This document shows, piece by piece, positions 1 through 64,000 of a stretch of 64,000 nucleotides of DNA (position 1 is the stretch's first letter; each line of letters starts with the position of its first letter). A program made the position numbers and the translations under genes. Source of the stretch: Cellulophaga sp. BC115SP (GTDB lineage: Bacteria; Bacteroidota; Bacteroidia; Cytophagales; Spirosomataceae). Location: positions 1 to 64,000 of the forward strand of contig NZ_JAAALB010000007.1 in NCBI RefSeq assembly GCF_009905545.1, written 5' to 3'. The notes under the pieces are model-generated. The model was not told where the DNA came from and did no database searches. It saw nothing but the letters and a program-made list of their open reading frames with translations.

Positions 1-68
1 AGAGCAGTTAAGCCCAGTACCGTTGATGATACTGCAATCAAATGCGGGAAAGTAAAAAAGCTCCAAAA
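1..68 (+). rRNA. 5S ribosomal RNA, 3' part (5' end outside the window)
   Basis: The first bases read GTTAAGCCCAGTACCG and then GATGATACTGC and GCGGGAAAGTA, the conserved loop C/helix III to helix IV-V landmarks of bacterial 5S rRNA. About 45 bases of the 5' side lie before the window. The 3' end is estimated from the usual spacing after the GGAAAGTA segment. A hairpin terminator follows at once, so this is the end of an rRNA operon transcribed rightward into the window. Confidence 0.85.
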
Positions 69-83
69 TATTACAAAGTAGAT

Positions 84-115
84 AAGCCACTCCAAAAGAG
101 TGGCTTTTTCGTTTT
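84..115 (+). terminator. Intrinsic terminator of the rRNA operon
   Basis: The arms AAGCCACTC and GAGTGGCTT are perfectly complementary, separated by CAAAA and followed by a T-rich run. The position directly after the 5S rRNA fits rRNA operon termination. Confidence 0.85.
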
Positions 116-186
116 ACAAGACTCAATAGATATTTTAATGACCCGACAAGATGGAGTAAAGCTGAAAATCATGTTGCTTTTTCGAA

Positions 187-1191
187 TTAATAATAATTTA
201 AAGCACGGCTTAGTCTACCTTGAATGACCTTTCTTAGCTTTAGAGGAGCTAAAACTTCAACTCCATCACCGAAACCTAAAATTTCTTTTTCTAACTCAAA
301 ATTGATTTGTAAAGCTAATTCAATGGTGAGTCCTCTCTCATTTTCCTCAATAACCTTTTGTGAGTGATGTAAAGGTTTGGTAATTACATAAGGAGCATGC
401 AAAGGAGTAAACTTTAATACTATTTGTTGTGGACGAAGATTATTTACAGTCACTCCAATGGTATTTTTATAGTATTCTTCTTGAACAATGGTATCATTTG
501 GTAGATAAGTAATGTCTTCGGAGATGTGAAGGCTTTGGATTCTATCTAGTGCAAGATGTAAAATACTTTCATTTGCTCTTCTTTTACCTACCAGAAACCA
601 ACGGTTTTTAAATTCTTTTAACCACCATCCGTGAAATATAAAAACACCCTCCTGTCGTGCTTTGAATGACTTGTAAGTTATAACAAGAGCTTTTTTAGCT
701 AAAATTGCATGATAAAGATCGTCTAAATACGAAAGTCCCTTCAGGTTCTCATTTTTTTCAAAATCAATAATTGAACTTCGTTTTTCTTGAGCACTATAAA
801 CATGTTCTTCCAGCTTATTGACCACTTCACTCAATTGTTCAAAATGAGAAAAACCTTTGAATTGCTTCAATAACGACAGCGCTTCATTCATTTGAATAAG
901 GTCTGTTTGTGTAATAGGTGATTTTGTGATACTAAAGTTAGGATCAGCATAGGTATAAAACTTTTTATCAACAACGATGATTGGGGCTTCATAACCTAAT
1001 TTATCACTACGCATAACTTGAATATCTGCTTGAATGGTACGCAAGCTGATTCCTTTATCAATTCCTTCGTATTCATAGAGCGCATCTGATACTTTTTCTA
1101 TTAAATCTTCCAAGGTCCATTTCCGCTGACGATTTTGTAAACAAGCATCGATTGTTTTGTAACGGATAAGGGCATTTCTATTAGTAGGCAT
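187..1191 (-). CDS. WYL-domain transcriptional regulator
   Basis: A 334-residue protein. The N-terminal part (about residues 1-75, with ISLRTIQADIQVMR) resembles the winged helix of DeoR/YafY-type regulators. The middle carries a WYL domain, with FHGWWLKEFKNRWFLVGKRR as the region equivalent to the WYL signature, and a WCX-like C-terminal extension follows. WYL domains are known ligand sensors in regulators of DNA-damage, RNA-repair and CRISPR genes. The start was set at the ATG giving MPTNRNALIRYKTID, because the 32 upstream residues are low-complexity and lie in the divergent promoter region. The gene diverges from the TROVE gene with 129 bp between starts, so control of the Ro/RtcB locus is a reasonable inference. 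No RtcR-type sigma-54 activator is present. Confidence 0.85.
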   Translation of the reverse strand: MPTNRNALIRYKTIDACLQNRQRKWTLEDLIEKVSDALYEYEGIDKGISLRTIQADIQVMRSDKLGYEAPIIVVDKKFYTYADPNFSITKSPITQTDLIQMNEALSLLKQFKGFSHFEQLSEVVNKLEEHVYSAQEKRSSIIDFEKNENLKGLSYLDDLYHAILAKKALVITYKSFKARQEGVFIFHGWWLKEFKNRWFLVGKRRANESILHLALDRIQSLHISEDITYLPNDTIVQEEYYKNTIGVTVNNLRPQQIVLKFTPLHAPYVITKPLHHSQKVIEENERGLTIELALQINFELEKEILGFGDGVEVLAPLKLRKVIQGRLSRALNYY

Positions 1192-1255
1192 ACTAGATTC
1201 GATCTGTTTATAGATTTTTGAGATATTTTTTACAAAAAAGTAAAAATAAATTGAA

Positions 1256-1276
1256 CTACGCAAAAAGACTGCGTAG
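1256..1276. promoter_or_regulatory. Inverted repeat between the WYL and TROVE genes, possible operator
   Basis: CTACGC and GCGTAG form a perfect 6-bp inverted repeat with a 9-bp spacer, 45 bp upstream of the TROVE start and 65 bp upstream of the WYL start. It is the clearest dyad in the divergent intergenic region. Operator function is an inference from position only. Confidence 0.35.
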
Positions 1277-1320
1277 ACACCATGCAATTTTGTATTAGAA
1301 ATTTAAAACAACCTAATGTC

Positions 1321-2841
1321 ATGAAATTCAATTTCTTAAAGAAGACTAATACTATTCTCAAAAATTATGAAGGAGTACCTTCGTATCAATTGAGTCCAGA
1401 AATGGAATTATATAGTGCTACGGTTTCGAGCCTGCTTCATGACAGTTTCTACGAAAAAGCTGAAGACCGATTAATACGCCTACAACAATTGATTGAAAAA
1501 GTATCGCCAGAATATTGCGCTAAATTAGCCGTATATGCGCGTCGTTCGATGAACTTGCGCTCTGTGCCAATTGTGCTTTCGGTAGAGTTAGCGAAAAAAG
1601 CTGAGGCAGGAGCATGGGTCGGAAAAGCTATTGAGCAAGTAGTTATGCGACCAGATGAGATCACAGAAATATTAGCCTATTATCAGCAAACTAATCAAAG
1701 AACAGGTACAAAGCGATTGAATAGACTTTCGAAGCAAATTCAAAAAGGTTTAGCAAAGGCTTTTAATCAATTTGATGAATATCAGTTTGCAAAGTATAAT
1801 CAAAATACGGAGGTAAAGTTAAGAGATGCCTTGTTCTTGGTTCATCCGAAACCTAAGGATTTAGCACAACAAGCAGTTTTTGATAAAATCACCCAAGATA
1901 CTTTATCAACACCATATACATGGGAAACTGAACTTTCTGCGCTTGGACAGCTTCATTTTGAAAGTAAAAATGCAAAAAATAAAGCCTTCAAAAACAAGTG
2001 GGAAGAGCTAATTCTGAGCAAGAAAGTAGGCTATATGGCTTTGCTAAGAAATCTGAGAAATATGCTGGAAAGTAATATTTCAGATGAGTGTTTAGAGATT
2101 GTTTTAACGTATTTAGCTGATGAAAGCGCCATCAAGAGTGCTAAGCAATTGCCATTTAGATATTGGTCTGCTTATCGAGAATTGAGTAATTTAACTGATG
2201 GTCGGGTTTCTGGCGTTTTTGATACGTTAGAAAAAGCAATGCTGGTAAGTGCTCAAAATATGAAGGGGTTTGGTGCTGATACTAAAGTTGTTTTGGCCTG
2301 TGATGTCTCTGGTTCGATGCAGCAAAAGTTATCTGCCAAAAGCAGCCTTATGTATTTCGATATAGGTTTGTTATTAGCTATGATTTTACAAAGTCGTTGC
2401 AAAAATGTAATTACAGGAATGTTTGGAGATACTTGGAAGGTTATACCTGTACCCAACAAAAATATATTATCAAATGTGGAAGCATTTCATAGACGTGAAG
2501 GCGAAGTAGGATATTCGACGAATGCACACTTGGTAATTGAGGATTTGCTAAAACGTGAGTATCAAGCTGACAAAGTCATGATTTTTACAGATACACAGTT
2601 ATGGAATAGCCAAAATAGGAATATAAATAGCATTCAAACGACTTGGCAAAAGTATAAGAGTAAATATCCCAAAGCAAAATTATATCTCTTTGATTTGGCG
2701 GGTTATGGTCAAAGTCCCTTGAGAGTAGAATCAGGAGATGTGTATTTGTTGGCGGGCTGGTCGGATAAAGTTTTTGAAGTACTCGATGCCTTAGAAAATG
2801 GACAGAGTATTGTGGACTTTATTCAATCAATAGAATTATAA
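1321..2841 (+). CDS. Ro60-like TROVE/vWA-domain RNA-binding protein (Rsr type)
   Basis: A 506-residue protein. The N-terminal two thirds match a TROVE module: helical HEAT-like repeats with LAVYARRSMNLRSVPIVLSVEL and LRDALFLVHPKPKD. The C-terminal third is a vWA domain with the MIDAS motif DVSGSM at residues 328-333 and a later FTDTQLW. Ro proteins form a ring that binds Y RNAs on its outer surface and misfolded or fragmented RNA in the central hole; bacterial homologues (Rsr) act with exoribonucleases in RNA quality control. The start at 1321 (MKFNFLKK) was preferred over an in-frame ATG at 1282 lying in the divergent promoter. Downstream lie three Y-RNA-like structures and rtcB on the same strand, the neighbourhood known for Rsr loci. 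Confidence 0.9.
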   Translation: MKFNFLKKTNTILKNYEGVPSYQLSPEMELYSATVSSLLHDSFYEKAEDRLIRLQQLIEKVSPEYCAKLAVYARRSMNLRSVPIVLSVELAKKAEAGAWVGKAIEQVVMRPDEITEILAYYQQTNQRTGTKRLNRLSKQIQKGLAKAFNQFDEYQFAKYNQNTEVKLRDALFLVHPKPKDLAQQAVFDKITQDTLSTPYTWETELSALGQLHFESKNAKNKAFKNKWEELILSKKVGYMALLRNLRNMLESNISDECLEIVLTYLADESAIKSAKQLPFRYWSAYRELSNLTDGRVSGVFDTLEKAMLVSAQNMKGFGADTKVVLACDVSGSMQQKLSAKSSLMYFDIGLLLAMILQSRCKNVITGMFGDTWKVIPVPNKNILSNVEAFHRREGEVGYSTNAHLVIEDLLKREYQADKVMIFTDTQLWNSQNRNINSIQTTWQKYKSKYPKAKLYLFDLAGYGQSPLRVESGDVYLLAGWSDKVFEVLDALENGQSIVDFIQSIEL

Positions 2842-2889
2842 ATACTGATGTGTTAAGTTCAAAACATCAGGCTATCATATTGAAGATTT

Positions 2890-3025
2890 TGTAAAATGCC
2901 GTAAGGTTGAGATACTTCGCAGCCAATATAGGGGAGGAATGGCGTGATTGAGTAATACAATGAGGTCATCTGGTTCGACTCCAGCAATGCAATGCCCCGT
3001 TCTCGACCTGTCTATTGCTTTTACA
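2890..3025 (+). ncRNA. Y-RNA-like element A (tRNA T-arm bearing)
   Basis: This lies between the TROVE gene and rtcB. GGTTGAGA (2905-2912) pairs with TCTCGACC (3001-3008) in an 8-bp closing helix with one G-U. Inside is a tRNA T-arm-like hairpin, CTGG-TTCGACT-CCAG (2970-2984). The start of the element carries the core TGCCGTAA...GATACTTCG, which recurs in the two following elements. No convincing D-arm was found here. The ends are approximate; no terminator is visible after this element, so it may be processed from a longer transcript. Identification as a Y RNA rests on the motif, the fold and the neighbours. Confidence 0.55.
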
Positions 3026-3035
3026 AAAAACTACC

Positions 3036-3097
3036 AGAGTGCCGTAAAAGAGCGATACTTCGAATGTAATCGACTCCTTTTATCATCGCTTTTTGCT
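3036..3097 (+). ncRNA. Y-RNA-like element B (short, YrlB-like)
   Basis: The core GTGCCGTAAAAGAGCGAT is followed by ACTTCG. AAAGAGCGAT (3047-3056) pairs with ATCGCTTTTT (3085-3094) over 10 bp with one G-U, enclosing about 28 nt that contain ACTTCGAATGTAATCGACTC. The element is about 60 nt and lacks tRNA-like arms, resembling the short second Y RNA described beside YrlA in enterobacterial rsr operons. The closing 3' strand ends in five T residues, so it may terminate or be processed there. Ends are approximate. Confidence 0.5.
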
Positions 3098-3124
3098 CAT
3101 TGCCTTTGGTTTATTAAGATATTG

Positions 3125-3236
3125 AAGAGTGTCGTAAAAAAGCGCTACTTCGGCTAATTGTGTCGTAGGTTCGACTCCTACCTGTCTTGTACAGTAGCTC
3201 AGTGGTAGAGCAAATTATTAATGTCGCTTTTTGTCT
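3125..3236 (+). ncRNA. YrlA-like Y RNA with circularly permuted tRNA mimic
   Basis: The outer stem pairs AAAAAGCG (3137-3144) with CGCTTTTT (3225-3232). Next comes a second helix TAATT/AATTA (3155-3159 with 3213-3217). Inside is a perfect T-arm, GTAGG-TTCGACT-CCTAC (3165-3181), then an acceptor-like stem CTGT/ACAG closed by a loop (3182-3194), then TA and a perfect D-arm, GCTC-AGTGGTA-GAGC (3197-3211). This T-arm, closed acceptor, D-arm order is a circular permutation of tRNA with the Y stem replacing the anticodon arm. That is the architecture reported for Salmonella YrlA. It shares the GTCGTAAAAAAGCGCTACTTCG core with elements A and B. Ends are approximate. Confidence 0.75.
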
Positions 3237-3303
3237 GTTACCTCTTCAATCCCTTTTAAAATAGTTCTACATCTTTTAAAACAATTGCACAAATTCTAAA
3301 AAA

Positions 3304-4833
3304 ATGGAAACAGAAATCATTACCCAAGAAGATTTACAACAATTGGGTGTACATCATGAAGAAGCCTATCCAAAATTTTTAAGGGTAGCCAATGGTTTGT
3401 TAAGTAATGGTGTTTATCCCAAGTCACATATATTGTTGTTGTTTGCTCAAATGATAGATTCGCCAAAGAAGTTTAGTTTTTCCAAAAACAAACTCACCAA
3501 TTTGGCACTTTACACCAAGCATTTGAAAGAATTAGGTCAGGAACTTGTTTTATCAGAGTATGGACAATCTTTGTTGGAGGCAGAGAAAAACAAACCTAAA
3601 TATGAATTACCTAAGACTGGTCGTCAGGCAGAAAACTACTTTGACTTAAGAGAAGAAGCATTATCCTACCGAATTTACGGAGGAAATTACATTGAGCAAG
3701 GCGCCTTGGACCAAATGCAAACAGCCATGAGGTTGCCTATTTCATTAGCAGGGGCATTGATGCCCGATGCACATCAAGGATATGGATTGCCTATTGGTGG
3801 GGTTTTAGCCACTAAAGCAGATACTGTTATACCGTATGCTGTTGGGGTCGATATTGCCTGCCGTATGTGTATGAGCGTATTTGATTTACCTGTGTCGATG
3901 ATTCAACGAGAAGATAAATTGTTGAAAAAAATGCTTGAATACCATAGTTTCTTTGGGATGGGATCAGAGTCGAAGCAGAAATATGATGATACACTTTTTG
4001 ACCGCTCGGAATGGACTGCGACAAAATTGATTCGAGACTTAAAAGATAAAGCATATCGACAATTAGGAACTTCAGGAACGGGAAATCATTTTGTTGAATG
4101 GGGGGTATTGGAAGTCTTAGCACAGGATGAGCTGATGGATTTACCCGTAGGAAAATACCTTACTTTGTTATCACATTCGGGCTCAAGAGGCTTTGGGGGG
4201 GCTATTGCCAATCATTATTCAAAGATAGCTATGGAAAAAACTAGGCTTCCTAAAGAAGCTAAACATTTGGCTTGGCTAGATATGAATAGTGATGAAGGGC
4301 AAGAATATTGGTTATCCATGAATTTAGCAGGTGATTATGCCTCAGCCAATCATCATGAGATTCACAATAAAATTGCTGCTGCTCTCAATCAAAACCCACT
4401 GAAGCGAATCGAGAACCACCATAATTTTGCATGGGAAGAACGCCTTGCTGATGGAACCCCTGTGATTGTGCATCGAAAAGGAGCTACGCCTGCTGGTAGC
4501 CTAGATTTAGGGATTATTCCTGCCTCGATGACTCAGCCCGGCTATGTGATTCGTGGTAAAGGGATACCAGACGGATTAAATTCTGCTTCGCATGGTGCAG
4601 GTCGTAAAATGTCAAGAACCAAAGCACTTGGTATGTTGACAAAGGATGATTTGCAATCAGAATTAAAAAAAGCACAAGTGCAACTCATTGGTGCCGATTT
4701 GGATGAAGCTCCTCAAGCATATAAGGATATTCGGAAGGTCATGGATGCCCAAACGGATTTAGTACATGTAATAGCGCAGTTTAGTCCAAAAATCGTTCGA
4801 ATGGCCGACGGTCGTGAAAAGGCAGAAGACTAA
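3304..4833 (+). CDS. rtcB: RNA-splicing ligase RtcB
   Basis: A 509-residue GTP- and Mn-dependent ligase that joins 2',3'-cyclic phosphate (or 3'-phosphate) ends to 5'-OH ends. Family motifs are all present: MPDAHQGYGLPIGG, GVDIACRM (metal ligands D183 and C186), GTGNHFVEWG, HSGSRGFG, HRKGATPA and SHGAGRKMSR, where His430 is the expected guanylylation residue. The protein looks full length and intact. It lies downstream of the TROVE gene and the Y-RNA-like elements on the same strand. No RtcA cyclase is in the window. The neighbourhood supports a role in repair of cleaved RNAs, with the Ro-Y RNA particle as likely partner. A hairpin terminator follows. Confidence 0.96.
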   Translation: METEIITQEDLQQLGVHHEEAYPKFLRVANGLLSNGVYPKSHILLLFAQMIDSPKKFSFSKNKLTNLALYTKHLKELGQELVLSEYGQSLLEAEKNKPKYELPKTGRQAENYFDLREEALSYRIYGGNYIEQGALDQMQTAMRLPISLAGALMPDAHQGYGLPIGGVLATKADTVIPYAVGVDIACRMCMSVFDLPVSMIQREDKLLKKMLEYHSFFGMGSESKQKYDDTLFDRSEWTATKLIRDLKDKAYRQLGTSGTGNHFVEWGVLEVLAQDELMDLPVGKYLTLLSHSGSRGFGGAIANHYSKIAMEKTRLPKEAKHLAWLDMNSDEGQEYWLSMNLAGDYASANHHEIHNKIAAALNQNPLKRIENHHNFAWEERLADGTPVIVHRKGATPAGSLDLGIIPASMTQPGYVIRGKGIPDGLNSASHGAGRKMSRTKALGMLTKDDLQSELKKAQVQLIGADLDEAPQAYKDIRKVMDAQTDLVHVIAQFSPKIVRMADGREKAED

Positions 4834-4848
4834 AATCTTTTAAACAAT

Positions 4849-4896
4849 AAGCCTTCTATTCTCAGGAGTTTTTCTGAAAATAGAAGGCTTTGTTAT
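4849..4896 (+). terminator. Intrinsic terminator after rtcB
   Basis: AAGCCTTCTATT pairs with AATAGAAGGCTT, with a second short helix inside (CTCAG/CTGA), followed by TTGTTATTTTT. It separates rtcB from the restriction endonuclease gene. Confidence 0.8.
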
Positions 4897-4934
4897 TTTT
4901 AAATTTTATTTTTGATCCAAAATTTAAAAATAAC
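4892..4934 (+). promoter_or_regulatory. 16-bp perfect inverted repeat at the endonuclease start
   Basis: GTTATTTTTAAATTTT (4892-4907) and AAAATTTAAAAATAAC (4919-4934) are exact reverse complements with an 11-bp spacer. A TATTTTTG sequence matching the -7 consensus TAnnTTTG lies at 4907-4914 in the centre. The right arm ends 4 bp before the ATG at 4939. It could be an operator for the HTH-containing methyltransferase or an mRNA hairpin masking the start codon. Both are inferences. Confidence 0.5.
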
Positions 4935-4938
4935 ATCT

Positions 4939-5706
4939 ATGGCAAATACCTATTTATCATTTATTAGCGACGAGCACTTATTGAATTGTGTTGCTAATCT
5001 TTATAAATCCTATCAAAAGGCAAAAAATGATATTAATAAAAAGAAATTCTATAGTAATAAAATTGATGCTTTTAAAATGGTTTTTGATGTAAAATTCAAT
5101 AATATGGATGAGGAAGCATTGATTCAGGCTGAGATTTTACGTCAAATAGATAAATCAATCAATAATTCAATCGGAACTTTTCATGAAGAAATACTTGGAG
5201 GAATAGCTGGTTACGAAAAAGGAAATTTGAGTGGATTTGATATTAAGGCTATTGACAACACGTTATTTGCTGATATTAAAAATAAGCATAATACGATGAA
5301 TAGTAGTGCTGCTGAAAGTCTATTTCAGAAGTTAAAACGATATGCAGATGATCATAAACAAGCAAAGTGCTATTGGGTACAAATATTAGCTACACAAAGT
5401 TTTTGCGAAAAATGGACTAGTATTATTAATGGTAAAGAATATAGCCATAGTAGAGTCTATAAAATATCGGGAGACCAATTTTATAAACTACTTACTGGAG
5501 TTGATAATGCACTATTTCAATTATATAGTGTCTTACCAAAAGTGATAGAGGATTATCTGAAAAGTATTAGTGCTGGAGAGTCTGAGAAAAAGCAAAACTC
5601 TGCACTAATCGAAATTAAGGATGGGTCTCAAAAATCTGGTAGAACCATCCTTAATGAAATTACGTATGAAAACTACCAGTATTATCTGGGTTTTGATAAA
5701 CTGTAA
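4939..5706 (+). CDS. Type II restriction endonuclease, Eco47II-like family
   Basis: A 255-residue protein resembling the Eco47II/Sau96I-type endonuclease family, whose members cut GGNCC-like sites. The likely PD-(D/E)XK core is GFDIKAIDNTLFADIKNKHNTMN (about residues 95-117), where D and the ADIKNK segment would supply the metal ligands and catalytic lysine. The start was set at the ATG giving MANTYLSFIS; a TTG at 4912 lies within the inverted repeat. The gene converges on the methyltransferase gene with a 25-bp overlap of coding ends, a typical compact restriction-modification layout. It is AT-rich compared with flanking rtcB and rarA. The exact recognition site cannot be read from sequence. 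Confidence 0.8.
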   Translation: MANTYLSFISDEHLLNCVANLYKSYQKAKNDINKKKFYSNKIDAFKMVFDVKFNNMDEEALIQAEILRQIDKSINNSIGTFHEEILGGIAGYEKGNLSGFDIKAIDNTLFADIKNKHNTMNSSAAESLFQKLKRYADDHKQAKCYWVQILATQSFCEKWTSIINGKEYSHSRVYKISGDQFYKLLTGVDNALFQLYSVLPKVIEDYLKSISAGESEKKQNSALIEIKDGSQKSGRTILNEITYENYQYYLGFDKL

Positions 5707-6923
5707 TACTGATTTAAAAATTTTACAATTGAATAACCTACCTCTCTGCCAAGATTAACAGGTACTGCATTACCAATTTGTTTATATTGTTGAGAGGTAG
5801 AACCAGCAAACTTCCAGTCATCTGGGAATGTTTGAATTCTTGCATATTCACGTACGGTGAATGGTCGAGTTTCTTCTGGATGACAACGTTCCGTTTGCTT
5901 TTGTGCAGGAGAACAAGTTAGTGTAAGACTAGGTTCGTCCCATCCAATTCTACGAGCCATTCCAGTTTTACCACCCCCTAAATAAAAGCTTTTACCCATA
6001 TAACTTTTCTGAACATCCAAAGGTAAATCACGCCAGTATCCTTTGGGAGGCACTAGATCTAATACAATTTTCTTTGATTTGGGATATTTGGCTCCATCAG
6101 ACTCAGGTACGTCAGTGTCAAAAAGCTCACCCTTTTTTAAAGCATCAGCAAGGTTATATATCTTTTTATAAGGTTTAGGATACTCAAATGGAATATCTAT
6201 ATCTTTTCTGATTCCAACTAAGATAAGTCGTTCACGTTTTTGAGGTACCTTATAATTAACAGCTTTTAATACTTGAATAGGTACTACATTATAGCCAATT
6301 TCATTCAAAATTGAAATCATGCCTTGAAGTGTTTTTCCATTCTCATGACTTAGTAAACCACGCACATTTTCACCGACACAAATCAATGGGTTGATTTCTT
6401 GCACAGCTCTGGCAAATTCGTAAAATAACGTACCCCTAGCATCATCTAGCCCAAGCTTCTTTCCTGCATAACTGAAAGCTTGACAAGGAAATCCTCCAGT
6501 TACCAGGTCGACTTGATTATGGTATTCTGAGAAATTAAAGCTTTTTATATCTCCTTCTAATACATTCCAGTGTGGTCTGTTACGTCTTAGTGTTTCACAA
6601 GCCCATTTATCAATTTCATTCAAAGCTGTACACTCTATACCAGCCTGTTCGAGACCAATGGCTAACCCTCCTGCACCCGCAAAAAGCTCTACTACTGAAT
6701 AAGGATATAATGGTTTTTCATAGTTTGAAATTTCTTTATCCTCTTTTGATTTGATAAAATCATTAAAAATATTTAATTGCTCTCGAGAATACACACGATA
6801 GTTACTCATTGGTTCGCGTACGGCTTGAAGTTTACCTTCTCTATCCCATCTTCTCAAAGTTTCTTTACTTTTGCCTATTATTTCAGCCGCCTCATTTAGT
6901 GTTAAAAAATCATCCATAACCAC
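5682..6923 (-). CDS. DNA cytosine-C5 methyltransferase with N-terminal HTH domain
   Basis: A 413-residue protein. Residues 1-60 form a MerR-like helix-turn-helix (LTLNEAAEIIGKSKETLRRWDREGKL, then YRVYSREQL). The rest is a complete m5C methyltransferase: motif I VELFAGAGGLAIGLEQAG, motif IV GGFPCQAFSYAGKK with the catalytic Cys, motif VI GENVRGLL, motif VIII PQKRERLILVGIR, a target-recognition region, and motif X QIGNAVPVNLGREVG. It should protect the site cut by the neighbouring endonuclease. The fused HTH suggests that the enzyme also regulates transcription of the system, as known for other HTH-bearing methyltransferases. An alternative Met two codons downstream is equally plausible as start. 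Confidence 0.93.
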   Translation of the reverse strand: MVMDDFLTLNEAAEIIGKSKETLRRWDREGKLQAVREPMSNYRVYSREQLNIFNDFIKSKEDKEISNYEKPLYPYSVVELFAGAGGLAIGLEQAGIECTALNEIDKWACETLRRNRPHWNVLEGDIKSFNFSEYHNQVDLVTGGFPCQAFSYAGKKLGLDDARGTLFYEFARAVQEINPLICVGENVRGLLSHENGKTLQGMISILNEIGYNVVPIQVLKAVNYKVPQKRERLILVGIRKDIDIPFEYPKPYKKIYNLADALKKGELFDTDVPESDGAKYPKSKKIVLDLVPPKGYWRDLPLDVQKSYMGKSFYLGGGKTGMARRIGWDEPSLTLTCSPAQKQTERCHPEETRPFTVREYARIQTFPDDWKFAGSTSQQYKQIGNAVPVNLGREVGYSIVKFLNQYYSLSKPR

Positions 6924-6929
6924 CTTGTT

Positions 6930-6979
6930 TAACCTTATACAATGGTTACAAAATTAGGCTATTTTTTTTGATAAACAAT
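6930..6979 (-). promoter_or_regulatory. Promoter and dyad upstream of the methyltransferase
   Basis: Read on the minus strand, TTG (6976-6978) is followed after 19 bases by TAATTTTG (6949-6956), an excellent match to the Bacteroidota TTG-N19-TAnnTTTG promoter. Just downstream is the dyad TAACC-N9-GGTTA (6930-6948), between the -7 box and the start codon at 6923. A bound HTH protein there would block transcription. Activity is inferred. Confidence 0.6.
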
Positions 6980-7038
6980 TTGTTTTGGATTTATTTTGAA
7001 GCTGAGAATGTTTTATTTGAATAAAAAAGATAGAAATC

Positions 7039-8313
7039 ATGCAACCATTAGCCGAAAGGATGCGTCCGCAGACGCTTGATGATTATGTGGGTCAAGACCA
7101 TTTGGTTGGAGAAAAAGCTGTTTTGCGCAGAGCTGTTGAGGCTGGGCGGATTCCTTCCTTTATTTTATGGGGACCTCCTGGGGTTGGTAAAACTACTTTG
7201 GCGAGTATCATTGCCAAAACCCTTAAGCGCCCTTTTCATACACTTTCTGCGATTAGTGCGGGGGTAAAGGACATTCGCGAAACCATCGATTCTGCCAAAA
7301 AACAAAAGTTTTTTGATACGCCTTCACCCATACTGTTTATTGATGAGATTCACCGTTTTTCAAAATCACAACAGGATTCTCTATTGGGTGCTGTGGAGCA
7401 AGGAGTGGTGACGCTGATTGGTGCTACTACTGAAAACCCATCTTTTGAGGTAATTTCGGCATTATTGTCTCGTTGTCAGGTATATGTACTGAAACCTTTG
7501 GAAAAAGATGATTTGATATTGATGTTGAATCAAGCTTTACTAAAAGATAGTTTTCTGAAAAATAGAGATATAGAAATTGTTGAATACGATGCTATTCTTC
7601 AGTTTTCGGGAGGTGATGGACGAAAGTTATACAATATCCTTGAATTGGTAACAAATTTCCAGCAGGCTGGAGAATCATTGAAGATTACCAATGAAATGGT
7701 AGTGGATAAGTTGCAGCAAAATATTGCGATGTACGATAAAGATGGCGAGCAACATTATGACATTATCTCTGCATTTATTAAGTCTATTCGGGGTTCAGAT
7801 CCTAATGCGGCTGTGTATTGGTTGGCTCGTATGCTGGAAGGGGGCGAAGATATAGAGTTTATTGCCAGACGCTTGGTTATCTTGGCTGCTGAGGATATTG
7901 GTTTGGCAAATCCTAATGCTCTTTTGATGGCTAATACTTGTTTTCAGGCGATTCGGGTGGTTGGTATGCCTGAATCTCGGATTATCTTATCGGAGGCTGT
8001 TATTTATTTGGCGACATCTCCCAAAAGTAACTCTGCTTATTTGGCAATCGGCGAGGCACAAGAGCTGGTTAGACAAACGGGAAATCTCCCTGTACCACTG
8101 CATTTGCGAAATGCACCAACAAAACTGATGAAATCTTTAGATTATGGCAAAGGTTATAAGTATGCTCACGATTATAAAGGGAACTTTGCCGAGCAAGAAT
8201 TTTTTCCGAAAGAGATAGAAAAAACTAAATTATTTGAACCACAACAAAATTCAGCAGAAGAAAAAATCCGTCAAAAACTGCGGAATGATTGGGGAGAGTG
8301 GTATCAGTATTAA
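7039..8313 (+). CDS. rarA: Replication-associated recombination protein A (RarA/MgsA AAA+ ATPase)
   Basis: A 424-residue AAA+ protein of the RarA/WRNIP1 family, which acts at stalled replication forks. It begins with PLAERMRPQTLDDYVGQDHL, typical of the family. Walker A is GPPGVGKTT (about residues 45-53), Walker B is LFIDEIHRFSKSQQD, and sensor 1 is GATTENPSFEV. The C-terminal half includes DPNAAVYWLARMLEGGEDIEFIARR and the tetramerisation region expected for RarA. Length is normal. It starts 115 bp from the divergent methyltransferase and is followed by a long inverted repeat shared with queA. Confidence 0.95.
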   Translation: MQPLAERMRPQTLDDYVGQDHLVGEKAVLRRAVEAGRIPSFILWGPPGVGKTTLASIIAKTLKRPFHTLSAISAGVKDIRETIDSAKKQKFFDTPSPILFIDEIHRFSKSQQDSLLGAVEQGVVTLIGATTENPSFEVISALLSRCQVYVLKPLEKDDLILMLNQALLKDSFLKNRDIEIVEYDAILQFSGGDGRKLYNILELVTNFQQAGESLKITNEMVVDKLQQNIAMYDKDGEQHYDIISAFIKSIRGSDPNAAVYWLARMLEGGEDIEFIARRLVILAAEDIGLANPNALLMANTCFQAIRVVGMPESRIILSEAVIYLATSPKSNSAYLAIGEAQELVRQTGNLPVPLHLRNAPTKLMKSLDYGKGYKYAHDYKGNFAEQEFFPKEIEKTKLFEPQQNSAEEKIRQKLRNDWGEWYQY

Positions 8314-8329
8314 GAGGGCTTTGGGATTT

Positions 8330-8391
8330 CGGCTATCAGCTTTGGGCAAATGAAAAATGCTTTTTCGTTTTGACTTAAAAGCTGATAGCCG
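8330..8391. terminator. Long inverted repeat between convergent rarA and queA
   Basis: CGGCTATCAGCTTT (8330-8343) and AAAGCTGATAGCCG (8378-8391) form 14-bp perfect arms around a 34-base loop. The place between convergent genes suggests bidirectional termination, though no strong T-run follows. Confidence 0.5.
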
Positions 8392-8436
8392 ACTGGTAAG
8401 GAGTTAGTATAAGATGCTATTATTCACAACTTACTA

Positions 8437-9663
8437 TTATGGCAACAACAGCGATGAGTCGCCGTAACTTAAAAAGCGATAGTCTTTCTCCATAGCTTCT
8501 TGATATACTTTACGCCAATCTTCGCCAATAAGGGCGGCGATAAGTAATACCAAAGTACTTTCAGGTTGGTGATAATTGGTAACAATTCCTCTACAAACCT
8601 TGAAATGATAACCAGGGAAAATAAAAATCTCGGTTTCTCCTGTAAGCTCTTCAATATCATTGCTTTCCATGAAATTTAGAATAGTCGCAAATGATTCTTG
8701 TCGACTAGGAAGAGTCTCTGTATGCTGATATGGATAGAGTTTTTCAATGAAAAATTCAGAATCATCTTTTCCTAATTTTACTCCAAACCAATACAAACTT
8801 TCAAGCGCACGCATAGACGTGGTACCCACTGGAATAATAGGACCTTCGTGTTGCACTAGCGTCTGAAGATTATTTCTGGAAAAAACAATCTGCTCGTTGT
8901 GCATGCGGTGTTCTACAATATTTTCAACCTTGATAGGTTGGAAGGTTCCAGCGCCAACGTGTAAGGTCAAAAAATCTTGTTTGAAACCAGTTTCCTGAAG
9001 TTTTTGTAAAACTTTTTCTGTAAAATGTAATCCTGCGGTTGGTGCCGCTACAGCTCCTTTTTTCTCACTATAAACAGTCTGGTAAGTTTCATAATCAGAA
9101 GATTCTGTTTCGCGATTCAAGTAAGGAGGCAAAGGGATTTCACCTAATGATTGAATCAAATCTACGAATAGAATAGGAGTATCATTACTCAAATTTTGCC
9201 AAGAAAGCTCTACATGATTTTGCTCTTCATCGGCTAGTTTGGCTGATACAACAACCTCATGACCATTGACTTGTAAAGTACGTTGAAGAATATCATTTTT
9301 CTTAAAGCGCTTTTTGTTGCCAATCATACATTCCCAAATGCAGCTTTCGCTTACCTCCATAGCCAAATTGATGACCGCTGTTGGAGCAATGGGGTGTAAT
9401 AAGAAAATTTGAATAGTAGCTCCTGTCGGTTTTTGAAAATGAATTCTTGCTGGAATTACTTTGGTATTATTAAAAACCAACAGACTACCCTGTGGAAGAT
9501 AGTCTGTGATTTGATAAAACTGAGTATGTGTAATTTCACCTTGATGATATACCTGCAACTTGGACTGGTCTCTTTCGGTCAAGGGAAATTTGGCAATTCT
9601 TTCATCAGGAAGCTCATAAGTATAATCAGATAACTTAATATCTGTTATAGAATGCTCGTTCAT
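8437..9663 (-). CDS. queA: S-adenosylmethionine:tRNA ribosyltransferase-isomerase QueA
   Basis: A 408-residue enzyme that transfers and isomerises the ribosyl group of AdoMet onto 7-aminomethyl-7-deazaguanine in tRNA, making epoxyqueuosine. Diagnostic stretches are DYTYELPDERIAKFPLTERDQSKL at the N-terminus, LVFNNTKVIPARI, KKGAVAAPTAGLHFTEKVL, VGAGTFQPIKVENIVEHRMHNE, GTTSMRALESL and TNYHQPESTLVLLIAA. The protein is longer than the E. coli enzyme (356 residues), mostly through extra residues in the middle, common in Bacteroidota. It stands as a single gene; no other queuosine gene is in the window. Confidence 0.95.
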   Translation of the reverse strand: MNEHSITDIKLSDYTYELPDERIAKFPLTERDQSKLQVYHQGEITHTQFYQITDYLPQGSLLVFNNTKVIPARIHFQKPTGATIQIFLLHPIAPTAVINLAMEVSESCIWECMIGNKKRFKKNDILQRTLQVNGHEVVVSAKLADEEQNHVELSWQNLSNDTPILFVDLIQSLGEIPLPPYLNRETESSDYETYQTVYSEKKGAVAAPTAGLHFTEKVLQKLQETGFKQDFLTLHVGAGTFQPIKVENIVEHRMHNEQIVFSRNNLQTLVQHEGPIIPVGTTSMRALESLYWFGVKLGKDDSEFFIEKLYPYQHTETLPSRQESFATILNFMESNDIEELTGETEIFIFPGYHFKVCRGIVTNYHQPESTLVLLIAALIGEDWRKVYQEAMEKDYRFLSYGDSSLLLP

Positions 9664-9728
9664 GGTATTGTTAATTAAGTATTTGTACCGATACTTTTAG
9701 TTTCGGAATTAGAGCAATTTTGGTCAAA

Positions 9729-10244
9729 TTAATCCTCTACTTCTACTACAGTTGGACTGGTATATAACAATTTGATAGGCAAATAAAATAACCAAGCCAA
9801 TGTCAGTACCACGCCCACTACTAGCAAGTAAGAATAACTTGTATTAAAGCTGCGGTCGTCGTTGAGTGTTAAAATAGCACGAAGTACTAAAATCAAAAAA
9901 GTATTAATAAAAGCAGGAAGAAAGTTCAACCAGTTGCCTATGGCAGCATTTAAGTCTTTACGATTGGCTTGCCATTTTTTATTAGGAATCCACGAGAAAG
10001 ATGTATCTGGTAATTTATTGATCATTTTTGCCAAGGAGATAGGCAAAATGTTGACAACCAGAGAAATGGCTAAGAAGAGATAGAAAATTTGGTCTTTAGG
10101 TAAGAAGCCATCACCTCTACCATTTGGCCCAAAGTGAACTGCTGTATAATCTGGTAGACCACGATAGGTAAACAACAATATTAGCGCAAATGCTAACATA
10201 GAGGCATAACGCCACGTTCTTGAGATAAATAATTCTACACTCAT
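9729..10244 (-). CDS. Membrane protein, DUF1648-like
   Basis: A 171-residue inner-membrane protein with about four hydrophobic segments (residues ~13-27, 52-70, 105-125, 138-158). The segment YRGLPDYTAVHFGPNGRGDGFLPKDQ after the first helix resembles the DUF1648 pattern, in which a Pro, a HF pair and Gly/Asp residues follow the first helix, as in SdpI-type immunity proteins. The match is short and function is unknown. It follows queA's start on the same strand by 65 bp, with no evident terminator between them, so cotranscription into queA is possible. Confidence 0.6.
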   Translation of the reverse strand: MSVELFISRTWRYASMLAFALILLFTYRGLPDYTAVHFGPNGRGDGFLPKDQIFYLFLAISLVVNILPISLAKMINKLPDTSFSWIPNKKWQANRKDLNAAIGNWLNFLPAFINTFLILVLRAILTLNDDRSFNTSYSYLLVVGVVLTLAWLFYLPIKLLYTSPTVVEVED

Positions 10245-10658
10245 TTTTTCAGACTGTCTCTTATCTTTGGTAGGGTTGTGATTTAGTCAGATTTACGTTT
10301 TATGAACCAATGACATGAGACTGAGCGACTAAATCCCCATTTTTCAGACTGCAAAATTACTTCAGAAAGCTTAGGTTTTCTAATTTTGTGAAAACAATTC
10401 TCGATTGACTTTTTTCAGTTCTTGACTAATCGCATTAGGATGTTTGGTGTCGAATGGATATTGACTAGAGTTTGAAGGATTTATGCCAAATAAAATTTTG
10501 TTGTTATAACAATTATTTTTTGCAATTTTATAAGCAAAAATCCTCAAAAAAAACATAGCTTTGTATTGTTAAGCATTTGGGCTAATTGATTGGCTATGAA
10601 TTAGCTTCGAAAGGTAAAAAATTAGGTTAGTTGTAAAACTTTGACGGTTAAGTTCTTC
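10245..10658. other. Gene-free stretch between divergent genes
   Basis: AT-rich, with no credible ORF. It holds a direct repeat (TTTTTCAGACTG near 10247 and 10340), a 9-bp inverted repeat GATTTAGTC/GACTAAATC (10280-10288 and 10327-10335), and a TAGCTTTG box at 10556-10563 that may be the -7 element for the adenosyltransferase gene. No clear -33 box accompanies it. Confidence 0.4.
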
Positions 10659-11207
10659 ATGAAAATTTATACAAAAAGTGGTGACCGAGGGACAACTTCG
10701 TTAGTAGGAGGTACAAGAATTTCGAAAGCAGAATTACGAATTGAAGCTTACGGAACTGTTGATGAACTGAATGCTTACATTGGATTATTGGGCGATTTTG
10801 AAGTAAATACAGATAAAAAAGCCCTTTTAAAAGAAATCCAAGATAGATTATTTACCATTGGTTCGATATTGGCTTCAGAACCAGAGCAAACAAAGAAACA
10901 AATTCCTGATTTGCACGAGAGTGATATCGAAGCTTTGGAAAAAGCGATGGATGTCATGAATGAAGACTTAGAACCTATGCGATTCTTTATTTTGCCAGGT
11001 GGGCATCAGCATGTATCGTTTGGGCATGTAGCCAGAACCGTATGTCGAAGAGCCGAACGCCAAGTGGTACGATTAGCAGAAGAAAACGATACCGATTACT
11101 TGGTTATCCGTTATTTGAATAGGCTATCCGATTATTTATTTATACTTTGCCGTTTTATGGCCAAACAACTCGGTGTGGCAGAAGTGGCTTGGAAAGCCAG
11201 AGTTTAG
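10659..11207 (+). CDS. Cob(I)alamin adenosyltransferase, PduO type
   Basis: A 182-residue enzyme that adenosylates reduced corrinoid to make coenzyme B12. The PduO-type ATP-binding N-terminus is clear (KIYTKSGDRGTTSLVGGTRISK), followed by EAYGTVDELNAYIG, then FILPGGHQHVSFGHVARTVCRRAERQV and YLNRLSDYLFILCRF. The start was set at MKIYTK; an upstream TTG would add six residues not seen in the family. It lies 29 bp before ilvE on the same strand and is probably cotranscribed with it. No other cobalamin gene is in the window, so the enzyme may serve salvage. Confidence 0.93.
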   Translation: MKIYTKSGDRGTTSLVGGTRISKAELRIEAYGTVDELNAYIGLLGDFEVNTDKKALLKEIQDRLFTIGSILASEPEQTKKQIPDLHESDIEALEKAMDVMNEDLEPMRFFILPGGHQHVSFGHVARTVCRRAERQVVRLAEENDTDYLVIRYLNRLSDYLFILCRFMAKQLGVAEVAWKARV

Positions 11208-11236
11208 TTGAGAAAATAGCATAACGCAATATTAAT

Positions 11237-12301
11237 ATGACAGATACAGTGCAAATCGAAATTCATCAGATTGAGAAATCGAGAATTGATGCGGTTGATT
11301 TCGACAACCTAGTTTTTGGACGCTCGTTTGCTGACCACATGTTGGTGGTTGATTACAAAGATGGTGCTTGGCAAACGCCTCAAATTGTACCTTATGGTCC
11401 TATTTCTTATACGCCAGCGATGATGTCGCTACATTATGGTCAAGCAATTTTTGAAGGTATGAAAGCCTACAAAAATGCTGAAGGTGAAATCCTCGTATTT
11501 AGACCACATGACAACTGGGCTCGTTTGAACAAGTCTGCTGTTCGTATGTGTATGCCAGAAATTCCTGAAGATATCTTCATGGAAGGTCTTTCGGCATTGT
11601 TAAAGCTCGATTCTGCATGGATTCCTGCTAAGCCTGGATGTTCTATGTATATTCGTCCTTTTATGTTCTCGACTGACGAATACGTAGGTGTTACGCCTTC
11701 AAAAACGTATAAATTTATGATTTTCAACTGTCCAGTAGGAGCTTACTACAGCAAGCCTTTGCGTGTGAAAGTTGAAACTCAATATATCCGTGCTGCTCAT
11801 GGTGGTGTTGGTTTCTCAAAAAATGCAGGTAACTACGGTGGTTCATTATACCCAACGCAGTTGGCAGCACAAGAAGGCTATGACCAAATTATTTGGACAG
11901 ATGCAGCTACACACCAATATGTAGAAGAAGCAGGAACAATGAACTTATTGTTCGTAGTTGATAACAAATTGGTAACAGCTCCAACAGGCGATACTATTTT
12001 GGATGGTGTGACTCGCAAATCTGTATTACAAATCGCTCGTGATTGGGGTATGGAGGTAGAAGAACGCCAACTTTCAGTAGCTGAATTAGTAGAAGGAATT
12101 AAAGCAGGTAAAGTACAAGAAGCATTTGGTGCTGGTACAGCGGCTGTTATTGCTCCAATTTCAACGATTGGTTTTGAAGGACAAGACTACGAATTACCTG
12201 AGCGTCCAGCAGATGCTTTCTCGAAAAGAGTTTATGAAGAAATTAACTCAATTCGTTTAGGTGTGAAAGAAGATTCAAGAGGTTGGGTATATAAAGTTTA
12301 G
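11237..12301 (+). CDS. ilvE: Branched-chain amino acid aminotransferase
   Basis: A 354-residue fold-type IV PLP aminotransferase that interconverts branched-chain amino acids and their 2-oxo acids. Supporting features are MMSLHYGQAIFEGMKAY, RPHDNWARLNKSAVRMCMPE, YIRPFMF, the lysine-bearing GFSKNAGNYGGSLYPTQLA and EEAGTMNLLFV. Length matches the ~350-residue BCAT II class. It follows the adenosyltransferase by 29 bp and is followed by a repeat-borne hairpin that can serve as terminator. Confidence 0.95.
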   Translation: MTDTVQIEIHQIEKSRIDAVDFDNLVFGRSFADHMLVVDYKDGAWQTPQIVPYGPISYTPAMMSLHYGQAIFEGMKAYKNAEGEILVFRPHDNWARLNKSAVRMCMPEIPEDIFMEGLSALLKLDSAWIPAKPGCSMYIRPFMFSTDEYVGVTPSKTYKFMIFNCPVGAYYSKPLRVKVETQYIRAAHGGVGFSKNAGNYGGSLYPTQLAAQEGYDQIIWTDAATHQYVEEAGTMNLLFVVDNKLVTAPTGDTILDGVTRKSVLQIARDWGMEVEERQLSVAELVEGIKAGKVQEAFGAGTAAVIAPISTIGFEGQDYELPERPADAFSKRVYEEINSIRLGVKEDSRGWVYKV

Positions 12302-12359
12302 TGATTCAAAAATCATTTTCTCAAATAACAGATTGGAGACATCATCAATTTGGGTATTT

Positions 12360-12540
12360 GAGTTATGCTCCAACTGAATATCAAAAAAGCGGTCGAAAAA
12401 CAATTTTCGACCGCTTTTTTGATATTATATTTCAGAGGAATACATCTTTAGCTACAAACTATTGTGTCTCTACCGGTGAATTTCTTCTTAAAAGAATCAC
12501 TCATTCACTCAATCACAAATCACTAAATTTGGAATGACTC
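12360..12540 (+). repeat. Dispersed MITE-like repeat, copy 1
   Basis: The core is a 22-bp hairpin (12378-12425: ATATCAAAAAAGCGGTCGAAAA and its complement, loop ACAA). It is followed by a degenerate TTGTGTCTCTACC segment and by CACTCATTCACTCAATCAC...CTAAATTTGGAATGACTC, similar to the right end of copies 3 and 4. The left terminal repeat is not recognisable. The hairpin lies about 80 bp after ilvE and probably terminates it. Confidence 0.6.
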
Positions 12541-12561
12541 CTTTTTGTTATGGGAATTACC

Positions 12562-13143
12562 TTATTGAACTTCTTTGTCAGATTTGTTAGCAAAAACAAT
12601 TTTAAAACCTGGGTCTTTTTGAGTGCTTACATTTTGAAGCACTAGCAATTGCTTTCCATCAGCAATTTCCCAAGAGGTAGTTTTTGTTTTGTCTGTTCCA
12701 GCACCGTATTTTTTATTAAAGTACGATTTGAATTCTTGAAAAAGGCTGTCAACTGTTGGTTGTTTTTCTATATAAACATCAATCGCAATTTCGCTTACTT
12801 TATTGGTTTTATCCTTACTATATAAAATGTCGGCAAAATTAAGGTCAGTATTGTCAAAATACTCTGTGTAGCTACGACCATTGTCTGGTTGAGTTTCAGA
12901 AGGAAGCGTACTTTCTTTGATACCGTCGAATGTATCACCTAACGATACACCTCTCGCCATTCCAGCATCTGATTTTAGAATTGACTGAAAAATAGGAGAG
13001 TAGTTGTTCAAATCTGAGCCTTGATTGTTAGTAGTGGCATCGAGACTATTGACTTGAATTTGGTCGTTACTTTTCTTTTCTTGGCAAGCTTGTAATCCAC
13101 CTAAAAGAAAAATAGAACAGAAGAGAAGTATTTGTTTTTTCAC
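12562..13143 (-). CDS. Putative lipoprotein of unknown function
   Basis: A protein of about 193 residues with a lipoprotein signal: KK, a hydrophobic stretch, then LGGLQAC with the lipobox Cys, followed by QEKKSND. The mature part is hydrophilic, with no recognised domain (for example YTEYFDNTDLNFADILYSKDK and FQEFKSYFNKKYGAG). No ATG fits: GTG at 13143 gives a good signal peptide, and a second GTG at 13167 would add eight residues. It probably sits in the periplasm or on the outer membrane. Confidence 0.6.
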   Translation of the reverse strand: MKKQILLFCSIFLLGGLQACQEKKSNDQIQVNSLDATTNNQGSDLNNYSPIFQSILKSDAGMARGVSLGDTFDGIKESTLPSETQPDNGRSYTEYFDNTDLNFADILYSKDKTNKVSEIAIDVYIEKQPTVDSLFQEFKSYFNKKYGAGTDKTKTTSWEIADGKQLLVLQNVSTQKDPGFKIVFANKSDKEVQ

Positions 13144-13284
13144 AATAAATGAATGATTGAGTAACACTATGTATGGTTAACAAATATGCAGTAAAAGTAT
13201 TGTGACAAAGGTAAGAAAACTTTCTGAGTCGTTTGTTAGGTTTCTATTAATACTCCACAAATGAGCGTCTTGCCGAATGAATCC

Positions 13285-13339
13285 GTTATTAATCGTATTA
13301 ATAACAGAAAAAAAATAGCTTATGAGCTTTTGTGCTCAT
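13285..13339. repeat. Two adjacent short inverted repeats upstream of the response regulator
   Basis: GTTATTAAT-CGT-ATTAATAAC (13285-13305) and ATGAGC-TTTTGT-GCTCAT (13322-13339) lie in the gene-free region between the lipoprotein and response-regulator genes. They may be regulatory or form RNA hairpins; no function can be assigned. Confidence 0.4.
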
Positions 13340-13353
13340 GGCAAATATACACA

Positions 13354-13372
13354 TATCACATGATGATGTGGC
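13354..13372. promoter_or_regulatory. Palindromic site upstream of the response-regulator gene
   Basis: TATCACATGATGATGTGGC contains the arms CACAT and ATGTG around GATG. It is closely related to the perfect palindrome at 14263-14280 upstream of the LytTR gene, suggesting a shared operator. Confidence 0.45.
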
Positions 13373-13513
13373 GTTAACTCATTTTATCCTCTGATTGAAG
13401 GCTATCTCTAGCTTTTCTTTGTATATTTATGACGCTTATCACGGGTTTTATTCACCTTTGAAAGCAAAAACATCTATTACTGCTTGGAATTAATCAATAA
13501 AGGAAAATTAAAC

Positions 13514-14164
13514 ATGGATACATCACCCATCAAAATAGTTGTGTATGAAGATAATCCAGACCTTCGAGAGAGCCTTTCGGTACTCTTGAGAGGTTCTATG
13601 GGTTTTGAATTAGTCGGAGCTTTTGTGAACTGCGAAAACGTAGAGTCACAAGTAAACCTATACAAACCCGACGTGGTATTGATGGATATAGATATGCCCG
13701 TTGCCAATGGTATTAATGGTCTGAAGACAATAAAGAGAATAGCCCCACAGGTTAACGTATTGATGTTCACGGTATTTGATGATAACGAAAACATCTTTGA
13801 AGCTATCTGCTCGGGAGCAGTAGGATATATGCTCAAGCGCACTCCGCCTACCAAATTGCTTGAAGCAATCATTGATGCGCACCATGGTGGAGCACCAATG
13901 ACTTCCAGTATTGCCCGAAAAGTACTACAAATGTTGCCCCAACAACAACCACGTGTGGCAGATAATGTATCGTATAAGCTTACAGAACGCGAAACCGAAA
14001 TTCTTAATTTGCTGGTAAAAGGGAATAGCTATAAAATGATTGCTGATAAATGTGGTATAACTATGGACACTGTACGTTCGCATATCAAAAAGATATATGA
14101 CAAACTTCATGTTCATTCGCAAACAGAGGCAGTGGCAAAGGCAATTCATGAAAGAATTGTGTAA
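13514..14164 (+). CDS. LuxR/NarL-family response regulator
   Basis: A 216-residue two-domain regulator. The receiver domain (residues ~6-125) has the acidic pair in VVYEDNPDLRE, the probable phosphoacceptor D58 in LMDIDMP, T in MFTVFDD and K in GYMLKRTPP. The C-terminal LuxR-type helix-turn-helix is LTERETEILNLLVKGNSYKMIADKCGITMDTVRSHIKKIYDKL. The ATG at 13514 was chosen over an upstream TTG. No histidine kinase gene is nearby, so the partner is unknown. A LytTR gene follows 219 bp downstream on the same strand, and both are preceded by similar palindromes. Confidence 0.92.
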   Translation: MDTSPIKIVVYEDNPDLRESLSVLLRGSMGFELVGAFVNCENVESQVNLYKPDVVLMDIDMPVANGINGLKTIKRIAPQVNVLMFTVFDDNENIFEAICSGAVGYMLKRTPPTKLLEAIIDAHHGGAPMTSSIARKVLQMLPQQQPRVADNVSYKLTERETEILNLLVKGNSYKMIADKCGITMDTVRSHIKKIYDKLHVHSQTEAVAKAIHERIV

Positions 14165-14262
14165 GAGTAGAAAACCATAGATAGTTCAAAATACTGAAAG
14201 TAGTATTTTACGAAGAGAAAATAGATGGATTTAGTGATTGCTAGGGGTATTGGGGGATAGGT

Positions 14263-14280
14263 ATCACATCATGATGTGAT
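14263..14280. promoter_or_regulatory. 18-bp perfect palindrome upstream of the LytTR gene
   Basis: ATCACATCATGATGTGAT is an exact palindrome 103 bp before the LytTR start. A further half-site pair, GGTATCACA (14260-14268) with TGTGATACC (14309-14317), overlaps it. The related site at 13354-13372 supports a regulator-binding site. Confidence 0.55.
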
Positions 14281-14383
14281 TGACAGGTACCATAAAAATC
14301 AGGAATTTTGTGATACCAATTTACCTAACCATGACTTAGCCCTTTAAATATATATATTTTCCGAACGTAACTTATTAACTATC

Positions 14384-14854
14384 ATGGTAACATCAAGAAT
14401 TTCTAACTTGCCCTCTATTGCTGTATCTGTACCATCAACAGAATACAATGCCTACTCATTGGAGACACTTCGTCTACCAAAAATTTCTGACGTTGTAAAA
14501 CGTGAAAATATCAAAGAAGGTTTTATTTCTTTGCCTGTTTGCTGCAAAAAAAGCATCTCTGTGGCTTGGAAAGACATCACTCATCTCGAAGCAACGAGCA
14601 ATTATACCAAGTTTTACTTCAGTAATGGAAAAAACTTACTAGTTTCTCGTACAATGAAAGATTTTTTGAGTAAATTAGATGCCGAAATGTTTGTGAGAGT
14701 TCACAAGTCATTTGCGGTTAACCTGAACTACATTGTTCAGTACGATGTGAAAGAAGATATGTATGTGGAGTTGAAAGGTGGAGCAAAAATCAGTGTATCA
14801 CGCCGTAAGAAAAAAGATTTCTTAGAAAAAAGACGTCAATACTTTGAAAACTAA
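14384..14854 (+). CDS. LytTR-domain DNA-binding protein
   Basis: A 156-residue protein whose C-terminal ~100 residues match the LytTR DNA-binding domain: ITHLEATSNYTKFYFSNGKNLLVSRTMKDFLSKL, then FVRVHKSFAVNLNYIVQYD and AKISVSRRKKKDFLE. The N-terminal ~50 residues are not a receiver domain and match nothing known, so this is a stand-alone LytTR regulator. The conserved position after the LuxR-type regulator suggests a functional link, but no kinase is present. Two terminator-like hairpins follow. Confidence 0.9.
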   Translation: MVTSRISNLPSIAVSVPSTEYNAYSLETLRLPKISDVVKRENIKEGFISLPVCCKKSISVAWKDITHLEATSNYTKFYFSNGKNLLVSRTMKDFLSKLDAEMFVRVHKSFAVNLNYIVQYDVKEDMYVELKGGAKISVSRRKKKDFLEKRRQYFEN

Positions 14855-14895
14855 TCATAGTAAAAAATATTAGTGGTTAGGTATTTAGGAAACAA

Positions 14896-14913
14896 GGGCG
14901 ACCCTTGTCGCCC
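14896..14913 (+). terminator. GC-rich hairpin after the LytTR gene
   Basis: GGGCGAC and GTCGCCC pair perfectly around a CCTT loop. Only a short T-run follows after CATG, so this may be a weak terminator or an mRNA 3'-end stabiliser. Confidence 0.45.
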
Positions 14914-14985
14914 CATGTTTTTAAAATAGCTAATCCAGCTAAAAAATATTTAAGATAATAGGTGTAGAACTATTAATTTGCACAG

Positions 14986-15014
14986 GGAGATGTTCTTAAC
15001 GTCTCCTTTTGTCT
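14986..15014 (+). terminator. Intrinsic terminator candidate
   Basis: GGAGATGT pairs with ACGTCTCC (one G-U) around TCTTA, followed by TTTTGTCTTT. It lies about 130 bp past the LytTR stop. Confidence 0.6.
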
Positions 15015-15058
15015 TTTATATGGGTCAAGAATATTGAGGGAATCATGTCTGATTGTAG

Positions 15059-15077
15059 AGACGTAATGCTTGCGTCT
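15059..15077. repeat. Isolated GACGTAATGCTTGCGTC palindrome
   Basis: AGACGTAATGCTTGCGTCT is a near-palindrome matching the same element inside repeat copies 3 and 4. The rest of the repeat is not evident here, so it may be a remnant. Confidence 0.45.
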
Positions 15078-15173
15078 TCCCAAGTGTTTAAAATAGAGCC
15101 TGTAAAAATGAAGAACTTATTTGTCAAACAATAAGTAGATACTTCTTAATACGATTTTTCCACAGCCCCTTCA

Positions 15174-16556
15174 TTAGAATTCTCTAGTAATATTGAAAAT
15201 AATCCCAGATTTTCCTTCTCTATTGATAGCCCAATGCAATTTTACAACTAGATTGTAATACGTTACTGCATCTACTCCCAATCCTGTAGAATATAATGGT
15301 TTGTTTGCTAATGCACTAAGGTTCTTATACGCATATTCGTTTTGTACATATCCCCAATCAACAAAATAATTTGGATAGATTTGAATAGGAATTCTATTAA
15401 ATTGAGACGACTTAATCCATCTAATCGTTAAGGTCTTATCCAAAAGTTTGGTTCTTAGATTCATTCGTGCCCAAACATATTTTTGTCCATCAATCACATA
15501 GAGTTCATAACCTCGTACCAAGTCTGTACCATAACCCAAGCCCCTCGTATTAAAGAAAGGTTGCTTATTCGGAAAGGATATTTTTCCTTCAGCTCCAATA
15601 TTCAAAAAGAGATTATTGGCTAAGGCCCAATATCTATTGGCGGTAAGGGTAAGATCTAGTTGATTGAGATTATCTGATGGTAATAGCCCTAGTTTGTTGA
15701 GATATACCTCAAACCGATAACCTCGTAAAGGAAAAACTACATTGTCACGGAAATCGTAATTGAAATAATAGCTTAATTGAACATAGCGTTGGGTATTAAC
15801 TCCCTCCAAAAAGTAATTAGGGTTAGCTTTTCGAATTGTATCAGCTATCCAGTTTTGATTGTATCGAAGTTCAAGGGTGTGATTATCGTAGAAATGATAG
15901 CGCTTTTTGAGTTGAGCAAAAGCATAAATTCTCTGTCGCAGACTATTATCTGACTTGATATAACTCAGGGTATCGTGCAAAGTACCAAAGGCTACATTTT
16001 TATTGGTAGAATAGGAAATACCTAGCCCTAAACCTGTTTTTTGTGCTTTGTCGATATAGGGTATTCTGTAAAAAAGCTCTAGTTTTTGCGTAAATCCTAC
16101 CTCTGCATTCAGAATCAATTTTTCGGCACGACCTCTAAAATTGGCATGAGTAATGTTAGCCCCAAATATTAATCTGTCTAGTCTTCCACCACGATTCCAC
16201 CATTCATTGTAGTTTCGGTCAGCAATTTGAATATTGGGGTATCCAAGTATATACCATTGCTCTTGTACTTTAATCAAAATATCCAGACTATTGGATAGGC
16301 TATCTTTGTTATGTTTAATTTCAACAAAATTAAATAAGCTCGTATTAAAGACCTTTCTTCTATTTAATTCAACTCTTTTTGCTAAATCGCGGGTGTTGAT
16401 GGTATCACCTTCATGAAAGTCTAGCTCTCGCTGAATGATATATGCCTTTGTACGTTGATTTCCTTGAATAGAAATATGACGAACAATCAGGGATGAATCA
16501 CTTTCGACAGGTTGTGAAAAATGAAGGAGATGACAAAATAGAGTTACTAAAAACAT
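15174..16556 (-). CDS. Omp85/BamA-family outer-membrane protein
   Basis: A 460-residue protein with an N-terminal signal-like segment, one POTRA-like domain (residues ~22-95: IVRHISIQGNQRTKAYIIQRELDFHEGD...LFNFVEIK) and a C-terminal beta-barrel ending in ITREF, an aromatic-terminated final strand. It is shorter than BamA, which has five POTRA domains and ~800 residues, and resembles short Omp85 proteins with a single POTRA found in Bacteroidota. A role in outer-membrane protein insertion or secretion is likely by family; the substrate is unknown. It diverges from the MFS gene. Confidence 0.8.
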   Translation of the reverse strand: MFLVTLFCHLLHFSQPVESDSSLIVRHISIQGNQRTKAYIIQRELDFHEGDTINTRDLAKRVELNRRKVFNTSLFNFVEIKHNKDSLSNSLDILIKVQEQWYILGYPNIQIADRNYNEWWNRGGRLDRLIFGANITHANFRGRAEKLILNAEVGFTQKLELFYRIPYIDKAQKTGLGLGISYSTNKNVAFGTLHDTLSYIKSDNSLRQRIYAFAQLKKRYHFYDNHTLELRYNQNWIADTIRKANPNYFLEGVNTQRYVQLSYYFNYDFRDNVVFPLRGYRFEVYLNKLGLLPSDNLNQLDLTLTANRYWALANNLFLNIGAEGKISFPNKQPFFNTRGLGYGTDLVRGYELYVIDGQKYVWARMNLRTKLLDKTLTIRWIKSSQFNRIPIQIYPNYFVDWGYVQNEYAYKNLSALANKPLYSTGLGVDAVTYYNLVVKLHWAINREGKSGIIFNITREF

Positions 16557-16686
16557 ACTTTGAGAAATAAGCTGTCGAGCAAATTCGGGGCTTAGGTTTG
16601 GTAAACTTAAATAATTGAAAAAGTTTCTTAAATAAAGCTAATTTATTCTTATTATTGTTTTCTATTTCCACAAATTAGCCATTTTT

Positions 16687-18021
16687 ATGAAATCCTTAAA
16701 ATCTTCACTTACCTTCTCACAAATCATTAATATGAATGTGGGATTTTTTGGCATACAATATAGTTTTGGGCTCCAACAAAGTGCCGTAAATCCTATCTAT
16801 GACTTTTTGGGGGCAAGTCCCGACGAAATACCACTATTGAATTTGGCTGGTCCAGTTACAGGGTTATTGATACAACCGCTTATTGGGGCTTTGAGTGATA
16901 AGACTTGGCACCCTCGTTGGGGACGTCGCAAGCCTTTCTTTTTTATAGGAGCGCTCCTTTGTAGTTTGACGCTCTTTATCTATCCTTTTAGTAGTTCGTT
17001 GTGGATGGCAGCAGGTCTATTGTGGGTTTTGGATGCAGGCAATAACACTGCCATGGAGCCTTATCGTGCATTTATTGCAGATGTTTTACCCGAGGAACAA
17101 CAAGCCACAGGCTTCTTGACTCAGAGTTTCTTTACAGGGCTAGGAATTACATTAGCTAACGTCTCCTTATTCGTTTTCCAAAAAAATATCACAGGTTCTT
17201 ATGGACAAATTCCATATTGGGTATTTGGTTCATTCTTTTTAGGTTCATTATGTTCGATAGGTTCGGTGTTGTGGTCAATGTCGAAAACGGAAGAGATACC
17301 GCCAAGTGAGGAAGAATTAGCTAAAATACGAGCGAATAAAGGAGGGTTGTTAGAGCCTATCATTGAGATTTTGTCGGCTATCAAAGATATGCCGAAAGTG
17401 ATGTGGCAATTGGCTTTGGTGTATTTGTTTCAATGGTATGCTTTATTTTGTTATTGGCAAAATGCTTCTAAAAGTATTGCCTTATCGGTTTGGAAAACAA
17501 CACCTAAAGAAAACCCAGACTTGTATCAAGAGGCCGTAGGTTGGACAGGTTTAGTAAATGGCTGGTATAATGTTGCCACGTTTATGTCAGCTTTTGGCTT
17601 AGTTTGGTTAGCCAAAAAGAGTAGTCCAAAGCTCGTTCATATATTATGTTTGATTATGGCAGGTATGGGTCTATTGATTTTTCCACATATTGAGAATAAG
17701 TATATGCTATTTGCTCCTATGACAGGTTTTGGTATAGCTTGGGCAAGTATGATGGGAATACCTTATTTGATGGTTGTATCCGAAATTCCGAAGGAGCGTT
17801 ATGGTGTATATATGGGAATTATTAATATGATGATTGTAATTCCGATGATTATCCAAAATTTAACCTTTGGCTATGTGCTTGAACATTTCTTAGATAATGA
17901 TTCTGGTAAAGCTGTAACTTTTGCAGGGATATTTTTACTAATAGCAGCGGCTGCCACAATGTTGATTAAATCCAAAAAAATGGAAGAAGGACAAGTGGTA
18001 AGTATGAGTGCAGGGCACTAA
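16687..18021 (+). CDS. MFS transporter, SLC45 (sucrose/maltose symporter-like) type
   Basis: A 444-residue protein with about twelve membrane segments. Diagnostic features are [29 protein letters not shown] at the N-terminus, [24 protein letters not shown] (the RWGRR motif after helix 2/3) and [25 protein letters not shown], all typical of SLC45/GPH-like disaccharide symporters. Substrate is probably a di- or oligosaccharide by family. It is a single gene, with a 21-bp-armed inverted repeat downstream. The GH32 fructanase at 24874 is not adjacent but could act in the same sugar diet. Confidence 0.88.
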
Positions 18022-18037
18022 TTGCTGGTGATTAAGT

Positions 18038-18097
18038 GTTGGCTTTCAGTTTTGAGAAAGTATTAAAAATATATTCTTCTCAACACTGAAAGCCAAC
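18038..18097. terminator. Long inverted repeat between convergent genes
   Basis: The arms 18038-18058 and 18077-18097 (GTTGGCTTTCAG...GAGAA and its complement) are 21 bp with one mismatch and an 18-base AT-rich loop. The site lies between the convergent MFS and acyl-CoA ligase genes and probably terminates both. Confidence 0.65.
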
Positions 18098-18112
18098 ATA
18101 TTATGGTAAATG

Positions 18113-19774
18113 TTACTTCTCAAAAACTATTTCTTCTGGGCTTTCAAACCACTTCTCTAATTGCCCATGATAATACTTTTCAATGACATTTCGCTTGATT
18201 TTAAGGGTAGGAGTAAGCATATTGTTTTCGACTGACCACGCCTCTTTCACAACGACTATTTTTCGTAAATGTTCATAGTTTTTGAAATGTGGATTAACTC
18301 TTTTGATCATTTCCCGAAAAACTTCACGTAGTTGTGTCTCTTCTGTATTTTTTCCAATCTCAGATAAAACTACCAATGCGATGGGCTGAGGTAAACCTGT
18401 TCCTACAACACACACCTGTTCGATAATTGGATTTACCGCCAACATTCCCTCTATGGGTGTAGGTACAATATATTCGCCTTTGGCAGATTTGAACATATCT
18501 TTTACTCTACCAATGATAGAAATATAGCCTTCTTCATCAATAGAAGCCATATCTCCTGTAGCCAGCCACCCATCTTTAAATAACTCCTGAGTCATAATGG
18601 GTTCTTTGTAATAACCTACAGTGTTCCATGGGGCCTTCATTAGTAGCTCTTGAGTATTCGGGTCTATTTTGATAGTAACACCATTATGAGGTTTGCCAAC
18701 GGTTCCCTTTTTATATTTTGGAGGCATAATTGTTGCTACGCCCATATTCTCAGTCATGCCGTAAGCTTCTCGGATTTGAATATTAAGCTTATGAAACCAT
18801 TCCAGCAAGCTACTTGGCATTGGGGCTGCACCAGTCAAAATTAATTCTGCTTTTGCAAGACCTAATCCCTTCTTCACTTTATTTCGGATAATACTTTTTA
18901 CAATAGGTATTTTGAGTAAAAGGTCGAGTTTACTTTGTGGTAATTTTGATAAAATACCCAACTGAAACTTTGTCCAAATGCGAGGTACTGCCAAGAAATG
19001 GGTAGGATTGGCTGTCTGAAGATTAGATGCAAAAGTGTCCAAACTCTCTGCAAAATAGATCGTACCCCCAGAGGCTATTCCCGCAGATTCCACTAGAGTT
19101 CGCTCTGCGATATGACAAAGTGGCAAATACGAAAAAAAGCGAGCGTTTGAGGTGTCTAATAGCCCCACTTCCCTTGTATGTTCTAATGCCGAAATTAATC
19201 CTCGATGTGTGAGCATAACACCCTTTGGTACGCCTGTTGTCCCCGAAGTATAGACAATAGAACTTACCTCTTCATAACTAGCTAAAGCGAAGGAAGCCAA
19301 AGGATGGGTTATTTTTGTGATGGATTCCCAATTTTCGAATTCACTTGGAGCTCCTTCGTAATAACTAGGATAGGACACACAACGAATACTCGTGGGAATA
19401 CCACCTTTCATAGATTCCCAAGCGTCTAACTTTCCAACAAATAAAACCTGACAATCTGAATGAACCAGTACCTGCCGAAGTTGCTCGTCGGTAAGAGTAG
19501 GATAAAATGGAACAGACACATGCCCAGCCATACTAATGGCCAAATCGGTCATAATCCAATGGGCGCAGTTTTTGGACAAAATCCCAATATTACTACGTGG
19601 AGGCAAGTTCTGAGAAAGAAGCCATTGTGCCATTTTCCGAATTTGTTGCCCAGCTTCCTGATAGCTAAAATCTCTAAATTCGGTGCCATGTGGCTGTTTT
19701 AGAAATATGCTGTCTGGCGTATGAGTTTCCCAATGGCAAAAATTTTCAACCATTGACTTAAATTGTCTTTTCAT
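18113..19774 (-). CDS. AMP-dependent long-chain acyl-CoA synthetase
   Basis: A 553-residue adenylate-forming enzyme that activates fatty acids to acyl-CoA. The P-loop-like motif is SSIVYTSGTTGVPKGVMLTH (about residue 170). Other conserved segments are FSYLPLCHIAERTLVESAGI, ILTGAAPMPSSLLEWF, REAYGMTENMGVATIMPP and GWLATGDMASIDEEGYISIIGRVKDMFKSAKGEYI, followed by a C-terminal lid with the catalytic Lys expected near NMLTPTLKIKRN. Architecture matches the FadD15/eukaryotic-type long-chain synthetases (AMP-binding with PF00501). It is a single gene. Confidence 0.9.
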   Translation of the reverse strand: MKRQFKSMVENFCHWETHTPDSIFLKQPHGTEFRDFSYQEAGQQIRKMAQWLLSQNLPPRSNIGILSKNCAHWIMTDLAISMAGHVSVPFYPTLTDEQLRQVLVHSDCQVLFVGKLDAWESMKGGIPTSIRCVSYPSYYEGAPSEFENWESITKITHPLASFALASYEEVSSIVYTSGTTGVPKGVMLTHRGLISALEHTREVGLLDTSNARFFSYLPLCHIAERTLVESAGIASGGTIYFAESLDTFASNLQTANPTHFLAVPRIWTKFQLGILSKLPQSKLDLLLKIPIVKSIIRNKVKKGLGLAKAELILTGAAPMPSSLLEWFHKLNIQIREAYGMTENMGVATIMPPKYKKGTVGKPHNGVTIKIDPNTQELLMKAPWNTVGYYKEPIMTQELFKDGWLATGDMASIDEEGYISIIGRVKDMFKSAKGEYIVPTPIEGMLAVNPIIEQVCVVGTGLPQPIALVVLSEIGKNTEETQLREVFREMIKRVNPHFKNYEHLRKIVVVKEAWSVENNMLTPTLKIKRNVIEKYYHGQLEKWFESPEEIVFEK

Positions 19775-19900
19775 ATCAAAATAGCAATTGAGGCTAAATA
19801 GGCATTATTTGAGGTGACTATGGGCACCTCTTAACAAAACCTGTTTTACAGTTTCTTTAGAAATTTTGAAGACAATTTAAGAATAAAATTGAATTTTGAT

Positions 19901-19908
19901 TATATTTG
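19901..19908 (+). promoter_or_regulatory. TATATTTG -7 box before the 34-codon ORF
   Basis: TATATTTG matches TAnnTTTG exactly, 58 bp before the ATG at 19967. No good TTG is found about 19 bp upstream, so support is partial. Confidence 0.35.
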
Positions 19909-19966
19909 TTTGAATTTTTTGGTGAGAGTTGTGGCGTAATACAAACCAATATCTAACCCCGATGTC

Positions 19967-20071
19967 ATGAATAGGCAGGCTATCGTAAGAGTTCTTTTGA
20001 TGTGTTTTCTAACGATGTTGTTAGGATATATCTTTTTCCAGAGTTTTGCTTCGTTTATACCACGACATTAG
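19967..20071 (+). CDS. Possible single-span membrane microprotein (34 residues)
   Basis: An ATG-started ORF of 34 codons whose product has a polar, positively charged start (MNRQAIVR), one hydrophobic segment (VLLMCFLTMLLGYIFFQSF) and a basic tail (PRH). It fills the gap between the acyl-CoA ligase start and the birA stop, ending one base before birA's stop codon on the other strand. A -7 box lies upstream. It resembles the many small single-helix membrane proteins missed by annotation. No homologue is recognised; it may be chance. Confidence 0.35.
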   Translation: MNRQAIVRVLLMCFLTMLLGYIFFQSFASFIPRH

Positions 20072-20845
20072 CTAAGGGTTAATGACAAATTGAACTTCTT
20101 TGAAGTCAAAATACAACAACTCTTCGTCCTCAGTTTCAATCGCCAATTTACCCGTTTGGTCAATTCCGATAATTTGCCCTAAAAAAAGTTCGCCATTTTT
20201 TCTGAAGTAATGCCATTCTTGGTATCTGTACATTACTCTGAGGTATTGTATTTTGAGAGATTCATAATACCCCTGTTTTATTTGCAGATAATATTTTTCA
20301 ATTTTTTCAGCTAATTGAGCAAGCAAAGTATTTAAATCATAGCTTTGTGCAGCCTTTGCCGCCAAGCTCAAAGATGAAGCCGTTGCAACGCCAAATTGAG
20401 TTTGGTTAATATTAAGTCCGATTCCAACAACAGAGTACCCAATATTGTATCCTTGGAGCGTATTTTCGATTAAGATACCACCTAATTTTTTGTCATAATG
20501 ATAAATATCATTTGACCATTTTATCGTTAAACCCTCTGGCAGATATTGACTCAAAAATTCATGAACACCCAAAGACACCGCTACATTGAGCTGAAATTGA
20601 TCTGAAGCACGAAGAAATGTAGGCTTGAGTATCAATGACAAAGTAAGATTCTGGCCTATTGCAGCTTCCCACGAATTTCCTCGTTGTCCACGCCCCGTAG
20701 TTTGGTGGTCTGTAATAATAATCGTTCCTTCAAAAACCTCTTGCGATTGAATCATTTCAGCCGCAATGTCGTTAGTAGAATGACAAGTTGGCAGATATTT
20801 AATAATTTTGCCAGTAAATAAAGTATTGGGTTGAATTTTGTACAA
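20072..20845 (-). CDS. birA: Biotin--[acetyl-CoA-carboxylase] ligase
   Basis: A 257-residue biotin protein ligase that attaches biotin to the carboxyl carrier protein. The catalytic motif GRGQRGNSWEA lies near residue 52, with LTLSLILKP, IKWSNDIYHYDKKLGGILIEN and VVGIGLNINQ following, and a short C-terminal SH3-like domain (LGQIIGIDQTGKLAIETEDEEL). There is no N-terminal helix-turn-helix, so it is a monofunctional ligase, not a repressor. It diverges from rsfS with 125 bp between starts. Confidence 0.94.
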   Translation of the reverse strand: MYKIQPNTLFTGKIIKYLPTCHSTNDIAAEMIQSQEVFEGTIIITDHQTTGRGQRGNSWEAAIGQNLTLSLILKPTFLRASDQFQLNVAVSLGVHEFLSQYLPEGLTIKWSNDIYHYDKKLGGILIENTLQGYNIGYSVVGIGLNINQTQFGVATASSLSLAAKAAQSYDLNTLLAQLAEKIEKYYLQIKQGYYESLKIQYLRVMYRYQEWHYFRKNGELFLGQIIGIDQTGKLAIETEDEELLYFDFKEVQFVINP

Positions 20846-20970
20846 GGTTATTTCGTAATTTTAGGTTTCTAAATACAAGAAAAAAAGGGCATCCATAGCC
20901 ATATTTCAGAATTATTTGTGCAAATATACTAGCCCTACTCCACAAGAGAATAACACATAAAGAATTTAGC

Positions 20971-21357
20971 ATGGTAGATATCACAGCAGAAAAAGAAACA
21001 AGTTCAGAAGAACTTTGCAATTTAGTAGTAAAAGGAATGCAAGAAAAGAAAGCATTAGACATCGTAGTGATGGATTTGAGAGGAGTAAAAAATGCCTTTG
21101 CTGATTTTTTTGTAGTGTGTGCAGGTACGTCAGATACTCAAATTGATGCTATAGCCGATTCAGTTGATAAAGAAGTATGGGAAGCTACTCGTACAAACCC
21201 TAAAAGTATCGAAGGAAAGTCAAATCGTGAATGGATTTTATTGGATTATTACGATGTAATTGTTCACGTATTCAAGAAAGACAAAAGAGAGTTTTATAAA
21301 CTTGAAGAACTTTGGGGAGACGCTCAGTTTACCTATATCGACGACGAAGCCGCTTAA
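20971..21357 (+). CDS. rsfS: Ribosomal silencing factor RsfS
   Basis: A 128-residue protein of the RsfS/Iojap family, which binds ribosomal protein uL14 and blocks subunit joining in starvation. Conserved parts are ALDIVVMDLRGVKNAFADFFVVCAGTSDTQIDAIADSV and EGKSNREWILLDYYDVIVHVFKKDKREFYKLEELWGDA. It precedes ftsH on the same strand by 210 bp, a gene pairing common in Bacteroidota. Confidence 0.94.
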   Translation: MVDITAEKETSSEELCNLVVKGMQEKKALDIVVMDLRGVKNAFADFFVVCAGTSDTQIDAIADSVDKEVWEATRTNPKSIEGKSNREWILLDYYDVIVHVFKKDKREFYKLEELWGDAQFTYIDDEAA

Positions 21358-21567
21358 TCAGCAGTTGTAACCTCTCATAAATGTATTTTACCACTTCTCA
21401 CGATTCATCAGCTTAAGAAACAATCTGCTTCAACTAGACGTTGATATGTGTAGAGTGGTAAAATTTCAGGATTATGACTATTGCCTAACCTTGTAAAATC
21501 AGGGCTACATCTTTTGGGTCATTATCCTAAACCAGAATTATGAATTTAAAGTGTAATTAAAAAAACA

Positions 21568-23664
21568 ATGGCAGAAAATAATAGCGGAGATAACAGACAA
21601 TCAGACTTCCCAAAAAATTCTCGTCGTCCCAACGTTCCAAGCGGCGGATTTCAGGGTTGGTTAGTAGTAGCTTTAATTATTGCTTTGGTGAGTATTTACT
21701 TCCTAAGTAAAACACGTGTGTTAAAAACCATCGAGCCGCTACAATTTGAACAAATGGTATTGCATAAAGAAATTGCAAAATTGACCATTATCAAAAATAA
21801 AGACATCGCAGAGATTACGCTTAAAAAAGAGGCTTTACCAAAATATAAATCTGAATTAGGTGACCAACAAGGAAATGGAGTAATGAGTCAAAATTCAGGT
21901 CCTCATTTTGAATTACCTATCAACTCCGCTTTCTCATTCGAAACTGAGCTCAACGATTTACAAAAAGATATTCCTCGCGAGCAACGTATCCACGCTACTT
22001 CTGAAGAAAGAACAGGAATCTTTGAATTCTTGATGGGACCAGGATTACTAATCTTGATGTTTGTCGGAATTTACTTTATGTTCTTCCGTATGGGTGGAGC
22101 AGGTGGCCCTGGTGGACAAATCTTTAATATCGGTCGTTCACGTGCAACGCTTTTTGATGGTGAGGCTAAAGTGAAAATCACTTTCAACGATGTGGCAGGT
22201 TTGGACGAAGCAAAAGAAGAAATTCAGGAAATTGTAGAGTTCTTGAAAAATCCTAAGAAATTCACTGACCTAGGAGGTAAAATTCCTAAAGGTGCATTGC
22301 TCGTAGGCCCTCCAGGAACAGGTAAAACCTTACTTGCAAAAGCAGTAGCTGGCGAAGCAGGCGTTCCATTCTTCTCACTTTCGGGTTCTGACTTTGTCGA
22401 AATGTTTGTGGGTGTAGGTGCAGCTCGTGTACGTGACTTGTTTAAGCAAGCAAAAGAAAAAGCACCTTGTATCATCTTTATTGATGAAATTGATGCTGTA
22501 GGTCGCTCTCGTGGACGTGGTGCAATGCCAGGAGCTAATGACGAGCGTGAAAATACCTTGAACTCTTTGTTGGTTGAAATGGATGGTTTTGCAACTGACT
22601 CAGGTATTATCATCATGGCGGCAACAAACCGTCCAGATGTACTAGATTCAGCTTTGTTACGTCCAGGTCGTTTTGACCGTCAGATTTCGGTTGATAAGCC
22701 AGACATCGTAGGTCGTGAGGCTATCTTCAAAGTACACTTAAAGCCTTTGAAATTAGCTGCTGATGTAGATCCTAAAGAGCTTTCAGCACAAACCCCTGGT
22801 TTTGCTGGTGCCGAAATCGCTAACGTTTGTAATGAGGCTGCTCTTATCGCTGCTCGTCGTAACAAGACCGCGGTAGATATGAAGGATTTTCAAGAAGCAA
22901 TGGACCGTGTGATTGGTGGTTTGGAGAAAAAGAATAAATTGATTTCTCCTGAAGAAAAGAAAATCGTTGCTTATCATGAAGCTGGTCACGCGATTGCGGG
23001 CTGGTTCTTGGAACATGCCAATCCATTAGTAAAAGTAACTATTGTACCTCGTGGTATTGCTGCATTAGGTTATGCACAATATTTGCCAAAAGAGCAATTC
23101 TTGTATCGTACCGAGCAGTTAATCGACGAAATGTGCGTTACTTTGGGTGGTCGTGCTGCTGAGGATATTATCTTCGGAAAAATCTCAACAGGTGCACAGA
23201 ATGACCTTGAGCGTATTACCAAGTTGGCATATAGCATGGTGACTATCTATGGTATGAACGACAAATTAGGTAATATCTCTTACTACGATTCAAAAGGTTC
23301 AGAATATAATTTCAATAAGCCTTACTCTGAAACAACTGCTCGTGAAATTGACGTAGAAGTTCGCCAGATTATTCAGACAGCTTACCAACGTACGGTTGAC
23401 TTGTTGAGCGATAAGCGTGAGAAGTTAGAAATTTTGGCACAAGAATTATTGAAAAAAGAAGTTCTTTTCCAAAGTGACCTTGAAAGATTAGTAGGTCCTC
23501 GTCCTTTCGAACAATTGACAACTTACCAAGAGTTTATTAAAGGTGAGGAGGAAAAAGAAAAAGCTTTAGAGCGTCAGAAAGAACAAGAAGCTGAGCAAGA
23601 GCAACCTTCAGCTTCAGAAACAACAAGTGTTGATTCTACTGATACAGAAGACACGCTTGCTTAA
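21568..23664 (+). CDS. ftsH: ATP-dependent zinc metalloprotease FtsH
   Basis: A 698-residue membrane-bound AAA+ protease that degrades membrane and regulatory proteins. Two membrane helices (residues ~30-47 and ~156-175) flank a periplasmic segment. Walker A is GPPGTGKT near residue 247, Walker B is [18 protein letters not shown], the arginine-finger region is RPGRFDRQ, and the zinc site is HEAGH with H470 and E471, with a third ligand expected near [12 protein letters not shown]. The C-terminal ~40 residues are rich in Glu and Lys and of low complexity. A strong terminator follows. Confidence 0.97.
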
Positions 23665-23674
23665 GATATGTTTT

Positions 23675-23713
23675 AGAAAAAGCCCTTCGCCATCGGTGAA
23701 GGGCTTTTTCTAT
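23675..23713 (+). terminator. Intrinsic terminator after ftsH
   Basis: AGAAAAAGCCCTTC pairs with GAAGGGCTTTTTCT, and the stem continues through CGCC/GGTG near the loop. It lies 11 bp past the stop and includes a T-run. Confidence 0.9.
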
Positions 23714-23738
23714 TTAATGGCTTTCCACTTAAATCATC

Positions 23739-23767
23739 TTTTGTTACAATTACTTTCTTTATCTTCG
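23739..23767 (+). promoter_or_regulatory. Candidate lpxH promoter
   Basis: TTTTG (23739-23743) and TATCTTCG (23760-23767) with a 16-base spacer resemble the Bacteroidota consensus TTTG/TAnnTTTG with one -7 mismatch and a slightly short spacer. The start codon is 34 bp downstream. Confidence 0.4.
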
Positions 23768-23801
23768 CATAAACAAAACTTCGTATTTGATATTTGTAGG
23801 C

Positions 23802-24608
23802 ATGATTTCTATTCAACTTCAATCTAATAAAAAAATATATTTCGCTTCAGATTTTCACCTTGGTTACCCCACACCAGAAGAAAGCCTTGCTCGTGAGAAA
23901 AAAATAGTTCGCTGGCTTGATCAAATCAGTGCTAATGCACAAGTTATTTTTTTAGTGGGAGATATTTTTGACTTTTGGTTTGAATACAAAAATGCTATTC
24001 CCAAAGGATTCATTCGTTTGCAGGGGAAATTAGCTGAATTGTCAGATAAAGGTATCGAACTAATCCTTTTCACAGGTAATCATGATATTTGGATATTTGA
24101 TTATTTTACGAAAGAAATGGGGATTAGGGTATACCGCGACCCACAGCAATATAGTATTCAAGCTTCTGGACAAACAAATCCTATGAAGCTTTATATCGCT
24201 CATGGCGATGGTTTAGGTCCTGGTGACAATGGATATAAGGTATTGAAACGTGTATTCGAAAATAAGGTTTGTCAATGGGCATTTAGTTGGTTACACCCTC
24301 ATATAGGTATCTCTTTAGCTCACTGGTGGTCGGGTAGTCGCAAGGACCCCGAACGTATCAATAGAGAGTTGGTTTTTAAAGGAAAAGACGAGTGGTTGCT
24401 AAATCATGCGCTTGAAGTGGAACAAACCCAACATTTTGACTACTATATTTTTGGACATCGCCACTTACTGCTTGATTTAGCGGTTGGCGAAACGGGTGCC
24501 AAATATATCAACCTTGGTGAATGGTGTTATGATTCTGCCGAAACGAGCTATCATTATGCTGTTTGGAACGGAACAAATATGCAAATAGAGTCGGCACTAG
24601 AGGTATAA
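23802..24608 (+). CDS. lpxH: UDP-2,3-diacylglucosamine diphosphatase LpxH
   Basis: A 268-residue calcineurin-like phosphoesterase that makes lipid X in lipid A synthesis. Metal-binding motifs are FASDFHLG, VGDIFDFWFE, FTGNHDIW, IAHGDGLGPGD and IFGHRHLLL. The stretch NGYKVLKRVFENKVCQWAFSWLHPHIGI is typical of the LpxH lid. The ATG at 23802 was preferred to a TTG five codons upstream. It acts at the cytoplasmic face of the inner membrane. Confidence 0.93.
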   Translation: MISIQLQSNKKIYFASDFHLGYPTPEESLAREKKIVRWLDQISANAQVIFLVGDIFDFWFEYKNAIPKGFIRLQGKLAELSDKGIELILFTGNHDIWIFDYFTKEMGIRVYRDPQQYSIQASGQTNPMKLYIAHGDGLGPGDNGYKVLKRVFENKVCQWAFSWLHPHIGISLAHWWSGSRKDPERINRELVFKGKDEWLLNHALEVEQTQHFDYYIFGHRHLLLDLAVGETGAKYINLGEWCYDSAETSYHYAVWNGTNMQIESALEV

Positions 24609-24616
24609 CTTAAATA

Positions 24617-24665
24617 AAATTTTCCCCAAGCGTTGACATTTTTGTCTGGCTTGGGGAAAATTTTT
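24617..24665 (+). terminator. Intrinsic terminator after lpxH
   Basis: AAATTTTCCCCAAGC pairs over 15 bp with GCTTGGGGAAAATTT, followed by T residues. It lies 9 bp past the lpxH stop. Confidence 0.85.
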
Positions 24666-24873
24666 ATATAGACTAAGCTAACATATTTCAATAGAATATA
24701 TTGAAAATGGAAATCATAAAAATAATTACAAAAGTCTCTACCCAATAGTAAGTAAATAATTACCTATTTTACCTTTGTTTTAAAGCAATTAGACAGATAA
24801 GAATACCTCTTGTCTAATTTGTTATTTTACAATTTTCTATAATATCTACAATTTATCCCACCCGAGTTTATCT

Positions 24874-26418
24874 ATGAAAAACGTTCTGAAAAATGTATTG
24901 CTGTGTTCTATTGGCAGTTTACCGCTGGTAAGCTTTGGCCAAAAAAAAGAACAAGAAACCAATCATCTACGACCAGTTATCCATTTTACCCCTCAAAAAA
25001 ATTGGATGAATGACCCTAATGGATTACTATTTTATAAAGGGCAATATCATCTTTATTTCCAGCACAATCCTTTTGGAAACCAATGGGGACACATGAGTTG
25101 GGGGCATGCCACAAGCTCTGATTTGTTGCATTGGACCGAACATCCTGTGGCTATTCCAGAAGATACAACCATGATATTTTCGGGTAGTCTTGTACATGAT
25201 GAGCGCAACACCTCTGGATTTGCAACTTCTCCTGAAGGTAGTCTAGTAGCGATTTATACAGCTCATATTGATGGAAAGAAACAATCACAGTACATCGCAT
25301 ACTCCAATGATGGTGGAATGTCTTTTACTAAATATGCCAAGAATCCAGTAGTTGATTTAGGGAAGAAGGACTTTCGCGACCCCAATGTATTTTGGCATGC
25401 TGGTTCTTCACAATGGGTTATGACGGTGGTTTTACCACTCGAATACAAAGTGTTATTTTATGGTTCGAAAAATCTTAAAGATTGGTCATTATTAAGCGAA
25501 TTTACTAATCAAGGGGATACACGTAAGCCTTGGGAATGTCCTTCGCTTATAGAATTGCCCGTAGAAGGCTCAAATACCTCTAAATGGGTTCTTATGCTAT
25601 CTTCAAATGGTTCGACGGAAGGATACACAGGAATGCAATATTTTGTAGGAGATTTTGATGGGAAGACTTTCACCAACCTCAATGCTCCCCAACAGGCTAT
25701 GCATGTTGACTACGGGAAAGATGTGTATGCAGGTATTCCCTACAACGGATTACCCAAAGAACAAGCAACTTTGGTAGCATGGATGACTAACCTAAATTAT
25801 ACAGGTGATAACCCCACCTTCCCTTGGCGAGGACAAATGACGATTCCTAGAAAGTTGTCTTTGAGAAATACCTCAGGTGGATTGAGACTGGTTCAAGCAC
25901 CTGTGATTTCTTCGAAGTTTTTGGAGAAGCAGTATTCTTTCGAAAAAGAAAATTTCAAGATTAAAAATTCAATAGAATTGAGTGGAGGAACCTTATTTGC
26001 GGATAATGCTTATTTGATTGAGGCTGAAATAGAAGTAAAATCTGCTAGTAAAGTAGGTTTTAAAATTGCACAAGAAGTAGACTCTTTGGATAATAAAAAG
26101 AACAAGCTTGAAACAAAAGTATATTATGATGTTAAAAAGAAGAGCTTGGTTTTGGATAGACTTAAATCTTCGGTAAAACATCATCCTCAATTTCCGAGTG
26201 TTGAACAGGCCAATTATGAATTGAAAGATGGAGTGTTAAAATTGCAAATTTTAGTAGATAGAATGTCTGTCGAAGTATTTGCTAATGATGGGCTAACTAC
26301 AATAACGGATTTAATTTTTCCATCCGAAAAAGGGAAAGTACTTTCGATTTTTACGGAAAGTGGTAAATCTTACGTAAGAAAATTAAAAATTTGGAACTTG
26401 AAAGGTGAATCAAAGTAA
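24874..26418 (+). CDS. Glycoside hydrolase family 32 (secreted fructanase/levanase type)
   Basis: A 514-residue enzyme with a signal peptide (about residues 1-22, ending SFG). The five-bladed propeller carries the family's acidic triad: nucleophile D in NWMNDPNGL, the transition-state D in FRDPNVFW and the acid/base E in WECPSLIEL. A C-terminal beta-sandwich follows from about residue 350 (VDRMSVEVFANDGLTTITDLIFPS). GH32 enzymes release fructose from levan, inulin or sucrose. A TACCTTTG -7 box sits near 24770. It is not in a SusC/SusD locus, which is unusual for Bacteroidota polysaccharide use. Confidence 0.92.
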   Translation: MKNVLKNVLLCSIGSLPLVSFGQKKEQETNHLRPVIHFTPQKNWMNDPNGLLFYKGQYHLYFQHNPFGNQWGHMSWGHATSSDLLHWTEHPVAIPEDTTMIFSGSLVHDERNTSGFATSPEGSLVAIYTAHIDGKKQSQYIAYSNDGGMSFTKYAKNPVVDLGKKDFRDPNVFWHAGSSQWVMTVVLPLEYKVLFYGSKNLKDWSLLSEFTNQGDTRKPWECPSLIELPVEGSNTSKWVLMLSSNGSTEGYTGMQYFVGDFDGKTFTNLNAPQQAMHVDYGKDVYAGIPYNGLPKEQATLVAWMTNLNYTGDNPTFPWRGQMTIPRKLSLRNTSGGLRLVQAPVISSKFLEKQYSFEKENFKIKNSIELSGGTLFADNAYLIEAEIEVKSASKVGFKIAQEVDSLDNKKNKLETKVYYDVKKKSLVLDRLKSSVKHHPQFPSVEQANYELKDGVLKLQILVDRMSVEVFANDGLTTITDLIFPSEKGKVLSIFTESGKSYVRKLKIWNLKGESK

Positions 26419-26485
26419 GTGAGAAATGAATGAAATCACTAGGAGCAAAGGTAAAAGGTCTTTGCTCTTTGATTTGTACAACAAT

Positions 26486-26521
26486 AAAAAAGCCCTCAAA
26501 CTTTCGTAAGAGGGCTTTTTT
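26486..26521. terminator. Intrinsic terminator after the tRNA-Val pair
   Basis: AAAAAAGCCCTC and GAGGGCTTTTTT pair with T-runs on both strands. It can end the minus-strand tRNA transcript and the plus-strand GH32 transcript. Confidence 0.85.
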
Positions 26522-26522
26522 G

Positions 26523-26597
26523 TGGTCCCACTAGGATTCGAACCTAGGACCCCCTGCTTGTAAGGCAGGTGCTCTGAACCAGCTGAGCTATGAAACC
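26523..26597 (-). tRNA. tRNA-Val (anticodon UAC), second in transcript
   Basis: Read on the minus strand, it gives a full 75-nt cloverleaf: acceptor GGTTTCA/TGGGACC with two G-U pairs, D-arm GCTC-AGCTGGTTCA-GAGC, anticodon loop CTTACAA with anticodon TAC, and T-arm CTAGG-TTCGAAT-CCTAG. The discriminator is A; CCA is not encoded. Confidence 0.95.
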
Positions 26598-26616
26598 TAA
26601 AATGAAAATAAAGTGG

Positions 26617-26691
26617 TGGTCCCACTAGGATTCGAACCTAGGACCCCCTGCTTGTAAGGCAGGTGCTCTGAACCAGCTGAGCTATGAAACC
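26617..26691 (-). tRNA. tRNA-Val (anticodon UAC), first in transcript
   Basis: This is an identical copy of the tRNA 20 bp away, with the same cloverleaf and anticodon TAC. The tandem arrangement points to a recent duplication or one transcript processed into two tRNAs. Confidence 0.95.
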
Positions 26692-27171
26692 ATTTTACTT
26701 TGTGTCGTTGTTGTTGCGTTTAACGTGGTGCAAAATTACGCTGTTGAAATGTATTATGCAAGTCCTTTTGCGAAAAAAAATCACATTTTTTTAAAAGTTT
26801 TTAGTAACGTTTTTGTTATCAGAGAGTTAAATGATGAAAAAATTTTACATTTTTTTCAAAAAAACTACTCGACTTTTCTGAAATTCGTAATTTTTAGAGA
26901 AAAATTGTATTTAATCCTCTTCTTTTACCTCTAAAAGGTAGAACGAAAAATAAAATATTTTCAAAAAAACGTCTGAAACCATTTAATAAACAAATTTTAC
27001 CAATAAACCGATAAAAATAATGGCTTGTAAGCAAAACTTTCCTTCTATAGAAAAGAAGATTTTTTTAATTCACAAAACCTAATAGATTTGTAACAACAAG
27101 AACAGACAATCACTCCTTGTTTTGTTCGAGGAGAATTTTAAATAATAATTTCTTAAACCAACTTTTTAAAA
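26692..27171. other. AT-rich gene-free stretch before the TerC gene
   Basis: This stretch contains poly-A/poly-T runs. A 69-codon ORF at 26725-26934 is low-complexity and not credible. No yybP-ykoY type riboswitch motif, known upstream of some TerC genes, was recognised. Confidence 0.4.
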
Positions 27172-28008
27172 ATGATACAACAACTATTAAGTCCAGATGC
27201 TATCATCAGTTTAATTACACTTACATTTCTTGAAATTGTACTCGGTATCGACAACATTATCTTTATTTCGATTGCTGCAAACAAATTAGCGGTAAAAGAT
27301 CAGCCCAAAGCTCGTAATATCGGTTTGTTATTAGCCATGATTTTCCGTGTAGTATTGCTATTTGGTTTGTCGATTATCATTTCTTTACAAGAACCTTTTG
27401 TTCACATCGATTGGGGTTGGTTTAAAGCAGGTATTTCTGGACAAAGTTTGATTTTATTTGTAGGTGGTTTGTTTTTGCTTTACAAAGCTACTTCTGAGAT
27501 TCACCACAAATTAGAAGGAGACCCTAACGAAGACCACGTAGATCGTCCAAAAGGAAGTGCTGCTGATAAGTTGACAGCCGTAGTTTTACAAATCGCCCTG
27601 ATTAATATCGTGTTCTCTATCGACTCGATTTTGACAGCCATAGGTTTGACGCATAACTTACCAGTAATGATTTTATCGGTTGTATTGTCAATTTTGATTA
27701 TGATGGGCTTCTCTGGTCCTGTAGGCAAATTTGTTAATGACCACCCATCAATTCAAATGCTAGGGTTAGCCTTTTTGATTATGATTGGCTTTATGTTGAT
27801 TGCAGAAAGTGCTCATGGCTCTCACGTGTCAATCTTTGCTTCGGAAATTGGTACAGTACCGAAAGGATATTTATATTTTGCAATTGCCTTCTCATTGTTA
27901 GTAGAATTCTTGAATATGAAGACTCAAAAAGCAAAACCTGTACAGTTGCATGATTACAAAGTGCAAGCTAAAAAAGAAGGTTTGTTGGAAGATGAAGATG
28001 AGAAATAA
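27172..28008 (+). CDS. TerC-family integral membrane protein
   Basis: A 278-residue protein with about seven membrane segments and the two repeated family motifs, FLEIVLGIDNIIFISIAA near the N-terminus and NIVFSIDSILTAIGL near residue 145, whose Asp residues lie inside the membrane. TerC relatives export metals such as Mn(II) and are linked to metallation of exported proteins; YgdQ/YkoY-type members match this length. The C-terminus is acidic and Lys-rich (KKEGLLEDEDEK). A structured region and a strong terminator follow. Confidence 0.88.
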   Translation: MIQQLLSPDAIISLITLTFLEIVLGIDNIIFISIAANKLAVKDQPKARNIGLLLAMIFRVVLLFGLSIIISLQEPFVHIDWGWFKAGISGQSLILFVGGLFLLYKATSEIHHKLEGDPNEDHVDRPKGSAADKLTAVVLQIALINIVFSIDSILTAIGLTHNLPVMILSVVLSILIMMGFSGPVGKFVNDHPSIQMLGLAFLIMIGFMLIAESAHGSHVSIFASEIGTVPKGYLYFAIAFSLLVEFLNMKTQKAKPVQLHDYKVQAKKEGLLEDEDEK

Positions 28009-28055
28009 GTCGAAAATAAGGTAGATTGGTCAATTAAGACTTGAAACTTTTCAAC

Positions 28056-28178
28056 GAAGCTGTTTAAGCAAAAGAAAGAATGCTTGAGTTAAAGTCAACA
28101 ATATGACTTGTTCTTGACCAATAATTTCCCTTAGCAGGTGGATTTATTCACCTGCTAGGTGAACATTTAAACAGCTTC
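28056..28178 (+). ncRNA. Structured RNA candidate (multibranched fold)
   Basis: GAAGCTGTTTAA (28056-28067) pairs perfectly with TTAAACAGCTTC (28167-28178), closing about 100 nt. Inside are three hairpins: GCA/TGC with flanking AA/TT (28066-28085), AAGTCA-ACAATA-TGACTT (28092-28109) and TAGCAGGTG/CACCTGCTA (28132-28157). A terminator follows 6 nt later. It could be an sRNA, a structured 3'UTR of the TerC gene, or chance. The strand is set by the terminator and by TerC. Confidence 0.4.
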
Positions 28179-28183
28179 AATCT

Positions 28184-28225
28184 CAACAAAAAAGCGAATA
28201 GAATACTCTATTCGCTTTTTTGTTG
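28184..28225. terminator. Very strong bidirectional terminator
   Basis: A 19-bp perfect stem (CAACAAAAAAGCGAATAGA and its complement) with a 4-base loop ATAC, and A and T tracts on both sides. It separates the convergent TerC and thioredoxin genes. Confidence 0.95.
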
Positions 28226-28309
28226 TATAAATACCCAAAGATGGTTCCTAAAAAACAAAAGCCAGCGCTTTTGGGAAGGCTGACTTTTGACAATTGTTAT
28301 TGGATAATA

Positions 28310-28759
28310 TTATTTTACTTTTTGAGCTGTCTGAAGGATTTCTTTAGCTCCTCCTTGTGGCACACCAAGTAATGTTTTCTTTACTTTTCCATTGCTATCC
28401 ATGAAGAATAATGTTGGATAACCTTCTACTGGATACATTTGCGCAACAGCTTCACCTTCTGCACTTTCATAGTCAACAGCTACACTGATAAATTTGCTAT
28501 TCATAAAGTCTCCAAGAGCTTTATCTGTAAAAACTTTTGTTTTCAAATATTTACAAGGACCACACCAAGTAGTGTAACAGTCAACAAGTACTAATTTCTT
28601 TTCTTGTTTTGCTTTAGCTAAAGCCTGTTTAAAAGTACCGCTGAAAAATTGAATACCAGTAGTTCCTTCAGACTTTGATTTAGAAGTAGGGTTATTTTCG
28701 GCAAAAGAGTGGATTGTAAATAAAGTAAGTACAATCGCGAAAAATCTTGATTTGAGCAT
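28310..28759 (-). CDS. Secreted thioredoxin-fold protein
   Basis: A 149-residue protein with a signal peptide (residues ~1-20, LFTIHSFA) and a thioredoxin domain holding the active site TTWCGPCKYLKTKVF near residue 65. The cis-Pro region is VEGYPTLFFMDSNGKV. It resembles the DUF255/thiol:disulfide interchange type proteins (thioredoxin_7) of Bacteroidota. A role in periplasmic disulfide reduction is likely; the partner is unknown. Single gene. Confidence 0.88.
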   Translation of the reverse strand: MLKSRFFAIVLTLFTIHSFAENNPTSKSKSEGTTGIQFFSGTFKQALAKAKQEKKLVLVDCYTTWCGPCKYLKTKVFTDKALGDFMNSKFISVAVDYESAEGEAVAQMYPVEGYPTLFFMDSNGKVKKTLLGVPQGGAKEILQTAQKVK

Positions 28760-29033
28760 CGTAATGAAATTTAAAGCGTTTGTTAATTTAACGTGAAAAT
28801 CGACCTTTTTAGTTTCTGATGCAAGAATTTTATCTCAAGTACCTAAAAAAAGCTACAAACGAACCTTATTTGAATATTCTTGACAAAAATTTGTACAAAA
28901 CACGGGGTTGCCAAACTTCCGAGCACTGAAATTGTTTATCTTGTAGACTTATTACTGACCGATAAACTTAGTCAAAATGAACTTAAATTTGGTCACTTGC
29001 TATTCTGTTTTATTAAAAATCAACAAACTTACG

Positions 29034-29495
29034 ATGCTTCTGAAATTTGATTTAAATGGTAAAAGCCAGAGCGTGGACGTTCCAGAGGATATGCCATTGC
29101 TTTGGGTACTTCGAGATACACTGCAACTAAAAGGAACCAAGTTTGGGTGCGGAAAAGGCTTGTGTGGGGCTTGCACCGTTCACCTTGATGGCAATGCTAT
29201 TCGCTCGTGCTCAATACCAGTTTCACAAGTTCAAAATAAAAAAGTGGTAACGATCGAAGGGCTTGGACAAGGGCAATTACACGCTGTACAACAAGCATGG
29301 ATAGAAGAAGGTGTGCCCCAATGTGGCTATTGCCAACCTGGATTTATGATGGCTACGGCAGATTTACTACAAAGAATTCCTAATCCAACAGATGCCGATA
29401 TTGACGATAATATCACTAACATCTGTCGTTGCGGTACATATTATCGAATGCGAAAGGCTATTCATAAAGCTGCTCAATTAAATCAAAAAGCCTAA
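29034..29495 (+). CDS. (2Fe-2S)-binding small subunit of a xanthine dehydrogenase-family oxidase (IorA-like)
   Basis: A 153-residue subunit with two 2Fe-2S clusters. The plant-type site has Cys in [23 protein letters not shown] (about residues 38-60). The second site is [11 protein letters not shown] and NICRCGTY (about residues 98-132). Size and layout match the isoquinoline 1-oxidoreductase alpha subunit group. The start was set at [10 protein letters not shown]; an ATG at 28977 would add 19 residues before the ferredoxin fold. It lies 5 bp before the molybdenum subunit gene, so the two form an operon. Confidence 0.9.
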
Positions 29496-29500
29496 AGACC

Positions 29501-31660
29501 ATGTGGAAAGCAACGAGAAGAAATTTTTTGATAAAAACTGGAGCTGGTCTAGGACTAGCTTTAGGTTTGGGTTGGGTAGGAAAAAAAGCAATTAGAGGTT
29601 TTTTTGTCGAACAAGCAGATAAGGGTGCTTTAGTACAATTCAGTACCGATACCGAGCCACAATATTGGTTTGAAGTACAGAAAGATAATACCGTTTTATT
29701 CCATTCTCCTAAAATTGAGATGGGGCAGGGGGTGTTTTCGGCTTTGGCACAGATTGTAGCAGAAGAATTGGAGATTTCGGTAAACCAAATTAAGGTAGTG
29801 CATAGCGCAACTTCACATGGACCTATAGACCCCAATACTACAGGAGGGAGTGATTCTATTTCGAGTACCTTTTCTCAATTGTCGATGCTCGCCGCTTTGA
29901 TGCGTGAAATGTTGCGAGAACGTGCAGTTGCTTTATTAGAAATTCCACTTTCTGGTCTTAGTGCTCAGAATGGTCATGTAATTGGTCAAGGTAAAAAGTT
30001 GTCTTATGCACAAATTGTTGCACAAACTTCAGAATGGTCTTTGCCAGCTACAGAGCCAACACTGAAAAAGCCTGAAAAGTATCAGGTAATAGGCAAACCA
30101 TTACCAAGAGTAGATTTGGAAGCAAAGGTAAAAGCTGAGCCTATTTTTGGGATAGATGCCACTTTTCCTGATATGGCATACGCTGTTGTGGTACGCTCAC
30201 CCTATTTCGGCGCCGTTAGAGGCATTGTAAATGCTCAAGAAGCCTCAAAATCTTTAGGAGTAATAAAAGTGGTCGAGCAACCTGACTTTGTGGCTGTGGT
30301 GGCAAAAAGTAGATATGAAGCATTGATGGCAAAAGAGAAACTCCAGATAGAGTGGACTAGTCCTACGCCCTTGCTTCAACAAAAAGAAGTAAATGAGATT
30401 GTCCAAATCGGTAAAGGAGACCTTACTGTAGTACAGGAAAATGGCGATTTGACGTGTCTTGAGGAAGGTGAAGATAATATAAAGTTAGAGTTTCATACGC
30501 CTTTGGGCACGCATGCCCAAATGGAGCCTAACGGTGTAGCAGCGTATTACAAAGATGGAAAGGTAGTGGTCAAAATGAGCACTCAGTCTGTCAAAAATAC
30601 CAGAAATGAAATTGCAGAAGCTACAGGTATTCGAGCAGAAGATATCGATATTCACCCAACCTTTATGGGAGGTGGTTTTGGACGTAGGCTTTATACTCCA
30701 CATGCTTATGAAGCTGTAGTTTTGTCACAAGAAATAGGTTTGTCAGTTCATGTATTGTTCGAAAGAGAGCAAGAGTTTCAGAATGGGTATTTACGACCAC
30801 CAACTCATCATAAACTGAGTGCTAAGCTGAATAATGGTAAAATTGAAGCCATTGAACACCAAATTGCAAGTGGAGATGTGGCATTTGGTTCGAGTTTAGT
30901 GCCAAGCTTTGCACCTACCGTTTTGGGTGCCGATTTTGGTGCTTGGCGAGGAGGTTTGTTTCACTACGAAAATATTCAGAATAACAGTGTAAAATATTGG
31001 CGTTGCCAATTGCCCTTTTTTACAAGTTGGTGGCGTGGATTGGGGCTAATGGCAAATTCTTTTGCTATTGAATCTTTTATTGATGAATTAGCCAAAAAAG
31101 CAAAGCAAGATCCTATTAGTTTCAGAATTGCACATATCAAGCAAGATGAACGTGGTAAACGACTCATTGGTGTTTTAAAAGAAGTACAAAAAATCAGTGG
31201 CTTTGGTCAAAAAGTACTTTCTGAAGGTCATGCGATGGGTGTCGCCTGTGCAACGGATGTGAATACTCCTGTGGCGCAAGTTGCTGAAGTTAAAATTGAA
31301 AACGGAGCAATTAAAGTCCTTAAAGTGTATTGTGCTATAGACCCAGGCTTAGTAATCAATCCTGATGGGGTAAAAGCCCAGTGTGAAGGAGCTATTTCGA
31401 TGGGATTGAGCGCAAGCATGTTTGAAGAACTGAATATCGAAGATGGCAAAGTGATGCCCAACCAATACTTGCAGTATCAAATGGCTCAAATACGAGATAT
31501 TCCAGATATTGAAGTTTCAATACTTTCATCAGGTGATACACCTCGTGGGGTAGGAGAGCCCCCTATGGGACCTATAGCACCAGCAATTGCCAATGCAGTT
31601 GCTAGTTTAACAAGTACCCGTATGACCAAGATTCCATTTAAGCAATATCAGTTTAGCTAG
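29501..31660 (+). CDS. Molybdopterin-binding subunit of an aldehyde/isoquinoline oxidoreductase (IorB-like), Tat-exported
   Basis: A 719-residue catalytic subunit. The N-terminus MWKATRRNFLIKTGAGLGLALGLGW is a twin-arginine signal, so the complex probably works in the periplasm. Family segments are EMGQGVFSALAQIVAEEL, GGGFGRRL (cofactor contact) and RGVGEPPMGPIAPAIANAV, whose Glu is the expected catalytic base. It lacks an FAD subunit, as in IorAB and related periplasmic aldehyde oxidases that pass electrons to cytochromes. The substrate is unknown. No cytochrome gene or XdhC-type maturation gene is adjacent. Confidence 0.9.
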   Translation: MWKATRRNFLIKTGAGLGLALGLGWVGKKAIRGFFVEQADKGALVQFSTDTEPQYWFEVQKDNTVLFHSPKIEMGQGVFSALAQIVAEELEISVNQIKVVHSATSHGPIDPNTTGGSDSISSTFSQLSMLAALMREMLRERAVALLEIPLSGLSAQNGHVIGQGKKLSYAQIVAQTSEWSLPATEPTLKKPEKYQVIGKPLPRVDLEAKVKAEPIFGIDATFPDMAYAVVVRSPYFGAVRGIVNAQEASKSLGVIKVVEQPDFVAVVAKSRYEALMAKEKLQIEWTSPTPLLQQKEVNEIVQIGKGDLTVVQENGDLTCLEEGEDNIKLEFHTPLGTHAQMEPNGVAAYYKDGKVVVKMSTQSVKNTRNEIAEATGIRAEDIDIHPTFMGGGFGRRLYTPHAYEAVVLSQEIGLSVHVLFEREQEFQNGYLRPPTHHKLSAKLNNGKIEAIEHQIASGDVAFGSSLVPSFAPTVLGADFGAWRGGLFHYENIQNNSVKYWRCQLPFFTSWWRGLGLMANSFAIESFIDELAKKAKQDPISFRIAHIKQDERGKRLIGVLKEVQKISGFGQKVLSEGHAMGVACATDVNTPVAQVAEVKIENGAIKVLKVYCAIDPGLVINPDGVKAQCEGAISMGLSASMFEELNIEDGKVMPNQYLQYQMAQIRDIPDIEVSILSSGDTPRGVGEPPMGPIAPAIANAVASLTSTRMTKIPFKQYQFS

Positions 31661-31674
31661 GTGTGTAATATTGA

Positions 31675-31900
31675 GAGAATGAATGAGTGAATGTTTTTAA
31701 TATGAGCGGCGCAATGCTTGCTTCTAAAGAGTTATCACTCGAAATATAGTATCAAAAAAGGCGTTCGAAACTAGTTTTCGAACGCCTTTAAGTGACAGTC
31801 AATATATGTCCTTTATTATTGAATAATGCTACTATGCAATAGGTAAAGTGATTGAGATTCAATTAAAAATAATCACTCAATCACAATTCACTAAATAACT
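31675..31900. repeat. Dispersed MITE-like repeat, copy 2 (diverged)
   Basis: This copy has the GAGAATGAATGAGTG-like end, a degenerate GGCGCAATGCTTGC segment and a 34-nt perfect palindrome (31757-31790, AAAGGCGTTCGAAAACTAGT and onward) in place of the AGCGGTCG hairpin. It ends with AATCACTCAATCACAATTCAC, an inverted copy of the other end. The palindrome can terminate the upstream molybdoenzyme operon and the convergent dnaN transcript. Confidence 0.5.
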
Positions 31901-33023
31901 ATGCGTAGCTATTCAACATTACTGGCATAACTAACATCAAGATATTTTCATTTTCCTTTGTTTCGGCAGGGATAATAAGACCTGCACGATTAGGAGCTGA
32001 CATTTCAATAGAAATCATGTTTGAACTCAAGTTGTTCAACATTTCGATTAAGAATTTTGCATTGAAACCGATTTCCATTGGTTCTCCTTCATAATCGCAC
32101 ATCAACTTTTCGTTTGCTTCATTTGAGTAATCCAAATCTTCAGCCGAAATCACTAAGTCATTATGACCTAATTTCAAACGAATTTGATGTGTAGTTTTAT
32201 TTGAGTAAATAGAAATACGTTTCAAAGAACCCAACAATTCTTGACGGTTGATTGTCAATACATTTGGATTATTTTGAGGAATTGCATTTTCGTAATCAGG
32301 GAAACGCTCGTCGATTAAACGACAAATCATTTTGATATTATTGAAGCTGAAAAATGCGTTCGATGAACTAAAGTCAGCTGTTACCACGGTGTCATCAGAA
32401 GGCAATGATGATTTCAATAAGTTCAAGGCCTTGCGAGGAATAATCATGCTTGACTCTTGCTCTGACTGAATATCGCTACGACGGTAACGAATCAAACGGT
32501 GACCGTCTGTTGCTACAAAATTGGTGTATTGCGAATTTAATTGAACATATACCCCTGTCATAGCTGGACGCAAGTCGTCGCTAGAAACAGCAAAAATGGT
32601 ATTGGCAATAGCCGAACCTAATATATCCGCTCCAATTTCTACAGATAAGCTTTTGCTTACTTGCGGAACCTTAGGGAAGTCAATAGGGTTTTCGCCAGAA
32701 AGTTTATAACGACCGTTTTCGGTAATAATTTCAGTTCCAAAAGTCTCAGTATCTACTTTGAAAGTGATTGGCTGGTCTGGTAAGCCTCTCAAGGTATCGA
32801 GTAACAAGCGTGCAGGAACAGCGATTGCACCAGTATCTTGAGATTCTACTTCTAGAGTAGTAATCATCACTGTTTGCAAATCTGAAGCTGTTACAGTTAG
32901 CTGACTGTGTTCGAGTTGGAATAAAAAGTTCTCTAAAATTGGTACAATTGGGTTGTTTGTGATAACGCCATTTACCGTAGAGAGTTGCTTTAATAGAACT
33001 GATGAAGATACGACGAATTTCAT
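31899..33023 (-). CDS. dnaN: DNA polymerase III subunit beta (sliding clamp)
   Basis: A 374-residue clamp with three similar domains. The N-terminus MKFVVSSSVLLKQLSTVNGVI and TVTASDLQTVMITTLEV are typical, as are the middle FVATDGHRLIRYRR and the C-terminal MLVMPVMLNSYA, which resembles the usual MPMRL ending of the protein-binding pocket. Length is standard. It lies downstream of gldG, an order seen in other Bacteroidota. A TACTTTTG box (33115-33122, minus strand) may be part of its promoter. Confidence 0.97.
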   Translation of the reverse strand: MKFVVSSSVLLKQLSTVNGVITNNPIVPILENFLFQLEHSQLTVTASDLQTVMITTLEVESQDTGAIAVPARLLLDTLRGLPDQPITFKVDTETFGTEIITENGRYKLSGENPIDFPKVPQVSKSLSVEIGADILGSAIANTIFAVSSDDLRPAMTGVYVQLNSQYTNFVATDGHRLIRYRRSDIQSEQESSMIIPRKALNLLKSSLPSDDTVVTADFSSSNAFFSFNNIKMICRLIDERFPDYENAIPQNNPNVLTINRQELLGSLKRISIYSNKTTHQIRLKLGHNDLVISAEDLDYSNEANEKLMCDYEGEPMEIGFNAKFLIEMLNNLSSNMISIEMSAPNRAGLIIPAETKENENILMLVMPVMLNSYA

Positions 33024-33114
33024 TAGTGCTGATTGATTTATTTGGAGTCTTTAGGTAAAAAACATTCAAAAGAATGTGTATTTACAAGCTCAAAAGACAT
33101 GTTTAGTTATGCTA

Positions 33115-33122
33115 CAAAAGTA
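33115..33122 (-). promoter_or_regulatory. Candidate -7 box of dnaN
   Basis: On the minus strand TACTTTTG matches TAnnTTTG, 92 bp before the dnaN start. The -33 region is poor. A weak hairpin with a T-run (ACATTC/GAATGT, near 33060-33078) lies downstream of it in the leader. Confidence 0.35.
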
Positions 33123-33148
33123 CGAATAAGCCTTGAAATAAACTTGGA

Positions 33149-34810
33149 TTAGGCAAATTTTCTCTTACGTGAATAGTTAAGGAGAAGCCCAACCAAAATC
33201 AAGATGATCATTGGAACAACCAAGTTAACGACTTGCCAATACTGGCGTTCATTTTGAAGAGCTGACTTGTCGAGCGGACGAAGTGTAATTACCTTATTTC
33301 GAGCCGAAATAACACCGTTATCATCCAATAAATAGTCGAAGGTATTTAATACAAAATCTCTATTGGCAAAGGTATTTCCTGAAAAACGATCAAAACCTAA
33401 GGGAAGAGGAGCGTTGTTCTTTTGATCAAAATCATTTACAGGAATATCTCCATCGGAGCATACGACAATTTTGGTGGTAGCACTATTAGCTTTGAATGTG
33501 CTGGCACGTGGGTCACTTGGTAGAATACGATTTTTGTACAATGACTCAAATTTGCCTTCCAACAACATGCCAACGGTTTGTACACCTCCTTTGTATTGAG
33601 TCGCATCCAAATCTTTACTAGCAAAATTATAAGTTAAAATTGCTGGTGCACTCAATAACTGAGTGTACTGTGAAGTCATAAGTAGAGGTGTCTTGTTGAT
33701 ACCATCTGCACGAACTGTATCTAGGCTACCAACATACTTGGTATAAACGGCATCAAGATTTTTAACAATAGGCGATTTTCCAAAAGTATTAATCAATGGA
33801 AAGTATTGCCAAGGGACCAATTGAATATTTGATTTATCTCCAAAATTGCCAATATCCATCGGGATAGCCGCACACATCTGCGCATCTTTAATTAGATTGT
33901 GATTTAGGCGAACCCCATACTTGAAAAGTAAATCGTCGAGATTAAGATTATTAATAGTTGACAAATTACCTTCACGAGATGCTGAATCTACTTTTACTGC
34001 GTCTACGAAGAAAACAGCTTTGCCTCCTTTCATAATAAATTGGTCAATCTTGTATTTATCCTCTTCGTTAAAAGCTTGGTCTGGCTTCAAGATACATATT
34101 GCATCAAGTCCATCCAACGTTGGAGAATTGCGTAAGTCGACAGGATAGAGGGCATAGAATTTTTTTAATGCACCAATCATACTCAATTGATTGACCTCAG
34201 GTAAGGATGTGTAGTTAGTAAAGAAGCCAATTTTTTTCTTTTCCTGTAAAGTCAAGGCTTTAATAGCAGAAGCTAATTGATATTCAACTCCCTCATAAGA
34301 CTGATTAAGAATCTCTTGCGGAGAAGACATTTTATTTCCTTTCAACAAAAGTGTTGCTATTTCTTTATCTTGATAAGTAATAATAGCACCTGGCAAAAGT
34401 AATGTTTGAGTGCGTTTTCCGTCTTCAGAGTTGACAACGTTGGTTGGAGGAATACCTTTTTGGGCAAGTTCCATAATTTTTTGGTTGCGCAATTTAGTAT
34501 CCTTTATTTCAGCATTTAAGTCAATAAAACGATAGTTGATATGTGTACCTCCATAAATTTTGAATTCATCAAGCGTTTCTTTTACAGCACTTTCCAAACG
34601 TTTAAATCCCGCAGGAATATCATTGCCCGTGAGATACACTTTGATATTGATATCTCCTTCAAGATTTTCTAATAAATTTCTTGTGGCAGGGGCAATCGTG
34701 TATCGTCCCTCTTCAGTAAGGTCGAGACGAAAGAAATAATAGTTAGCTAGTATGTTGAGGCCAATAATAAAGCCTAATGCGAGTGCAAATTGAATGATTT
34801 TGTTTTTCAT
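33149..34810 (-). CDS. gldG: Gliding motility ABC-transporter auxiliary protein GldG
   Basis: A 553-residue protein. An N-terminal helix (KIIQFALALGFIIGLNILANYYFF) is followed by RLDLTEEGRYTIAPATRNLLENLEGDINIKVYLTG, the GldG/ABC_transp_aux signature. The large periplasmic part includes KGGKAVFFVDAVKVD and GDKSNIQLVPWQYFPLI. A C-terminal helix (VVNLVVPMIILILVGLLLNYSRKRKFA) anchors it. The ATG at 34810 was chosen because the 12 upstream residues lie in the leader. GldG works with GldA and GldF in Bacteroidota gliding motility. gldF is not adjacent here; the upstream gene encodes a foldase. Confidence 0.9.
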   Translation of the reverse strand: MKNKIIQFALALGFIIGLNILANYYFFRLDLTEEGRYTIAPATRNLLENLEGDINIKVYLTGNDIPAGFKRLESAVKETLDEFKIYGGTHINYRFIDLNAEIKDTKLRNQKIMELAQKGIPPTNVVNSEDGKRTQTLLLPGAIITYQDKEIATLLLKGNKMSSPQEILNQSYEGVEYQLASAIKALTLQEKKKIGFFTNYTSLPEVNQLSMIGALKKFYALYPVDLRNSPTLDGLDAICILKPDQAFNEEDKYKIDQFIMKGGKAVFFVDAVKVDSASREGNLSTINNLNLDDLLFKYGVRLNHNLIKDAQMCAAIPMDIGNFGDKSNIQLVPWQYFPLINTFGKSPIVKNLDAVYTKYVGSLDTVRADGINKTPLLMTSQYTQLLSAPAILTYNFASKDLDATQYKGGVQTVGMLLEGKFESLYKNRILPSDPRASTFKANSATTKIVVCSDGDIPVNDFDQKNNAPLPLGFDRFSGNTFANRDFVLNTFDYLLDDNGVISARNKVITLRPLDKSALQNERQYWQVVNLVVPMIILILVGLLLNYSRKRKFA

Positions 34811-34863
34811 ATTTTCCTTAACGATGCCAAGGCGATTTTCTTGCAAAGCTACTAATAAAACAA

Positions 34864-34891
34864 GAAAAGCACCTCAAAAGAGGTGCTTTTC
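34864..34891 (-). terminator. Intrinsic terminator between the foldase gene and gldG
   Basis: GAAAAGCACCTC and GAGGTGCTTTTC pair perfectly around AAAA. On the minus strand it is followed by TTGTTTTATT. It suggests gldG has its own promoter. Confidence 0.85.
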
Positions 34892-34915
34892 AGAATATTT
34901 TCAAAAGAAAAAATC

Positions 34916-37030
34916 CTAATAGAATCTAGCTCTGTTGTCTACAACTTTAGCATTTTCTTTGATTGCCTCGTTGATATAGAAAGAAGCTCTTTGAGCAGCC
35001 ATCATACGAGCAGAGTTTTTATACATAGTCAAGTCAGCGATTGCTGGTGCAGGAGTTGATTTAACCGCTTGAACGATAAATACACCTTGTTCACCTTTAA
35101 ATGGCTTTGATTTTTGACCAACTTTCAAACCGAATGCTTTACCTAATGCAGTTGGATCAGCACCAGCACTTGACAATACGCCTTGTGCCAAAGTAATATC
35201 AGTAGCAGTTTCAACTAAAGCACCTGCACCATATTTTTGTGCCACTTGCTCCAAGCTTCCTGAAATACCACCCAATTTGTTGATAATTTGTTCTGCTTTC
35301 AATTCAGCTCTAACACGTGCTGTTAATTCGTCACGATAGTCAGCAACTTTTACTTCGTCTTTTGACGTTTTATTTGTCAAAATAGCAACGATATATTGGT
35401 TGTCATTTTGGAATACATCCGAAACCGTTCCAACTTTAGTATCATCATTAAATGCCCAACGAACGATGTCACGAGCATTAGTCAAGTTATTTACATTGCT
35501 AGAACCTTCCAACATTCTTTCAGCACGAAGCATCAAGATATTTTTATCTTTCTTCACAGCAGCATCAAATGCTTCAGCACTTGTATTTGCCGCAGCAAAG
35601 TTATCAGCCTTACGTAAAACTTCGTCCATTGTTGCTTGGCTAGGAGCGATAGTACGGTTGATAGCGGCCAATTTGTAACGAGTATTTGATTTTGGCTCAG
35701 TTACTTTTACAATATGGAAACCAAAGTCAGTTTCAATCAAACCTGGAATCAAACCTGCACCACTAAATCCAAACACAGCTTTTTCGAATGGTTTTACCAT
35801 TGAACCGTTGTTTTTGAAGAAACCTAAGTCACCACCTTGTTGAGCAGTTCCATCCATACCATTCAAACGAGCAAGTGCTTCAAAGTTTGCACCACCTTTG
35901 ATTTGCGCCATGATACCTTCTGCACGTTTACGAGCTGCTGCTTTTGACGAATCGCTTGTGTTTTCTGGACGAATCAAGATATGACTAGCACGTACTGTAA
36001 ACAAAGAATCTTTCTGGATACCACCATATTTGTAGATAGAGTAAACATTGTTTTCTTTGAATGGACCGTAGATACCACCTGCAATCATTGAACCTAATTG
36101 TGTTTTTACTGCTGCTGGAACTTCTGCCAATGAAACCAAATATGGAGTCTTAACATCTGAGTTCATCATAGCAAATGCAGAGTCATTTTTAGCAACTGCT
36201 AAATCCTTCGCCAAACGCTTGATGTCGTTGTAGAAAGAAGCTGTATCTTGCTTTGATGGAATCACAGGGAACGTTACATATTGGATAGAACGAGTGTTTT
36301 CGCCCTTAAACAAGTCTTTGTGTTTTGCTAAGTATTCTTCCAATTGGCTGTCTGTTACTTTTATGGTAGAGTCAGCAATAGAATAAAAAGGAACATACAA
36401 ATATTGAACATCAGCTTTAGCAGTTTGAGCTTGATAGTCTTTTTGAGCTTCGATATTAGTTGTGTATGTCGATAATCTCAATAAGCTTTCATACTTCGAT
36501 CTCAAACGGTCTTGACTCAATGATTTCTCAAAGTTAGCCCATGCTTGTTGTTGTGCCGCTGGCATAGACTTCAAGTTTTTCAAAAACTGAATAACATAGT
36601 TTTTATCAAACTGACCAGTTTGTGGGTTTGTAAACTGTTGTCTAACTGAAGGGTGAATATTGTTACCTTGAACCATATCAACTAGTTCTTCTGGAGAAAC
36701 AGAAAGTCCAAGTGCTTCATATTCTTTACCGTAAGCGAAATCCAAAAGATATTGGTTCCATACTTGCTCACGCATCATGGCTAATTCTTGCTCGCTTGGT
36801 CCACGACCTGTTTGAGCTGAATAAGCTTGAGATGCTTCTTCTACTTTTTTCTGAAAATCTGGAAATTTGATAGACTCTCCAGCGATTTCTCCCACCTCGT
36901 CGCTACTCCCACCGAAGAAGCGAGATTTGCCTTGGAAAATGTCGCTCCCTAATAGGAATAGAATTAAACTCACGGCAATGGCTGCCGCTGCAATTCCCGA
37001 TTTTTCTCTGATTTTGGTAATTAATGCCAT
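34916..37030 (-). CDS. PpiD-like periplasmic peptidyl-prolyl isomerase/chaperone
   Basis: A 704-residue membrane-anchored foldase. The N-terminal helix (KIREKSGIAAAAIAVSLILFLLG) is followed by a SurA-N-like region (residues ~45-240) with EIAGESIKFPDFQKKVEEA. A parvulin rotamase domain lies near residues 345-450 (SHILIRPENTSDSSKAAARKRAEGIMAQIKGGANFEALARLNG...GGDLGFFKNNGSMVKPFEKAVFGF...ETDFGFHIVKVTEP). A long C-terminal PPIC-like region completes the usual PpiD length. It should assist folding of outer-membrane proteins after Sec export. Confidence 0.9.
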   Translation of the reverse strand: MALITKIREKSGIAAAAIAVSLILFLLGSDIFQGKSRFFGGSSDEVGEIAGESIKFPDFQKKVEEASQAYSAQTGRGPSEQELAMMREQVWNQYLLDFAYGKEYEALGLSVSPEELVDMVQGNNIHPSVRQQFTNPQTGQFDKNYVIQFLKNLKSMPAAQQQAWANFEKSLSQDRLRSKYESLLRLSTYTTNIEAQKDYQAQTAKADVQYLYVPFYSIADSTIKVTDSQLEEYLAKHKDLFKGENTRSIQYVTFPVIPSKQDTASFYNDIKRLAKDLAVAKNDSAFAMMNSDVKTPYLVSLAEVPAAVKTQLGSMIAGGIYGPFKENNVYSIYKYGGIQKDSLFTVRASHILIRPENTSDSSKAAARKRAEGIMAQIKGGANFEALARLNGMDGTAQQGGDLGFFKNNGSMVKPFEKAVFGFSGAGLIPGLIETDFGFHIVKVTEPKSNTRYKLAAINRTIAPSQATMDEVLRKADNFAAANTSAEAFDAAVKKDKNILMLRAERMLEGSSNVNNLTNARDIVRWAFNDDTKVGTVSDVFQNDNQYIVAILTNKTSKDEVKVADYRDELTARVRAELKAEQIINKLGGISGSLEQVAQKYGAGALVETATDITLAQGVLSSAGADPTALGKAFGLKVGQKSKPFKGEQGVFIVQAVKSTPAPAIADLTMYKNSARMMAAQRASFYINEAIKENAKVVDNRARFY

Positions 37031-37588
37031 ATTTAGTACTTTAAAACGTTATGCTTTAATGGGTGAAACGAGACTCGTAGGTTGGTAGTAAAAAGGGACA
37101 GTTGTTCTTCACCAATTACGAGATACAATATTCTGCACAAAAGAACCGCAAAATAATCATAATACTTTGTAATATCAAAATAGCTTTATGGCATCTTAAA
37201 TAAGATAGATGAGTTTTTCTTTTTTTTGTTCAATTTTCCTATCCGAAGTAATAGAAAAATACCTAGCTTTACTTGAATAATACACAAAGCTTAATCGTTT
37301 GATTGTCAAAGTTTTGTTTAATAGATTGATTAAATATAAGACATCTAAGGTTTAATACTGATTTATGTCAGATTAACTAAAGAATAATAAAATAATTATG
37401 AATTAATTTTAGTTTATATTGTTACTTCCGAACTGTTTTTCAGTCTTTTATAATGAATCGTGTAGTCGCCATCTATGCGCAGGTATCATTATTTTATAGA
37501 ACTTATTTATTAAACTCCTTAAGATAGTTAGTTGTAAAAGTTGGAATTTTCTCTCTGGCTATTTCTGACTTCGACTATCCCGCACCAC
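37031..37588. other. AT-rich gene-free stretch
   Basis: No credible ORF, RNA motif or strong hairpin was recognised between the foldase start and the small anti-sigma-like ORF. It must contain the foldase promoter on the minus strand. Confidence 0.4.
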
Positions 37589-37846
37589 ATGTTGAGAGTA
37601 AAATATATACTTTTAGTTAAACACTTTGAAGGTCAAGCCTCCAAAGATGAAGAACAAGAAATAAAACTCTGGCGGAATGAAAATATAATTAATAATCTGA
37701 CGTATCTACGACTCGAGCGCGTTTGGGAAGAAAGTTCGAAACGTGAATTACTTGTGAGTAAATCACAAAAAGAGGAGAAAATGTGGAAGAATATTATCGA
37801 TAAGATTATTTCCGAAGAAGAGCCTGTTCAATCAGGAAGCAAGTAG
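37589..37846 (+). CDS. FecR-like anti-sigma factor N-terminal fragment
   Basis: An 85-residue product. LLVKHFEGQASKDEEQEIKLWRNENIINNLTYLRLERVWEES resembles the N-terminal cytoplasmic domain of FecR-type anti-sigma factors, in which a short helix pair (hydrophobic residues, then G-x-A-x-x-E-E-E and a Trp) binds an ECF sigma factor. The usual membrane helix and FecR domain are missing, and no sigma factor gene or TonB receptor is adjacent. It may be a remnant or a stand-alone regulator. The start is the ATG giving MLRVKYILL; an upstream alternative adds 16 residues. Confidence 0.5.
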   Translation: MLRVKYILLVKHFEGQASKDEEQEIKLWRNENIINNLTYLRLERVWEESSKRELLVSKSQKEEKMWKNIIDKIISEEEPVQSGSK

Positions 37847-37880
37847 CTTTACACTACTCACTTCCAGTATCTACATATAT

Positions 37881-39002
37881 CTATTTTAGAACACTTTGAA
37901 GTGCTTCTAAAAATCTATCACACTCGGTTTGTCCCAAGGCTAAACTTGGTAATAAACGTAAAGTGTGTTTTCCTGCATAGCCACAGAATATGTGGTGTTT
38001 AAATAAAAGCGTATCCCTGATTTCATCTACAGGTTGCTCAAATTCAATACCAATCATGAGTCCTCTACCTCTAAGCTCTTTGATCCCTTGAATTTGCTGG
38101 AGATTACTCATTAAATAACCACCCATCTTTGACGCATTTTCAATCAAGTTTTCTTGCTTCATCACGTCCAAAACTGCAACTGCTGCTGCGCAAGCCAAAT
38201 GGTTGCCACCGAAGGTTGTACCCAACATCCCAAATTTTGCTTGAAACTTTGGTGAAATCAACACACCACCGATGGGAAATCCATTGCCCATTCCTTTGGC
38301 TGTAGTGATTAAGTCTGGATGAACATCTGCATACTGATGAGAGAAAAATTTACCTGAACGACCATAACCACATTGAACAGAATCAAGAATCAATGCGGCA
38401 CCAGTTTTATCGCAAATTGCTCGTGCGGCTTTCAAGAATGCTTCTGATGCTACCTGAATACCACCAACTCCTTGAATACCTTCAACGATAACGGCACAAG
38501 TTTCATCTGTTACACCTTGCTCTAAAGCTTCAATGTCGTTAAATGGCAAGAAAGTCACATGCTCAGAATAATTGACTGGTGCAACAATTGCCTTATTGTC
38601 GGTTACTGCCACAGCTCCAGCGGTACGTCCGTGAAATGCCTTGGTAAATGCTACTACTTTTTTACGACCATTGAAAAATGATGCCGTTTTTAAAGCATTC
38701 TCATTAGCTTCAGCACCTGAGTTACACAAGAATAAGGCATAATCTTCGTAACCTGATAGTTCACCTAATTTAGTTGCTAATTCTTCTTGAATAGGAATTT
38801 TTACTGAATTAGAGTAAAAACCAATATTATTCAATTGAGTTGTAAGCTTCTCAACATAGTACGGATGCGAGTGACCAATAGAAATCACGGCATGACCTCC
38901 GTACAAATCAAGATATTCTTGACCATTTTTATCCCATAAATAACTGCCTTTTGCTTTTACAGGCTCAATATCATATAGGGGATAAACATTGAATAGATTC
39001 AT
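37881..39002 (-). CDS. argD: Acetylornithine (or succinylornithine) aminotransferase
   Basis: A 373-residue class III PLP aminotransferase. It forms N-acyl-ornithine from the semialdehyde. Signature segments are LFLCNSGAEANENALKTA, KAFHGRTAGAVAVTD, IVEGIQGVGGI, LILDSVQCGYGRSGKFF and the lysine motif TTAKGMGNGFPIGG. It is slightly shorter than typical ArgD (about 400) but intact. It ends the arginine group; in Bacteroidota the acyl group may be succinyl instead of acetyl, which sequence reading alone cannot decide. Confidence 0.93.
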   Translation of the reverse strand: MNLFNVYPLYDIEPVKAKGSYLWDKNGQEYLDLYGGHAVISIGHSHPYYVEKLTTQLNNIGFYSNSVKIPIQEELATKLGELSGYEDYALFLCNSGAEANENALKTASFFNGRKKVVAFTKAFHGRTAGAVAVTDNKAIVAPVNYSEHVTFLPFNDIEALEQGVTDETCAVIVEGIQGVGGIQVASEAFLKAARAICDKTGAALILDSVQCGYGRSGKFFSHQYADVHPDLITTAKGMGNGFPIGGVLISPKFQAKFGMLGTTFGGNHLACAAAVAVLDVMKQENLIENASKMGGYLMSNLQQIQGIKELRGRGLMIGIEFEQPVDEIRDTLLFKHHIFCGYAGKHTLRLLPSLALGQTECDRFLEALQSVLK

Positions 39003-39073
39003 TTCTTTGTGAGTTTTGAGATAGTGAAAATGGCTCCCAAAAGCAAAGAAGAGGATAGACTAGGTCTACATTC

Positions 39074-39919
39074 TTACTTCTTCATTTTGCCGATAGTGAA
39101 GCCTAAAACAAAATAATCTTCTAAATACCAAATGCTTTGTTTAGCATAATCGCCGTCACGACCTGTTGTACGGATGTCGTTTAGACGAGAAAAACCTCCT
39201 TTGATGTCGTTGCGTAAGAAAACGTGTTTGGTAATATCAAACTGTAAACCTGCTTTTAAGGCAAATCCATAACCAGCAACATTCCAATAATTGTTTTTAC
39301 CTACTGTAAATAAGCGAACATCACTTCGGGGAACAAATGCTCCTACGCTACCACCTACAATCCAATCAAGCCCTTGTACACCATTTTTTGCCTTCCAAAG
39401 TCTATCATAACGGTCTAGGTCAACGCTGGCAAAGTTGAAGCCATCAGTATGCTCAAAGGTTAAAAAGTCTTTTGAGTTAACTGTAATTGGCTTATGGTCA
39501 AAAGTCCCCACATAAGCAGGATTTACGGTAATAGCAGGGTTAGATACCTGTGCCGAGATGGTTCCTGTAATAGTACTCTGTTGGTCGTTGACCATCACAT
39601 ATTTCATGTGGTCCCAACCGATAGATACCGCCCAGTGGTCGCTAAAAAAATATCCCCCACGAATATTGAACTGTGGAATAGAAAAAAGCGCTGGGTCATA
39701 ATATTCGCGCCCAAGTGGAGAAGGAGCATCCTTTGCTACTACATCATGTAACGTAAAGTTGTATCCTTGACCAATAAACGTAATATCAGATTTGGTATAA
39801 GTGGAGCGGTTGTATCCCCAATAAACAAATCCTTGTCCTTTGCGACTATACGGTTGTTTTTCTTGAGCGATGCTCAGTGTTGGTAAAATAAGCCCAAGTA
39901 ATAGTACTAGCTTTTTCAT
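39074..39919 (-). CDS. Outer-membrane beta-barrel-like protein of unknown function
   Basis: A 281-residue protein with a signal peptide (MKKLVLLLGLILPTLSIAQ) and alternating aromatic/hydrophobic strands (FVYWGYNRSTYT, FNIRGGYFFSDHWAVSIGWDHMKYV, GYGFALKAGLQFDI), ending DYFVLGFTIGKMKK. This suggests a small outer-membrane barrel. No family is recognised. It sits between argC and argD on the same strand, 71 bp before argD, although nothing links it to arginine. Confidence 0.6.
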   Translation of the reverse strand: MKKLVLLLGLILPTLSIAQEKQPYSRKGQGFVYWGYNRSTYTKSDITFIGQGYNFTLHDVVAKDAPSPLGREYYDPALFSIPQFNIRGGYFFSDHWAVSIGWDHMKYVMVNDQQSTITGTISAQVSNPAITVNPAYVGTFDHKPITVNSKDFLTFEHTDGFNFASVDLDRYDRLWKAKNGVQGLDWIVGGSVGAFVPRSDVRLFTVGKNNYWNVAGYGFALKAGLQFDITKHVFLRNDIKGGFSRLNDIRTTGRDGDYAKQSIWYLEDYFVLGFTIGKMKK

Positions 39920-40094
39920 TTTTGAGAGAGTGATTGTTTAAATTGTTGGTAAAGAGAATATGACTCAATCGTTGAAATTTTTGATGAGTAACCTCCAAAT
40001 TCAAAATTAAGCATTCACTCGACTTGGAAAGATGATATAAATCAGTCTGAATAGAACCTACACCAGAATTTCTAAGTCAGAGCAAAGCACATTC

Positions 40095-41054
40095 TTAGAA
40101 CCCAACACTTTTTAGCGCCAAACCAGTTCGTTCAGGTAACCCAAAAATTAGGTTCATATTTTGTACTGCCTGACCTGATGCTCCTTTTGTAAGATTGTCG
40201 ATGATACTAGAAATTAATAAATTGCCATTGTGTAATTCTAAGTGAATCAGACATTTATTGGTATTTACTACTTGTTTTACATCTACTGCCGCATCGCTTA
40301 CTGTGGTGAAAGAATGATTGGCATAGTAGTTTTTATACAATTCTTTCGCTTCAGCTAAAGTACCCTCAAACTTTGTATAAACGTTTGCCATGATACCTCT
40401 AGTAAAGTTGCCACGGTACGGAATAAAATTAATAGGCTGATCAAAATCAGCTTGAAGTTCATTGAGCGTCATGCCAATTTCAGTCAAGTGCTGATGGGTG
40501 AAAGCCTTATAAATAGAAATATTGTTGTTACGCCAAGAGAAATGGCTTGTTGCCGACAACGACTGTCCTGCACCTGTAGAGCCAGTTACTGCTGAGATAT
40601 GAATAGCATCTTGAATTAATCCTGCTGAAGCTAATGGTAACAAGGCCAATTCGATAGAAGTCGCAAAGCAGCCAGGGTTCGCAATATGCTTGGCACCTTT
40701 AATTTTGTCTCTTTGTAATTCTGCCAAACCATAAACAAATCCTTCAGATTGGTCACGATAGTCTGTGCTTAGGTCGATAATGCTAATTTCCTTAAAGGCA
40801 GGATTAGCTTCCAAAAACTTTTTCGACTCACCGTGTCCTGAACAAAGAAATGCTACATCGATATTAGTATGCAATTCGTCCGTAAATACCAATTCGGTAT
40901 CGCCTAACAAATCTGTGTGCGTAGCATAAACAGGTTTTCCAGCTTGAGACTTTGAGTTCACAAAGGTAATTTCTACTTCTGGGTGATTGATTAAAATTCT
41001 GAGTAACTCTCCACCTGTATATCCTGCACCACCGATAATTCCTACTTTAATCAT
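40095..41054 (-). CDS. argC: N-acetyl-gamma-glutamyl-phosphate reductase
   Basis: A 319-residue NADPH-dependent reductase of the arginine pathway. The N-terminal Rossmann motif is IKVGIIGGAGYTGGELLRIL. The catalytic Cys lies in ANPGCFATSIELALLPL, followed by SAVTGSTGAGQSLSATSHF and AFTHQHLTEIG. The start was set at MIKVGIIGG; the longer reading frame runs back through a hairpin. It is preceded by a U-tract hairpin only 14 bp before the start. Confidence 0.95.
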   Translation of the reverse strand: MIKVGIIGGAGYTGGELLRILINHPEVEITFVNSKSQAGKPVYATHTDLLGDTELVFTDELHTNIDVAFLCSGHGESKKFLEANPAFKEISIIDLSTDYRDQSEGFVYGLAELQRDKIKGAKHIANPGCFATSIELALLPLASAGLIQDAIHISAVTGSTGAGQSLSATSHFSWRNNNISIYKAFTHQHLTEIGMTLNELQADFDQPINFIPYRGNFTRGIMANVYTKFEGTLAEAKELYKNYYANHSFTTVSDAAVDVKQVVNTNKCLIHLELHNGNLLISSIIDNLTKGASGQAVQNMNLIFGLPERTGLALKSVGF

Positions 41055-41068
41055 GTTTTTTATATGAT

Positions 41069-41126
41069 AAAAAAATGCGACAAATTTTCGTGTGTAGCCC
41101 AAGCTAAACACGAAAATTTGTCGCAT
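41069..41126 (-). terminator. Terminator/attenuator-like hairpin between argG and argC
   Basis: The arms 41075-41093 and 41108-41126 (ATGCGACAAATTTTCGTGT and its complement) are 19 bp, perfect, extended by TAGC/GCTA at the tip with a CCAA loop. On the minus strand seven U residues follow, then argC's start 14 bases later. It has all the features of an intrinsic terminator placed inside a biosynthetic operon, so partial termination or attenuation is likely. Confidence 0.8.
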
Positions 41127-41144
41127 GAAGTAAAACAAATATTC

Positions 41145-42347
41145 TTATTGCTGTTGGGCTAAGTCTGTAACTTTACGGTGAATCATTGTTTGATTCGACA
41201 CAATTTTAGAGAATCCTCGGACATCATCACCTGTCCAAGCATTATTCATTTCACCATAAGAACCAAATACAGAAGACATTAAGTCATACTGTGATTCGAT
41301 ACCTACTACAAAGTAACGGTATGGTGCCAAATGAATTTCAACAACACCCGAAACGTTATCTTGGGTATCTGCCAAGAATGTTTCGAAGTTACGCATTACT
41401 GGCTCCAAGAATTGCCCTTCGTGTAGCATAGTGCCATACATTTCAGCAATATTTTGTTTCCAGTAAAGTTGTTGCTTCGTTAAGGTATGTTTTTCAAGCA
41501 AGTGATGAGCTTTGATAATCAACAATGGTGCTGCTGCTTCGAAACCTACACGACCTTTGATACCAATGATTGTATCTCCCACGTGAATATCACGACCAAT
41601 ACCATAAGGAGCAGCAATTTCATTAAGCTTAACTATGGCTTCAACTGGTGATAATGTTTCACCGTTAAGACCTACTAATTCACCTTTCTCGAAATGTAAT
41701 TTTACAGTTTCTTCACCTGATTTGGTTACTTGTGTTGGCCAAGCTTCCTCTGGCAAATATCCATTTGAAGTAAGTGTTTCTTTCCCTCCAACTGATGTTC
41801 CCCACAATCCTTTATTGATTGAGTAAGCCGCTTTATGCCATTCTCTTACCACACCTTTTTCTTTAAGGTATTCGATTTCGGCTTCGCGCGACAGTTTAAG
41901 GTCACGAATAGGAGTGATGATTTCTACCTCTGGAGATAAAATTCTGAATACAACGTCAAAACGTACTTGGTCGTTGCCTGCGCCTGTACTTCCGTGAGCA
42001 ATGGCTTTGGCACCAATTTGGTTAGCATACTCTGCCACGGCAGTAGCTTGGAAAACACGTTCGGCAGATACTGATAATGGATAAGTATTGTTTTTCAATA
42101 CATTACCAAATACCATATAGCGAATACAATCATTGTAGTATTTTTCAACTACATCTAATGTTACGTGTGATACCACGCCCAATCCGTAGGCTTTTTCTTC
42201 AATGTCTTTCAATTCTTCTGCCGAAAAACCTCCTGTGTTTACCAAGGCAGAATGTACTTCATAACCACGGTCTTCTGAAAGATATTTCACGCAAAAAGAG
42301 GTATCAAGGCCTCCTGAAAATGCTAATAATACTTTTGGTTTACTCAT
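41145..42347 (-). CDS. argG: Argininosuccinate synthase
   Basis: A 400-residue ATP-dependent ligase that joins citrulline and aspartate. The PP-loop is LLAFSGGLDTSFCVKYL at the N-terminus; other conserved parts are AIAHGSTGAGNDQVRFD, ITPIRDLKLSREAEIEYLKEKG and YSINKGLWGTSVGGKE. Length is standard. It follows the GNAT gene by 96 bp in the same direction. Confidence 0.97.
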   Translation of the reverse strand: MSKPKVLLAFSGGLDTSFCVKYLSEDRGYEVHSALVNTGGFSAEELKDIEEKAYGLGVVSHVTLDVVEKYYNDCIRYMVFGNVLKNNTYPLSVSAERVFQATAVAEYANQIGAKAIAHGSTGAGNDQVRFDVVFRILSPEVEIITPIRDLKLSREAEIEYLKEKGVVREWHKAAYSINKGLWGTSVGGKETLTSNGYLPEEAWPTQVTKSGEETVKLHFEKGELVGLNGETLSPVEAIVKLNEIAAPYGIGRDIHVGDTIIGIKGRVGFEAAAPLLIIKAHHLLEKHTLTKQQLYWKQNIAEMYGTMLHEGQFLEPVMRNFETFLADTQDNVSGVVEIHLAPYRYFVVGIESQYDLMSSVFGSYGEMNNAWTGDDVRGFSKIVSNQTMIHRKVTDLAQQQ

Positions 42348-42443
42348 TTTTTTATTTCGAAAGAATGGCTTAACAGTACCTTACTTTCTGGTTGTTTATA
42401 TGATCAAGATACACTTCAATTAATGCTTGATTTTGGCTTTTTA

Positions 42444-43163
42444 TTAGGCAATACCTCTTCTTAACTTACGTTCTTTGCTTCTTTCTGCCATTTTCAAGAA
42501 CATTTTTTCTTTAATAGAAAGTAAACGTTCAAGTACTTTTACATCTTTCAAGAAATCCCAATTGCCACGTGCAGGCTCAGATTCACTTGTGACAAGGGTT
42601 TCAGCTTCACGTTGCTTAGCTTTTTTCTCCCATTCTGGGTCAAAAATCATCCCTGTACACAAGCAATGCTTACGGTCGGTACGAGAAAGTACATCATAGT
42701 TGACACATGACTGACAACCTTTCCAGAAGGCATCGTCAACAGGCAGTTCGCTGAAGGTGGTAGGCTCATAACCCAATTCTGAGTTAATTTTCATTACTGC
42801 CAACGAGGTAGTAATACCAATGATTTTGGCATCAGGATATTTGCTACGAGACAACTCAAATGCTTTGGCTTTTACAGCCTTAGCAACACCATATTTACGC
42901 CATTCGGGCTTTACAATCAAACCTGAGTTTGCTACGAATTTACCGTGCTCCCAAGTTTCGATATAGCAAAAGCCAACAAAAGCGCCGTTATCATCGATAG
43001 CGATGATAGCCTTTCCTTCGTTGATTTTATCACGTAAATATTGTGGAGAACGCTTAGCGATTCCTGTTCCGCGAGCTTTAGCGGATTCTTCCATTTCAAG
43101 GCAAATAGCCTCAGCCAGATGTAAGTGTTCAGCGGATGCGACCTGAACTTTATATTGATTCAT
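42444..43163 (-). CDS. GNAT acyltransferase of the arginine group
   Basis: A 239-residue protein with a GNAT fold in residues ~1-150: FVGFCYIETWEHGKFVANSGLIVKPEWRKYGVAKAVKAKAFELSR, where the segment after VKPEWR is the acetyl-CoA pyrophosphate loop (WRKYGVAKA). A Cys-rich part follows (FWKGCQSCVNYDVL and RKHCLCTGM), perhaps metal-binding, then a basic tail. Genes of this type head the arginine operon in Bacteroidota and are candidates for the N-acylglutamate synthase step. Position before argG supports this; the acyl donor is unknown. Confidence 0.8.
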   Translation of the reverse strand: MNQYKVQVASAEHLHLAEAICLEMEESAKARGTGIAKRSPQYLRDKINEGKAIIAIDDNGAFVGFCYIETWEHGKFVANSGLIVKPEWRKYGVAKAVKAKAFELSRSKYPDAKIIGITTSLAVMKINSELGYEPTTFSELPVDDAFWKGCQSCVNYDVLSRTDRKHCLCTGMIFDPEWEKKAKQREAETLVTSESEPARGNWDFLKDVKVLERLLSIKEKMFLKMAERSKERKLRRGIA

Positions 43164-43246
43164 TGAATGATAGCGATAGCGTTAACCTGCTACGGTTCAA
43201 GGAGTTAATTCGATAAAAACAGAAAATAAACTAGATAATGAGATAA

Positions 43247-43321
43247 CCTGCCACATAGGCAAGCAAAGGAAGAGTTAGGGTCAAACCCTAAAAAAGAATG
43301 GTCGCCTGCGTGGTAACGCAG
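43247..43321 (-). promoter_or_regulatory. Structured leader of the GNAT-argG transcript
   Basis: On the minus strand three hairpins follow in order: CTGCGT-TACC-ACGCAG (43306-43321), TTAGGG-TTTGA-CCCTAA (43275-43291) and CTTGCC-TATGT-GGCAGG (43247-43263). They lie 85-160 bases before the GNAT start. No known riboswitch or T-box was recognised. A leader with regulatory function is a guess from position and structure. Confidence 0.4.
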
Positions 43322-43350
43322 TAGGCTCAACGATGATATGTAAAAAAAGG

Positions 43351-43775
43351 TTTTTCACTATGGTATTGTAAGGTTGTGTGAAAATCGCTTGAAAGCTCAA
43401 GTGTTTTTTTACTAAATTTAGGACGACCTGTTATTTTTTTGTAAGTATTAAAACTAAAAATCGTGCAAAGTTTACCAAAACAAAATGTAAGATGCAAGAT
43501 TTTTTTTTAATAGTTTGAAAATTTAATACTACACATCTCTATTGAGTACCATTTATTGGACTTATTGAATGTTTTTTGGGAGTATTTATACTTATAGCTA
43601 CCCATTAATAGCTTAAAAGGTTTGAGTTTGGAAATATGCTAATAATTCCCTAAAATTGATTTGAGAGGCACTAATAAACTAGAGGCATTTGAGTGAAATT
43701 ACTGGAGAATTTTAGAAAAAAAATCTATTCTGTCACTGAAAAACACTTTGATTTGCCAATTGATAAATATTAAAA
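43351..43775. other. AT-rich gene-free stretch between divergent genes
   Basis: This part of the divergent region between GNAT and aat contains long T and A runs. No ORF or clear hairpin was found. It must hold the promoters of both transcripts, but no convincing TTG-N19-TAnnTTTG pair was seen. Confidence 0.35.
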
Positions 43776-44408
43776 ATGGATGAATTAACAGCGGAAGATT
43801 TGATGTATGGATACATGAATGGCATATTCCCAATGGCCGATACCGACGGCTCTTTGTATTGGTATTCGCCAGACCCACGTGCCATTATTCCTATCGACAC
43901 CTATAAACCCGCAAAGTCTTTACGACCAATTTTGAATAAGAATTTGTTTGAGATTCATATCAATCGAGATTTTGAAGCGGTGATGCGCCATTGTGCCCTA
44001 CCACGTAATGGCGAGCCTGAAACATGGATTTCGGAAGAAATCATACAGGCATATTGTGATTTGCATCGAATGGGCATGGCTCATTCTGTGGAGGCTTATA
44101 TAGGTGACAGACTTGTCGGCGGGCTTTATGGTGTAGCAATAGGAGGAGTGTATTTTGGTGAATCTATGTTTTATCTAGAACCTAATTCTTCGAAAGTGGC
44201 TTTTCACTATTTAATTGAAAATCTGCGAAAGCAACAATATGAGTTGCTCGATACACAGTTTATCAACGATAATGTGAAAAGATATGGCGCTATTGAAATT
44301 CCTAGAGCAGATTATTTATTGTTGCTACGAAAGGGAATCCAACAGCCTAGAAGTTTCGTCCCTGACACTCCTAGTATTTATTTTGACCCAAATCAGACAG
44401 AAGGATAA
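43776..44408 (+). CDS. aat: Leucyl/phenylalanyl-tRNA--protein transferase
   Basis: A 210-residue enzyme that adds Leu or Phe to N-terminal Arg/Lys of proteins, marking them for ClpS/ClpAP degradation (N-degron pathway). Typical segments are LMYGYMNGIFPMAD, YWYSPDPRAIIP, ETWISEEIIQAYCDLHRMGMAHSVEAY, GGLYGVAIGGVYFGESMFY and ELLDTQFINDNVKRYGAIEIPRADY. Length is normal. It is 135 bp upstream of proB, with its own stop well before. Confidence 0.95.
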   Translation: MDELTAEDLMYGYMNGIFPMADTDGSLYWYSPDPRAIIPIDTYKPAKSLRPILNKNLFEIHINRDFEAVMRHCALPRNGEPETWISEEIIQAYCDLHRMGMAHSVEAYIGDRLVGGLYGVAIGGVYFGESMFYLEPNSSKVAFHYLIENLRKQQYELLDTQFINDNVKRYGAIEIPRADYLLLLRKGIQQPRSFVPDTPSIYFDPNQTEG

Positions 44409-44463
44409 TGAGTTGAGAGATATGAAAATCAAGGCTTATGATTCTTTTGTTTTTTCATTCCTC

Positions 44464-44471
44464 TATCTTTG
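44464..44471 (+). promoter_or_regulatory. Candidate -7 box of proB
   Basis: TATCTTTG is an exact TAnnTTTG match 73 bp before the proB start. The nearest TTTG lies only 14 bases upstream, shorter than usual. Confidence 0.4.
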
Positions 44472-44543
44472 TGGTATAACTGTCAACAGTTATTATGAGA
44501 ACGCATTGTTCTGTTAACCCCAGTATGATAGAATTTATATAAA

Positions 44544-45578
44544 ATGTCAAAACCAGTTTTAGTTATCAAATTTGGAACAGCCTCCATTACGCATAAAAGT
44601 GGAGAATTGAACGAGGCTGTTTTGCAAGAAATTGCTCGACAAGTAGCAATTCTTCATCAGGATTATCATATCGTATTAGTATCCTCAGGTGCAGTAGGAG
44701 CAGGAAAAGGCTTTATCAAAGAATATAAAGGAACAATCACCGAGCGCAAGGCTGCGGCAGCTATTGGTAATCCTTTGTTGTTGGCCAAATACACCAATTA
44801 TTTTTCTCAATATGACATTGCCATTGCTCAAAGCCTTTGCGAGCGACAACATTTTGCCAATCGTAATCAGTTTTTACAACTGAAAGAGACCTATCAAGAG
44901 TTGTGGGATAACGGCATTATTCCGATTGCCAATGAAAATGACGTAGTAAGTAATTTGGAGTTGAAGTTTTCTGATAATGACGAATTGGCTACATTAATCG
45001 CCACAGGTTTTGGTGCTTCAGCTTTGTTGCTTTGTACATCTGTGGGGGGCTTACTAGATGACCAAAAACAGATTATTCGTTTTGTTGAACAAATTGATGA
45101 GAAGGTCTTAGGGTTTGTAGATACTGATAAGTCTGCTTTAGGATTGGGAGGTATGGTTTCAAAACTGAATTATACCCGTTTGGCTACCCGCATGGGAATC
45201 AAAGTGGTAATTTTTGGGATGAACAAGCCAAATGGGATTATCGAGGCGGTTGCTGAAAAGATAGGAACGGTGTTTGCACCTCAAGAAGCTAGCTTGACGG
45301 CTCGCCAAAAATGGCTAGGCAGTGGAAGTATTATTTCTGGTAATGTCGTAATAGATGCAGGCGCTGTAGAAGCGCTAAACAAACGAAAAAGTTTACTAGC
45401 GGTTGGTATAACTGAAGTTGATGGAGAATTTGAAAGAGGAGAAGTTTTTGAAATCTTAGACCAAGCTACAAACGTAATAGCTATTGCAAGAGCGAGAGAG
45501 TCATCTTTAGTGATTGCACAGAATCTCAAAACCCAAAATTTTGAGGTAGCCAATGCCGACGAAATTGTATTATTATAA
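44544..45578 (+). CDS. proB: Glutamate 5-kinase
   Basis: A 344-residue kinase for the first step of proline synthesis. The amino-acid kinase domain has LVIKFGTASITHKSGELN, VSSGAVGAGKGF, ANENDVVSNLELKFSDNDELATLIA and LGLGGMVSKLNYTRLATRMGI. A C-terminal PUA domain follows from about residue 255 (GSGSIISGNVVIDAGAVEALNKRKSLLAVGITEVDGEFERGEVFEI), as in full-length ProB. No proA is in the window. Confidence 0.94.
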   Translation: MSKPVLVIKFGTASITHKSGELNEAVLQEIARQVAILHQDYHIVLVSSGAVGAGKGFIKEYKGTITERKAAAAIGNPLLLAKYTNYFSQYDIAIAQSLCERQHFANRNQFLQLKETYQELWDNGIIPIANENDVVSNLELKFSDNDELATLIATGFGASALLLCTSVGGLLDDQKQIIRFVEQIDEKVLGFVDTDKSALGLGGMVSKLNYTRLATRMGIKVVIFGMNKPNGIIEAVAEKIGTVFAPQEASLTARQKWLGSGSIISGNVVIDAGAVEALNKRKSLLAVGITEVDGEFERGEVFEILDQATNVIAIARARESSLVIAQNLKTQNFEVANADEIVLL

Positions 45579-45584
45579 AATTGG

Positions 45585-45608
45585 AAGGGCCGAAGAGGCC
45601 CTTTTCTT
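45585..45608 (+). terminator. Intrinsic terminator after proB
   Basis: AAGGGCC pairs with GGCCCTT around GAAGA, followed by TTCTTTG. It lies 6 bp past the proB stop. Confidence 0.75.
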
Positions 45609-45626
45609 TGCCTTCTTTACCTGCTT

Positions 45627-47093
45627 ATGAACTTGATTCGAACCTTAAAGTACGCTTCGCTTATCTATCTTCTTATTCCATCCATCTTGTTTTTATTGAC
45701 TTGGGTCAATCTTAGTGTTGGGCTAAGTGCTAGTATCTTGATGATTACCTATTTCTTTTGGTATGTGAAAAAAGATGTAACAAATGATATTAGAGAAGTG
45801 TCTGCTCAGTATTATGGTTGGGCTCATATCGTGGGGATATTGGCTTTAGCCATAGGTGTGAATGTATTATTAGGGATAGGAGAGTTTAAGAGACAAGAGT
45901 CTGACTTTGTTGCTAATAATTTCAAATATTATGATTTGATTCAGCATGATTGGCCTTTGTATTATGCTCACTACAAAGTACACATGTGCTATTATCTAGG
46001 ATATTATCTACCCGTAGCGCAGCTTGCAAAATGGTTCTCTTTGGAGAGTGCCCGCTATTTTGCTTTGGCATGGAGTGTTTTAGGTTTATTTTTTGCGTTA
46101 TTGTGGATAAGCACTTTTGTAAAAAAGAACGGAGGTTTATTGGTCGTATTAGTCATAATATTTCCAAATGCTTGGATAATATATGCCTTGATTGATTTGA
46201 TAGGATGGCATCGAGAGGTATTTCCGCACTATTTTATTCTTATCAACGATTTTTATCTTGTGCTTTCCAAATTTGAAGATAACTGGGCTTGGGCTCCTCA
46301 ACATACTTTACCCGCTGTATTGGGGGCTTGTTTTATTTTAGAGGCGTTTTTAAGCAAGAAAATTAACCGACCTGAGCTCTTATTAATGCTACTTTCAACC
46401 ATGTATTGGAGTCCTTTAGCGAGTATCGGTTTATTTCCTTTTGTATTAATTCTTTTTTTAAAAGACTTCCAGACACTTTTCCTTCAAGAGAGGCTGCCTG
46501 AATTATTCGGAATGATAGGGTTAGTGACAGCTTTCCTACCTCTTATGATTTACTTCATCAGTACCGAAGGAGTGAATAGCGGAAATACAGGCTTTATTTG
46601 GCAAGCGGGCAGTTCATTATGGATAGTTTACTATGCCATCTATGTGCTCGCAAATGTAGGTATTTGGTATTGTTTTATTCGAACAGAGCCATTCGAGTGG
46701 AGCCCATTAATCTATGGGTGTATGTGTTTAATTATGATATTTGGTATTTATCGAGTAGGACTCTACAATGATTTGAACATTCGTGGTGTGATACCAGCGT
46801 TTACTATCATGTCTTGTTGTATCAGTATTTGGATTATGTATTATTGGAAAAAAAAGAAATGGACCGTTTATTTTTTAGCCATATACATTTTATTAGGAGG
46901 GCTACATTCGATACGTAATTTCGGTTTAGCAATATCTCCAAGTAAGCCTCAAACTACGATTGCAAAACCTTTTATAAATAATTATACCTCAATGCTCTCT
47001 TTTCAGGAAAGTGCTTATGGCGACTCTACGGCAATTAAAGAGTATTGTTTGAAAAAAGATGGCTTTTTTGATAAATACCTTTTGAAAAAATAA
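45627..47093 (+). CDS. Polytopic membrane protein of unknown function
   Basis: A 488-residue protein with about eleven hydrophobic segments, soluble loops such as GEFKRQESDFVANNFKYYDLIQHDWPLYYAHYKVH, and a short C-terminal tail. The pattern, with an acidic/aromatic first outer loop, resembles GT-C type glycosyltransferases or their relatives, but no motif decides this. Its stop codon directly abuts the stop of the convergent methyltransferase in a surface-sugar gene group, consistent with a glycan-related role. Confidence 0.6.
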   Translation: MNLIRTLKYASLIYLLIPSILFLLTWVNLSVGLSASILMITYFFWYVKKDVTNDIREVSAQYYGWAHIVGILALAIGVNVLLGIGEFKRQESDFVANNFKYYDLIQHDWPLYYAHYKVHMCYYLGYYLPVAQLAKWFSLESARYFALAWSVLGLFFALLWISTFVKKNGGLLVVLVIIFPNAWIIYALIDLIGWHREVFPHYFILINDFYLVLSKFEDNWAWAPQHTLPAVLGACFILEAFLSKKINRPELLLMLLSTMYWSPLASIGLFPFVLILFLKDFQTLFLQERLPELFGMIGLVTAFLPLMIYFISTEGVNSGNTGFIWQAGSSLWIVYYAIYVLANVGIWYCFIRTEPFEWSPLIYGCMCLIMIFGIYRVGLYNDLNIRGVIPAFTIMSCCISIWIMYYWKKKKWTVYFLAIYILLGGLHSIRNFGLAISPSKPQTTIAKPFINNYTSMLSFQESAYGDSTAIKEYCLKKDGFFDKYLLKK

Positions 47094-47855
47094 TTACTTT
47101 TTGATAGTCAAGAATAGTGAGCTACCAAACGGAGTTGAATCGAATAGCCTTCTTTCTATCCTTGAACACTGATAAAACAATTGATTGATGCCTGCATTGG
47201 GAAGAGACACATCTGATACAATTTGAGTTTTATCAATCAAATTTAATTTAAGTTGTAGTTGTTGTAACTTACGTACTGCCAAGATGAGTGGAGATAAAAA
47301 AAATGGCCAATAGGTATGTTTCTCTATGGTTAGAGTGGCTGGCAAATACTGTGCATACGTAGATTTGGTAAAACGATGTTTACCTCCCACAGCGATATCA
47401 TGAGTCCCGAAGAACATATCAAAGGCATTGTTATTTGTTAAAAAAACGCCTTTCGGTCGAAGTAATTTTGCAATCCCCGCTAAAGTACTTTTAATAGCCT
47501 CTGAGTCAAGACAATATACGACATCATTGCAAACAATTACATCAAAAGATTCATTGGGAAAATGATTACCCAATTCGGCAGCATTCATTTTCTGAACGTT
47601 TAAGCCACGCTGTTGACAAAAACTTAGAGACGATTCCGAATAATCTATACCTTGAATATTCGTATATCCTTGTCTTTGGAGAAAGGTTAATAATCCTCCT
47701 GTACCAGCACCAACATCTAATATCTGAATTTCCTTATTTTGTCCAAAATTCTCGACAATACCTTCCAATACCCTTTGATGTAGCGTTTGATACCACCAGA
47801 GTTTTTCCTCCACCTCAAACATCATTTTGTATTCTTCGTGACTACTATTCAGCAT
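47094..47855 (-). CDS. Class I SAM-dependent methyltransferase
   Basis: A 253-residue protein. Motif I is IQILDVGAGTGGLLTFLQRQGY (residues ~45-66), then IDYSESSLSFCQQRGL, FDVIVCNDVVYCLDS and LLRPKGVFLTNNNAFDM. The C-terminal part is hydrophobic around FFLSPLILAVRKLQQL. It overlaps the upstream glycosyltransferase gene by 11 bp, so the two are translationally coupled. Methylation of a sugar or lipid-linked intermediate is a guess from the neighbours. Confidence 0.85.
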   Translation of the reverse strand: MLNSSHEEYKMMFEVEEKLWWYQTLHQRVLEGIVENFGQNKEIQILDVGAGTGGLLTFLQRQGYTNIQGIDYSESSLSFCQQRGLNVQKMNAAELGNHFPNESFDVIVCNDVVYCLDSEAIKSTLAGIAKLLRPKGVFLTNNNAFDMFFGTHDIAVGGKHRFTKSTYAQYLPATLTIEKHTYWPFFLSPLILAVRKLQQLQLKLNLIDKTQIVSDVSLPNAGINQLFYQCSRIERRLFDSTPFGSSLFLTIKK

Positions 47856-48750
47856 GGTTGATATGTTTTGATTTTATGACAAATTGTGGATGATTATTTT
47901 GGGTCAAAAAGCCTTTGGCAACATATTCGCCAATAATTCCTAGTCCAGTAATCTGAATACTTCCTAAAATAGAAATGGCATAAAAAGTGGCACTACAATC
48001 AATAAAACCAAGAAGTTGTATCAAAAGAAGTATAAAACTTAACCCGAGAGTGATAAGTCCAGTGCTCAGGATGATTCTAACAGGTAAAAGTGAGTACCCA
48101 AAAAGAATGGATAGGAATAATGCGACTAATTTTTGAACGGTATAACTGGATTGTCCTTCGGTTCGTGCATGATGCTCAACCAAAACACGACCAACATTTT
48201 TGGTTACCCGAAAAATTAATGCATCGATATAAGGGTAAGGTCCTGTGTATTTACAGATTTCGGTTACCACTTCTTTTTTAATAAGTTTAAAGCTAGACAA
48301 GTACAAATCTTTAGGTTTTCCGAAAAGGTATGTTGTCATTTGATTGACTAGCCAGCTGCCAATATTGCGAAAATAATGATGCTTTTTATCTTCGTAATAA
48401 CTATAAACCACATCTAGATTATCAGATTGAGCTTTCTGTAAAAGTTTTAGTATTTCACTAGGAGGGTTCTGGAAATCGTCATCAATGATTACAGCAAAAT
48501 GCCCTTTCGTATGGTTAAGCCCACAGATTACCGCATTAAATTCCCCAAAATTTCTACGTAAAGAAATAAAGCTTACTCTCGGATAACGGAGCGCCAATGC
48601 AGCACAAACTTCCTCAGAATTATCAGGACTTCCGTCGTTTACAAGAACAACTTCGAATGAAACGCTTTGTAAGGTTTCATGTAATTTACTTACCAACGAA
48701 CCAATAGATTGCGCTCCTTTATAGACAGGAATTACAACTGATAATAGCAT
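47845..48750 (-). CDS. Family 2 glycosyltransferase, DPM1/GtrB-like
   Basis: A 301-residue membrane-associated enzyme. The GT-A domain has LSVVIPVYKGAQSIGSL, VLVNDGSPDNSEEVC and the DXD-like motif VIIDDDFQNPPSEI. Two membrane helices follow near residues 228-285. This is the layout of GtrB/dolichol-phosphate-sugar synthases, which load a sugar on a polyprenyl phosphate. It overlaps the methyltransferase gene and follows the aminotransferase gene by 53 bp. Confidence 0.9.
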   Translation of the reverse strand: MLLSVVIPVYKGAQSIGSLVSKLHETLQSVSFEVVLVNDGSPDNSEEVCAALALRYPRVSFISLRRNFGEFNAVICGLNHTKGHFAVIIDDDFQNPPSEILKLLQKAQSDNLDVVYSYYEDKKHHYFRNIGSWLVNQMTTYLFGKPKDLYLSSFKLIKKEVVTEICKYTGPYPYIDALIFRVTKNVGRVLVEHHARTEGQSSYTVQKLVALFLSILFGYSLLPVRIILSTGLITLGLSFILLLIQLLGFIDCSATFYAISILGSIQITGLGIIGEYVAKGFLTQNNHPQFVIKSKHINHAE

Positions 48751-48803
48751 ATCTTAAATGAAAGGATGATAACTTTTTAGGAAAGATTTCAAGAGAATGC
48801 TCT

Positions 48804-49898
48804 CTAACCTTTAAAATTATTGATTTTTTCGATAATGTACTCAATTTCTAATTCTTGCAAAGTAGGGTTTAAAGGAATACTGAGTACTTCTTGATGAATC
48901 TTTTCTGTAATCGGGAAACTGAGATGATTAAATTCTGAAAGTGCCTTTTGTTTGTGTGGAGGAATGGGATAATGTATGTCGGTTCCGATACCATTCTCTG
49001 CTAAATAGGAACGAAATTTGTCCCTATTGGATGTTCTAATCACAAATAAATGCCATGCATCCTCATCGATTGAATTAGATGGAGGAAGGACAATTGAAGG
49101 GTTTTGAATTTGTTCTAGATAATGGCGAGCAGTTTTTTGACGATACAGATTTTCTCCATCCAAATGTTCTAGTTTAAGAGATAGAAAAGCAGCTTGTATT
49201 TCATCTAAACGACTATTGAGTCCAACTTCATCAAAGACATATTTTTGAGATGAACCATAATTTCGAAGTTGTCGATAAGCTTGAGCAAGCGATTCACTAT
49301 TGCAAGTAATCGCACCACCATCTCCCAATGCTCCAAGGTTTTTGGAAGGATAAAAACTAAAACCTGCTGCATCACCTAAATTGCCTGCTTTTACGCCTAA
49401 ATAGGTAGCTCCATGAGCTTGCGCTGCATCTTCAAAGATGTGTAATTGATATTTTTCTGCAATAGCTTGAATAGCTGTCATCTCACAACATTTTCCATAC
49501 AAATGCGTAAGCATGATAGCCCTAGTATTGGTTGTAATAGCTAGTTCTATTTGATTGGGGTCAATCAGATAGGTCTCCTGGGATGGTTCGACTAATACAG
49601 GCTTTAGACCAGCATTGATTACAGCCAAAATCGTAGCAATGTAAGTATTAGCAGGTACAATGATTTCAGATTGTGGAGGATATTTACAGGCTTTGAGGAT
49701 AATGGTAAGAGCATCTAAACCATTGGCTACACCTAGGCAGAAATTGGTTTCACAATAAGAGGCAAAACGATTTTCAAACTCAACTAACTCTTGACCTAAG
49801 ATAAACCAACCTTTTTCAAGCTTTTCCGAGAAAATCCTTTTTAAATCATCATGATAAGGCTTATTGGTACTTTGTAGACTCAAAAAAGGGATAATCAT
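48804..49898 (-). CDS. DegT/DnrJ/EryC1/StrS sugar aminotransferase (FdtB/QdtB-like)
   Basis: A 364-residue PLP aminotransferase for nucleotide sugars. Conserved parts are [87 protein letters not shown] with the Schiff-base Lys, and [10 protein letters not shown]. Its ATG overlaps the stop of the upstream ketoisomerase gene (4 bp). Together they would turn dTDP-4-keto-6-deoxyglucose into a dTDP-3-amino-3,6-dideoxyhexose. No rmlA/rmlB is in the window. Confidence 0.88.
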
Positions 49899-50281
49899 AA
49901 AAGTGTAATTGTCGATTGTGGGTAAGGTTCATAAATGTAGTCATCTTTATCATAAAATTTATTGGCCAAGACCAATAGGATAGCGTCACTAGAAAACTGG
50001 TCCATTACGTGCCAATCCTCTGGTGCTAAGACTAAACATTTTTGAGGCGAATCTAGTAAGAATTCTTCTTGTTTAAGGCCGTTGTCATTGAGAACACGAC
50101 AACTTCCAGATATACATACTAAGGCTTGCCAAGTTTCTTTGTGACGATGTCCCCCACGGACAGAGTCTTCCTTTCCCTGAATATAAAACACGCGTCTTAT
50201 GTGTCCAGGAAGAATTTTTTCAAATACAGTTAAATCTCCTGCATCAGAGCTGAATGTATCCAATAGTAATAATTGACTCAC
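49895..50281 (-). CDS. dTDP-4-keto-6-deoxyhexose 3,4-ketoisomerase (FdtA/QdtA cupin family)
   Basis: A 128-residue single-domain cupin. [49 protein letters not shown] is the FdtA/QdtA signature, with GHRH/W catalytic region His residues. The C-terminal [25 protein letters not shown] completes the fold. It heads the four-gene minus-strand group and is translationally coupled to the aminotransferase. FdtA and QdtA give different products and cannot be told apart by eye. Confidence 0.88.
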
Positions 50282-50517
50282 TATTATTAACGAAGGTTTA
50301 AAAAGTGACGTGGTTGTATAAAAGTATATTAGGTACGCTTATCGACGTATTTCAATCGATAACGTAATTGATTGGAAGATATATATGCTTATAAGTATTA
50401 ATAGAATCCAAAAATACTAAATATAATTTAATACTAAGGGCAATAGTACTTTTAAATTGCTCAATTAGGGGATTAAATAGATTAAACGGTTATAAAGTGC
50501 GAAAATCTATAATATGA

Positions 50518-50547
50518 TTGAATCGTGTAGAAAAAAATATACCTTTG
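50518..50547 (+). promoter_or_regulatory. Strong consensus promoter reading toward the secA 3' end
   Basis: TTG (50518-50520), a 19-base spacer and TACCTTTG (50540-50547) match the Bacteroidota consensus exactly. No gene starts downstream on this strand before the terminator at 50625, so it may drive a small RNA. Confidence 0.6.
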
Positions 50548-50553
50548 TAAAAT

Positions 50554-50653
50554 ATTTACGATTTCAAAATCCTGTTGAAGGGATTCTTTGATATAGATTT
50601 TAATATAAAAATGGTTAATTTACAAAAAAACGCCCGTTTTGCGGGCGTTTTTT
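50554..50653 (+). ncRNA. Small RNA candidate
   Basis: A transcript of about 100 nt would run from the promoter at 50518-50547 to the terminator at 50625-50653. It contains a short hairpin AATCC/GGATT near 50568. No convincing ORF is present. It is antisense to nothing annotated except the terminator region of secA. Existence is inferred from the promoter and terminator. Confidence 0.4.
50625..50653. terminator. Bidirectional terminator at the secA 3' end
   Basis: AAAAAACGCCCG and CGGGCGTTTTTT pair with the loop TTTTG and long A and T tracts, so it works on both strands. It lies 8 bp past the secA stop on the minus strand. Confidence 0.9.
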
Positions 50654-50660
50654 GTTTTTG

Positions 50661-53600
50661 TTATGCAATCACAACTGCTATGCCTTTCTCTACATCTTGC
50701 TCAACAGTTTTGTATTTTACATTTTCCTTAATTGAACCATCTTGATATTGAACGGTTACTCTTTGATTGCGATCAGCAATTTTGATGGCTTGTCTTGGAG
50801 CAACTTTCTCAACATGCTGACCTGCGCTTGGATCAATATAATCAAGACCTGAATCTAAAGTACCAGCCAAACCACCTACTAATGATGAAATAGCCTCATC
50901 TTTTTGTGTTTGTAGCTTTGGTTGTGGAGCTGGTGCTTGTTGTACCACAGGTTGTTCTACTGCTTGCTGAAAATCAGGCATGTCGGCCTTCATTAAGAAG
51001 CTAACAGTGTCTACGTTGATACGACTCAAGAAACGTTCGAACAATTTAACAGCTTCGAATTTGTAAATCAATAATGGATCTTTTTGTTCAAATACTGCAT
51101 TTTGTACTGATTGTTTCAAGTCATCCATATCACGAAGGTGCTCTTTCCACTCTTGGTCAATAAGGCTTAATGCAATGAATTTCTCCATTTCAGAGATAAC
51201 CTTTTTACCATTTGTAGCAAGCGTTTCGTTGGCATCAGCAAAGACACCTGTTACCAATACGCCATTTGTGATAGGTACTTGAATACCTTGATAGCCTTGA
51301 GATAAAGCTTCTTGAGCAAAGTCAATAACTTTTTCTGCTAGCGCTTTATTTTTGGCGTTATAGTGTTTCTCTGCTGCATCGTACAAGCGATTTGTACGCT
51401 GTTGAGTATTCAACTTGGCAAACTCCTCACGATCGAATGGAGGCTCCATTCCCAAAATATCAATAACACGAAGCTCTACTTCATCGTAAGAAATATTGTT
51501 TTGGATAATATCTGAACAAACGTCAAACGTTGTGTTGGCAATATCCAATGACAAACGTTCTCCAAACAAAGCATTCTGACGACGTTTATAGATAGCATTA
51601 CGTTGGTAGTTCATTACGTCATCGTATTCCAACAAACGCTTACGAATACCAAAGTTATTTTCTTCTACTTTTTTCTGAGCACGTTCTACTGACGAAGTAA
51701 TCATAGAGTGTTGGATTACCTCACCTTCTTCCATACCCATTCGGTCCATCACTTTAGCAATACGGTCTGAACCAAATTTACGCATCAAGTCATCGTCCAA
51801 CGATAAGAAGAATTGAGATGAACCTACGTCACCTTGACGACCCGCACGACCTCTCAACTGACGGTCGACACGACGAGATTCATGGCGTTCTGTACCAATA
51901 ATAGCCAAACCACCAGAAGTCTTAGCTTCAGGCGATAACTTAATGTCTGTACCACGACCAGCCATGTTTGTTGCAATAGTCACTTTGCTTGCTTGACCTG
52001 CTTCAGCAACGATTTCGGCTTCACGAGCATGGTGTTTGGCGTTGAGGACGTTATGCTGAATCTTACGAATCGTAAGCATACGGCTCAATAACTCAGAGTT
52101 TTCGACAGAAGTAGTACCAACTAGTACAGGGCGACCAGCTTCTACCATTTCTTGAATTTCTTGAGCTACTGCATTGTATTTTTCACGAACAGTTTTGTAA
52201 ACTTTATCTTCGTGGTCATTACGAGAGATCTTTCTGTTCGTAGGAATTGTTACAACATCCAATTTATAGATTGTCCAAAACTCACCTGCTTCTGTTTCGG
52301 CAGTACCCGTCATACCACAAAGTTTGTGATACATACGGAAGTAGTTTTGTAAAGTAATCGTAGCGTAAGTCTGTGTAGCATCTTCGATATTAACATTTTC
52401 TTTTGCTTCGATTGCTTGGTGCAAACCATCAGAGTAACGACGACCGTCCATGATACGACCTGTTTGCTCATCTACAATTTTCACTTTACCTTCATCGATG
52501 ATATATTCAGCATCTTTTTCGAATAAAGTATAAGCTTTGAGCAATTGGTTTACTGTATGGATACGTTGAGTTTTTGCTGAGTAATCACGAATCAAAGCCT
52601 CTTTTTTAACCAAGCGGTCATGCTCGTTCAATTCTGCATCTTTCTCTATGGTATTCAAATCAACAGACAAATCAGGAATAACGAAGAAGTTTGCATCGTC
52701 AATCAATCTTGCCATGAATTCAAGACCTTTTTCCGTAAGTTCTACCTGATTATTTTTCTCTTCGATAGTAAACATCAATGGAGCATCTGCTTCAGGCATT
52801 AACTTCTGGTTTTCAGCAAGGTAGATAGATTCTGTTTCTTGCATGATTTGCTTCACACCAACCTCTCCCAAGAATTTAATCAACGGACGGCTCTTTGGCA
52901 AACCACGGAAAGCACGGAATAATGACAAACCACCTTCTTTTTTCTTTCCTGCTGCAATTAATTTTTTCGATTCTACCAATAACTCCTGAACGATACGTTT
53001 TTGTTGATCAACCAAACGAGCTACTAATGGATTGAAAATTTCGAAATCTTGTTCATCTCCACGAGCCATTGGTCCACTGATAATCAATGGAGTACGAGCA
53101 TCATCAATCAAAACGGAGTCAACCTCATCGACCATGGCATAGTGGTGCTTGCGTTGAACTTGTTCTTCTGGGCTACGAGCCATGTTGTCACGTAGATAGT
53201 CAAAACCAAACTCGTTGTTTGTACCATACGTAATATCTGCCAAATATGCTTTACGACGAGCATCTGTATTTGGTTCGTGCTTGTCAATACAGTCAACCGT
53301 AATTTGGTGGAATTCAAACAATGGCGCATTCCACTCAGAGTCACGTTTAGCAAGGTAGTCGTTAACGGTTACAAGGTGTACGCCACGTCCAGCCAAAGCA
53401 TTCAAGAATGAAGGTAGCGTAGAAACCAACGTTTTACCTTCCCCAGTTGCCATTTCGGCAATTTTACCTTGGTGCAATACAATACCACCGATCAACTGTA
53501 CATCGTAGTGAATCATATTCCACTCGATTTCGTTACCAGCGGCCATCCATTTGTTATGCCAAATGGCGGTGTCTCCAACAATCTCAACGTTTTTCTTTCG

Positions 53601-54035
53601 GCTAGCCATCTCAATATCATAAGGAGTTGCAGTAACCTCAAGTTTTTTGTTTTCCGTATATCTTCTAGCCGTTTCTTTTACAATCGCAAATGCTTGAGGA
53701 AGAATTTCCATCAAAACTACTTCTAACGATTTGTTACGATCAACTTCCAACTTATCGATTTGATTAAAGATATTTTCTTTAACATCAACCGACATTTCAG
53801 GATTACCTTCAATTTCTAACTTGAAATCAGAAATTTCAGCATCATATCTGGCTAAGCGCTCTTGAATAAGAGCTTTAAGGTCAACTGTTTTTTGACGAAG
53901 TTGATTGTCCGTCAAATTAGAAAGTTTGGCGAATTCAACTTTGACGTTTTCTACAATTGGCATTAATTCTTTGATGTCACGCTCTGACTTAGTACCAAAG
54001 AATTTTGTAACAGCCTTGGTTAAATAATTTATCAT
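50661..54035 (-). CDS. secA: Preprotein translocase ATPase SecA
   Basis: An 1124-residue motor of the Sec pathway. Walker A is EMATGEGKTLVS near residues 194-205; the DEAD-like box is MVDEVDSVLIDDARTPL. Other hallmarks are GTNNEFGFDYLRDNMA, MTGTAETEAGEFW, NMAGRGTDIKL, IIGTERHESRRVDRQLRGRAGRQGD and SLDDDLMRKFGSDRI. It is longer than E. coli SecA (901) through insertions common in Bacteroidota. The C-terminus (VTVQYQDGSIKENVKYKTVE...) lacks the zinc-binding CxCxnCH tail, so SecB-type targeting through that tail is unlikely. Confidence 0.97.
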   Translation of the reverse strand: MINYLTKAVTKFFGTKSERDIKELMPIVENVKVEFAKLSNLTDNQLRQKTVDLKALIQERLARYDAEISDFKLEIEGNPEMSVDVKENIFNQIDKLEVDRNKSLEVVLMEILPQAFAIVKETARRYTENKKLEVTATPYDIEMASRKKNVEIVGDTAIWHNKWMAAGNEIEWNMIHYDVQLIGGIVLHQGKIAEMATGEGKTLVSTLPSFLNALAGRGVHLVTVNDYLAKRDSEWNAPLFEFHQITVDCIDKHEPNTDARRKAYLADITYGTNNEFGFDYLRDNMARSPEEQVQRKHHYAMVDEVDSVLIDDARTPLIISGPMARGDEQDFEIFNPLVARLVDQQKRIVQELLVESKKLIAAGKKKEGGLSLFRAFRGLPKSRPLIKFLGEVGVKQIMQETESIYLAENQKLMPEADAPLMFTIEEKNNQVELTEKGLEFMARLIDDANFFVIPDLSVDLNTIEKDAELNEHDRLVKKEALIRDYSAKTQRIHTVNQLLKAYTLFEKDAEYIIDEGKVKIVDEQTGRIMDGRRYSDGLHQAIEAKENVNIEDATQTYATITLQNYFRMYHKLCGMTGTAETEAGEFWTIYKLDVVTIPTNRKISRNDHEDKVYKTVREKYNAVAQEIQEMVEAGRPVLVGTTSVENSELLSRMLTIRKIQHNVLNAKHHAREAEIVAEAGQASKVTIATNMAGRGTDIKLSPEAKTSGGLAIIGTERHESRRVDRQLRGRAGRQGDVGSSQFFLSLDDDLMRKFGSDRIAKVMDRMGMEEGEVIQHSMITSSVERAQKKVEENNFGIRKRLLEYDDVMNYQRNAIYKRRQNALFGERLSLDIANTTFDVCSDIIQNNISYDEVELRVIDILGMEPPFDREEFAKLNTQQRTNRLYDAAEKHYNAKNKALAEKVIDFAQEALSQGYQGIQVPITNGVLVTGVFADANETLATNGKKVISEMEKFIALSLIDQEWKEHLRDMDDLKQSVQNAVFEQKDPLLIYKFEAVKLFERFLSRINVDTVSFLMKADMPDFQQAVEQPVVQQAPAPQPKLQTQKDEAISSLVGGLAGTLDSGLDYIDPSAGQHVEKVAPRQAIKIADRNQRVTVQYQDGSIKENVKYKTVEQDVEKGIAVVIA

Positions 54036-54278
54036 TTTGTTCGTATTCGTTAATCTTTAGAGATTATTAAATGAGGTTTTAAAATAGGGTATTTTTTCAA
54101 ACACAAAGCCTGTAAATTCCTATTGGTATTCCTACAGAAAATTAATTACTTACAAATTTAGTTCATTAGAACCTTTTAAAAACAATTTCGTTATAATTAA
54201 TATTGCATAATAAAACGATTTGTCATATTTTAGAAATCATTTAAAACGCCTTTTTGAATAGGTAAGTTATTGAATATC

Positions 54279-54767
54279 ATGGAACAAACTCCTCAACGCC
54301 GTCGTCCACCTCGTCAAAAGTTAAAAATGCCTTTCTTTGGAGATTTGATGGGCGGATCAGGCAATAGTTCGGCTGGTCAAGAGAAAAATCCTCTAAATGG
54401 CAAAATCACACCTTTGATTTTTCTAGTTGTGCTGGTGGTTTATGGGATTGATTATTTAACAAGCAGTGGCAAAAATAGACCTGTTACAGGAGCTGGCGAT
54501 ATTAAACAGATGGCTTGGAATGGTAAAATTACCAAAAAATGGGCCAACGTAATTGATTCGGCACGAATCCATTATTTAATCGAAATAACCGAAGTAGTTA
54601 ATGATAGCACCAAGGAAAAAAAGGTAATAGATTTGTTTGAAGAGAAAGGTGACTTTTGGGATAAAGTTAGTCCTAAAAATACCTTAATCAAAAAAGAAGG
54701 AAGCTTAGATGTTACCATACAACGATATTTTAAAAAGGATACAGTGATAAAATTACAATATCCTTGA
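54279..54767 (+). CDS. Membrane-anchored protein of unknown function
   Basis: A 162-residue protein. Basic N-terminus (QRRRPPRQKLKMPFFGDLMGG), one membrane helix at residues ~45-62 (ITPLIFLVVLVVYGIDYL), and a C-terminal soluble part (residues ~63-162) with alternating charged and hydrophobic residues. No family is recognised. The ATG was chosen over a TTG three codons upstream. It diverges from secA. Confidence 0.6.
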   Translation: MEQTPQRRRPPRQKLKMPFFGDLMGGSGNSSAGQEKNPLNGKITPLIFLVVLVVYGIDYLTSSGKNRPVTGAGDIKQMAWNGKITKKWANVIDSARIHYLIEITEVVNDSTKEKKVIDLFEEKGDFWDKVSPKNTLIKKEGSLDVTIQRYFKKDTVIKLQYP

Positions 54768-54910
54768 TAATGAGTTAAGTAAAGATTTGAGTACGATTTA
54801 AGGGTGAAGCTTGCTTCACCTTTTTTATTTCATAAACCTCATGGTCGAATGGCATAAAATTTGTACGTATAGATGTATTACCCACACGTTAAGACTATTT
54901 ATTTAAAAAA

Positions 54911-55801
54911 ATGAAAAGAAAGTATCTCTTAGTCCTAAGTATTTTAAGCATTTATACCGCCAATACATTTGCTCAATCCTCAAAGAAAAACAGTAGTAAG
55001 TTTACATTAAAGCTACCCGCCAATCAAGCTTTTGTGTTACCTGCCAATCCTTACATGAGTGTAAGCGATGTATCTGTTTTATTGTCAGTTTCTTCATTGT
55101 TATCATCGTTTGCTTTAGTCGAATCGGTAAAATCCGAAACCCCAGATTTGAAGCTTAGCTCCTCTAATCGTGATTACATCATTACGGATGTCTCATACGA
55201 TGACGAAAACGATGAGGATGATGAGGATGCTTTGCGTTCAATTATGGATAAAAAAGCAAAGGTTAAAGAAACAATTGTTTTACCAAAAACAGCACCGAAA
55301 GTAGAAGAGCCTAAGTCTGTTGCCGTTAGCGGTGCAAGTAGCTCTAAAGCAGAAGGAGGGTTATATGAGTATGTCGTGAAAGAGGCTGTTCCAGAGGTGA
55401 CCTTAACTGAGGAAGAGAAAAAACAATATAATTCTAGAGGAATGCGTGTGCTTTCTTTGTTGGAAGAAGAAGCCTACAGCGATTCAGTTTTTACAAAACC
55501 TGATCAAATCGCTGTATTTCCAGGGGGAGCAGAGTCTTTCTTGAAATACTTAGATAAGACACTTAAAACCTCTAAAAAGCTATCAGATGCTGAAAAACAA
55601 GATAAGGTTGTTGTACAGTTTGTAGTTCGTAAAGATGGACGTACTGAGCGTTTCAAACTTATGAAAGCTTCTGATATAAATACAACAGGACTAGTGTTGG
55701 ACGCATTAAACAAAATGCCTAATTGGGAGCCAGCTATTACGAAAGGTGCAACAGTTAGTTCATTAGTGCAGGTAGAAGTGCCTGTTATTAGTACTAAATA
55801 A
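54911..55801 (+). CDS. Secreted protein with TonB C-terminal-like domain
   Basis: A 296-residue protein with a signal peptide (about 1-22, NTFAQ), a low-complexity middle rich in Ser, Asp and Glu (DDENDEDDEDA; residues ~95-110), and a C-terminal region (residues ~195-296) resembling the TonB C-terminal fold: PDQIAVFPGGAESFLKYLDKTLK...VVVQFVVRKDGRTERFKLMKASDINTTGLVLDALNKMPNWEPAITKG. In typical TonB the conserved PGG/A and MPxWxP motifs are found in this place. There is no TM helix for ExbB/D coupling, only a cleavable signal, so this is not a classical energiser. Confidence 0.65.
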   Translation: MKRKYLLVLSILSIYTANTFAQSSKKNSSKFTLKLPANQAFVLPANPYMSVSDVSVLLSVSSLLSSFALVESVKSETPDLKLSSSNRDYIITDVSYDDENDEDDEDALRSIMDKKAKVKETIVLPKTAPKVEEPKSVAVSGASSSKAEGGLYEYVVKEAVPEVTLTEEEKKQYNSRGMRVLSLLEEEAYSDSVFTKPDQIAVFPGGAESFLKYLDKTLKTSKKLSDAEKQDKVVVQFVVRKDGRTERFKLMKASDINTTGLVLDALNKMPNWEPAITKGATVSSLVQVEVPVISTK

Positions 55802-55824
55802 CAGCGTAAATATAAAGATTCGTT

Positions 55825-56018
55825 ATCCTGAATATTGGAACTAGGATTATTCTCCAAGTTTTCATCAAAAAAGCGGTCGGAAAATATTTTTTCGACCGCT
55901 TTTTTGATACTATCATGCTAGCTATGATTCGGCTTAAGACGCAAGCATTGCGTCTCTATCTCTACTGTTAAAATGTAGATTTAAAGAATAAGCACTCATT
56001 CACTCAATTAGGAATGAT
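55825..56018 (+). repeat. Dispersed MITE-like repeat, copy 3
   Basis: It begins ATCCTGAATA...GGATTATTCTCC, has the hairpin ATCAAAAAAGCGGTCGG/CGACCGCTTTTTTGAT (55864-55908), a palindrome AGACGCAAGCATTGCGTCT (55937-55955) and CACTCATTCACTCAATTAGGAATGAT at the right end. It matches the reverse complement of copy 4 along its whole length, minus a few bases at the right end. Confidence 0.7.
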
Positions 56019-56023
56019 ATGCA

Positions 56024-56656
56024 CTAATCGCAATAAATAGGTAGTTCTGGGTAGTCGTAGTACTCAAACATTTTAGCAATTTGACTTTCTACAACGCGGT
56101 CTACCGAAAGAGGAGGGATGTTGTTCCTATCAAAAAACTCTACTGCTGATGTTTCTTGTGTATGTGCATTTAGTTCTCCACCGATGATTTCGCATAAAAT
56201 AAATAACTTGTAAACATACCAAGCTTGCGGAGGATGAGCATGATTTCTTTTATCAAAAACGCCTAATAATTTCACAGCTTTTACTTTAAGTCCAGTTTCT
56301 TCCCAAGCTTCTTTTTCAGCTACTTCAAATGGAGTATATCCTACGTCGCCCCAGCCACCAGGCAAAGACCATTTACCGTCCACTGTTTCTTTAGCCATCA
56401 AAATCTTACCCTCTTCATTGAATACCACAGCACGAATATCCACTTTAGGAGTTTGATAACCATCTCGTTCGCTTGCAAATAGGTTAATGATTTTTTCAAC
56501 AGGTTCATCCGTTAGTTTCTCTAGGATTTTTACGCTTAAATCAGAAATTTCTTGATAACGCTCAAGGTCATAAGGTTTGTCTGCTGCATAAAAAATACCT
56601 GCTTGGGCAATTGACTGGAGTTTTTGAGCTATTGCTAGCCAATCTAGATTGTTCAT
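56024..56656 (-). CDS. NUDIX hydrolase
   Basis: A 210-residue protein. The NUDIX box is GGWGDVGYTPFEVAEKEAWEETGL (about residues 113-136), matching Gx5Ex7REUxEExGU with Ala-Trp replacing the usual Arg-Glu next to EET. The N-terminal ~60 residues (DWLAIAQKLQSIAQAGIFYAADKPYDLERYQEISDLS) match the NUDIX_N helper domain of ADP-ribose-type hydrolases. Substrate is unknown. The ATG at 56656 was chosen since the 33 upstream residues extend into the gap. The gene is bracketed by two inverted repeat copies. Confidence 0.85.
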   Translation of the reverse strand: MNNLDWLAIAQKLQSIAQAGIFYAADKPYDLERYQEISDLSVKILEKLTDEPVEKIINLFASERDGYQTPKVDIRAVVFNEEGKILMAKETVDGKWSLPGGWGDVGYTPFEVAEKEAWEETGLKVKAVKLLGVFDKRNHAHPPQAWYVYKLFILCEIIGGELNAHTQETSAVEFFDRNNIPPLSVDRVVESQIAKMFEYYDYPELPIYCD

Positions 56657-56763
56657 TTGAAAAGGGAGGTAAATTATTAGATTCTGAATCGTTGAAGTTA
56701 GAGAAAATAGCAATACTTTTTGTACAAATGCTTTAAAAATGAGGTAAGGGCACAAATAAAACC

Positions 56764-56969
56764 ATGAGTCATCCCTAATTTAGTGATTGAGCGGATGAGT
56801 GATTATGTTACAATTTGTATTCTAGTAGTAGAGACGCAATGATTGCGTCTTGAGCTGAATAAAATCTAGTATAATAGCATCAAAAAAGCGGTCGAAAAAT
56901 ATTTTTCGACCGCTTTTTGATGAAAATTATGGAGAATAATCCCAATCCTAAAAATTCAGGATGACTCAT
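56764..56969 (-). repeat. Dispersed MITE-like repeat, copy 4 (with terminal inverted repeats)
   Basis: The left end ATGAGTCATCCCTAATTT (56764-56781) and the right end AAAATTCAGGATGACTCAT (56951-56969) are inverted repeats with 16 of 18 matches. Inside are the palindrome AGACGCAAT-G-ATTGCGTCT (56832-56850) and the hairpin CATCAAAAAAGCGGTCG/CGACCGCTTTTTGATG (56879-56922). The unit is 206 bp. No coding capacity. An AT dinucleotide flanks both ends but cannot be told apart from the repeat. Confidence 0.7.
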
Positions 56970-57002
56970 ATTTTAAAAATATATAGCATGATTAGCTATT
57001 GC

Positions 57003-58964
57003 TTAATTTGGTTTCTGAGCCTTTATGTTCAAAGGTTTCCAAACATTATTTTTTGAGTTGAAATCAGGAAGAACATGGTCTGGGTCGATGCTCACTGATT
57101 TAAAAGGCAAAGTTGTTGAGGTTTTAAATGTCCAAGAGTTACCTCTTTGCCAGATTTCAACAGGAAGTTTGATACGTTCTTTAGTACCGCCAACCATTTC
57201 TAATTCGACCTCGACAGGCATTGCTAGCTTTTCAAGATTTTCAATAGTGATAACAGCACCGTTTTTAGGATCTTGTTCAATATACTGAACATCTTTTACG
57301 GCTTGGTCTAATTTCCAAGTTTCATAGAACCAACCTCTCCAAAACCAGCTTAAATCTTCGCCAGAGGCATCTTCCATTGTTTTGAAAAAGTCATAAGGAG
57401 TAGGGTGTTTAAAAGCCCAACGTTTGATATATTCTTTGAACGCATAGTCAAATCTATCTTTTCCTAAAACTTGTTCTCTCAAAATTTTCAAGCCAATAGC
57501 GGGTTTGTAATATGCCTCATAGCCCAAGTTGCTTGACTGCAATACATCAGGAATATTCATGATAGGTTCTGCACTTTCACGGAATAACTGTTTAGCCATT
57601 TGGTGCATATCCATTTTATAACCTTTGTATTCGCCATTGTTAAAATCGTCGGTCGAGTAAAAATTGATGAAGGTATTAAAGCCTTCGTCCATCCATGCGA
57701 ATTTACGTTCGTTTGAGCCTACAATCATTGGGAACCAGTTATGTCCAAATTCATGGTCGGTCACGCCCCAGAGGCCTTGTGTAGTACTTGTGCTTCCACA
57801 AAAAACAATTCCAGGATACTCCATACCGCTGATTGAACCTGCCACATTGGTAGCCACAGGATAGGTGTATTCATACAACCATTTTGAATAGAACTCCAAG
57901 CATGATTTTACGTATTCTGTTGAGCGTCCCCAGCCTTTATCACCTCCAGATTCTGCTGGATAAGCAGACATTGCGAGCGATTTTTTACCACTTGGTAAAT
58001 TAATTCTAGCAGCATCAATCACAAATGCTTTCGAAGAAGCAAAGGCTACGTCGCGGGCTGTACTGCATTTAAACTTCCATGTGATTTTACCTTCAGTTTT
58101 TGGTCTTGAATTAGCTTCCACAACTTCTGCGGCACTTCTAATCATGACAGTTTTATCGCTATTGCTAGCTTGAGCCAGTCTTTTGAGTTGTTCACTTGTC
58201 CAGCATTCTGATGGATTGGTAAGTTCGCCCGAACCTACAATGATATGTGATGCAGGAGCGGTGATAGCATATTCAAAATTGCCATATTCTAGGTAAAATT
58301 CGCCTGCGCCTAGATAAGGAAGAACGTTCCAGCCTTCAACATCGTCATATACGCACATACGAGGATACCACTGAGCAATTTCATAAACGGTTCCTTGTTG
58401 TGCTTCGTGCATTCCCACGCGGTCTGAGCCGTATTTAGGAATCTGGAAAGAATATACAATTTTAATTTTGGCTGAGCCGATTTTCTCAGCTATTGGATTC
58501 GCCAAACGAATTTGCATACGAGTATCTTCTACCACAAACTCCGCAGGCTTTCCATCGATTGTCACAGATTTGATGGTATAGCCACCATTGAAATTGACAT
58601 TGCCAAAGCGCCCGCCTGAAATGGGCGTAGTTGCCGAACCACGAGATTTGTTATTAAATTGGTTTTGGTCAAGTTGTAACCAAAGAAAATTAAGCTTATC
58701 TGGCGAGGCATTTTTATAGGTAATTTCTACGTCGCCATCTAAGATATTTTTTTGGTCATCGAGTGCAACATTGATTTTATAATCTGCTTGGTTTTGCCAA
58801 TAAGTAGCCCCTGGCGACCCTGTGCCACTGCGAGTAGGAGTAGACAGAGTGTAATTGAAAAGCGGGTTAAAAAGGTCGTATTGACTGTAATTAGATTTTT
58901 GTTGTGCCTGACTGCTCCAATGCAAAGCAAGCAATGAACCTAAGGCAATTAATTTTTTTACCAT
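57003..58964 (-). CDS. M1-family metallopeptidase
   Basis: A 653-residue secreted peptidase with a signal peptide (about 1-20, WSSQAQ). The zinc motif HEFGHNW near residue 403 with the downstream Glu in WMDEGFNTF fits HEXXHx18E. The N-terminal beta-rich domain has [37 protein letters not shown] and an exopeptidase-like [16 protein letters not shown] segment, which corresponds to the GAMEN motif. It probably acts in the periplasm or is secreted. The neighbouring repeat copy 4 provides a terminator-like hairpin after its stop. Confidence 0.88.
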
Positions 58965-59053
58965 CTGTTGTTGAATGTTTAAAAGTAGATTTGGCAGAAA
59001 CTATAAAAACGAATCCATTGCAATTTAGATGTTTTCCTACAAAGACAATGTTT

Positions 59054-59061
59054 TATCTTTG
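59054..59061 (+). promoter_or_regulatory. Candidate -7 box upstream of the small gene
   Basis: TATCTTTG matches TAnnTTTG, 80 bp before the ATG at 59141. The -33 region is only T-rich, without a clear TTG at the right spacing. Confidence 0.4.
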
Positions 59062-59140
59062 TAGCTTTGAGCTAACGGATACCATTTATAGTTAAAATAA
59101 AAGCATTCTGAAACGATAAACGATTGAGAGAACAAAAATA

Positions 59141-59491
59141 ATGAGTCAAGATACAAGAAAAATTAAACCGCAAGAGCTAGCATTGATAGAGCACCTTTTA
59201 GGATTGGTTGGGTTTACTACAGAACAATATCCTGTTCGTGAAGATGTTGTGGAGTATGAAGATGGTAAAATGGGAAGCATCAGTGTTGGCGAAGACCCTA
59301 ATCTTTACGATGGTGATTTGATTCAGGTAGAATACGTAGATTCTGATGGAACTCCCGTGTTGATTACACTCACAAAAGATACCAATAACAAATTGTTAGA
59401 TTTAGATTTTTGGAAAGTAGATTTTTCCAAATTAATCACTTATCCTCAACCTCATCAGGTAAGTGTTAGACCATTAGATGCAGGAGTGTGA
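59141..59491 (+). CDS. Small soluble protein of unknown function
   Basis: A 116-residue, acidic, soluble protein (MSQDTRKIKPQELALIEHLLGLVGFTTEQYPV...). There is no signal peptide, membrane helix or Cys. It looks like a compact beta-rich domain (VEYVDSDGTPVLITLTKDTNNK). No family is recognised with confidence; the initial KIKPQELALIEHLL is reminiscent of small DUF6984-like proteins. A strong bidirectional terminator follows. Confidence 0.6.
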   Translation: MSQDTRKIKPQELALIEHLLGLVGFTTEQYPVREDVVEYEDGKMGSISVGEDPNLYDGDLIQVEYVDSDGTPVLITLTKDTNNKLLDLDFWKVDFSKLITYPQPHQVSVRPLDAGV

Positions 59492-59500
59492 AATTTAAAT

Positions 59501-59541
59501 AAATAGTTCATAAACATATTTTGTATGTTTATGAACTATTT
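59501..59541. terminator. Bidirectional terminator
   Basis: The arms 59501-59518 and 59524-59541 (AAATAGTTCATAAACATA and its complement) are perfect over 18 bp with the loop TTTTG. It separates the small gene from the convergent membrane-protein gene. Confidence 0.85.
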
Positions 59542-59549
59542 ATATTTAT

Positions 59550-61250
59550 CTACCATAAATGAACTTTTTGCCCGATATAGCCAAAGTTTGTAATCTTTAG
59601 GTTTTGAATAGTACAAAGGGCTATTTGATAATCGCCTCGCGGGATATCTAGATAAGAAAATCCAGAACTAAAACCAGGGTTTAATGGATTTTTACCAGAT
59701 AATAATTTTCTAATAGAAAGGGCATTCAAGGTACATGCAGTCATAAACATATTTTGCTTTCCTATGAGCACAATAAAATGCCCATTTGAATGCAAAATCT
59801 TTGATGGTACTGGTAAGTTACTATTTTCAATCACTTCATATTGAGGATAAACCCCATACATATCCTTATTTTTCCCTTGTCCTCTAGTAACTTTAAATAA
59901 AGATGGTTGATACTGTAAGGTTGTATCCTTTGCCAACTCTTTAAGATTTTGAACAAATGCTGGAGTGAAAGACCCTTTTGGAGTAAAAATACCTTTTTGT
60001 CTTAAAAAGTCATATTGATGTTCTTCATCGTTAGCTATATACTTTGAAGCTTCCCAGTTGAAAATGTCACACTGTAGTCTTTTTTGATATTCAATGGCAT
60101 TACGAAAGTTTATAAAGTTAGCTCGTGCATAAAATACTAGAGCAAATAGCATCATACTAATTCCCACAATTCTTTTCTTTATTTCACTTTTTTGAAGTCC
60201 TGCAAGAACACATATATATATAAGGCTAAAAAGCCCCAATGTAAATATTAATTTATGACCAGTCAAAATTTCTGATAAATACCCATTATAATCTTCTCTC
60301 CATCGTTTCAACGTATTCAAAGTAATCATTATTAGCATAAAAGCTATACTTGTGATAATGAAGTTATGTACTGTATTATTCCACCTCATTTTTGTGAAAA
60401 ATAAAAATACAGGGCAGAATAACAATATTGCACCAAATATAATAGTAGTGAATTCAGAAGAATTGAAAATAGTTATAATATTACCGCAGAATGCAACAAC
60501 TAAAAGTGTTATCTCTTTAAAATGGAGAAATATTCCTGATAGTTGGTTTCCTGAATGTGGGTCTTTAATGTCTGGAATAGAGATAATCATCAAAAATAAA
60601 GCTATCCCAAAAACCATACTTTCCTTGTAGTATTTTCTCACAAGATTATTTAAAAATAAAAATAATGCACAGAGTAGCGCCGTGCTTCCTATACCAAAGG
60701 ATATAATAATAAATATGATAGCTAGGAATGTTTTTTTCTTAACTATATCTAAGTAGAAAATATAAATAGGAACAACAAAGGAACTGATATAAAAAAAAGT
60801 CTCGTATGAAAAAAGATAAGTGAGGTAAGGTCCTAGATTTAAAAATAAGAAAGGAATGGGTAAAAAGTAGAAAGAAGAAACATCTAGCTGTTTTATAATT
60901 GTTTTGATTAAAAACAAATACCCCAATAAAATTAAATTACCAAGAATACAAATAAATTGAAAGTTGACATTACCAGTTAATGTGTAACTCAATACATATA
61001 AAAGACGAACGACCACAGGTCTACTTTCATTTTCTGGAGCAATAAGTGTTTTGGCTGAATTTATGAATCCCTCAGCATTGTAATAGTTTTTTAGAAATTT
61101 TCCTGCAATACGATACTCATCTCTAGAAATCATATTGAAGCTATTTTGTATCAACCAAATGAAAAATAATGATGTTGGTACACATACTATAATCCAAAAT
61201 AATAAAGGTGAATAATGCTTATGAAGAGCTTTCGAAAACTGAGTAATCAT
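59550..61250 (-). CDS. Polytopic membrane protein of unknown function
   Basis: A 566-residue protein with about eleven hydrophobic segments in residues ~15-380 and a soluble C-terminal part of ~190 residues ending with QKVHLW. The charged pair near the start (MISRDEYRIAGKF) and the soluble tail resemble glycosyltransferase-C-type or O-antigen-related membrane proteins, but no motif decides. Single gene. Confidence 0.6.
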   Translation of the reverse strand: MITQFSKALHKHYSPLLFWIIVCVPTSLFFIWLIQNSFNMISRDEYRIAGKFLKNYYNAEGFINSAKTLIAPENESRPVVVRLLYVLSYTLTGNVNFQFICILGNLILLGYLFLIKTIIKQLDVSSFYFLPIPFLFLNLGPYLTYLFSYETFFYISSFVVPIYIFYLDIVKKKTFLAIIFIIISFGIGSTALLCALFLFLNNLVRKYYKESMVFGIALFLMIISIPDIKDPHSGNQLSGIFLHFKEITLLVVAFCGNIITIFNSSEFTTIIFGAILLFCPVFLFFTKMRWNNTVHNFIITSIAFMLIMITLNTLKRWREDYNGYLSEILTGHKLIFTLGLFSLIYICVLAGLQKSEIKKRIVGISMMLFALVFYARANFINFRNAIEYQKRLQCDIFNWEASKYIANDEEHQYDFLRQKGIFTPKGSFTPAFVQNLKELAKDTTLQYQPSLFKVTRGQGKNKDMYGVYPQYEVIENSNLPVPSKILHSNGHFIVLIGKQNMFMTACTLNALSIRKLLSGKNPLNPGFSSGFSYLDIPRGDYQIALCTIQNLKITNFGYIGQKVHLW

Positions 61251-61303
61251 GAAATTGTGCAGTGGTTTCTAATATTTATTTATGATATAATAACTTATGC
61301 ACC

Positions 61304-61338
61304 AAATGTAAAGGTCGTATTATGCGACCTTTACATTT
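61304..61338 (-). terminator. Hairpin after the FAD/Fe-S oxidoreductase gene
   Basis: AAATGTAAAGGTCG and CGACCTTTACATTT pair over 14 bp with loop TATTATG. It lies just past the stop of the oxidoreductase gene on the minus strand; the following T-run is weak. Confidence 0.65.
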
Positions 61339-61344
61339 AGTTTA

Positions 61345-64000
61345 TCAAATTAGTGCTGCATGAAGGATTTCAACTGCATGCAAAGCTGTACGACCAGTAC
61401 CATCATGGATTTGGTGACGGCAGCTTGTACCTGAAGCTGCAATGATTACCTCATCTGGTTGCTGGCGAATTGTTGGGAACAATACTAATTCGCCCACTTG
61501 ATTAGAAAGTTCGAAGTGTTCTTTTTCATAGCCAAACGAACCCGCCATACCACAACAACCACTTGGAATCAATTGAACTTCATAGTTACTTGGTAATGAA
61601 AGCGCTTTTTTGGCAGGAACTAAGCTAGAAAGTGATTTTTGTTGACAGTGACCGTGTAATTTGATTAAACGTTTTTCACTTGTAAACAACGACTTATCAA
61701 TACGTTTAGCATCAATTTCTTTTGCTAAAAACTCCTCAACCATAAAAGTGTTTTTTGCTAATTTTCTAGCATCTTCTAGGAGATTATCATCAACCAAATC
61801 AGGATATTCGTCACGGAAAGTTAGAATTGCTGATGGTTCAATACCTACTAAAGGAGTATTTTCTGAAATAACATCTTTTAGTAAGGTTACGTTTTTCGTA
61901 GCCAATGCTTTTGCATCGTCCAATAAACCTTTTGATAATTGTGGACGACCAGATTCCACATGGTTTGGAATAACGACTTCATAGCCCAGTTTTTCTAGTA
62001 ACTCAACCGCTTTTTTACCGATCTCCACATCATTGTAGTTCGTGAATTCATCAGCAAAGAGATAAACTTTTTTACTTAAACCAGTTGCTTTTGAGCGTTT
62101 CTTATTCCAATTCAAAAACGTTTCCTTTGCCAAAAGAGGCATCGTACGTTCAGGGTGGAACCCGACGATATTATTAGCAATTTTACGTAGCGCAGGCGTA
62201 TCAAATACCAAATTGTAAGCCCAAGGAACATAAGACGCAACTTTTGAAAGTTTCGAGAAATTGGCAATTAATTTACTACGAAGAGGTACTCCATTATCCT
62301 TGTAATATTGGTGCAAGAATTCCATCTTTAGTTTTGCCATATCTACGTTCGACGGACAATCAGATTTACATCCTTTACATGCCAAACATAAATCCATCAC
62401 TTCTTTGATTTCTTCATGATCAAAACGATTGGCTTTGTCCGAACGAGTCAAAAACTCTCTTAAAATATTAGCACGAGCACGAGTTGTTTCTTTCTCATTG
62501 CGAGTAGCCATGTAAGAAGGACACATAGTTCCGCCTGACAAATGCGTCTTACGACAGTCGCCCGAACCGTTACATTGCTCGGCATGTTGCAAGATATCTT
62601 GGTCGTAAAAACGGAAAGTTGTTTTGAATTCTGGGGTAGTTTGTCCCGGCGTATAGCGTAGGAACGTATCCATCGGAGGAGTATCTACAATTTTATTTGG
62701 ATTGAAGATATTTTTAGGATCCCAGACCTTTTTGATTTCTTTCATCAATTGATAGTTGTGGTCACCAACCATCTGCTTGATAAACTCGCCTCTCAAACGA
62801 CCATCACCGTGTTCTCCAGAAAGAGAGCCTTTGAATTTTTTTACTAAAGTAGCAATCTCTTCCGCAATCAATCTAAACTGTTTATTGCCTTCTTCCGTCT
62901 TTAAATTAATGATAGGGCGGAGGTGAAGTTCGCCAGAGCCAGCGTGCGCATAATGCACACAATACATATTATTGGCTGCAAGAATTTCATTAAACTCTTT
63001 AATAAATTCAGGCAGGTCATTGACATCCACGGCTGTATCTTCGATAACAGCTACTGCTTTTTCGTCGCCAGGAAGATTTGATAATAGTCCTAAACCAGCC
63101 TTGCGTAAATCCCAAACGCGCTTGGTATCAGCACCGTAAACTCTTGGGAAATGATAGCCAAAGCCAGCAGCACGCATTTCAGCCTCGATAGCAGCAGCCT
63201 GTTTTTCGATTTCGGCAACATCATTATCGCGAAGCTCAACCACCAAAAGTGCACCTGGGTCACCTTCCACAAAGAAACGATTTTGGCGATGCTCAGGGTT
63301 TGCTTTAGTACATTCTAGGATATAATGATCCATCAACTCCGAAGCAGAAGGCTTGTATTTCATCGCAATAAGATTGGCTCTAAGAGCTTCGTCTATGGTA
63401 TTGAAATGAACACATAATAAACCGATTTCTTTAGGAGGTAAATCGTTGACATGAATTTTAATTTCGGTAATAAAACAAAGTGTTCCTTCGGAACCAGCAA
63501 TAAGTTCGCACATATTGAATGCTTTACCATTTGGTGTAAATGGCTCACAGTTCAGTAGCATATCAAGTGCATATCCTGTATTTCTACGTTCGATGGTAGG
63601 CTTAGGAAACTCCGCACGGATTTCGTCTTGATTTTTTGAATCGCTGAGTATATCGTTAGTTTTAAGATAAATCTTATCTAACAAGGTTGCAGAGCCGTTT
63701 TTTTGTTGTGCTGTAGCTACCAAAGAGCTAAAGTCAGCTTTGTCGGTTGACTTAAAAACTGTTTCTGAACCATCTGCCAAAATAGCATGTACTTCTAATA
63801 AATGGTCACGGGTCGAGCCATAAACCACAGAGTTTGAGCCACATGAGTTATTGCCAACCATGCCGCCAATCATAGCACGATTGGCAGTAGAAGTCTCAGG
63901 ACCGAAGAACAAACCATGTTTTTTGAGTTCCATGTTGAGTACGTCACGCACTACACCTGGTTGTACACGTACCCAATGTTCTTCTTTATTAACTTCAAGA
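61345..64000 (-). CDS. FAD-binding and (4Fe-4S) oxidoreductase, D-lactate dehydrogenase-like (5' end outside window)
   Basis: At least 885 residues; the reading frame is open to the right edge, so the N-terminus is missing. The first visible part is the FAD-binding (FAD_binding_4) fold: VVRDVLNMELKKHGLFFGPETSTANRAMIGGMVGNNSCGSNSVVYGSTRDHLLEV. A FAD-oxidase C-terminal domain follows (HYAHAGSGELHLRPIINL, LSGEHGDGRLRGEF). Then come two Fe-S Cys clusters (CNGSGDCRKTHLSGGTMCPSYM and CLACKGCKSDCPSNVDMAKLK) and a CCG-type domain (HGHCQQKSL, SGCCGMAGSFGYEKEHFELS). This fused GlpC-like arrangement is known for D-lactate/2-hydroxy-acid dehydrogenases. Substrate cannot be decided. Confidence 0.88.
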   Translation of the reverse strand, partial: LEVNKEEHWVRVQPGVVRDVLNMELKKHGLFFGPETSTANRAMIGGMVGNNSCGSNSVVYGSTRDHLLEVHAILADGSETVFKSTDKADFSSLVATAQQKNGSATLLDKIYLKTNDILSDSKNQDEIRAEFPKPTIERRNTGYALDMLLNCEPFTPNGKAFNMCELIAGSEGTLCFITEIKIHVNDLPPKEIGLLCVHFNTIDEALRANLIAMKYKPSASELMDHYILECTKANPEHRQNRFFVEGDPGALLVVELRDNDVAEIEKQAAAIEAEMRAAGFGYHFPRVYGADTKRVWDLRKAGLGLLSNLPGDEKAVAVIEDTAVDVNDLPEFIKEFNEILAANNMYCVHYAHAGSGELHLRPIINLKTEEGNKQFRLIAEEIATLVKKFKGSLSGEHGDGRLRGEFIKQMVGDHNYQLMKEIKKVWDPKNIFNPNKIVDTPPMDTFLRYTPGQTTPEFKTTFRFYDQDILQHAEQCNGSGDCRKTHLSGGTMCPSYMATRNEKETTRARANILREFLTRSDKANRFDHEEIKEVMDLCLACKGCKSDCPSNVDMAKLKMEFLHQYYKDNGVPLRSKLIANFSKLSKVASYVPWAYNLVFDTPALRKIANNIVGFHPERTMPLLAKETFLNWNKKRSKATGLSKKVYLFADEFTNYNDVEIGKKAVELLEKLGYEVVIPNHVESGRPQLSKGLLDDAKALATKNVTLLKDVISENTPLVGIEPSAILTFRDEYPDLVDDNLLEDARKLAKNTFMVEEFLAKEIDAKRIDKSLFTSEKRLIKLHGHCQQKSLSSLVPAKKALSLPSNYEVQLIPSGCCGMAGSFGYEKEHFELSNQVGELVLFPTIRQQPDEVIIAASGTSCRHQIHDGTGRTALHAVEILHAALI

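What the first reader, a model, noticed from the sequence alone, without database searches (positions are those of the whole stretch)
187..4833. Complete Ro60-like / Y RNA / RtcB RNA-repair locus with a WYL regulator in a Bacteroidota genome
Seen: a TROVE/vWA protein, three related structured noncoding elements and an intact RtcB on one strand, with a WYL-domain regulator divergent from them. Known: in Salmonella and others Rsr, YrlA/YrlB and RtcBA form an operon controlled by the CARF-type activator RtcR. Inferred: the WYL protein replaces RtcR as the damage or ligand sensor, and the Ro-Y RNA particle feeds broken RNA to RtcB. The WYL variant, the lack of RtcA and three RNAs in tandem make this locus unlike the enterobacterial one.
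Basis: partly seen in the sequence, partly recalled or inferred. Interest (0 to 1): 0.9.

Follow-up and report, generated by a model that had tools for sequence, protein, structure and literature searches.

The report
Bacteroidota RNA-repair switch with Y RNAs
A bacterial gene cluster pairs an RNA-joining enzyme with a Ro60-like protein and three small RNAs, two of which imitate tRNA, and relatives of the regulator beside it sit next to many different RNA-repair genes, suggesting a shared switch for RNA repair.

Summary
Observation confirmed. In a Flectobacillus genome, a WYL-WCX regulator (187-1191, -), TROVE/Ro60 (1321-2841, +), three Y RNAs (2887-3028, 3033-3110, 3121-3250) and RtcB (3304-4833) are real. 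Each Y RNA has the same bulged two-part stem; E3 carries a permuted tRNA-like module (YrlA order), E1 an acceptor-tethered one, E2 is minimal. Covariation is strong. RtcA was not found in the genome.

New here: palindrome CTACGCA-N7-TGCGTAG (1256-1276), the only copy with at most 1 mismatch in 7.08 Mb. It recurs upstream of TROVE in 76 of 81 loci, 12-13 nt before a TTTG box, and upstream of some RtcB genes. In evenly drawn genomes it is present in 18 of 22 with the WYL ortholog and 0 of 5 without. Orthologs of this WYL protein sit near RtcB, RlaP, RNA ligase/PNKP or Hen1 in other genomes; none of 20 paralog regions does. The WYL model fits DriD and PafBC, ssDNA-gated activators. Best reading: a DriD-like activator of an RNA-repair regulon. 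Binding, ligand and sign of control are inferred.

Known already: Ro-Y RNA-RtcB operons, YrlA tRNA mimicry, WYL sensors as an idea. New variant; nine related loci carry a Y RNA with 23S rRNA sequence.

The parts
187..1191 (-). HTH-WYL-WCX transcription regulator (334 aa from the conserved start MPTNRNALIRY)
1256..1276 (.). Palindromic putative operator CTACGCA-AAAAGAC-TGCGTAG
1289..1292 (+). TTTG of the putative -7 promoter box for TROVE, 12 nt after the palindrome
   Evidence: Bacteroidota -7 consensus recalled
1321..2841 (+). TROVE/Ro60-like protein with C-terminal vWA domain (506 aa; DVSGS motif)
2887..3028 (+). Y RNA E1: Ro-type stem plus an acceptor-tethered tRNA-like module (GGGG/CCCC, hairpin, T arm)
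3033..3110 (+). Y RNA E2: minimal form, Ro-type stem with a 23-nt effector loop
3121..3250 (+). Y RNA E3: YrlA-like, T arm, acceptor-like helix and D arm in permuted order
3304..4833 (+). RtcB-family RNA ligase, divergent subfamily, active-site motifs present

Best explanation
The locus is an inducible RNA-repair unit. The divergent HTH-WYL-WCX protein is an activator of the DriD/PafBC kind. It binds the palindrome at 1256-1276, which takes the place of the -33 element a fixed 12-13 nt upstream of the TTTG box, and recruits RNA polymerase to transcribe TROVE, the three Y RNAs and RtcB. The signal is most likely RNA fragments or RNA ends that appear when nucleases cut cellular RNA, bound by the WYL/WCX groove in the way DriD and PafBC bind ssDNA. 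The TROVE protein holds Y RNAs by their shared bulged stem; E1 and E3 present tRNA-like modules hung from opposite ends of the tRNA fold, as tethers, gates or decoys. RtcB reseals cleaved RNA with 3'-phosphate or cyclic-phosphate ends without RtcA. Shown by sequence: the parts, the RNA structures, the palindrome, its fixed spacing to TROVE and RtcB promoter boxes, and its co-occurrence with the WYL ortholog group. Inferred: WYL binding to the palindrome, activation rather than repression, the ligand, co-transcription, and the division of labour between TROVE and RtcB.
For: Palindrome with at most 2 mismatches within 250 bp upstream of TROVE in 73 of 81 loci, at most 3 in 76 of 81, against 31 and 42 of 1620 random windows of the same loci. 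TTTG starts 12-13 nt after it in 76 of 76 TROVE-side sites within 130 bp of the start and in 6 of 6 sites found near 21 RtcB genes; in the WYL-facing direction 0 of 25 sites have it at 12-13, 4 at 11, 2 at 10. In evenly drawn genomes the palindrome is present in 18 of 22 with a WYL ortholog and in 0 of 5 without. 16 of 16 genomes tested with TROVE but no adjacent WYL carry a WYL homolog elsewhere, 15 of them at 316 bits or more. A core RNA-repair gene lies within 8 kb in 23 of 40 WYL-ortholog regions and 0 of 20 paralog regions. WYL orthologs separate from paralogs (SH-aLRT 96) and the TROVE label needs 12 changes on the tree, at least 9 forced by well-supported branches. Fold matches: DriD E 1.9e-13, PafBC 1.1e-11, ahead of BrxR/CapW at about 6e-7. 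Y RNA covariation: 27 of 32 pairs (E3 class) and 24 of 34 (E1 class). RtcB motifs present. RtcA and RtcR not found in own genome.
Against: No expression, binding or ligand data. The WYL model has pTM 0.49 and TM-scores near 0.46, so nearness to activators over repressors is modest. Four genomes with a WYL ortholog lack a convincing palindrome at TROVE (L007, L009, L025, and L027, which has one arm only). 14 of 40 ortholog regions show neither a listed repair gene nor SPFH, and 15 of 40 no palindrome with at most 2 mismatches, so the regulator may control other genes too. Five of 81 TROVE loci (L047, L089, L096, L108, L109) lack a site with at most 3 mismatches. RtcB lies within about 8 kb of TROVE in only 21 of 81 loci, so the Ro-Y particle need not work with RtcB.
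Confidence: 0.6

Rival explanations
1. The WYL protein is a repressor of the BrxR/CapW kind. It occludes the promoter at 1256-1276 and is released by a damage-derived ligand.
For: The site lies over the core promoter region, where repressors also sit. BrxR and CapW are significant fold matches. BrxR is a repressor (PMC9122601, passages).
Against: The fixed 12-13 nt spacing in 82 of 82 TROVE- and RtcB-side sites and better fold matches to DriD and PafBC resemble activator promoters as described for DriD (PMC12340889, passages). A missing -33 box was judged by eye only.
Confidence: 0.3
2. It is only the Bacteroidota edition of the known rsr-yrl-rtcB operon. The WYL gene is an unrelated neighbour, and the palindrome belongs to another regulator or is a hairpin in the transcript.
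For: Ro, Y RNAs and RtcB together are known (PMC7790460, passages). In the window the two arms could pair.
Against: The palindrome tracks the WYL ortholog, including where WYL is elsewhere in the genome, and sits at fixed spacing upstream of a promoter box. Its arms do not keep pairing: all 7 positions could pair in only 20 of 76 sites, and positions 3 and 19 are A and C in 30 of 76.
Confidence: 0.08
3. The Y RNAs are mainly decoys: tRNA look-alikes, and rRNA look-alikes in relatives, that titrate nuclease toxins, while RtcB repairs what escapes. (Concerns the Y RNAs only; compatible with the main explanation of the regulator.)
For: Several different mimic modules per locus, including 23S rRNA sequence in nine loci. 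A decoy role for YrlA has been suggested (PMC7790460, passages).
Against: The E3 class has no anticodon loop, the usual cut site. Data for Rsr and Y RNA in Deinococcus point to tethering of PNPase (PMC8394870, passages).
Confidence: 0.3

Closest known systems
rsr-yrlBA-rtcBA operon of Salmonella with RtcR
   Same: TROVE protein, tRNA-mimicking Y RNAs and RtcB together, regulator gene divergent
   Different: WYL-WCX regulator instead of the sigma-54 CARF activator RtcR, no RtcA found, divergent RtcB subfamily, three Y RNAs of different classes, own palindrome
YrlA RNA (Rfam RF02553)
   Same: Permuted T arm, acceptor-like helix, D arm on a long basal stem; 45.7 bits for E3
   Different: Below the Rfam gathering score of 69; E1 and E2 are of other classes
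Deinococcus radiodurans Y RNA (RF01053)
   Same: E1 has a similar layout: G-rich closing helix, T arm in unpermuted position
   Different: Only 19.8 bits, E 0.53, not significant; relationship not shown
DriD (Caulobacter) and PafBC (mycobacteria)
   Same: HTH-WYL-WCX layout; palindromic site over the -35 region at fixed distance from the -10 box (DriD)
   Different: They answer to DNA damage and ssDNA; this group sits with RNA-repair genes in Bacteroidota; ligand unknown
Bacterial Hen1, RlaP, T4 Rnl1-like ligase/PNKP and SPFH-RtcB neighbourhoods
   Same: RNA-repair genes found near orthologs of the same WYL regulator
   Different: Not in the window; alternative partners in other genomes

Membership tests
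Ro60/TROVE protein | TROVE domain plus vWA domain | tested here: met
   PF05731 91.1 bits, vWA_Ro60 30.0 bits; solved TROVE protein 98 bits over query residues 11-501; not an NCBIfam Rsr equivalog (29.3 bits, cut-off 900)
Ro60/TROVE protein | binds Y RNA | not testable with these tools
   needs a binding assay
Bacterial Y RNA | basal stem pairing 5' and 3' ends with conserved bulged core | tested here: met
   covariation not used in selection, GYCG with TTRC: C-G 131, U-A 98, U-G 17, C-A 9 of the 255 elements (of 297) with a readable TTRC
YrlA | permuted tRNA-like T/acceptor/D module | tested here: met
   E3: (acceptor-like helix: 7 of 7 pairs with compensatory change)
YrlA | reaches Rfam gathering score | tested here: not met
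   45.7 bits against 69 in the window; no YrlA hit at gathering score in 8 related loci
RtcB ligase | fold and active-site Cys and His motifs | tested here: met
   aligned DIAC, NHF, HSGSRG, HHN, HRKGAT with 4dwr (roles recalled)
RtcR-controlled rtc operon | RtcR regulator and RtcA | tested here: not met
   neither found in own genome
DriD/PafBC-type WYL activator | HTH-WYL-WCX layout | tested here: met
   WYL and WCX above Pfam cut-offs; model matches; the HTH rests on the model and alignment, no Pfam HTH hit
DriD/PafBC-type WYL activator | site at fixed distance from the -10/-7 box | tested here: met
   76 of 76 TROVE-side and 6 of 6 RtcB-side sites
DriD/PafBC-type WYL activator | activates transcription | not testable with these tools
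   needs expression data
DriD/PafBC-type WYL activator | activated by ssDNA | not testable with these tools
   ligand unknown

The most novel reading that the evidence does not exclude
Bacteroidota have a dedicated RNA-damage response, an RNA counterpart of the DriD/PafBC DNA-damage response. One WYL-WCX activator senses RNA breakage and switches on interchangeable repair modules (RtcB, RlaP, RNA ligase/PNKP, Hen1, Ro60) through one operator. Its Ro60 arm carries expandable arrays of Y RNAs whose effector modules copy the RNAs under attack: different tRNA faces and, in nine related loci, 23S rRNA helix 69-71.
Probability: 0.35. Interest if true: 0.92.

Novelty: new variant of a known kind. Interest (0 to 1): 0.74.

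Why it matters
What switches on RNA repair in bacteria without RtcR, and what Ro-Y RNA particles do, are open questions. A defined candidate operator, one regulator group and a small locus make both testable in culturable Flectobacillus, Flavobacterium or Pedobacter strains. The Y RNA arrays suggest that Ro60's RNA partners are a modular set of mimics, which would widen the present picture of Y RNAs as tRNA mimics.

Tried and rejected
NCBIfam gave no name for the WYL protein and only below-cut-off names for TROVE and RtcB. phmmer against PDB found nothing for the WYL protein at E 0.001. Rfam gathering scores found no Y RNA in the window or in 8 related loci. A chance palindrome was rejected (none in 100 shuffles; own genome). 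In one search the 2-mismatch sites (7) were no more than the reversed-pattern control (12), so I claim no wider regulon in this genome. A hairpin reading of the palindrome was rejected. The 23S-like Y RNA of L045 gave no Rfam match at E 1, although BLAST against a 23S gene is exact over 32 nt. In one search the TROVE start was not found for 13 loci (L006, L007, L009-L012, L022-L028); these, with L005, L008 and L029 again, were done by match coordinates. L013 was dropped (TROVE fragment), and L029 was kept out of the with/without count because its neighbouring WYL is short (206 bits); it has palindromes with 1 and 2 mismatches. Single-sequence folding did not show the tRNA-like module of E3; the alignment-based fold did. 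Seven near-identical WYL rows and paralogs L239-L249 were left out of the tree. Papers wanted but not held: Burroughs and Aravind 2016, Chen 2014, Sim 2020, so I cannot exclude that they already describe WYL-RtcB or WYL-Ro neighbourhoods.

Full report
What is there. The window begins with a 334-aa WYL-WCX protein on the minus strand (187-1191), a 129-bp divergent gap, a 506-aa TROVE protein (1321-2841), a 462-bp gap, and a 509-aa RtcB (3304-4833). Conserved N termini in relatives set the starts. The genome is a Flectobacillus by kinship: the TROVE protein is 95% identical to that of F. longus. RtcA was not found in 59 relatives, own genome included (E. coli control positive); RtcR was not found in the own genome, with three marginal hits in the 59. 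RtcB keeps the motifs aligned with the Cys and His active-site residues of solved RtcB proteins (residue roles recalled), but scores below every NCBIfam cut-off listed, so I call it a divergent subfamily. The TROVE protein keeps DVSGS in its vWA domain and aligns over residues 11-501 with a solved TROVE protein.

The Y RNAs. Three elements share GYCGTAA-inner stem-TACTTCG-effector-inner stem-TTRC-terminal stem. E3 is YrlA-like (45.7 bits, E 4.3e-9; gathering 69) and E1 resembles the Deinococcus layout only weakly (19.8 bits). A descriptor applied to the 3.5 kb downstream of TROVE in 81 loci (the best 80 of 578 relatives, plus the window) finds 318 elements in 79 loci, against 11 in reversed sequence, 3 on the other strand and 8 upstream of TROVE; 297 remain after removing overlaps, 1-9 per locus in those 79. 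The descriptor demands pairing in the two stems, so that pairing is not independent evidence. The pairing of GYCG with TTRC was not demanded; in the 255 of 297 elements where TTRC can be read it gives C-G 131, U-A 98, U-G 17, C-A 9 (Fisher p 4e-41, not corrected for relatedness). On a 21-sequence alignment of the E3 class 27 of 32 pairs show compensatory change and 95.5% of cells pair, against 43-49% when slid; the acceptor-like helix, which the descriptor did not use, has compensatory change in 7 of 7 pairs. On 19 sequences of the E1 class 24 of 34 pairs do so, 94.9% of cells pair, against 39-54% when slid. E1 is hung from its GGGG/CCCC closing helix with hairpin then T arm; E3 has T arm before D arm, which by recalled YrlA structure means hung from the anticodon side. 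In four Flectobacillus genomes variable columns are 10 of 139, 8 of 77 and 13 of 131 in E1, E2, E3, and 22 of 119 in the spacers once 25 trailing columns are left out. Effector modules of the 297 by motif: T arm only 132, T then D 88, neither 75, D only 1, D then T 1; 66 of 79 loci have a T-then-D module.

The palindrome. CTACGCA-N7-TGCGTAG at 1256-1276 is unique in the window (at most 1 mismatch) and the only copy with at most one mismatch in 7.08 Mb. Upstream of TROVE in the 81 loci it is present with at most 2 mismatches in 73 and at most 3 in 76; random windows of the same loci give 31 and 42 of 1620. The five without are L047, L089, L096, L108, L109. 38 of the 81 records are titled Chryseobacterium and one Limnohabitans, so the loci are not independent; the site is also in Flavobacterium, Pedobacter, Spirosoma, Niastella, Arcicella and several MAGs. 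In genomes drawn by kinship it is present in 18 of 22 TROVE loci whose genome has a WYL ortholog (300 bits or more; four of the 22 are Flectobacillus), missing in L007, L009, L025 and one-armed in L027, and absent in 5 of 5 whose genome has none (L011, L022, L024, L026, L028), of which 4 still have Y RNA motifs. Of the 48 loci of 81 without a WYL gene in reach, 16 genomes were searched: all have a WYL homolog elsewhere, 15 at 316-381 bits; the sixteenth, 185 bits, belongs to L096, whose TROVE has no palindrome. A TTTG box starts 12-13 nt after the palindrome in 76 of 76 TROVE-side sites and in 6 of 6 sites near 21 RtcB genes; read towards the WYL gene, 0 of 25 sites have it at 12-13, 4 have it at 11 and 2 at 10. 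The -7 consensus TAnnTTTG of Bacteroidota is recalled; here TTTG is constant and the TA is found in 2 of 76. The arms do not keep base pairing (7 of 7 positions in 20 of 76 sites), which speaks against an RNA hairpin.

The regulon. WYL scores fall into two groups, 308 bits or more and 269 or less. Of 40 regions around WYL orthologs, 33 showed no RtcB or TROVE within 1.5 kb and seven (L220, L224-L229) showed RtcB. A core RNA-repair gene (RtcB, TROVE, RlaP, RNA ligase, PNKP or Hen1) lies within 8 kb in 23 of the 40, that is in 16 of the 33; including SPFH in 26 of 40; in 20 regions around lower-scoring WYL paralogs in 0. The palindrome with at most 2 mismatches occurs in 25 of 40 and 1 of 20. 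Names by Pfam on single representatives: RlaP, T4 Rnl1-like ligase, PNKP, Hen1_L, SPFH/Band 7. In a tree of 75 WYL proteins 66 orthologs separate from 9 paralogs (SH-aLRT 96), and the TROVE label needs 12 changes, at least 9 by starred branches. A species of the same genus, G004, has no TROVE match but has WYL, RtcB and the perfect palindrome.

Mechanism. The AlphaFold model (pLDDT 81, pTM 0.49) matches DriD and PafBC best, then BrxR and CapW. In DriD promoters a 20-bp pseudo-palindrome overlaps a poor -35 element at constant distance from the -10 box (PMC12340889, passages); PafBC works by sigma adaptation and is switched on by ssDNA in its WYL domains (PMC11804915, passages). The geometry here is of that kind, so I favour an activator. 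K192, R197 and R217 are invariant in the 29 aligned proteins, fitting a ligand with phosphates. That WYL domains might sense cyclic-phosphate RNA and regulate RNA repair is already in print as a proposal (PMC9503650, passages; WYL as nucleic-acid ligand sensors: PMC4012209, passages). In the listings and passages I saw, no paper names this palindrome, this regulator group or Y RNA arrays of Bacteroidota; the key 2014, 2016 and 2020 papers were not held.

Side finding. In nine related loci (L033, L034, L045, L057, L058, L060, L064, L067, L089) one Y RNA carries a module, 165-172 nt in the six measured, that begins with 23S rRNA sequence: 32 of 32 nt in L045, 31 of 32 in L034 and 26 of 26 in L089 against the 23S gene of C. 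indologenes; weaker or shorter in L067, L064 and L060. Its fold has 66 predicted pairs, 16 with compensatory change. The helix numbers 69-71 are recalled. This is not in the window, but it bears on what Y RNA modules are for.

Limits. All functional steps are inferred from sequence. The 81 loci were chosen by TROVE similarity from a capped list. Gene calls in scripts were crude, and HMMs for repair genes were built here from 2 to 81 sequences.

Noticed in passing
L045:11600-11836 and eight other loci: Y RNAs whose effector module starts with a near-exact copy of 23S rRNA sequence (helix 69-71 region, numbering recalled); the nine aligned have 84% mean column identity
   Followed up: partly
L034:11800, L045:10908, L060:10856, L067:11246, and one in L088: Y RNA modules that look by eye like permuted class II (Ser/Leu-type) tRNA
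   Followed up: no
L046:11250 and 10 other loci (cluster 3): A conserved Y RNA module with GUGCAAUUUCC..AGUAAGGA..UGCAUGUC whose model RNA I did not recognise
   Followed up: no
L203:7699-9417; similar lengths in L145, L166, L204-L206: Orthologs of the WYL regulator of about 570-595 aa; the one scanned (L203) has a C-terminal PhyH-like 2-oxoglutarate dioxygenase domain
   Followed up: partly
window 4912-6923: Eco47II-type restriction enzyme and a convergent C5 methylase with N-terminal MerR/HTH_17 domain directly behind RtcB; homologs of both follow RtcB in L031 but not in L032
   Followed up: partly
L064: Contig titled Limnohabitans MAG whose WYL protein groups with Flavobacterium in the tree; probably mis-binned
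   Followed up: no
L103:9534-10010: Between TROVE and RtcB lies what looks by eye like a nearly complete, unpermuted tRNA inside the Y RNA region
   Followed up: no
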